25,997 bases of DNA, from positions 1 through 25,997 of the IMG/VR virus record IMGVR_UViG_3300000270_000002. One strand, written 5' to 3'. Positions 1-25,997 of this stretch are shown here, piece after piece (position 1 is the stretch's first letter; each line of letters opens with the position of its first letter). The notes under the pieces were generated by a model. The model was not told the origin of the DNA, searched no databases, and worked only from the letters and a program-made list of their open reading frames with translations. This DNA is from a virus. Both the position numbers and the translations under genes were made by a program.

Positions 1-322
1 ACGCCTAGGTGCAGTTATTTTTCAGTGTTAAAAACTTTGGCAGGTAGTGGCGTTCGTCATGTATAGCTACTCGCTTTATTAGGACGAGCAAAGCCTTACT
101 CTTTAATTAGCAATAGTGAAAACCTAGCTGTAAAATCTTATTTAAACTGTAACCACCTGTTTTATATTGAAAATAAAGCGTAAGTAGTGAAATACATCGG
201 TTTTAACAATCGTACTATTGTGATATTTCTAAACTTAATTAGTTGCCCTTTAAATATTAAGTTGCTCTTTTTTGCGGTTCGTGTAATTATAATAAGCAAC
301 TAAAGACAAGCCGGGAGAGAAC
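1..322. other. Non-coding region upstream of parA
   Basis: I see no convincing gene in this AT-rich stretch. Its right half holds the apparent parA promoter and a set of AGTTGC repeats, annotated separately. I looked for a telomere-like long palindrome, as expected near a protelomerase gene in linear phage-plasmids, and found none. The left part up to about 230 remains unexplained. Confidence 0.5.
241..301 (+). promoter_or_regulatory. parAB promoter with AGTTGC repeats (putative ParA operator)
   Basis: A perfect -10 hexamer TATAAT lies at 288-293; the -35 is weak (around 262-270). The direct repeats AGTTGCCCTTT (241-251) and AGTTGCTCTTT (260-270) are 19 bp apart, and an inverted copy AGCAACT follows at 295-301, so the repeats bracket the core promoter. 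Known: ParA proteins with an N-terminal HTH, such as SopA of F and ParA of P1, repress their own operon by binding repeats at the promoter. Inference: these repeats are the operator. Confidence 0.5.
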
Positions 323-1486
323 ATGACGTTAGCAAAACTGATGAGAGACTGCATAACTGAAGCAAATAAGTGGAGTGCAGGGCGTGCTAAGAAGGTATTT
401 GGTGACGATTCACCAGATGCACGTAAGATAAAGCGCCGCTTTAAGATTAATGCTGCGGCCAGCTATATAAACGTATCAAGACAAGCCATAGAGAAAGCCG
501 AGAAAGAAGGGCGATTACCACCCGCAGATTATATCGATAGCAATGGTGTTAACCCTCGCCCTATTCGCCAAGGCTACACATTAGAACAAGTGGATATGAT
601 GAGAGACCATTTTCAAACTCAACCATATCAAACTGCAGAGTTAAGCCCGATAACACTCGCAATACCAGGTGGTAAAGGTGGTTGTTACAAAACCAGCACT
701 GCAGTTAGCTTTGCACAGTGGTGTTCATTGAAGGGCTATCGTGTGCTGTTAATCGACATAGATCAGCAGTCGCATGCATCGATGTATTTCGGTTATCACC
801 CTGAGTTAAATACGACTATTAACGATACCGTATTACCGTTTATGTTGGGTGAAGAAGATGATCTTAGCTATTGCATCAAAAGCACAGCTTGGCCAAAGCT
901 GGAAATCATCCCTAGCCACCTGCAGATGCAACGTCTAGAACGTGAAATTCAAGATGCTGATATAGATTATCCAGCACATGCCATGCTGCAGGCTGGCATT
1001 GCGACTGTTTCAGATAATTACGACCTAATCATTATTGACGGCCATCCAGACCTTGGTATTGGCACCATGAATATGATCTGCGCTTCCGATGTAACTTTGA
1101 TCGCAACATCAACAGAAGTAAACGACATCAACTCAACAGCACAACTTATGGGCCTTATTGGTGATATTTATGATCCAAAGTCTCAACTAGATACAACACA
1201 TGAACCAATTGTGCGCGTTCTGCCAACCAAGTTGGGCGCTTCAGGTTCAGCCAGTCAACAAAACGTACATGAGTTAATGGGCATATGGCCGGGCATGGTG
1301 CTTTTAAATGGTATTCGTGTAACTGACGAAGTGGGGAAAGGCCAGCGCAGAATGGCGTCTATTTATGAGCAAGCCGATGATCAACGTTCAAGTCCGGCGG
1401 CTTGGAAGCGTGCCAGCGATGTATTTGAACGCACCTTTGATGAATTACTTAACACACTAATAAAACCACAATGGGGTAACTCATGA
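323..1486 (+). CDS. parA: ParA/SopA-type partition ATPase (type Ia)
   Basis: This 387-residue protein is the cytoplasmic ATPase that moves plasmid copies apart over the nucleoid together with ParB. The N-terminal ~100 residues contain a helix-turn-helix segment (about 40-62), typical of large type Ia ParA/SopA proteins that also act as operon repressors. The deviant Walker A motif KGGCYKTS is at 118-125 with its signature lysine, A' (LLIDIDQQS) is at 142-150, and Walker B (LIIIDGHPD) is near 237-245. The start ATG has a GGGAG ribosome binding site at 313-317. The stop overlaps the ATG of parB by 4 bp, so the two are translationally coupled. Presence of this pair says the prophage is maintained extrachromosomally. 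Confidence 0.95.
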   Translation: MTLAKLMRDCITEANKWSAGRAKKVFGDDSPDARKIKRRFKINAAASYINVSRQAIEKAEKEGRLPPADYIDSNGVNPRPIRQGYTLEQVDMMRDHFQTQPYQTAELSPITLAIPGGKGGCYKTSTAVSFAQWCSLKGYRVLLIDIDQQSHASMYFGYHPELNTTINDTVLPFMLGEEDDLSYCIKSTAWPKLEIIPSHLQMQRLEREIQDADIDYPAHAMLQAGIATVSDNYDLIIIDGHPDLGIGTMNMICASDVTLIATSTEVNDINSTAQLMGLIGDIYDPKSQLDTTHEPIVRVLPTKLGASGSASQQNVHELMGIWPGMVLLNGIRVTDEVGKGQRRMASIYEQADDQRSSPAAWKRASDVFERTFDELLNTLIKPQWGNS

Positions 1487-2442
1487 ACAGCATTAAAAAC
1501 GATGTGGAAGTAGAATTGGCACCAAGCTCTGTATCAGTAGAAGCCGCAGGTAAAAAGAACAAACGTCAATTAAAGAAACTTGAAGCGAAAGCTGCTGCAG
1601 GTAGCACCATGACTCAAAAAGTCTTAGGTGAAGACGTTACATTTAAGCTGGTGGAAGTTAAGCCTAAAGACATTGACCGACGGACTATGGTTTGGATGGA
1701 GAATGAGCGAGATCAAGACTTACTTGATGAACATGCTCTTGCTCACCTAATACCTTCCTTTGAAGAAAACGGCCAGCAAGAACCTGCTAAGGGCAGAGAG
1801 CTATGCGGTATCTTTGAAATTGCTGATGGTAGTTCTAGACGAGGCACTGCAATAATAACTAAGAAGCCGTATTTTGCATGGATTGGTGATTTAACTGACG
1901 AACAAATGACGTATTTGTCTGATATAGGAAACACCTATAAAGACACCAGTGCTTATGAAAAAGGTAAAAAATACACTCGGTTATTAAAACAGGCCAATCA
2001 AGAGGAAGTTTCAAAATCAATAAAACTTTCTCGTAAAGCAATGATGCGATACGTTAAAACTGCATTGTTGCCCAAGGAGTTCATTCGCTGTCTATCGTCA
2101 CCTAATGAATTAAGCGCACGACGTGGTGAAACCCTGCTTACTATTTATAACAAACCCGCAACGCCGAAAGATGAAGTGATCGCGTTTTTTGATTTTTGGG
2201 CTGACAATTATAAGGGAACGTTAGGTACCGAGGAGTTAATTACGCTATTTGAAGATAAATGTGGCGTAACTAAAAAAACTGTTGAGGTAATAGAACCGAA
2301 GGGACTTGCTATGGGGGCAACTGTAAAAGTTAAAAATGGCAACGCGACATTTAATGTGCCAAAAGTATCGGATGATTCATTAGCAAAAATTGAGGCATTC
2401 ATATCGAAAACACTATCAGAAGAAGCGGTTAATAACTGCTAA
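1483..2442 (+). CDS. parB: ParB/SopB-type centromere-binding protein
   Basis: This 319-residue protein is the adaptor that binds centromere sites and stimulates ParA. The N-terminus is basic (about 23-40). The ParB nuclease-like/CTPase core includes the box DGSSRR at 115-120, corresponding to the arginine-rich box of SopB. The next stretch, GDLTDEQMTYLSDIGN (about 135-150) and SAYEKGKKYTRLL (about 156-168), reads like F SopB, and a helix-turn-helix follows at about 171-195. It starts within the end of parA (ATGA overlap) and is followed by a hairpin at 2449-2472. Similarity to SopB rather than to chromosomal ParB is my reading by eye. Likely target sites are the five 16-bp palindromes scattered in the late genes. 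Confidence 0.93.
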   Translation: MNSIKNDVEVELAPSSVSVEAAGKKNKRQLKKLEAKAAAGSTMTQKVLGEDVTFKLVEVKPKDIDRRTMVWMENERDQDLLDEHALAHLIPSFEENGQQEPAKGRELCGIFEIADGSSRRGTAIITKKPYFAWIGDLTDEQMTYLSDIGNTYKDTSAYEKGKKYTRLLKQANQEEVSKSIKLSRKAMMRYVKTALLPKEFIRCLSSPNELSARRGETLLTIYNKPATPKDEVIAFFDFWADNYKGTLGTEELITLFEDKCGVTKKTVEVIEPKGLAMGATVKVKNGNATFNVPKVSDDSLAKIEAFISKTLSEEAVNNC

Positions 2443-2448
2443 AACGAG

Positions 2449-2472
2449 AAACCCCAGCGCCAACTGGGGTTT
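2449..2472 (+). terminator. Hairpin after parB
   Basis: A 9-bp perfect stem AAACCCCAG/CTGGGGTTT encloses a 6-nt loop (CGCCAA), directly after the parB stop. Only three T residues close the stem and no U-tract follows, so it may attenuate rather than fully terminate, or protect the mRNA end. Two tiny genes lie just downstream. Confidence 0.6.
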
Positions 2473-2503
2473 AAAACACAACTAAAACCGCCAGGAGATA
2501 ATT

Positions 2504-2665
2504 ATGTCTACACAGGACTATAGCAGAATAAAAACCACACCACTATTAGAAATGCCACACTTACCTGCGCATCTAGTCGCTGAATGGCTAAGCAGTCAGT
2601 CCGATTATATCGGTGAAGCTGTAGCCAAAGCCTGCTATCAACAAATCGCGGGATCAACATGCTAA
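2504..2665 (+). CDS. Small hypothetical protein (53 aa)
   Basis: This gene encodes MSTQDYSRIK... ending ...IAGSTC. The ATG has a good ribosome binding site (AGGAG at 2493-2497, 6 nt away). The product is soluble-looking, with a short predicted helix ending in EAVAKACYQQ. I do not recognise the family. It lies just after the parB hairpin, and its last seven bases contain the ATG of the next tiny gene, which argues that both are translated as a pair. Confidence 0.55.
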   Translation: MSTQDYSRIKTTPLLEMPHLPAHLVAEWLSSQSDYIGEAVAKACYQQIAGSTC

Positions 2666-2742
2666 AAGAAAACGCAACAGAAGTGTTATCAGTCATCGCG
2701 ATAATCGTATTGTCTATCTTAATTAAAAAGTTATTCTTTTAA
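2659..2742 (+). CDS. Tiny membrane peptide (27 aa)
   Basis: A 27-residue ORF begins MLKENATEV, continues with one hydrophobic helix (SVIAIIVLSILI) and ends in KKLFF. That is a single membrane segment with a positively charged C-terminal edge. A GGGA ribosome binding site (2650-2653) lies 5 nt upstream, and the start overlaps the preceding gene (ATGCTAA). A strong terminator follows 9 bp after the stop. Its size and shape resemble small membrane peptides such as type I toxins or accessory phage peptides, but nothing identifies a function. Confidence 0.5.
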   Translation: MLKENATEVLSVIAIIVLSILIKKLFF

Positions 2743-2751
2743 ACCATAAAA

Positions 2752-2782
2752 TGACTGCATTATTTAGTGCAGTCACTTTTTT
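2752..2782. terminator. Bidirectional rho-independent terminator
   Basis: The 8-bp stem TGACTGCA/TGCAGTCA (2752-2759 and 2768-2775) has loop TTATTTAG and is followed on the + strand by CTTTTTT. On the - strand it is followed by a short T-run (TTTT). It sits between the convergent + tiny genes and the - strand repressor, whose stop codon lies inside the hairpin. Confidence 0.8.
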
Positions 2783-3099
2783 ATCACATCAGCCAGCTCT
2801 TCCAAAAACCTAATGATGACTTGTTTAATTCGCAACGGAAACTTTCTCGCCATCGCAGCAACGTCTTTTTCCGTGACGAACTCATGCGAAAACAATGCAA
2901 CTGAGACGTCCATATCTGACATATTAAGCGCGTTGAGATAAGCGCGGTATTGGCTAAATTTCATATCAGTATCGCCGCTCTCAATACGTTGTATCGTCCG
3001 CGAACTAATGCCGGTCAATTCAGCCATTTTATCCTGAGATATTTTACTGTTTTCTCTGTAACGTCTTAATACATATACAATTGGGTCTATTTTATTCAT
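2773..3099 (-). CDS. XRE-family (Cro/C1-type) transcriptional regulator
   Basis: A protein of about 108 residues (111 if the GTG at 3108 is used). The N-terminal half is a classic XRE helix-turn-helix: SKISQDKMAELTGISSRTIQRIESGD, split here for length as SKISQDKMAEL plus TGISSRTIQRIESGD. The C-terminal half is helical and rich in hydrophobic and basic residues, probably for dimerisation. It is convergent to the par operon and divergent from the small gene at 3343, the usual placing of a phage repressor or Cro-like switch. Neither start has a good ribosome binding site; I chose the ATG. The direct repeats just upstream are the likely operator. It could control lysogeny or only the neighbouring genes. 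Confidence 0.8.
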   Translation of the reverse strand: MNKIDPIVYVLRRYRENSKISQDKMAELTGISSRTIQRIESGDTDMKFSQYRAYLNALNMSDMDVSVALFSHEFVTEKDVAAMARKFPLRIKQVIIRFLEELADVIKK

Positions 3100-3105
3100 A
3101 TTGAA

Positions 3106-3146
3106 CACGTCAACTTTGTCATGAATTTACGGTTATCACGTCAACT
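3106..3146. promoter_or_regulatory. Direct repeats CACGTCAACT (putative repressor operator)
   Basis: Two identical 10-bp copies occur at 3106-3115 and 3137-3146. They are 31 bp apart, close to three helical turns, directly at the start of the - strand regulator gene. On the - strand each copy reads AGTTGACGTG and contains a TTGAC element like a -35 box. Autoregulation by the XRE protein is an inference from position. Confidence 0.45.
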
Positions 3147-3265
3147 ATGGCGCTACTTCTTTAGAACTATACATAATCACTATCCTTGCTGTATTTTTTG
3201 CTGTTACTATGCTGCCGTTAATTACAGCTTATAAAACAAAAGCTTAATAGTATATTTTATGGGTT

Positions 3266-3302
3266 TTTCACATGTTTAAAATCATGAATTCATAATGTGA
3301 AA
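3266..3302. promoter_or_regulatory. Inverted repeat upstream of the 58-codon gene
   Basis: Arms TTTCACAT (3266-3273) and ATGTGAAA (3295-3302) are perfect 8-bp inverted copies about 29 bp centre to centre, with a separate 10-bp palindrome ATGAATTCAT (3284-3293) between them. The site lies between the divergent regulator and the + gene, so it is a candidate operator or promoter element for the latter. There is no direct evidence of binding. Confidence 0.35.
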
Positions 3303-3342
3303 GAGACGCAATATAAAACAAGATTAGTTAGGATAGGACGAT

Positions 3343-3519
3343 ATGGACAACAATACGGATATAAAAAATCTAATAGGTGGGTTAGAAATGATGATTGCCG
3401 CGGCTGAGCCGGGAGTTGTTATGACTGAAGAAATGAGTATGGTTTGCAGCGTGACACTGTTAAGCGCGGTGAGGGAATTAAAGCGAGGCATTTTAAACGA
3501 ACAAGGGGTAGTAGGATAA
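3343..3519 (+). CDS. Small hypothetical protein (58 aa)
   Basis: This ORF of 58 codons starts MDNNTDIKNLIGG and ends LNEQGVVG. An AGGA box lies in the 15 nt before the ATG. The sequence is acidic at the N-terminus, methionine-rich in the middle (MMIAA, MTEEMSM) and basic near the end (RELKRG), consistent with a small helical protein. It is divergent from the XRE regulator and closed by a very strong hairpin. I do not recognise it. In phages this position often holds a Cro-like or antirepressor-like accessory protein, but no HTH is visible. Confidence 0.5.
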   Translation: MDNNTDIKNLIGGLEMMIAAAEPGVVMTEEMSMVCSVTLLSAVRELKRGILNEQGVVG

Positions 3520-3533
3520 AATTAATTACTGTT

Positions 3534-3578
3534 AAATAGCTCTTGCCGACAAGTAAACACTCTCGGCAAGAGCTATTT
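3534..3578. terminator. Strong bidirectional terminator hairpin
   Basis: A perfect 16-bp stem (3534-3549 with 3563-3578; core GCTCTTGCCGA/TCGGCAAGAGC) has a 13-nt loop and AT-rich flanks giving T residues on both strands. It separates the convergent + small gene and the - strand late operon, whose last gene D stops at 3585. Confidence 0.85.
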
Positions 3579-3584
3579 TAAACG

Positions 3585-4583
3585 CTAAAGTGGGACACTT
3601 GCTGTTACCATTAAACGATAAGCGCTTGACGCTGAGGCTCTTGCGCTTACATCATCAATTGAATACTGGCCCTGCATATGCAGTGGCCATGTATCATCTA
3701 ATTTAAGCAACCCTTCTGCAACAACATAGGGATCACCTTCCATATCAAGCCGCAACACCTTACCCTTGCGATCGTTTTCTCGCAGTGACGCTTCGGCCTC
3801 AGACGTTGCCTCTGCTTCACTGGCAAAAACATCAGGTAATGTTTTAAATGGTTTTTCGCCTTTCGTGACGCTTTGCTCTGAGCCATCAGCAACATCTTGC
3901 CAACGTGCAACAACACCACTGAAGCGAGAACGAGATGACTCGTCGATTGACGCATTAATAAAACCGCGAGAACTGGGCTTATTAATGGTAGGCAGCGAAA
4001 GTGTAATTACAGGTATATCTTTGCCTGTAATGGTACGAACGTTACCACGCCGAGCCAATACGTAATATTTATCCACTGGTTTTGCCACCGCATCATGTTT
4101 TTTAGCCAATCGACGTAAAAACGACGGGTCAGTTTCATCGGTCTGTTCAATGAAATCGACAGCCACGCTATCTAAAGACGGTTCAACACGAGGTGAAAAA
4201 CCATGCCGTAACGTTACCTTTCTAAAAATATCACCTAAGGTCATATCAGAATATGATTCTGAACGGCGCTGTTTTATCCCCGTTGGATCATCCAATTTAA
4301 ATGGCGCAGCAGTTGCACGAATAGTCACTTGCGGCGGGAAAATTTGCGGTGTTATCCCGGTGATAATAAAAATCCCTTTATCGACTTCTTTCCCCTTGAA
4401 ACCTTCGTACCAGCGAAGTTCACCGTCTTTTTTCGGCATACCATCTTGATCACCTGTATTCACAACTAACGTTAATGAGTCGGACTTTACTCCAGATGAA
4501 TCATTACGAGAGAATGAAAACAAATTAGCATTAATGATCGATGCGCCCGGCCCTTCAACATAACCATTCGGTTCTAATCCCAT
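3585..4583 (-). CDS. D: P2 gpD-like tail protein (late control D family)
   Basis: A 332-residue member of the phage late control D family, which forms the tail/baseplate hub with a fold like T4 gp27. Typical features are the early stretch LFSFSRNDSSGVKSDSL, the segment WYEGFKGKEVDKGIFIITGI, the DETDPSFLRRLAKKHDA region near residue 150, and a C-terminal domain ending in RLMVTASVPL. In P2 the same protein also gave the family its late-control name. It is the final gene of the late operon and overlaps gene X by 10 bp. The ATG at 4583 follows GGTGA. Confidence 0.9.
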   Translation of the reverse strand: MGLEPNGYVEGPGASIINANLFSFSRNDSSGVKSDSLTLVVNTGDQDGMPKKDGELRWYEGFKGKEVDKGIFIITGITPQIFPPQVTIRATAAPFKLDDPTGIKQRRSESYSDMTLGDIFRKVTLRHGFSPRVEPSLDSVAVDFIEQTDETDPSFLRRLAKKHDAVAKPVDKYYVLARRGNVRTITGKDIPVITLSLPTINKPSSRGFINASIDESSRSRFSGVVARWQDVADGSEQSVTKGEKPFKTLPDVFASEAEATSEAEASLRENDRKGKVLRLDMEGDPYVVAEGLLKLDDTWPLHMQGQYSIDDVSARASASSAYRLMVTASVPL

Positions 4584-4795
4584 ATATTCACCACTTTCAC
4601 TGACTCAGGTTCGACAACCTCCGGTAATACGATCTCAACATTAGCTGCCAAGGTCGCACACTGCGCCAAAAGTTCATTTAAGTGAGGGTTTAATACAAAC
4701 AAAGCCTCTTCGACCTCATCATCATCACGCCCTAAATAACGCCACAAAATATTAGCAACCGTGTCACCATCATTCGTTGATATCTTGCTACTCAA
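4574..4795 (-). CDS. X: P2 gpX-like tail protein
   Basis: This 73-residue protein is of the tail protein X type. Its GDTVANILWRYLGR core and PHLNELL segment match the LysM-like pattern of gpX, and the end VVNIWD matches the NLW ending of P2 gpX. I start it at the TTG at 4795, because GAGGAGG lies 6 nt upstream and the P2 protein begins at this point. The longer open frame would run far into gene U. The TTG overlaps the stop of U (TTGAGTAG). gpX helps to complete the tail, probably at the baseplate centre. Confidence 0.85.
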   Translation of the reverse strand: MSSKISTNDGDTVANILWRYLGRDDDEVEEALFVLNPHLNELLAQCATLAANVEIVLPEVVEPESVKVVNIWD

Positions 4796-5165
4796 CGGGC
4801 GCCTCCTCAAATTGCAATGTAAATGAAAGCACTTCCGCCAAACCATCTTGCTGAATGTAAGTTTGAGATTCATTCACGCTCTCAAGCGTCCACATGCCCA
4901 AGTTATGACCGGTACTATTCGATAACAAATGAGGTTCAAAGCGCATATCACGAAGTTGCTGCAACGCTTTCTCTCCATCTTCACCGTGCCATTCGCCACT
5001 TAACGTAAGCTTGTCAAGAGGCACTTCTGATAAGTGTTTTTTTGCCTTCTGATTCATTCGCTGCTGTTTTTTCCAACCAGAACCAGAACTACGCACCAGC
5101 TTGTTATACTGCGTTTCATTGGAACTGGTAAATACAAAGTCACCAAAGACTACTTGTGCCCTCAT
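4788..5165 (-). CDS. U: P2 gpU-like tail protein
   Basis: A 125-residue protein of the P2 gpU family. It has the family opening (VVFGDFVFTSSNETQYNKLVRSSG), followed by PLDKLTLSGEWHGEDGEKALQQL, a region about gene size and surface rather than catalysis, and ends in LSFTLQFEEAPVE. gpU is needed for tail completion. The ATG overlaps the stop of the tape measure gene (ATGA), and the gene continues directly into X, so T-U-X-D form a tight coupled block. Confidence 0.88.
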   Translation of the reverse strand: MRAQVVFGDFVFTSSNETQYNKLVRSSGSGWKKQQRMNQKAKKHLSEVPLDKLTLSGEWHGEDGEKALQQLRDMRFEPHLLSNSTGHNLGMWTLESVNESQTYIQQDGLAEVLSFTLQFEEAPVE

Positions 5166-7945
5166 GATACATCTCCAAGCGTATTAGCAATCGCAAGTTC
5201 AAAGTCTGGCGGAGCAACGTTATTAAATGCCAGCGCCGTTTTTTGTGCGACCTCTTCACCCATTTTACGGTCATATTCAAGGTTACCCGTCGGCGTCACT
5301 TCAACTTTGATCTGAATCTGTCTATTGTCCTGCGGCGGAGTTTTAGCCACAGCCATTCGTTGCAGCTGAGTTTGTTCGCCAGGTGGAACCAGTTCATCTG
5401 TTCGATTAATAGGTAAGTTGTTTTTCCCACCTTCAGGTGAACTAAACCAACCCGCAATTTGCTCACCCAACCACGAACCTGCAGCGCCGCCACCAATACC
5501 GCCTAATGCACCACCAATAGCAGTACCAATACCTGGTAATATAAGCGAACCGAGAGCAGCACCTGCCATAGCGCCACCTATGCCCCCTGTTAAATCACCG
5601 GCTGCAGAGCCAACATCTTCAGCGCTACCATTGTTAATCGAATCGACCAACTCAATGGAAGAAACCACAATGCCCAAAGGTTTAGCCATTTTACCAACTA
5701 AGCCGCCAGCACCAGCCAACGCACCACCTTTGCTACTCAGTTCACCAACCGCGCCCATGCCATCAACTAAGTCACCACCAAGCGTTAACGACTCAGCGGC
5801 ATTAGCAGCGCCCGGCATCAGTGTTAGAGCCGCTGCGCCACCTAAAAAGCCCGCGCGTTTTGCCCACTTACTCTTGCCAAGAGAGCCTAGCCTTGATGAT
5901 TTTCGCCTTCTTTTTGATGAACGACCACCACGACCAGAGCTTGCGCCATCACCTAACGAATTCAGCTTACCATTAAGACGATCGATAGAGCGTGAAGCAT
6001 TATTAGCTGCAGAGCTCGTTGATAAAACCGAGGATGAAAGTTTTTTCTGCGAGATTAAATCTTTACCCGCACCCAACATGTTTTTACCGAGTTTTAACCC
6101 TATCGCTGCCGTTTTAAATGCAATCAAACCAGTGGTCGCAATCGCTAATCCGGTTGCCAGCTCAGGTGTTTCTTCTAACATCTCAGCAAAGTTTTCAGCA
6201 ACAGTCGTTACCATAGGCGCAACAACTTCAATGACCGGGATCAAACCATCACCAAGTGCCGTCACCACTCTATCCAGTGATGTGACGGATTGATCAATCA
6301 AAAACTGAGCACTACCACGACGACCTGCAAGCTCTTTTTCCCACTCTGCAGATGCTTTTGCTGAATCCTTTGCCAACTTCATGGTGGCAATTAAACCTTT
6401 ATCACCATTCATTGAAGCAATCAATTTTGTCACTGCACCCTTGGCTTCTTCACCAAAGAGTTGGGATATCATTGCAGAACGGTCAACATCATCAGCATCT
6501 CTTAGTGCTGAGAACACTTCAACAATGGTGCCACCGGAATCAGATTGCATACCTGCGGCGATAGCGTCAGCATCGAGTCCCAGCATTGCGTAGATTTCTT
6601 TTTGACTGCCTGTCGCTGCAAAACCTTTTGTTAATGTACCAGTGATACTCTTTAAAGCAGTAGCAGAACGATCTTCACTGCCATCGGCAGCAAATAACGA
6701 ACCAGCTAAGGCGGCAGTATCAGTCGCACTTAACCCTGACGACATTGCTGTCGCCCCTTCACGAGCCAATACCGCAGCTATCTGTTTGGGATCGGTATTA
6801 GCAAGATTGTCAGCGAGTAAGTTGGCCGTTTTAGCGAGTGAAAGTGCTTTGTCATCTTTCAGTCCCATCGACGCCTGAAACGTGGCTAACGTCTCACCAG
6901 ATTTTGCTGCATCAATGCCAAACGCCACCGACATTTCAGAGGCTTCACGGGCAAATTTAAGTAAATCGCTCTGGTTTTCTTGGGCGGTTTTATTCTTGTC
7001 ACCGCCAATGCCCGATTTACCTGCAGAGGCAACTATCTCTGCCATGCCGATTTGACTCATACCTGTATCAACCGCCAAGCGCTTCATATCAGATTTAAAT
7101 GAATCTTCTTCTTCTTGACTGCCAAAGTTAACGACTTTTTTTACATCTAAAAAAGCACTTTGATAATCAACGGCTCGACTTCCAGCGCCGACTAACGGCA
7201 TCGCAGCGACCGCCGTAGCAGTCGCCTGACCAGCTAACTTACTACGCTCAGTAGAACGCACACCTTTACGCGCATCTATTGCTCTGAGCTCTTTTAGGCT
7301 GGCTTTCTGCTTTGATAATGCCTGCGTCGCAATATCGGTTTTCTTGGCCAGCTTTAATTGCTCACCGCCCAGGTCTTTAGTATTTATGCCGACAGAATCA
7401 AGGCTGTGTTTTAAACGCCCGGCGACGGCTGTCTGACCGGAAAATTTAGCGGATGTTTTTTCGACTTGCCTTTCATTACGGCGCTGCGCATTAGTCAGTG
7501 TATTAACTTGTTTTTCTTGAGCAGAATAAGATTTTTTAAGATCCCGAACTTGTTTTTCTTGAGCTTTAAATTCAGCCCTTTGCTCTTTAGATACTTTTTC
7601 AGAAAGATTCATCTCACTTTTTAAGCGAGATAAATGACCGCGAGCAGCATCAAGCTCTTGTTCTTGGTCTTTTAAACTCAGCGTTGACTGAATTAATTCC
7701 TTAGTTAAATCATCACTGGCTAAAGAAAGCTTCGACATTTCATGCCGGGTTTCTTTTAATGTTGCCTGCGCCAGCTGGTAGTTACCTATATCTTTCTGCT
7801 GAGTATCTAACTTTTTTAGCTGGTTATTAGTACCTGCAGCGTCAGATTCTAACTTGTTTAACGCATTACCCGCACTGGCTAAAGGAGCTGATAACTTATT
7901 AACACCGTCAAGAACAATGCTATATTTTTGTTGCTTATCCGCCAT
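5162..7945 (-). CDS. T: Tape measure protein (P2 gpT-like)
   Basis: This protein of about 927 residues sets tail length. Residues ~25-225 are a long K/E/Q-rich coiled coil. The conserved minor tail/tape measure core (MAEIVASAGKSGIGG, AREGATAMSSGLSATD) spans ~260-470, hydrophobic helices lie near 590-615 (LATGLAIATTGLIAFKTAAI), and a glycine-zipper region is at ~780-830. At about 1.5 A per residue the length predicts a tail near 140 nm, similar to P2. The most likely start is the ATG at 7945 with AGGA 7 nt upstream; ATG at 7948 and TTG at 7951 are alternatives. It overlaps the end of the E' frame by about 11 bp, as expected for the E/E'-T arrangement. Confidence 0.93.
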   Translation of the reverse strand: MADKQQKYSIVLDGVNKLSAPLASAGNALNKLESDAAGTNNQLKKLDTQQKDIGNYQLAQATLKETRHEMSKLSLASDDLTKELIQSTLSLKDQEQELDAARGHLSRLKSEMNLSEKVSKEQRAEFKAQEKQVRDLKKSYSAQEKQVNTLTNAQRRNERQVEKTSAKFSGQTAVAGRLKHSLDSVGINTKDLGGEQLKLAKKTDIATQALSKQKASLKELRAIDARKGVRSTERSKLAGQATATAVAAMPLVGAGSRAVDYQSAFLDVKKVVNFGSQEEEDSFKSDMKRLAVDTGMSQIGMAEIVASAGKSGIGGDKNKTAQENQSDLLKFAREASEMSVAFGIDAAKSGETLATFQASMGLKDDKALSLAKTANLLADNLANTDPKQIAAVLAREGATAMSSGLSATDTAALAGSLFAADGSEDRSATALKSITGTLTKGFAATGSQKEIYAMLGLDADAIAAGMQSDSGGTIVEVFSALRDADDVDRSAMISQLFGEEAKGAVTKLIASMNGDKGLIATMKLAKDSAKASAEWEKELAGRRGSAQFLIDQSVTSLDRVVTALGDGLIPVIEVVAPMVTTVAENFAEMLEETPELATGLAIATTGLIAFKTAAIGLKLGKNMLGAGKDLISQKKLSSSVLSTSSAANNASRSIDRLNGKLNSLGDGASSGRGGRSSKRRRKSSRLGSLGKSKWAKRAGFLGGAAALTLMPGAANAAESLTLGGDLVDGMGAVGELSSKGGALAGAGGLVGKMAKPLGIVVSSIELVDSINNGSAEDVGSAAGDLTGGIGGAMAGAALGSLILPGIGTAIGGALGGIGGGAAGSWLGEQIAGWFSSPEGGKNNLPINRTDELVPPGEQTQLQRMAVAKTPPQDNRQIQIKVEVTPTGNLEYDRKMGEEVAQKTALAFNNVAPPDFELAIANTLGDVS

Positions 7946-8102
7946 CATCAATTCCTAATTTTGCTTTAGCTAAACGGTAACGACGCAACGCATTTTCTGC
8001 CGTCCAGTTCAAGATCCCCTCTTCACTCACGTTGTAGGCGAGGGGAATGACATCGATTAAACGCTCAATATCTATGAACGAAAGAAGTCGGCCTTCTGCT
8101 TT
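7935..8102 (-). CDS. E': gpE' extension of the tail chaperone, reached by -1 frameshift
   Basis: The -1 frame stays open for 55 codons after the slippery site and ends at 7935, just inside the tape measure start. It reads KAEGRLLSFI, DIERLIDVIP, then a segment with NWTAENALRRYRLAKAKLG, similar in style to the short P2 E' (a W followed by an ALRR-type basic helix). No independent start is evident. If the shift happens, the fusion protein is about 242 residues against 196 for E alone. Both forms would guide tape measure and tube assembly, as in P2 and lambda G/GT. Confidence 0.8.
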   Translation of the reverse strand, partial: KAEGRLLSFIDIERLIDVIPLAYNVSEEGILNWTAENALRRYRLAKAKLGIDDGG

Positions 8103-8662
8103 AAAAAATCAGTAAGTTTATTTTGCAAATGGGTCCAGTCTGGTGTGGAGAGTGCTTTAACCTGCAGAGCACTTAAAGACGTACACGCAGTCGCTAAAAA
8201 CTCAGAACGATGATTATCATCCGTAAGAGCTTCAAATTGTTTTGTCACTTTACCCGTCGGATATTTTAATGAAAATTTATCGGTACCATCATCAAGAATG
8301 ACCAACAGGTTAGCGGACATAGGTTCATCACCAACAGTCCAGGCTGTTGTTTCACCTTCCGGTTCTACTGTTAACTTCAATAATTCAGCAACGGTATTAC
8401 TATCTGACATGAGAAAAACAGTCACCCAATCCATGATGGTATTAATATCTGGTCGAGCTAATTCATCCATTGCGGCTTCATTTAAACCAGTCATGGCTTC
8501 AACACGTAATGCACTCAGTTTTTCCACGTCTGGTTTTTTCGTTTTTTTGGATGTAGCTTCTTTCATAAACGCCAAATCTTGCGCGTATGAAATCGGCGTT
8601 ATAATAACGTCAGTAAGGTCGCCTACAGGCATTAATAACAGGTGTAGTTTTTGAATTTTCAT
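8072..8662 (-). CDS. E: Tail assembly chaperone (P2 gpE-like)
   Basis: This 196-residue protein lies between the tube and the tape measure genes, the universal place of the tail assembly chaperone. It is longer than P2 gpE (about 90 residues) but has the expected helical, acidic character. I start at the ATG at 8662 (MKIQKLHLLL), because the longer frame would read through the terminator hairpin at 8680-8700. A GGA box lies just upstream. The C-terminus KLTDFLKQKADFFRS contains the slippery site. The length suggests a distinct chaperone family, with its role assigned from position and frameshift. Confidence 0.8.
   Translation of the reverse strand: MKIQKLHLLLMPVGDLTDVIITPISYAQDLAFMKEATSKKTKKPDVEKLSALRVEAMTGLNEAAMDELARPDINTIMDWVTVFLMSDSNTVAELLKLTVEPEGETTAWTVGDEPMSANLLVILDDGTDKFSLKYPTGKVTKQFEALTDDNHRSEFLATACTSLSALQVKALSTPDWTHLQNKLTDFLKQKADFFRS
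8102..8108 (-). other. Slippery heptamer T-TTT-TTA for -1 frameshifting
   Basis: On the - strand the codons GAT-TTT-TTA near the end of gene E contain the canonical X-XXY-YYZ heptamer TTTTTTA in the correct phase. The zero frame stops nine codons later, while the -1 frame runs 55 codons to the tape measure start. A weak 5-bp stem (AGAAG/CTTCT) lies immediately downstream. Confidence 0.8.
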
Positions 8663-8672
8663 ATTTTTTTCC

Positions 8673-8700
8673 AAAAAAAAGCCCTCCAAGATGGAGGGCT
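8673..8700 (-). terminator. Rho-independent terminator between FII and E
   Basis: A perfect 9-bp stem AGCCCTCCA/TGGAGGGCT (8680-8688 with 8692-8700) with a 3-nt loop is followed on the - strand by eight T residues. It lies between the tube gene and the tail chaperone, inside the late operon, so it should reduce expression of E, T, U, X and D relative to sheath and tube. Confidence 0.9.
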
Positions 8701-8720
8701 AAATAAACTAAAATGACGGA

Positions 8721-9242
8721 TTATGGCTGGCCTGTATTACGACGATGCTGTTCCATTTCATCACCGTTACCAAAATCCATAACATCGGTATCAACATTGA
8801 TGTTGTATTCAGTAATACTGCCATCGCGCACTTTAGACGCTTCAACCAGTTCCATAAACTCAAGTTCACGACTTGATTTAGCACCATCATCACCAAGCTT
8901 TTTAGCGCCTTTTTCTTGTATTGTCAGCAATTGGCCAGCCCAGTTATGCTCTACTGAGAACGCGGCACCAGACTCGTCTTCAAAAGAATCTAGGATCTGA
9001 ACATCAATATATTCGCCAGCTGTAATACCAAAAGTTTTTAACAAGGCAGATGGCGCACCGTTGATAGTCAGTTTTGCACCACTAAGTGGCTCAATTCCCA
9101 CCCGGCGTTCTTTCGAACCGTGACGACCGCCAGTGATTTTTACCGTTTTTCTCTTAACCGTCGGTTCTGTCATTTCTTCAATATCAACTTTCAGGTCAAT
9201 ACCACCAAATAAGATCGTGCGCGAAATTAAAATATCAGCCAT
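8721..9242 (-). CDS. FII: Major tail tube protein (P2 gpFII-like)
   Basis: This 173-residue protein is of the P2 FII tube family, which polymerises into the inner tube of the contractile tail. Recognisable parts are the opening LISRTILFGGIDLKVDIEE, MTEPTVKRKTVKITGGRHG and the late block ELEFMELVEASKVRDGSITEYNINVD, typical of FII-type beta-sandwich tubes, ending in MEQHRRNTGQP. The gene starts 1 bp inside the sheath stop (TAATG) and is followed by a strong terminator. Size matches P2 FII (172 residues). Confidence 0.93.
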   Translation of the reverse strand: MADILISRTILFGGIDLKVDIEEMTEPTVKRKTVKITGGRHGSKERRVGIEPLSGAKLTINGAPSALLKTFGITAGEYIDVQILDSFEDESGAAFSVEHNWAGQLLTIQEKGAKKLGDDGAKSSRELEFMELVEASKVRDGSITEYNINVDTDVMDFGNGDEMEQHRRNTGQP

Positions 9243-10405
9243 TAGACAATTCCCTGTACAAATTCTTCAATAATGCCTTCATCTTCTTGAAGAACATAAA
9301 CCATGTGTTCATTCGGGCGGTAACCTGCATACTTAATTGCAATGTACCAACGCCCTGAAAGATAGTTTTCTTCATTGTTAAGCGTTGGGTGCAATGCAAC
9401 TTCAGCACCAATCAATGCCCCTTGCAGTTTCATGTTCTGCAGCATGCGGTTAACCGATTTCACTTTTTGTTTCATAAAACGTTCGGTCAGCGCTTTACCC
9501 ATGTCTTTCTCGGAAGTCGCGGCCAACTTACGGATAATAGAATATTCCAAACCGATCACATTGACGAATGCGCCGTGAATACAGCGGTTACCTTTCAGTT
9601 TGTAACCTTCACTGGTGAGCGTAAGCACTGAAATGCCGTTTTTCATTAATAAGTTGGCTTGTGATGCTTTATCCATGACATCGTAATCAATGGTTCGCGA
9701 TAACCCTTTCGATACAATGCCACCATTGGACGCTGGGCTTTCCCACGGTAATGTACGCGCGAAACATGATGCCGCCATCGTTGATGCGGGTACCAGCACA
9801 TTAGCTGATGCAGCAACGCTATAAACGAACGACCAGTTATCTACTAAATATAAAGCTTCATAACCTGTGCCAGCAGCAGGTAACGTGCTAGAGGCAGTAA
9901 TTTGAGCCGTATCTGTGGTATTTAAACCATCCGCCACAGGGATAGCATACATGCGCTTACCAATAGCAACGAGTGAGTCAGATACTTCTGTAAAGTTTGA
10001 ATAACCCGGAGCAAAAATGTGCGTTGGTTTTTCTGTACACTCGGTGAGTGCATGAATACCAGTACGCTGACCATCCGCTGCAGTTCCACCAATAATGGCA
10101 TTTTTAGTGTCAGTGTCTGTTTCGCCTTCTTCTTCAATAACGACATAAATAGGCACTTGGCAAACCTTTAGAACCACAGAGCAAAAGCGAAATAACGTAC
10201 CTAGCTCATCGCCTGTGGTATCTAAACGGGCTAAATCTTTTAAGCCTGCCACGCGAAATGGTGTACTGCGCGCAATAGTCGGGTCTGCATCTGGCGCAGT
10301 ACCTGTGACACCTAAAATGGTACTACCTAGCGGACCACTCGGCGCTGGAACCCGTTCGGAGAGCACTTCAGCACCGTTATGTACAAAATCTGTAATTGTT
10401 GTCAT
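9242..10405 (-). CDS. FI: Tail sheath protein (P2 gpFI-like)
   Basis: This 387-residue contractile sheath protein is close to P2 FI (396 residues). Conserved elements are GPLGSTILGVTGTAPDAD near the N-terminus, IYVVIEEEGETDTD, the FARTLPWESPASN block, and the C-terminal helix region with RRMLQNMKLQGAL-like repeats and GRWYIAIKYAGYRPNEHMVY, the interlocking sheath end domain. It lies 3 bp after the small basic protein gene, and FII follows with a 1-bp overlap. Confidence 0.95.
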   Translation of the reverse strand: MTTITDFVHNGAEVLSERVPAPSGPLGSTILGVTGTAPDADPTIARSTPFRVAGLKDLARLDTTGDELGTLFRFCSVVLKVCQVPIYVVIEEEGETDTDTKNAIIGGTAADGQRTGIHALTECTEKPTHIFAPGYSNFTEVSDSLVAIGKRMYAIPVADGLNTTDTAQITASSTLPAAGTGYEALYLVDNWSFVYSVAASANVLVPASTMAASCFARTLPWESPASNGGIVSKGLSRTIDYDVMDKASQANLLMKNGISVLTLTSEGYKLKGNRCIHGAFVNVIGLEYSIIRKLAATSEKDMGKALTERFMKQKVKSVNRMLQNMKLQGALIGAEVALHPTLNNEENYLSGRWYIAIKYAGYRPNEHMVYVLQEDEGIIEEFVQGIV

Positions 10406-10408
10406 CGA

Positions 10409-10600
10409 TTACTTCTCTTTGTTGGCGACCACGGTCGCAATTTTAATTTTAGGTTGTTTACCCATTAACAAGCCGCTCGCTTGTAGTTTGGTAAGCGAGA
10501 CTATTTCACCTTTCTTTTTCCAATGCTCGGAAGCTGGATCGCGGTAGCCATGCAGCACTTCATAATTTTGCTTTGGCATGCTTTTTTTTGTTGTTGACAT
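10409..10600 (-). CDS. Small basic protein upstream of the sheath gene (63 aa)
   Basis: A 63-residue basic protein, MSTTKKSMPKQNYEVLHGY..., with EHWKKKGEIVSLTKLQASGLLMG in the middle. A GGAG box precedes the ATG. Position directly before the sheath gene recalls the short proteins found there in Mu-like and some P2-like phages (for example Mu gp38), but I cannot assign it. Its C-terminus (KIATVVANKEK) is encoded by one copy of the 16-bp palindrome at 10424-10439, so part of its sequence may be dictated by the DNA site. Confidence 0.75.
   Translation of the reverse strand: MSTTKKSMPKQNYEVLHGYRDPASEHWKKKGEIVSLTKLQASGLLMGKQPKIKIATVVANKEK
10424..10439. repeat. Palindrome copy 1 (GGCGACCACGGTCGCA), putative ParB site
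   Basis: This copy matches the palindrome TGCGACC-n2-GGTCGCA at 13 of its 14 arm positions; the 2-nt centre is AC. It lies within the last codons of the small basic protein gene. Candidate SopB/ParB binding site. Confidence 0.7.
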
Positions 10601-10614
10601 TAATTCACTCCAAT

Positions 10615-10637
10615 AAAAAGCCCCGCTAAAAGCAGGG
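10615..10637 (-). terminator. Terminator before the small basic protein gene
   Basis: On the - strand a 6-bp stem CCCTGC/GCGGGG with one G-T pair is followed by CTTTTTATT. It is the second of two tandem terminators between the tail fibre assembly gene and the small basic protein and sheath genes. Confidence 0.65.
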
Positions 10638-10659
10638 TTGGGTGGTTGATTTGGGATAT

Positions 10660-10683
10660 AAAAAGCCCGCCGATGAACGAGCT
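10660..10683 (-). terminator. Terminator after the tail fibre assembly gene
   Basis: On the - strand the 6-bp stem AGCTCG/CGGGCT (one G-T pair, 8-nt loop) is followed by TTTTTATATC. It begins directly at the stop codon of the assembly gene. Two terminators in 84 bp imply that the sheath genes have their own promoter or rely on readthrough. Confidence 0.6.
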
Positions 10684-10684
10684 A

Positions 10685-11296
10685 TTATTTGGTTAAACCG
10701 GATAACGTTGGTCTTCCACATTCAGGAAAGTCATCTTGTATCACGTAGTCACTAAGTAATTTTCTATCGCCTAATAATGCGTAATACTCATCTACCGTGT
10801 AATTGGTTCGGCGCAGCTCGGAATAGATTTCAGGGATTTGTTTATCTTGTGCGTAAAACAGTAACTCAGCTTCTACCTTCGTAAGTATAGTGATCTGCCA
10901 TTCTGTTTCTTCTTCAATAAAAACGGGACGGTAACGTGTTTCGTCATATTGCCATTCACTAAGTACTTCATTCCATGAATCAAACGGAGCTGGCTGTAAC
11001 AATGTATGAGTGATTGGGATTGAGCCCATTTCTTTAACCATATAACTTTTGGCTTCATCACGGTCTTTTGAATACAGCGTTTTACCGATATGATTAGTTA
11101 ACACCAACCATGTATTATTAGACTGAAGCTGTAATACTTCATCCTTACCATAGTCAGTTAATGCTACGACTGTTGATTGTGCGGGTAACCCTTCCCCAGC
11201 TTGAATGAGCATGTTACCTGAATTAATATAAATGTTATTTTCATCTAAATGATGAACCATTATATTTCTCGATTCTGCTAAAAATTCAAATTGCAT
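10685..11296 (-). CDS. G: Tail fibre assembly protein (P2 gpG/Tfa-like)
   Basis: A 203-residue protein directly after the fibre gene, in the place of P2 gpG, the chaperone needed for fibre folding and attachment. The N-terminal 90 residues are beta-rich and variable. The segment with LLQPAPFDSWNEVLSEWQYDE is typical of Tfa proteins (aromatic-rich linker), followed by helical residues (LTKVEAELLFYAQDKQIP). The C-terminal stretch probably contacts the fibre tip. Identification is by position and overall pattern. Confidence 0.75.
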   Translation of the reverse strand: MQFEFLAESRNIMVHHLDENNIYINSGNMLIQAGEGLPAQSTVVALTDYGKDEVLQLQSNNTWLVLTNHIGKTLYSKDRDEAKSYMVKEMGSIPITHTLLQPAPFDSWNEVLSEWQYDETRYRPVFIEEETEWQITILTKVEAELLFYAQDKQIPEIYSELRRTNYTVDEYYALLGDRKLLSDYVIQDDFPECGRPTLSGLTK

Positions 11297-11307
11297 TATA
11301 TTGATCC

Positions 11308-12888
11308 CTATGCCGCTTTAACTATAAACATAAATGCTGTATTCAGAGGTCTATTATCAGATGCTGTTGGGACGCTATCACTTGCATCAAAATTCACATG
11401 CATAATACCGTTCTGTGTTGATGCTGCATGACCCGAAGCGCTTACAGATTCATGATAACTATCTTTAAAAGCGCCCGATTGCTCTGCAACGCCTTCACTA
11501 CCTTTGATGACAGTGTATGAACCCGTGATATTACGGATAGCATCAGATTGACTGCTTAAAATAGTACGACCCACATCAATTCCCCGCCCATTATCCAACC
11601 CTCGAATAAATGAAGCTCTCATATCGGGTAATGCACCATTTGGATAAGCAATTGCCAACCTTGGATACAACTCCTTATTAAAAGTCTGACCCCGGCATTC
11701 TAACCAGCCACTAGGTAATATGTTTGAAGGCCAAGGTAGTGGCACGCCTGGTAAGCAGTCCGAATTATCTTCTGTTAGAATCGGAAATATGGCTTCCGCT
11801 CTAGCGATATACTCACCACTTACAACATGACGCGAATCAAAGACGACACGTGCACCTTCAGGCAATATTGGCGCATCTTCTTTCAAGGTTTTATCATCAT
11901 AAAATGTAACCCGACTATCACTTCCGAGTGTACACATACTTACTTGGCCAACAGCAAATTGGTCTAAATAACACCACACATCATATGATGGATGCCCACT
12001 CACTTTGGGTAATTCCACTATATATACGCCATACACCTTACTTCCTTTATTCTGGAAAATAATGCCAGCTATACTGGTAGGTCGTCCATTTAAAGTTATA
12101 TCGAGGCTTTGATTTCCATAATGTGAAACGTGATTACTTAAATCGAATCCAATTTTCAAACCATTACTGCCACCAAGCACAGAGGCTAATTTGACCCATC
12201 CAAAATCATCGCCAACATCGAATGAATAAACTCTGGATTTCAAGTAGCCAAGGTGTGAGTCCAGAACTGATAACTTTGCTTCAATACCTCGCCAAAATTG
12301 TGGTAATTTCACATGTTTCTGGGCGCTAGAACCAACATCAATGTCCGCGTCTGTTGCGGAATTATTAACGCGTTCTCTTTCACTTATAGCTGTATTAGTT
12401 GTCTGCACATAGGCTTGATATTCTTCCACATGCGCGTCAAAGTCAGGAACAACCACATACTGCGGCGTTTTATCTTCAGTGATAGTAACAACGTCAGCGT
12501 TTTGGGTTTTAAAATACAACCTGGGGCGCGTGACCTTACTTATTGAGTCATCCTTACCCGGCACATAGTCACCAATAGCGCGAGTGTAAGTATACAAAAC
12601 ACCTGTGTCAGTGATAGTGCCAATTTCCCAGTAGTTATAACCGACATCTGGAATAGCTAAATCCCCATCAACTTTAAACTCCCCTGCGACTTTTCCTATA
12701 TGGGTAAAAGCGGCGGTTTCTGCTATTTGACTGATTAACGCAGTCTGGTCACGCGGATCGAGCTCGACGGCTAATTGGCCGGTGCCAACCACTACTTTGA
12801 CAATCTGAACCTTGCGGCCTTCTTGTTTTGCTAGTGCTTCTTCTGCCGCACCAGCATGGGTTAAATAAGTTGCATTTAAATTACTCAT
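11308..12888 (-). CDS. H: Tail fibre protein (P2 gpH-like) with collar domain
   Basis: A 526-residue receptor-binding fibre. The N-terminal ~160 residues (AKQEGRKVQIVKVVVGTGQ, YNYWEIGTITDTGVLYTYT) are the baseplate-attachment domain of P2-type fibres. The middle is variable. A phage tail collar domain starts near 380 (GVPLPWPSNILPSGWLECRG, then YPNGALPDMRASFIRGLDNG and a GRGIDVGR turn). The tip ends in NTAFMFIVKAA, a common fibre ending. The ATG overlaps gene I (ATGA). The central part is the likely site of host-range variation. Confidence 0.92.
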   Translation of the reverse strand: MSNLNATYLTHAGAAEEALAKQEGRKVQIVKVVVGTGQLAVELDPRDQTALISQIAETAAFTHIGKVAGEFKVDGDLAIPDVGYNYWEIGTITDTGVLYTYTRAIGDYVPGKDDSISKVTRPRLYFKTQNADVVTITEDKTPQYVVVPDFDAHVEEYQAYVQTTNTAISERERVNNSATDADIDVGSSAQKHVKLPQFWRGIEAKLSVLDSHLGYLKSRVYSFDVGDDFGWVKLASVLGGSNGLKIGFDLSNHVSHYGNQSLDITLNGRPTSIAGIIFQNKGSKVYGVYIVELPKVSGHPSYDVWCYLDQFAVGQVSMCTLGSDSRVTFYDDKTLKEDAPILPEGARVVFDSRHVVSGEYIARAEAIFPILTEDNSDCLPGVPLPWPSNILPSGWLECRGQTFNKELYPRLAIAYPNGALPDMRASFIRGLDNGRGIDVGRTILSSQSDAIRNITGSYTVIKGSEGVAEQSGAFKDSYHESVSASGHAASTQNGIMHVNFDASDSVPTASDNRPLNTAFMFIVKAA

Positions 12889-13409
12889 GCGGCTCCATAC
12901 GTTACTACATCACAAATTTGTACCCGAGCACCAATAAACACATCCGCACTATCAACCCGAGTCAAAGTTAGTTCAACTTTGTCTCGCTCTGATTTGTAAC
13001 TGCTGATGCGTGTTTCTGCTCGAGCAATGGTTTCTAAGTCAATCGGCTGGTCTTGCAAGTAGCCATCGATTAACAAGGTGTACGGCCTATCAGTAGGGAT
13101 AAAGTCAGCCGTAATGTTAATGGCATCGAGTGCTTCAGCTATCGCTGTTCGAGTGCCGCCTTTCTTTAAAAAACGTAAAGAACCATCAACCGTGGTTCTC
13201 TTAACCGCTTCGCTGTCCCGGTCATACCAATCAATCACCCCGCGCTCTAACGCCATGGTTGGCAAGAATGACACTGGGGTATGAAAGGGCTGAAGCACAG
13301 CCGGAAAAGGGAAACCCTGTTGATAAAGCAAGGTGCGGTGCGCGTTACCCAGCGCCTTTTCGATTAACGCTGCATTATCCGAATACGGGCTTTTATAGTT
13401 ATGGCTCAT
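12885..13409 (-). CDS. I: Baseplate/tail protein I (P2 gpI-like)
   Basis: This 174-residue protein belongs to the P2 gpI family, part of the wedge linking baseplate to fibres. It has the sequences LPTMALERGVIDWYDRDSE (the family's LPWLAWALGVDWW-type element, here altered), ESVKRTT-like VKRTTVDGSLRFLKKGGT, and AIAEALDAINITADF. It overlaps J by 11 bp and H by 4 bp, as in P2, where J-I-H are tightly packed. Confidence 0.9.
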   Translation of the reverse strand: MSHNYKSPYSDNAALIEKALGNAHRTLLYQQGFPFPAVLQPFHTPVSFLPTMALERGVIDWYDRDSEAVKRTTVDGSLRFLKKGGTRTAIAEALDAINITADFIPTDRPYTLLIDGYLQDQPIDLETIARAETRISSYKSERDKVELTLTRVDSADVFIGARVQICDVVTYGAA

Positions 13410-14418
13410 AGATCACCTGCACATCGATGTTGGTGCAATACGGCGCACGGTCAATGTCACAGACAATGCCGTCAAGCGGTACACTCGACGTTGCACGAGT
13501 CACACCCGGTATCTGATGGCAAATATGATCGATATACGAATAATCAATGCGGCCTGCCAACATATGTGCAGCGACAACGTAAGCTTGTAAGCTGGCTTTT
13601 GCTAATACTTTGTCTATCACACCAATCGGGGTGTTTTTACCATACAGCACCACAGTCAATGGGTAGGCCAACGGCGTTGCTGAATGCATGTAAAGCTTAT
13701 CGGTTTCTTGGGCTATATCATCACGGTTCAGATACGCGGCAGCTTCATCAAGCAATCCCTGTGATGTAGTGCCGTCTAGCGTTTCTCGGCTGAGAAACCA
13801 AAAGTCAATTTCACCAGTGCGGTCGCCATTTTCATTTACCCGCGCCCTTAAACGTGCATCTTTCACTTTCGAAGTGATCGCCGCATCTGGGTATGTGTAA
13901 GTCAGGGTGACCTGATTGTCACTGGGTTTATTTACCGTAACAATCGGCCTTTCATCCAAAGTTAATGCATGAAAGCGATAACCAGCATTGGTGCCACCGG
14001 ATGAAAAACTAAATGGCGCTAGATAAAACCGTTGCAGAGCATCTTCATCACTTTCCATAATGGCAGGCACTGGCGGATACTGAGTATCGTCCGCTTCCTG
14101 AATGACCTGGCGTTTTAACCCTAAGTCTGACAATTTAGCGTCAAGGTTAGAACCTTTGGCCCAGTACGCGAACATCTGCAGCGCCTGATAGTTACCGTTA
14201 CGAACATAATTACGAACGGTTTTAACCGTGTTCTCAGCAATGATACTGGACAGTTCAAACGGGTTATTTAATGTGGCTGTGATAGCCTCAACCAGCTCTG
14301 GCTGATTACTTTCATAATGCGCAATAACACCTGCCTTGACTTCATCTAGCATTTGTTCAAACGGCGGCATAGTCAGCGCTTCAGGTGTCGCGAGTTTATC
14401 TTTCGTTACATCAAACAT
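13399..14418 (-). CDS. J: Baseplate assembly protein J (P2 gpJ-like)
   Basis: A 339-residue baseplate wedge protein. I use the ATG at 14418 (MFDVTKDKLATPEAL); it overlaps the stop of W (ATGTTTGA), with GAGGT upstream. The longer frame would run well into W. Typical elements are SSIIAENTVKTVRNYVRNGNY, GSNLDAKLSDLGL, the acidic AIMESDEDALQRFYLAPFSFS block, and the later YPDAAITSKVKDARLR. The C-terminal domain ends TNIDVQVIYEP. Confidence 0.92.
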   Translation of the reverse strand: MFDVTKDKLATPEALTMPPFEQMLDEVKAGVIAHYESNQPELVEAITATLNNPFELSSIIAENTVKTVRNYVRNGNYQALQMFAYWAKGSNLDAKLSDLGLKRQVIQEADDTQYPPVPAIMESDEDALQRFYLAPFSFSSGGTNAGYRFHALTLDERPIVTVNKPSDNQVTLTYTYPDAAITSKVKDARLRARVNENGDRTGEIDFWFLSRETLDGTTSQGLLDEAAAYLNRDDIAQETDKLYMHSATPLAYPLTVVLYGKNTPIGVIDKVLAKASLQAYVVAAHMLAGRIDYSYIDHICHQIPGVTRATSSVPLDGIVCDIDRAPYCTNIDVQVIYEP

Positions 14419-14746
14419 AAAACGGTACCTCAAAGTTAGCGGACGAGCCCAGATATTTGCCGTACAAGGCAATCGACACCCCCGTCGATGTTCGACTGGC
14501 CACACAACGTTCCACTTGGTAATCCGTTAATTGATTACTGGGGTTCATCATGCTGCTCATCACTTCACTTTGTAATTTCATTAACGTGCTGTCGTCATTG
14601 TTGTTGGCATCATACTTACGCGCATTGCTGCCTTTTTCACGATGACGTTCTCTTGTTCCGGTTAAGGTTGTCAGCACCCGAGCAAAACGCGCCTTAAATT
14701 GTTCAAACCCTGTGATGGTCCGGCCTTCCGGGTGCAGTCCTATCAT
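14411..14746 (-). CDS. W: Baseplate assembly protein W (P2 gpW / T4 gp25-like)
   Basis: This 111-residue protein is of the gpW/gp25 family that starts sheath assembly on the baseplate. The conserved element LTTLTGTRERHREKGSN (the family's short RRxxRxxxG-type loop) is at about 25-42, and a glycine-rich C-terminal half ends ANFEVPFYV. It is unrelated to the lambda head protein W found at 21577. Overlaps J and the preceding gene by ATGA-type junctions. Confidence 0.9.
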   Translation of the reverse strand: MIGLHPEGRTITGFEQFKARFARVLTTLTGTRERHREKGSNARKYDANNNDDSTLMKLQSEVMSSMMNPSNQLTDYQVERCVASRTSTGVSIALYGKYLGSSANFEVPFYV

Positions 14747-15414
14747 GTTAGTAAATCCTTGAGTTCATCCGGCAGCACCGTTTCCATCACGGCCTTAGTG
14801 CAGGGGTCTTGCCAAAGTCGGTCCACTTGCTGAGATTGAGATAACGACTGCAGTTTTCCCACCACATCGGTGTATTGCACTTGCTCTTTATTGATCAGTG
14901 TTGCGACCTTTGCGATCGTGGTCGCAAGGCGTGCTGAAATATCACGCATCAACTGCTCAAACACATCAAGTTCTATTTGCGTGGCAATAAAATCATCAAT
15001 ACCGACAATCAATTCCTCTGCTGTAGCAGCAAGTTCGTCAAAATCAGCGTCACTTTCACCTTGAATTGAACCAAACACGTTGGTGGTATTACTGCAACCG
15101 GCTGCGACACCATCAACTTTTGCATCAAGAGTATTAACCGCTTTCGTCGCGGAGCTAATTTGCAGCGCCTCATTGGCAATTTTCGACATGTGACCAACAG
15201 AGCCTGATGCGGAGGTTTTTGCATTTTCAACCGCTGTTTTGGTACTCTCAATTAACAATGGGTCGACCATCAGGAGTTCTAACTGTGGGTTATCGAGTGC
15301 CAGATTCAATTCATCCAACTTAGCAATCGCACTGTTACCCACGATAATGGATGGACTGGACAGGTTTAAGCCGCCTGATTGGATGGCTTTATATAAATCA
15401 GAGTTAAATGACAT
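14743..15414 (-). CDS. Unknown helical protein between baseplate genes V and W
   Basis: This 223-residue protein is not present at this place in P2. It is mostly helical, with heptad-like segments (LDELNLALDNPQLELLMVDPLL, then ELAATAEELIVGIDDF) and few aromatic residues. A proper AGGT box precedes the ATG, and it overlaps W by 4 bp, so it belongs to the baseplate cluster. Repeat copy 2 of the palindrome lies in its LATTIAKVATL codons. I do not recognise the family; a baseplate or tail-tip accessory role is inferred only from context. Confidence 0.8.
   Translation of the reverse strand: MSFNSDLYKAIQSGGLNLSSPSIIVGNSAIAKLDELNLALDNPQLELLMVDPLLIESTKTAVENAKTSASGSVGHMSKIANEALQISSATKAVNTLDAKVDGVAAGCSNTTNVFGSIQGESDADFDELAATAEELIVGIDDFIATQIELDVFEQLMRDISARLATTIAKVATLINKEQVQYTDVVGKLQSLSQSQQVDRLWQDPCTKAVMETVLPDELKDLLT
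14911..14926. repeat. Palindrome copy 2 (TGCGATCGTGGTCGCA), putative ParB site
   Basis: The copy differs from the perfect palindrome by one base. A further half site TGCGACC lies 9 bp upstream at 14902-14908 in the same direction. It is inside the unknown gene between V and W. Confidence 0.7.
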
Positions 15415-15421
15415 TTGATAC

Positions 15422-16063
15422 CTATTGAGAAACGCTTGGTGGTGTTCCGTTTAAGTGATTAGAGTGGGCGTTATACAGATCACGATCTTCGGTCATCGTG
15501 CGAACAGCGTCTGCCACATCACCCGTACTTTCAAGGGTTTTAGTTTTCACTTTAAGTGAATTTTTGACCTCAAACACTAAGTCATCATTGGCTTTAAACT
15601 TAGGCGTATCGAAATTAATTTGAGCAGCTTTAAATGTTAATTCGTTCTTCTCACTGTCCCATAACATTTTCAAGTCACCGAACTGAGTGATGGCGTGTTT
15701 AGGGTTGGAAATAGGGAAAGGAAACTTATCACTTTCCCAACCACACAATGCCAGGTACTGACTTGAGGCACCCGAGCTAATATCGACTAGTAACGCAAGT
15801 TCGCCTTTAGAGGGACAGCGGTAATGTGTCATTTCACCACCCGCAAGGGTGAACCACTTAATAAACTGCGTTGAACGTTTACCGTGTTTCACTTTAATGA
15901 GTTTGTTGCTTGAATGTATTTCTTCTACCACGCCAAAACGCACAATCTGATTCATGCGACGACGCAGTTCTTCAAGTTCTGTGTGCAGCTCAGCCAGCGC
16001 TTCAGCCATGGGCGTTAAACGCTGACTCACCGCGTCGGAGATCATTTGATGGAGTTCACTCAA
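15422..16063 (-). CDS. V: Baseplate spike protein V (P2 gpV-like)
   Basis: This 213-residue trimeric spike protein pierces the outer membrane. The N-terminal helical part (LTPMAEALAELHTELEELRRRM) leads to the OB-fold (VGVVEEI-type FGVVEEIHSSNKLIKVKHG), then the GELALLVDISSGASSQY core and a beta-helix tail, ending in YNAHSNHLNGTPPS, comparable to the HxH metal site of P2 gpV. I use the TTG start at 16063: AGGAG lies 7 nt upstream and it overlaps the stop of the preceding gene. The next ATG would shorten it by six residues. Confidence 0.92.
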   Translation of the reverse strand: MSELHQMISDAVSQRLTPMAEALAELHTELEELRRRMNQIVRFGVVEEIHSSNKLIKVKHGKRSTQFIKWFTLAGGEMTHYRCPSKGELALLVDISSGASSQYLALCGWESDKFPFPISNPKHAITQFGDLKMLWDSEKNELTFKAAQINFDTPKFKANDDLVFEVKNSLKVKTKTLESTGDVADAVRTMTEDRDLYNAHSNHLNGTPPSVSQ

Positions 16064-16650
16064 ATCTTTAACTCCTGATATTTGTCAGCATCATCAATAT
16101 CGTCGTTGCAGGCGATAAATATAGACTCACGGGCTGCTTCTGCAGGCTTAATTGGCCCATAGGTGACTTCTTGAGTAAAACTAACGCACCATGCTTCATA
16201 ACCTTCCGCGCCATCGGCAAACATCGACGGCATGCGGTCCACATTTTCAGGGCGTTTTACCGTGTCACTATGCAGTTGCCAGCGCCAATGCGGTAAACGT
16301 TGATTATCTTTAGCTCCGAGATCAAGAATGATGATTTCACGTATATCAAACGAGCTGTTATTGGCAAGTACACCAGAATTTGGCATGGAGTTAGGAAATA
16401 CCGAGTGGATAGCCACATCAAGCACTTCATAAATACGACCGTCGCGACGGGTTAGCGTGCCTTTGGCTTTGGTTATTTCAATAAACGCACTGGGTTTACT
16501 TAACGCTGTTTTACCAAACTCTGAATAAGCTTCGACAAAAAACGGAACCACAGCACCTTGTTCATCTTTATAGGCCAGTAACGACTCTAGTTTGGTTTTG
16601 ATGGCATCTAGATAATCACTAGGCTGCAACACCACGTTTGTTGAGTTCAA
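16060..16650 (-). CDS. Putative tail terminator/completion protein
   Basis: A 196-residue protein between the lambda Z-like gene and gpV. The N-terminal part (SDYLDAIKTKLESLLAYKD) and the mid beta-strands (KPSAFIEITKAKGTL, YEVLDVAIHSVF) look like tail terminator proteins of the lambda U or Mu gp37 kind, which form the ring that ends the tail. The TTG start at 16650 is supported by AGGAG 7 nt upstream, and it overlaps the Z-like stop by 32 bp. The assignment rests mainly on position and strand pattern. Confidence 0.6.
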   Translation of the reverse strand: MNSTNVVLQPSDYLDAIKTKLESLLAYKDEQGAVVPFFVEAYSEFGKTALSKPSAFIEITKAKGTLTRRDGRIYEVLDVAIHSVFPNSMPNSGVLANNSSFDIREIIILDLGAKDNQRLPHWRWQLHSDTVKRPENVDRMPSMFADGAEGYEAWCVSFTQEVTYGPIKPAEAARESIFIACNDDIDDADKYQELKI

Positions 16651-17302
16651 AGTTCAGCTCCTGATCAAATAAAACTAAAAAACGCTCGTTGGCTCGACGT
16701 TCGAAACTTTCCAGAATATAAGTAGCCGGCTCTTCGATTTCTAAACCGATACGCTGAACGGGAAAACGCCCCTTTAGCTCGGCATCACGAATTGGTCGGG
16801 GGTTACTCTGTTGTTTATGCTTACGGTAAACCGTGTGGCCTTCTCGTTTATTTCTTGATGCGCGAATATAAACAAATGGTGTATTGCCATAGATACTGGT
16901 AAAGAAAGCGCCGTCATACTGTTTACCGCCAACACGAACCCCATCTTTGTTTTGCCGGGGGTTACCTGCAGCTTCGACTTCCATCGGCGCGAGACCAAAC
17001 CAGATCGACGTTCGACCTCGGTTTGCATCAGTAAAGATTTTTACACGATCTTTAATACGTTTAAGGTTCTTGAGTTCGAGTGCAACTTTTAACTCTTTCG
17101 CGGAATGATAAGCCAGCCAACGCGTCAGTTTCAGTACCGCTCGCTTTAACGCTATATCGACGACATCATCTAATATCTGCAGTTTTTGTTTAGCCTGCTG
17201 CGTAACACTGCCCAAATCTAAATGAAAGGGCCTTGCTGCTGATTTAACGCGATTTTCACTGGCAACTAACCCACTACTCGCTAGTTCGAATAAATCGCCC
17301 AT
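16619..17302 (-). CDS. Minor tail protein Z-like (lambda gpZ family)
   Basis: A 227-residue protein resembling the lambda minor tail protein Z family, which joins head and tail. The block TSIWFGLAPMEVEAAGNP, then NKDGVRVGGKQYDGAFF, is the family's characteristic centre, and LKGRFPVQRIGLEI follows near 185. I start at the ATG at 17302 (MGDLFELASS): a GGGG box lies just upstream, while the longer frame reads back into the upstream gene. The true overlap with the FII-like gene is then 29 bp. Confidence 0.82.
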   Translation of the reverse strand: MGDLFELASSGLVASENRVKSAARPFHLDLGSVTQQAKQKLQILDDVVDIALKRAVLKLTRWLAYHSAKELKVALELKNLKRIKDRVKIFTDANRGRTSIWFGLAPMEVEAAGNPRQNKDGVRVGGKQYDGAFFTSIYGNTPFVYIRASRNKREGHTVYRKHKQQSNPRPIRDAELKGRFPVQRIGLEIEEPATYILESFERRANERFLVLFDQELNFELNKRGVAA

Positions 17303-17651
17303 TATTAGCCCCTTTAGAGCCCTGACTATCAATTGAAAGCAGTAATACTGAGGTTGTCGAATCAGAGTAAAGTACGTCAGAAACGACTCGATCACCCAAC
17401 TCGGTTTTGACTTTCGCGCCCTTGTATTCTTCCCGACTTAACCGTTGGTTTAATACCGTTAATGCGCCGTTTTCACAAATGAAGGGGGCGGAGTTCTTAC
17501 CTTTGGATATTTCGAGAGCACTATCAAAAATAGCGTTAATATCAAGATTTTCACCGGACACCTTCTGCAGAGTGAATGTTGATGCAAAGGTATTTTCTAT
17601 TACTTGACCAGCTCGGTTTAAAGCATCGTCAAAGATTGAATCAAAACCCAT
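17274..17651 (-). CDS. Head-tail joining protein (lambda gpFII-like)
   Basis: This 125-residue protein is comparable to lambda gpFII (117 residues), which lies between capsid and tail. The beginning MGFDSIFDDALNRAGQVIENTF matches the lambda style (a DNLFDAAIARADETI-like helix), and a central FDSALEIS and a VSDVLYSDSTTSVLLL strand follow. A GGAG box is 5 nt before the ATG. It follows a terminator and an inverted repeat that lie between it and the capsid gene. Confidence 0.78.
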   Translation of the reverse strand: MGFDSIFDDALNRAGQVIENTFASTFTLQKVSGENLDINAIFDSALEISKGKNSAPFICENGALTVLNQRLSREEYKGAKVKTELGDRVVSDVLYSDSTTSVLLLSIDSQGSKGANNGRFIRTSE

Positions 17652-17670
17652 GATGGCTCCGTCGTTAGTC

Positions 17671-17722
17671 TGTTTTATTTATCTAAAGAAACTCAATTAA
17701 ATTTTATTAGATAAATAAAACA
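17671..17722. repeat. Perfect 16-bp inverted repeat downstream of the capsid gene
   Basis: Arms TGTTTTATTTATCTAA (17671-17686) and TTAGATAAATAAAACA (17707-17722) are perfectly complementary with a 20-nt loop. It lies just past the capsid terminator on the - strand. The arm nearest the terminator carries the T-rich tail of that terminator, so the two structures could compete. Confidence 0.8.
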
Positions 17723-17742
17723 ACAAAGCCCCGTAAGGGGCT
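17713..17742 (-). terminator. Terminator after the major capsid gene
   Basis: On the - strand the stem AGCCCC/GGGGCT with tetraloop TTAC (17727-17742) is followed by TTGTTGTTTTATTT. It should limit transcription from the abundant capsid gene into the connector and tail genes. Confidence 0.8.
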
Positions 17743-17771
17743 GAGTTGAGTTATTTGATTCGTTGTATTTA

Positions 17772-18764
17772 TTAGTTAGAAGACCACAGCTCACACAACA
17801 AACTTGGGTCGCGTGCGATCGGCAGGTAAATAGCACGAGAACGAATAGCCAGACCTTCATCATGTTCTTTCGGCTCAGTCGTAATGTGACATTCACGTTG
17901 TGATGTCGAACCTGATAATACGTCTGCAGGAGCACGCAGCATACCAAACAGACCTTTAGCGCCTGTTGGATAAGTAGCACCTTTTTCACAAACTGCATCA
18001 GCTTCGTCTGTTTTAAATGTAATACCGCAAATATTAATTTCTGTAGGATCATCAGCAAACTGAATAACACGTTTTGCATGTATTTCTGGAGAATAAAATG
18101 TTTTAACACTGGCGTGATTTAAAATACGCTCAATTGATTCTTGACCAATGCGGCAGCTCACCCCCGTCAATGTTAAATGACCATGATCTTTAGCAAGCTT
18201 AACCGTGTCTTTACGTAAATTTTTAAGTAACTTTGGTACATCAGTACCTGCAGTGCCTAATTTTAAATCAACCTTACGTTCAGTCACGCCTAATACGGTA
18301 AACAGATTAACGAGGACAGTGCCCTCTGCATTTGTTACTTTACCTTTCAATGCAGAGTAAGCGGTAAACGCAGCAGTGTAACGGTGGTTAGCTTTATGTT
18401 TGGTCATATGCGACTTAACCAATACTGCCAGTTCCGTGGCTTTGAATTTTTTATCTTGTAATGAATTGATACGATTTAAATCGCCAGGAACAATACTGGT
18501 ATCAAACGGATAACGGATAAGTGACACAGGCACTGCACTTTCTGCATCGTGTTTATCAATGTTTGGGTTCTGACCGATTTCACCCGGCATTAAAACTTGT
18601 AGTTGCTTACCCGATTTGACGATCATCACTGTACGGTTTTCTACATTTTCAACTTCAAACATATTCAGTACGTCTGCATCAATATGAGTTGCTGAGTTGT
18701 AACCCTCTGTTAATGACGTCAGTGAAAACGCTTCGTGGTCAAAAATTTCTGCTAATTTTGGCAT
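17772..18764 (-). CDS. Major capsid protein (lambda gpE-like)
   Basis: This 330-residue shell protein is of the lambda gpE family (about 341 residues). Markers are the opening FDHEAFSLTSLTEGYNS, the phrase MIVKSGKQLQVLMPGEIGQ, the PFDTSIVPGDLNRI strand (the family's conserved axial part), and the C-terminal ECHITTEPKEHDEGLAIRSR with PSLLCELW. A lambda-type E capsid with a D protein next to it is a coherent pair. A terminator follows the gene. Confidence 0.92.
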   Translation of the reverse strand: MPKLAEIFDHEAFSLTSLTEGYNSATHIDADVLNMFEVENVENRTVMIVKSGKQLQVLMPGEIGQNPNIDKHDAESAVPVSLIRYPFDTSIVPGDLNRINSLQDKKFKATELAVLVKSHMTKHKANHRYTAAFTAYSALKGKVTNAEGTVLVNLFTVLGVTERKVDLKLGTAGTDVPKLLKNLRKDTVKLAKDHGHLTLTGVSCRIGQESIERILNHASVKTFYSPEIHAKRVIQFADDPTEINICGITFKTDEADAVCEKGATYPTGAKGLFGMLRAPADVLSGSTSQRECHITTEPKEHDEGLAIRSRAIYLPIARDPSLLCELWSSN

Positions 18765-18776
18765 TTAGAATTAGTC

Positions 18777-19103
18777 CTATTTAATAATTAAGAATGATTT
18801 CTCAAGGTGAGCAATCACCAGCGTTTTTTGAGGTTCGGTTGTGCCATCAGGCCAAGCGATATACGCCGAATTGAATACCGAGTGCGCCCAGTACACTTGA
18901 CCATTTTCGATGTGAACACCGTAAGCATCTGTACCGTCATAATCGGCAACGCTTGGGTCAATTTGAGTGCCATCTTTTTTAACGAGTGAAAAAGCCACTT
19001 TATCGGCAGCGGCTGGAATTGTTTTATTACAAAGTTCACCACGCTCATGACTCCAAAGGAGCATGAGTGAAAGTGAAACTGGTTTAGTAATCGATGTGAT
19101 CAT
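18777..19103 (-). CDS. Head decoration protein (lambda gpD-like)
   Basis: This 108-residue protein is the size of lambda gpD (110), which stabilises the expanded head. It lies between the protease and the capsid gene as in lambda. The pattern is beta-rich with LSLMLLWSHERGEL and the late HSVFNSAYIAWPDGTTEPQKT. Sequence resemblance to gpD is weak, so position carries most of the assignment. It starts one base inside the protease stop (TAATG). Confidence 0.75.
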   Translation of the reverse strand: MITSITKPVSLSLMLLWSHERGELCNKTIPAAADKVAFSLVKKDGTQIDPSVADYDGTDAYGVHIENGQVYWAHSVFNSAYIAWPDGTTEPQKTLVIAHLEKSFLIIK

Positions 19104-19513
19104 TACGCATCCCTAATAAGTTGTTGCATATCATATGAGTCATCAGCAAGTGAACCAAGCTCACCTGTTAATGAAATCTCTTCGTCTTTTTTAGCAGCTT
19201 CAAATTTTATCGTTTCAGCCGCTGCTTCAAGCGAAACACCTTGTTCAATTAATTTACCCGCCCATTCAGGCACACCTGATGACGCTGCAAGTTCATTGAT
19301 TTTTTTAGCTAATTCAGTTTTTTCTGTGTCGCTATTTTCAAGGTTTTTCTCAAGATTTGTATTTGAGTCTTGCAGTGAAAGAAGTTCAGTTTTATGGGTT
19401 GATTTCAATCTTGTGATTTCTTCACTATGCGTCGCAGTTAATTGGCTCACATTCTCACTGTGTTCGAGGTTTAAATCAGATACGATCTTTTCATGAGTAG
19501 CATTTCTCATCAT
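19103..19513 (-). CDS. Possible internal scaffold start (Nu3-like) within the protease gene
   Basis: In lambda the C gene encodes, by an in-frame internal start, the scaffold Nu3. Here the C-terminal third of the protease is a helical, heptad-rich region (HEKIVSDLNLEHSENVSQL and the following LEKNLENSDTEK stretch), beginning at two ATG codons (19513 and 19510) with an upstream GAAGAG box. It would give a scaffold of about 136 residues. This is inference by analogy. Confidence 0.35.
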   Translation of the reverse strand: MMRNATHEKIVSDLNLEHSENVSQLTATHSEEITRLKSTHKTELLSLQDSNTNLEKNLENSDTEKTELAKKINELAASSGVPEWAGKLIEQGVSLEAAAETIKFEAAKKDEEISLTGELGSLADDSYDMQQLIRDA

Positions 19514-20275
19514 GGCTTTAATCTCTTCTTCGGTTTTAATTCCGTCAATCAAACCATGTTCAAGCATAGTCTGAGCGTTAAATACATTTGCTTGCAGGTT
19601 ATGCACATCATCGACATCAATGTCACGATGTTCTGCAACCAGTTGGCAAAATGAATAACCGACATCATTAATTAATTTGGTTAATCGTTCATGCTCTGCA
19701 CTTTCAAGTTTGGTGAGTGGTGCGCCGTCCGCTTTGGCTTCACCTGATTTAAAGTAGGTCATTTTAAGCGTCGGACTGGTTACTTCCGCACGACCTAGAA
19801 TGGCTCCGATAGAGCCTGCCGAACTATGCTCTGTCATATAAAGCGAAGAGCAAGCACTTGCTAAACCAAAATGAGCTGAGTAACAATTACCATTGATAAA
19901 GCCGATGATAGGTTTACGCTCAGCCATTTTGCGAATGAATATCGATAAATCAAAACAGCCAGCCCCTTCACCGCCGGGGCCATCAAACTCCATAAAAATT
20001 TCTTTTACATCGGGATCTTCAACTAACCGATGCAATTGCTGGCGTAAACTGCGATAACTGGTCACTTCATTGCAGTTATTATCTAATCCATTAAAACGAT
20101 GGGATAACGCGCCAAAGGCAGCCATGTGGCAAAAGGTATCACTGCGATCACTGCTGCCACCGGAAAACATTGCCGGGTTTTTATGGAACTCATGAATTAG
20201 ATCCAGACTTGCTTGATGCGCTGTTGTCGTCATCAGCATTGGTACGTTCGTCATCAGGCTCAACAGATGCTTCAT
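19103..20275 (-). CDS. Head maturation protease/scaffold, S49 family (lambda gpC-like)
   Basis: About 390 residues from the ATG at 20275 (MKHLLSLMTNVP); the frame is open to 20308. The ClpP-like serine protease domain spans about 90-240: FMEFDGPGGEGAGC, the Ser-containing NGNCYSAHFGLASAC (catalytic serine near 133), SSAGSIGAILG and the catalytic lysine region TYFKSGEAKADGA. The helical C-terminal part is a scaffold that is probably cleaved. It overlaps the portal gene by about 86 bp. The AGAGGA box 10 nt before this ATG is the best of several weak choices. Confidence 0.88.
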   Translation of the reverse strand: MKHLLSLMTNVPMLMTTTAHQASLDLIHEFHKNPAMFSGGSSDRSDTFCHMAAFGALSHRFNGLDNNCNEVTSYRSLRQQLHRLVEDPDVKEIFMEFDGPGGEGAGCFDLSIFIRKMAERKPIIGFINGNCYSAHFGLASACSSLYMTEHSSAGSIGAILGRAEVTSPTLKMTYFKSGEAKADGAPLTKLESAEHERLTKLINDVGYSFCQLVAEHRDIDVDDVHNLQANVFNAQTMLEHGLIDGIKTEEEIKAMMRNATHEKIVSDLNLEHSENVSQLTATHSEEITRLKSTHKTELLSLQDSNTNLEKNLENSDTEKTELAKKINELAASSGVPEWAGKLIEQGVSLEAAAETIKFEAAKKDEEISLTGELGSLADDSYDMQQLIRDA

Positions 20276-21584
20276 TTTGTGTGATTCCTCTTTTTTCAAG
20301 CGCATCATTGCTGCGCTTTACGCCATCAAGATGCTTGTCTAATGTTTTACCCCTGCCGTTCGAGACTTCTTCAAGTGATGTAATATCATTTTGAATCTCT
20401 AACACTAATGCTTTAGCAGCTTTCAGTGGGTCAATTTCTTCCCATTCAGGCCAGATCCACGTTGGGTCTAAATATTGATAAGGGTTTTCAAAATAACCGG
20501 GTAACTCTTTCGCTGTTTTAAGCTGATAAGCTTCAATAAACCAACTGAGTATTCGGTTAAACGCCGGAATTAAAACAATGTCACGAAGCTGGCCGATAAA
20601 ACGTCGGTGATTGATCATGCCTGCACGTATGCTGGAATAATTAACCTGAGTTAAATCACCCGTTAACATTTCAAACGTAATACCGAGCAGACCTGCAATC
20701 ATGCGTAAAACTTGATTGTTATGCTCTTGATAATTCCCCGCTATTTCAGCAGGAGAAGCTGTTTTCAGCTCTTTTACACCATTTAAGAATGTAACGCCGC
20801 CAGCTTTAACCACTAACTTTTCTTGAACTGGCGCGACACCTGGTATTTGTGTCTTTTGCACTGGAGTTGTATCTCGAAGAGCAAACACCTGTTGACCAAT
20901 ACGCTTCATCCGCGACTTGATTTCAACTGTTTGATTATCTTTGTATTGTTTCGCAAAATCTGCACCTGCAGAGATCCACGGCTGGGCGGTTGTTTGCCCT
21001 GCATGAATAATATCCCGCATGTGAATAACATCTGCAGCGGGCAACCAATTAACTGCCTCTTCATCAAATTCTGGATGGTCACGGGGTAGTTTATAAAAAG
21101 CGTACTTTTTTACTTTGCCATTTTTTGCGTAAAGAATACCGCCACGGATATAACTGCCTTTACCCGGGCGCTCCAATTCAGACGCATGGCTTAATGGGCT
21201 AACAACCTGAAGTTGCAACGGCACATTATCTAGCGTTCGACGGCGAATAATAAAACCACTGCCGTCGATCAGCATGGTAATAACCGCTAATGCCTGAACG
21301 CCGGTGAAATTAGTGTTTTCATTAAAGTCGCAATATGCATTCCACTCTTTCCACGCTTGGATAAAATCAGCATCAAAGAGTGTCGGATCAAAAACAGGTT
21401 TTGCACCACCGCCAATACAGGACGCACGAAAACGCCGAGCACCAATACCAAGCAACGGATTGTTCCGCATTAAATGGTGGCTGGCCGTGATCTCTTTTCT
21501 TAACGCTTGCTCACTCTTTTCGTTATCGTGAAGCTGCGCATCAGAAAATAAAGCGGACTCGGCTACATTTGAATAACTAGCCAT
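20190..21584 (-). CDS. Portal protein (lambda gpB-like)
   Basis: The 464-residue dodecameric gate through which DNA enters and leaves the head. Lambda-family portal features include SHHLMRNNPLLGIGARRFRA, FQVSP-type VVSPLSHASELERPGKGSYIRGG, the long stem/crown section with VTFLNGVKELKTASPAEIAG, and GMINHRRFIGQLRDIVLIP. The C-terminal tail (DERTNADDDNSASSK) is acidic and serine-rich and overlaps the protease frame. The start overlaps gpW by 8 bp. Confidence 0.93.
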   Translation of the reverse strand: MASYSNVAESALFSDAQLHDNEKSEQALRKEITASHHLMRNNPLLGIGARRFRASCIGGGAKPVFDPTLFDADFIQAWKEWNAYCDFNENTNFTGVQALAVITMLIDGSGFIIRRRTLDNVPLQLQVVSPLSHASELERPGKGSYIRGGILYAKNGKVKKYAFYKLPRDHPEFDEEAVNWLPAADVIHMRDIIHAGQTTAQPWISAGADFAKQYKDNQTVEIKSRMKRIGQQVFALRDTTPVQKTQIPGVAPVQEKLVVKAGGVTFLNGVKELKTASPAEIAGNYQEHNNQVLRMIAGLLGITFEMLTGDLTQVNYSSIRAGMINHRRFIGQLRDIVLIPAFNRILSWFIEAYQLKTAKELPGYFENPYQYLDPTWIWPEWEEIDPLKAAKALVLEIQNDITSLEEVSNGRGKTLDKHLDGVKRSNDALEKRGITQNEASVEPDDERTNADDDNSASSKSGSNS

Positions 21585-21813
21585 AGTCGACCTCTACATC
21601 AACACTTTGCATAAGTGGTGTCGGGTTTAACTGCTGTTGCATATCAAACTCTAATGTTCGTAACTCAGACAGGTTAACATTCGAGTATTCCAATGATCTT
21701 TTTGAACCATTAGCATTTGTGTGTTCAACTTTTACTGTTCGCTGCCCCGACGCCAATGCCATGATGGCGATTTGCACAGCGCTTAAATTTTCAGGAGTCG
21801 CTAAAATAGTCAT
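21577..21813 (-). CDS. Head-tail joining protein W (lambda gpW-like)
   Basis: This 78-residue protein matches lambda gpW in length (68) and position, between terminase and portal, and stabilises packaged heads. The helical start LSAVQIAIMALASGQRTVKVE, then a beta-turn NANGSKRSLEYS and a second helix LSELRTLEFDMQQQL, fit the alpha+beta fold. It starts one base into the terminase stop (TAATG). Confidence 0.88.
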   Translation of the reverse strand: MTILATPENLSAVQIAIMALASGQRTVKVEHTNANGSKRSLEYSNVNLSELRTLEFDMQQQLNPTPLMQSVDVEVDYG

Positions 21814-23732
21814 TAATAAGCCTCGTAATCGGATGTTTCATAATTGTCTGAGTAATCGGGTTGTTCATCTGTAATGGATGCATTTATCATTGCAGGGTCA
21901 ACTAGCCCAAGCGGGCCTTGTGGGCTTGCGGCTTGAATTTCTAACCGTAAAAAATCATATAACCACAACACGTAAACAATTAAATCCCATGGTTCATTTC
22001 TCGCTTGTCCCGGCTTTTTACTCCACTTAACGTTGCTCCCACTTCCCACCAATTCCTCGGCAGTGATCATCTGAAAATAATTAAGATTAAATGTATCGTT
22101 AACTGGAAAATGAATGTAGTTTTTGCCGGGTAGTTCGTTATTAAGTCGCTCTGCAGCGCGGTTTTTTAGCTGATGTACATTGAGACTTCGAAATTCACAA
22201 TTTGCTTCAGCATGAGTCTTGTGAGTTAACGTCAACTCAGGTCTAAATTTATTTTTACCATTTGCTTCACCACGGATGGCATAAATCCAGCCGTGATATG
22301 GGGCTACAAACTCCAGCATTGCTTTCCATGCATGACCGTTACAATCCATCACTACGTTATAAACGCTAAGTTCTCGACCATCCTGCAAACGAAAGCGTAC
22401 AGATAACTGTTCAATTAGTTCCTGTTGAGTAGACTCATCTTCGGGATCACCCATTACGGTTTGATAATCAATCGCCCACATTTCGCCACGATATCCCATC
22501 AACCAAATGTGATACTCGAAACGATTTTTTTGGGTATCAACAGAGGCCAATAAACAACGCGCTTCAATAGGTAGTTGCTGCGAAGGATCGTAATATTCAC
22601 GCCGTTCATACAGCGCATCGAAATTATTTAATTTATGGATTTTTTGAGTTGTTGAAAATTCAACGCCGACTTTGGTATTCATGAAAGACTGCATCTTCAG
22701 CGGGTCTTTTTTGGCCTTGGCGTATTCTTTTGCCAGTGTGGGCAATGCTGTATTGGGGTTGTCGTTATAGGCCATCCAAATATGGAAGCCTGCATCAACT
22801 TTACCGCGTTCATTGACATCACCTGGCTTATGACATTTGCAACAGAGTGCAGTGCCTGTTTCGTCCCATAACTCTGGCATTTGATGTGTATCGCAGCACG
22901 AAAATTCCCGTGTTGCTCGCCACTGTCCATTTTCAACCATATTGAATTTATGGTGTTCGTATATTTTCCCGGAACATTCAACGCAAACAAAGTGTGCTGA
23001 TTTATAATCATCTTTTTTGTAACGTAAATTTTCTAACTTCAAGCGCTGCATTTCATTGCAATGCGGACACGGCACATATAAATAGCGTTGGTCAGTAAGC
23101 AAAAACTCTTTTGTTATTTTACAGGTACCCGCCTCTTTTGGCGTTGAACCCATAACAACCTTACGTTTGCTTTCAGTCTCTGTTCGCGTGATCGCGTTCT
23201 CAACGGGATCACCTTCATTATCTGGGTTTTCAGGCCAACCAGACACTTCATCAAGAAACAGATAACGTATGGTAACCATACGAAATGAACCTGCAGACGT
23301 AGCCCAAACAACAGAGAAATCACCACCATAAAAGGCTTTCTCGGTGCTGGTGTTTTTACCGAGCATACATTTCGCAACGGGTGCGCAGTAGGTGAAAACC
23401 TTACCTGCTTCTTTGGTCGCATACTTTTCAGCATCGGTATTGGTGTTCTGCGCAACCATGATATTTGCTGGATCATTTGTTATTGACCAACCAATACAGG
23501 TATTCATAAAAATGGCATAACCAACACGCGCACTTTTAGATAAAACGATTTTTTCTATATAAGGCGATTCATAAGCCAACAACCAAGCGCGTTGAAACGC
23601 TTTAGGTTTGTATATCTGCGCATCTGGATTTTGGTTAGTCGTTGCCCAAGTAATTATCTCCGTCTTCTTCGGCGGAACGATAATATTTAGAATGCCTCTC
23701 GATAATTGGCGAGATAATTGACTGCAATTCAT
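21813..23732 (-). CDS. Terminase large subunit (lambda gpA-like)
   Basis: This 639-residue packaging ATPase and cos-cleaving nuclease resembles lambda gpA. The Walker A-like SKSARVGYA is at 65-73 (lambda has KSARVGYS), Walker B LFLDE at 158-162, coupling motif GSTPKEAGTC near 195-204, zinc-ribbon pairs CPHC (222-225) and CVEC (250-253), and nuclease-type aspartates in VDTQKNRFEYHIW and VVMDCNGHAW. The ATG at 23732 is 98 bp inside the small subunit gene. The following PPKKTEIITWA matches the gpA N-terminus, so I believe the overlap is real. Confidence 0.93.
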   Translation of the reverse strand: MNCSQLSRQLSRGILNIIVPPKKTEIITWATTNQNPDAQIYKPKAFQRAWLLAYESPYIEKIVLSKSARVGYAIFMNTCIGWSITNDPANIMVAQNTNTDAEKYATKEAGKVFTYCAPVAKCMLGKNTSTEKAFYGGDFSVVWATSAGSFRMVTIRYLFLDEVSGWPENPDNEGDPVENAITRTETESKRKVVMGSTPKEAGTCKITKEFLLTDQRYLYVPCPHCNEMQRLKLENLRYKKDDYKSAHFVCVECSGKIYEHHKFNMVENGQWRATREFSCCDTHQMPELWDETGTALCCKCHKPGDVNERGKVDAGFHIWMAYNDNPNTALPTLAKEYAKAKKDPLKMQSFMNTKVGVEFSTTQKIHKLNNFDALYERREYYDPSQQLPIEARCLLASVDTQKNRFEYHIWLMGYRGEMWAIDYQTVMGDPEDESTQQELIEQLSVRFRLQDGRELSVYNVVMDCNGHAWKAMLEFVAPYHGWIYAIRGEANGKNKFRPELTLTHKTHAEANCEFRSLNVHQLKNRAAERLNNELPGKNYIHFPVNDTFNLNYFQMITAEELVGSGSNVKWSKKPGQARNEPWDLIVYVLWLYDFLRLEIQAASPQGPLGLVDPAMINASITDEQPDYSDNYETSDYEAY

Positions 23733-24228
23733 CTAAGCCCTTCTCATTCAATTCATAAAGAGCATCGTGGACTAAGTCATCAATTATTTTTATTGTTGAT
23801 GGATCGAGTGGAGACCTTTTTGATATCTGGTTAGGTAAATCAACCAACTTGCTCTTAACTAGTGATAGGGGTTTGTTGTACAGTTCCATAATCGCGTCAA
23901 ACGGAACCATTTCCCCTAAATCTTTTTCGTTCTGCAGGCGGATTTTTATCGCACCCTGCTTCTCTTTTTCCGTTTTCCATTCATCACTATTTTCCGGTTC
24001 TTTTTCGCTTTTGCTGTTTCCACTTTGACTGCTCATATCACGGCCATGTGCCGCTTTCATCTTTCGGATAATTTCAGACTGATGTTTAACAAATGCTTTT
24101 GCGGATTCATCAACAATTATTTTGCCATTTTTATCTCGAACAAATTCGTAACCATTTGTTTTACTTTGATTCGACAAAGTTTTAGCTGACACACCTAAGT
24201 AGTCAGCGACTGCTTTAGCTGTGCTCAT
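23635..24228 (-). CDS. Terminase small subunit (Nu1-like)
   Basis: This 197-residue protein recognises cos DNA and recruits the large subunit. The N-terminal winged helix-turn-helix AVADYLGVSAKTLSN resembles Nu1, a hydrophilic linker follows (about 55-90, with HGRDMSSQSGNSK), and the helical region IKIRLQNEKDLGEM onward is for oligomerisation and contact with gpA. GAGGA is 4 nt before the ATG. The candidate cos palindrome lies about 145 bp upstream, as expected for a lambda-type gene order. Confidence 0.88.
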   Translation of the reverse strand: MSTAKAVADYLGVSAKTLSNQSKTNGYEFVRDKNGKIIVDESAKAFVKHQSEIIRKMKAAHGRDMSSQSGNSKSEKEPENSDEWKTEKEKQGAIKIRLQNEKDLGEMVPFDAIMELYNKPLSLVKSKLVDLPNQISKRSPLDPSTIKIIDDLVHDALYELNEKGLDELQSIISPIIERHSKYYRSAEEDGDNYLGND

Positions 24229-24339
24229 AAATCCTCAACAAATAGCCAATTAAGGCAAAATAACTGTTGTTTAAGTTCAGTTTTATTCAATTCAATAAAC
24301 TGGAAACAGAAACAGTCAAAAAAAAATAAAAAAATTGTC

Positions 24340-24354
24340 AGACTAGGCGAGTCT
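24340..24354. repeat. Short hairpin AGACT-AGGCG-AGTCT in the cos region
   Basis: Five-base inverted arms (24340-24344 and 24350-24354) sit beside an A9-T-A7 run at 24318-24334, which should be bent. Both lie between the terminase small gene and the GC-rich palindrome, where lambda has its terminase-binding and IHF sites. Confidence 0.45.
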
Positions 24355-24359
24355 ACATA

Positions 24360-24407
24360 CCCGCTGTACCGGGGCCCGGGCCCTGAGTACCTTAAACGGT
24401 ATGCGGG
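24360..24407. other. Candidate cos site (GC-rich palindrome in an inverted-repeat frame)
   Basis: The core GGGCCCGGGCCC (24372-24383) is a perfect 12-bp palindrome in an AT-rich surrounding. It is flanked by CCCGC-tgt-ACCG (24360-24371) and CGGT-at-GCGGG (24397-24407), which are inverted copies of each other. Lambda cosN is a GC-rich 12-base staggered cut site just upstream of Nu1. Position and size agree here. A fully palindromic overhang would be self-complementary, which is unusual, so the exact nick positions are uncertain. Confidence 0.55.
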
Positions 24408-24420
24408 ACTTATCCACCAT

Positions 24421-24436
24421 TGCGACCGTGGTCGCA
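24421..24436. repeat. Palindrome copy 3 (TGCGACCGTGGTCGCA), perfect; putative ParB site
   Basis: The arms TGCGACC and GGTCGCA are complete with centre GT. It lies directly after the stop codon of the hypothetical gene at 24437 and 14 bp from the cos candidate. It is the only copy clearly outside a gene. Confidence 0.8.
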
Positions 24437-24757
24437 TTAGCTTGGAACATCTTCTGCAGCCTTGACCGCTTTATCAATTGCGTTCTTTAAATCAGCTTGC
24501 GCTTCTTTCATCAACGCTGGGTTGCCAGTAGGCTGATTAGCCATCATGCGTTCCAGCGCTTGACCTTGGGTATTAATAATATCTTCAAACATAACAATCT
24601 CATGTGCGCCGATAATCAATGCACGATTCAACGCGCTACCTACATCAATATCAGCTTTTCCCTTGTACAGCTCGGGTTTTGGAGTAGTCGATTGAATCGG
24701 ATTGACTAAACCTGCATTGAATATGGTTTCCGTAACACTCGCGTTCTGCCCGCTCAG
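24437..24757 (-). CDS. Hypothetical late protein with uncertain start (possible frameshift)
   Basis: The frame is open from a stop at 24764-24766 down to 24437 and reads as a plausible protein: SGQNASVTETIFNAGLVNP, then GKADIDVGSALNRALIIGAH and a helical end ALMKEAQADLKNAIDKAV, finishing EDVPS. No ATG or GTG lies in frame near the beginning: CTG at 24757 is the furthest and TTG at 24631 would give 64 residues. A different frame offers ATG at 24786 with MTSTWTGNTV before a stop at 24754-24756, so one base deletion or an unusual start could join the two. The function is unknown; it lies between lysis and packaging genes. Confidence 0.55.
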   Translation of the reverse strand: MSGQNASVTETIFNAGLVNPIQSTTPKPELYKGKADIDVGSALNRALIIGAHEIVMFEDIINTQGQALERMMANQPTGNPALMKEAQADLKNAIDKAVKAAEDVPS

Positions 24758-24829
24758 ACCGTGTTACCCGTCCACGTGGAAGTCATGCCTGCATGTTAAA
24801 GCCCTCAGTTGAACACTACGGCACTTTGC

Positions 24830-24871
24830 CTTTATGTATAAGCAGGCTCGAAAACCTGCTTATACATAAAG
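24830..24871. repeat. Perfect 17-bp hairpin downstream of the spanin genes
   Basis: The arms CTTTATGTATAAGCAGG (24830-24846) and CCTGCTTATACATAAAG (24855-24871) are fully complementary with an 8-nt loop. It is larger than needed for a simple terminator and could stop, slow or protect transcripts between lysis and packaging genes. Confidence 0.8.
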
Positions 24872-24886
24872 CCAGCATTAGCTGGC
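24868..24886 (-). terminator. Terminator-like hairpin GCCAGC-GCTGGC
   Basis: On the - strand a 6-bp stem GCCAGC/GCTGGC with loop TAAT (24871-24886) is followed by TTTATG. It directly adjoins the 17-bp hairpin. On the + strand GTTATATTTATC follows. It is about 40 bp after the Rz1 stop. Confidence 0.6.
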
Positions 24887-24927
24887 GTTATATTTATCTT
24901 GTTGGAGAGTCGTACTAATGAAGTAAG

Positions 24928-25206
24928 CTATTTATCAGCCTGTTTACCTCGGTACCACTCTTTTATTTTATCGGGCTTTTTCCCGCATTTTTCTAACGCA
25001 CCCTTCCAAACAAGATCACGTTCAACCGCTTCGTCCCGAGTCAGGGGCGGAGAATCAAAAGGAGTATCACAAGGCGTTATTAACGCTGCAGGTGGTAACA
25101 CAAAAACATCACGAGTCTGGGTTACTACTTTCAGCTCCGTAGTGCTGCCACATGCTGTCAACAACATCGGTAGGCAAAGGCCGAGAACCACAATCATCTT
25201 TTTCAT
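24928..25206 (-). CDS. Rz1: Outer-membrane spanin lipoprotein (Rz1-like)
   Basis: This 92-residue protein starts at the ATG at 25206 (MKKMIVVLGLCLPMLLTACG). The signal peptide ends in lipobox LTAC, so the mature protein is a short outer-membrane lipoprotein. The proline-rich, extended part (VLPPAALITP, FDSPPLTRDE) is typical of Rz1. An AGGA box lies ahead. Its first 98 bp lie inside the Rz gene in another frame, the usual embedded o-spanin arrangement. A longer frame up to 25302 is open but would destroy the signal peptide. Confidence 0.88.
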   Translation of the reverse strand: MKKMIVVLGLCLPMLLTACGSTTELKVVTQTRDVFVLPPAALITPCDTPFDSPPLTRDEAVERDLVWKGALEKCGKKPDKIKEWYRGKQADK

Positions 25207-25540
25207 TTTTGAGTAGTCCTTTAAGTTTGCCGACGGCTTTATTGACCGATGCGTCCACGGTCGCATTGTATTTTTTAATGAACTCAACAGCACGACGCTC
25301 ATCTTTTAAATGCTGAGTTAGCGTGTTAATCGTTGAGTTTAAGTTGGTGTTGATCTGTGAAACAATTTCAACCGACTGTTCCGTGGTGGCTAATTTTGCG
25401 GTTTTAACTTCTAACTGCAGGGCTTGTTTTTCAATTGTATTTTGCAACAATCCAATTCGTAACGATAAGAAACTGATCCCAGCAATAAACAACAAACCAA
25501 TCGCGGTTGTAGCATTTATCTTACTAAGAAAAGCAAACAT
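25109..25540 (-). CDS. Rz: Inner-membrane spanin (Rz-like)
   Basis: A 143-residue i-spanin with a basic start, one membrane segment (ATTAIGLLFIAGISFLSL, about 10-27), then a coiled-coil periplasmic part (NTIEKQALQLEVKTAKLA through TQHLKDERRAVEFIKKYN), ending in SMWQHYGAESSNPDS. With Rz1 it would fuse inner and outer membranes in the last step of lysis. Its codons near KYNATVDAS carry palindrome copy 4. The stop lies inside Rz1; the start overlaps the endolysin stop region. Confidence 0.85.
   Translation of the reverse strand: MFAFLSKINATTAIGLLFIAGISFLSLRIGLLQNTIEKQALQLEVKTAKLATTEQSVEIVSQINTNLNSTINTLTQHLKDERRAVEFIKKYNATVDASVNKAVGKLKGLLKNEKDDCGSRPLPTDVVDSMWQHYGAESSNPDS
25250..25265. repeat. 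Palindrome copy 4 (TGCGTCCACGGTCGCA), putative ParB site
   Basis: One mismatch from the perfect palindrome. It is inside the Rz gene and also lies upstream of the Rz1 start in the overlap zone. Confidence 0.65.
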
Positions 25541-25997
25541 CAGTTTCCACCTTTCTTCGTTTGATCAGGCCGGGTAACTTCTTACCTGCGCCAGAAACCC
25601 AAAAACGCAATTCATTACAAGCATTCTTGTATCGACCTGCTTTAATGTGCTTGAAAATACGTGTCTCACTACCGTCCTGATTGTGTCTGAATCGCGTGCA
25701 GCCTGTGTTGAATATAAATGACGTAAAGGCGTCAACTTGCCCCTGGCTCATCAAGACATCACCCTTCGAGGTAATGAGACATGTTTCTGAGGAACTGATA
25801 TTGATAACCCAGTCGGTTGCAATTTCAGTTTCTGTTTTAATCTTTCCGGTAACATTGTGTGTGTTACCAATACCGTCGGTAGGTAAACCCGCAGGACAAA
25901 CATACGGTTTCAGTCTGCAGCTTTCTGCATTGCCTATAATTTCCAATGCGCGCTGAGATACATTAAGCATTGCGACCGTGGTCCCATTAATTTCAAC
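25524..25997 (-). CDS. Endolysin, GH24-type lysozyme (partial at window edge)
   Basis: The visible part has 148 residues from the ATG at 25970. Catalytic pattern: E16, then C25 (E-x8-C), then T31 (C-x5-T), the GH24 pattern in which the usual Asp is replaced by Cys, followed by GLPTDGIGNT and a helical C-terminal domain (AGRYKNACNELRFW). The frame stays open upstream to the window edge (VEINGTTVA), and the ATG at 25970 lacks a close ribosome binding site, so the true start may be outside the window. No signal or SAR helix is seen in the visible part. Partner spanins follow directly. Confidence 0.85.
   Translation of the reverse strand, partial: VEINGTTVAMLNVSQRALEIIGNAESCRLKPYVCPAGLPTDGIGNTHNVTGKIKTETEIATDWVINISSSETCLITSKGDVLMSQGQVDAFTSFIFNTGCTRFRHNQDGSETRIFKHIKAGRYKNACNELRFWVSGAGKKLPGLIKRRKVETDVCFS
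25971..25986. repeat. Palindrome copy 5 (TGCGACCGTGGTCCCA), putative ParB site
   Basis: One mismatch, and this changes the right arm to GGTCCCA, the arm of the F plasmid SopB site as I recall it. It adjoins or lies inside the endolysin gene at the window edge. Confidence 0.7.

What the first reader, a model, noticed from the sequence alone, without database searches (positions are those of the whole stretch)
24318..24436. Candidate cos region next to a centromere-like site
The 12-bp palindrome GGGCCCGGGCCC has flanking inverted copies (CCCGC-ACCG / CGGT-GCGGG), an A-rich run and a hairpin between it and the Nu1-like gene. The perfect palindrome copy 3 is only 14 bp from the outer arm, so ParB binding and terminase cleavage could interfere with each other or be coordinated.
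Basis: partly seen in the sequence, partly recalled or inferred. Interest (0 to 1): 0.65.

Follow-up and report, generated by a model that had tools for sequence, protein, structure and literature searches.

The report
Phage cos site beside ParB centromere

Summary
The region is a cos site, but the palindrome is very probably not where the DNA is cut. The window is a fragment of an N15-like telomere phage with ParA, SopB-type ParB and a lambda gpA-type terminase. About 20 homologous loci align without gaps over the region upstream of the cut: AGGTACT (cosQ slot), a variable spacer, GGGGCC, then CG|GGTNNNNN(N)ACT|CGC, a T-tract, and an R-like TTTCYGNTTCC about 38 bp past the second nick. The record start or ends of Val-yong3 and VP58.5 fall exactly at the homologous position. 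Adapter-tagged ends of the Valp1 record give a 12-nt overhang at the equivalent place in a related cos. GGGCCCGGGCCC is real, but its perfect symmetry is unique to this sequence; only its right half overlaps the conserved GGGGCC element. The outer arms and hairpin are no better than chance. The ParB site at 24421-24436 matches the N15 centromere core and lies 28 bp from cosQ. In other telomere phages the same site abuts cosQ with a fixed 'AAT' spacer. Any ParB-terminase interplay is untested.

The parts
24350..24361 (-). predicted cosN: 12-nt 5' cohesive end, GGTATGTAGACT on the - strand (AGTCTACATACC on +); nicks between 24361/24362 (- strand, GCG|GGT) and 24349/24350 (+ strand, GCG|AGT)
   Evidence: Alignment to about 20 homologous cos regions and to the record start or ends of Val-yong3 and VP58.5 and the lambda ends; partial dyad GCGnGT...ACnCGC. 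Nick positions are inferred.
24385..24392 (-). cosQ-like element AGGTACTC (slot of lambda/N15 GGGTCCT), 31 bp from its first base to the left nick
   Evidence: Conserved column set in the family; spacing 29-31 bp, as in lambda, N15 and VP58.5
24373..24378 (-). family-conserved GGGGCC element (here CGGGCC) between cosQ and cosN; coincides with the right half of the palindrome
   Evidence: Column information content 0.9-1.5 bits in 20 sequences; function unknown
24372..24383 (.).
24318..24334 (-). T-tract (A-rich on +) between cosN and the R-like site, bp 28-44 of the virion left end
   Evidence: Present in all family members
24302..24312 (-). R3-like TerS-binding site TTTCTGTTTCC, bp 50-60, 38 bp past the right nick
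   Evidence: Spacing essentially fixed in the family; same slot as N15 R3 (bp 48-60)
24421..24436 (.). ParB (SopB-type) centromere inverted repeat TGCGACCGTGGTCGCA, 28 bp from the cosQ-like element
   Evidence: Core identical to the N15 IR1/IR4 core on the other strand
10424..10440 (.). further ParB inverted repeat
14911..14926 (.). further ParB inverted repeat
23635..24228 (-). terminase small subunit (TerS, Nu1-like)
   Evidence: PHROG 57, E 3.6e-15
21813..23732 (-). terminase large subunit, lambda gpA family (ATPase and nuclease domains)
   Evidence: PF05876 E 8e-53 and PF20454 E 5e-52
1483..2442 (+). ParB, SopB type
   Evidence: PF18090 E 2e-9; phrog_1146; 48% identity to N15 SopB over 186 aa
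323..1486 (+). ParA ATPase
   Evidence: PF13614 E 4e-29

Best explanation
This is the cos site of an N15-like telomere phage. TerS binds an R-like element (24302-24312), aided by the T-tract, and places TerL (gpA) on a partly symmetric cosN. TerL makes staggered nicks at 24361/24362 (- strand) and 24349/24350 (+ strand), leaving 12-nt 5' ends (GGTATGTAGACT / AGTCTACATACC). The AGGTACT(C) element, possibly with GGGGCC, acts as the cosQ signal that stops packaging. The GC palindrome is a private sequence variant inside the cosQ-cosN interval, not the cut. The adjacent ParB site is one of several scattered N15-type centromere sites that hold the prophage as a stable plasmid. Shown: sequence conservation, spacing, homology and relatives' record ends. 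Inferred: the exact nicks, TerS binding and ParB binding.
For: gpA-type ATPase and nuclease domains. Ungapped upstream alignment of about 20 relatives with invariant CG|, strongly conserved ACTCGC, AGGTACT, the T-tract, and an R-like site about 38 bp from the right nick. The Val-yong3 record starts at GGTACGGAACT|CGC and the VP58.5 record ends ...GCG and starts GGTAACAAGCT|CGC. The Valp1 record is bounded by Illumina adapter sequence and shares a 12-nt terminal duplication, AGGTCATGCCCC, read here as filled-in 12-nt 5' ends at the equivalent place. Lambda/N15 cos anatomy and the R3 position at bp 48-65 are from PMC4669245 and PMC9026076. ParB site core identical to N15 IRs, with a SopB-type ParB encoded.
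Against: No virion ends exist for this phage. Overhang length is 12 in the window and L008 but 11 in other family members by the same rule, so a 1-nt error is possible. Deposited starts may have been chosen by homology rather than measured, and the VP58.5 and VP882 papers were not held. cosQ differs from the lambda GGGTCCT at 2 of 7 positions. A few homologues (L013, L017, L143, L144) deviate at the ACT|CGC edge.
Confidence: 0.86

Rival explanations
1. One reading: the palindrome GGGCCCGGGCCC is cosN, cut symmetrically to give self-complementary 12-nt ends, with the flanking inverted arms as terminase sites.
For: It lies between the lysis genes and TerS, is 12 bp, and lambda cosN also has partial two-fold symmetry.
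Against: Not conserved in 18 of 20 homologues. The homologous record starts or ends map about 20 bp away. The arms are at chance level. Fully self-complementary ends would let like ends join, which cos ends normally avoid (general knowledge).
Confidence: 0.04
2. The ParB site beside cosQ is functional coupling: ParB bound there, and spreading, masks cosQ/cosN or silences the TerS side in the plasmid prophage, and is removed on induction.
For: TGCGACC-NN-GGTCGCA-AT-GGGTCCTT with identical spacing in nine viral contigs plus Valp1, K242, K251, the V. vulnificus plasmid and Val-yong3, spanning different upstream genes and terminase types. The window and L012 keep the site 28-30 bp from cosQ. N15 SopB silences a promoter about 50 bp from an IR array (PMC7205306).
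Against: No binding or packaging data. In N15 the nearest site is about 0.8 kb from cos and in phiKO2 about 3 kb, so adjacency is not needed. Conservation could reflect shared descent or use of the junction as a module-exchange point.
Confidence: 0.25
3. The palindrome and arms form an RNA hairpin or terminator in the late transcript.
For: The strand can fold (-20 kcal/mol).
Against: z = -0.56 against shuffles, no following U-run, symmetry not conserved.
Confidence: 0.04

Closest known systems
cos of phage N15 (and lambda)
   Same: gpA-type terminase; order cosQ-cosN-R site-TerS; cosQ-to-nick spacing about 30 bp; CG| flanks; single R-like site in N15's R3 slot; cos and scattered SopB centromere IRs in one phage
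   Different: cosQ is AGGTACT rather than GGGTCCT; overhang sequence unlike lambda; extra GGGGCC element and long T-tract; nearest ParB IR 28 bp from cosQ instead of about 0.8 kb from cos in N15
Vibrio phage vB_Va_Val-yong3
   Same: TerL 68% aa identity; same cos type; record starts exactly at the predicted left nick; ParB 58.5%
   Different: 11-nt predicted overhang; carries a second, Valp1-type cos with the ParB site beside that one
Vibrio phages VP58.5 / VHML / MAR
   Same: TerL about 34% aa; CG|GGTAACAAGCT|CGC; exact lambda cosQ GGGTCCT; R-like site at bp 50
   Different: distant terminase; no ParB IR examined near cos
Vibrio phage Valp1 / K242 / V. vulnificus plasmid NZ_CP151590
   Same: same kind of ParB site, here directly abutting cosQ; related lysis-side genes
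   Different: different terminase and cosN (GGGGCATGACCT or GGGGCGTGACCT)

Membership tests
lambda/N15-like cos site | terminase of the lambda gpA/Nu1 type encoded next to it | tested here: met
   PF05876, PF20454 and PHROG 57
lambda/N15-like cos site | cosN with staggered nicks giving 5' ends of about 12 nt and partial two-fold symmetry | tested here: inconclusive
   Sequence and relatives' record ends agree; no ends measured for this phage
lambda/N15-like cos site | conserved 7-bp cosQ about 30 bp upstream of the nick | tested here: inconclusive
   AGGTACT at matching spacing and conserved in the family, but 5 of 7 against lambda GGGTCCT
lambda/N15-like cos site | R3 TerS site at about bp 48-65 | tested here: met
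   TTTCTGTTTCC at bp 50-60, fixed spacing in the family; binding not tested
lambda-type complex cosB | three R sites with an IHF site | tested here: inconclusive
   Only one R-like site recognised; anatomy resembles the simple N15 cosB; IHF site not searched for
N15-type (SopB) centromere site | core TGCGACCACGGTCGCA | tested here: met
   16 of 16 identity on the other strand
N15-type (SopB) centromere site | cognate SopB-family ParB in the genome | tested here: met
   PF18090; 48% identity over 186 aa
N15-type (SopB) centromere site | ParB binding and partition function | not testable with these tools
   needs an experiment
telomere phage | protelomerase and telRL palindrome | not tested
   The window covers only part of the genome; relatives Val-yong3 and Valp1 are annotated with protelomerase

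The most novel reading that the evidence does not exclude
In marine telomere phages a ParB centromere site is kept as a composite element with cosQ (invariant IR-AAT-GGGTCCTT in one group, 28-30 bp apart in the window's group), so that partition-complex assembly gates terminase access: plasmid maintenance and packaging are mutually exclusive states read out at one spot.
Probability: 0.17. Interest if true: 0.75.

Novelty: new member of a known kind. Interest (0 to 1): 0.42.

Why it matters
It gives a precise, testable cos prediction for a barely studied group of marine linear-plasmid phages and corrects the cut position. It also points to a recurring ParB-cosQ adjacency that would make a switch between plasmid partition and virion packaging directly testable. 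No description of that adjacency was found in the held papers, though key papers on VP58.5, VP882 and the N15 partition system were not held.

Tried and rejected
Palindrome as cosN: rejected by family alignment and relatives' record ends. Outer arms and hairpins: chance level. Pattern scan for the exact GGTACT-palindrome unit in viral contigs: none. Loose ParB-IR..GGTACT scan: 25 of 27 hits looked like GC-rich chance matches; only the two contigs with the L012 sequence were real. The 64-aa ORF next to the site as a search probe found no further loci. Near-identity plasmid search: no match. Broad GGTACT..GGGG..GCGGGT scan returned 110 stretches and was not analysed individually. VP58.5, VP882 and N15 partition papers were not held. 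The 1-nt overhang difference (12 against 11) is unexplained.

Full report
What the window is. The record is a 25,997-base viral contig. It encodes ParA and a SopB-type ParB at one end, lambda-type head genes with a gpA-family large terminase, a small terminase (23635-24228, -), and lysis genes beyond it. Its nearest annotated relatives are Vibrio telomere phages: Val-yong3 (TerL 68%, ParB 58.5%) and, on the lysis side, Valp1 and the K242 group.

The observation. The palindrome GGGCCCGGGCCC is real (24372-24383). Twelve-base perfect palindromes as such are expected (6 seen, 7.8 in shuffles), although an all-GC one is unusual in this AT-rich phage. The outer arms score no better than shuffled flanks (P 0.28), and neither the palindrome region nor the stretch up to TerS folds better than shuffles (z -0.56 and -0.69). 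The A-run is real and conserved.

Where the cut is. Relatives were gathered with TerS and TerL. Reading towards TerS, about 20 homologous regions align without gaps upstream of the nick: AGGTACT(C), six variable bases, GGGGCC, about nine bases, CG|GGT....ACT|CGC, a T-tract, and TTTCYGNTTCC. The CG before the nick is invariant; the R-like site is at bp 49 in members with an 11-nt overhang and bp 50 in the 12-nt members, that is 38 bp past the right nick (L022 is one base longer and L012 carries a variant motif read by eye). In lambda the cosN-R3 distance is critical and N15's R3 lies at bp 48-60 (PMC9026076). The window reads AGGTACTCAGGGCCCGGGCCCCGGTACAGCG|GGTATGTAGACT|CGCC, so the predicted overhang is 24350-24361.

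Independent support from ends. The VP58.5 record ends ...CTCTGCG and starts GGTAACAAGCTCGCG; the Val-yong3 record starts GGTACGGAACTCGCG after an end in CCGCG. The Valp1 record carries Illumina adapter sequence at both ends, and the insert ends share AGGTCATGCCCC; read as filled-in 5' overhangs this gives CACG|GGGGCATGACCT|CGCAG, the same arrangement as lambda CG|GGGCGGCGACCT|CGC. The first two could be depositors' choices; the Valp1 adapters look like physical ends, but that cos has a different sequence.

What the palindrome is. Its right half coincides with the family's GGGGCC element; its left half lies in the variable spacer. Only the closest relative (L008) has a dyad with the same centre, GCCTAGGC, with a double change at the centre; other members have none or dyads centred elsewhere. 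It is therefore most likely a private variant within the cosQ-cosN interval. Whether GGGGCC itself has a role, for instance as part of the stop signal, is open.

The ParB site. The site at 24421-24436 has the exact core of N15 IR1/IR4, in a genome with a SopB-type ParB. It is 28 bp from the cosQ-like element and 59 bp from the left nick. In Valp1, K242, K251, a V. vulnificus plasmid, Val-yong3 and nine viral contigs the IR is followed by the same short spacer and cosQ: TGCGACC-NN-GGTCGCA-AT-GGGTCCTT. Flanking DNA varies: L166 joins a window-like lysis-side gene to an L160-like terminase; L165 and L162 share lysis-side genes but have terminase regions about 69% alike over 180 bp. So the IR-cosQ unit persists across module exchanges. 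This may mark a favoured exchange junction, shared descent, or a functional unit. In N15 the nearest site is about 0.8 kb from the cos end and in phiKO2 about 3 kb, so adjacency is not universal. N15 SopB silences a promoter about 50 bp from an IR array (PMC7205306), which makes interference plausible; nothing here shows it.

Verdict. cos site: well supported. Palindrome as cut site: not supported. ParB coordination: an interesting but untested idea with some comparative support.

Noticed in passing
L002 (OP121182.1) 42300-42534 and 1-60: Val-yong3 carries a second, complete Valp1-type cos (ParB IR, GGGTCCTT, CACG|GGGGCGTGACCT|CGCAG, GGGTTTCCGGTTTCCGG) roughly 115 bp upstream of its own cos, a likely scar of a packaging-module swap.
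   Followed up: partly
L003 (OR500391.1) 1-29 and last 26 bases: The deposited Valp1 genome includes Illumina adapter sequence at both ends, which incidentally reveals its 12-nt terminal duplication.
   Followed up: yes
L160, L161, L166: A further cosN version (TACG|GGTGGCTAAACC|GCAGG) with the same ParB IR-AAT-cosQ unit.
   Followed up: partly
window 24827-24874: Strong 20-bp inverted repeat (95%) with an 8-base loop between the lysis genes and the small ORF before cos; no T-run follows.
   Followed up: no
window 25250-25266 and 25970-25986: Two degenerate ParB-like repeats (2 and 1 mismatches) in the lysis genes.
   Followed up: no
L017, L143, L144: Marinomonas-type relatives with altered cosN edges (CG|AGTCATAGACG|CGC), changed at both ends of the overhang.
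   Followed up: no
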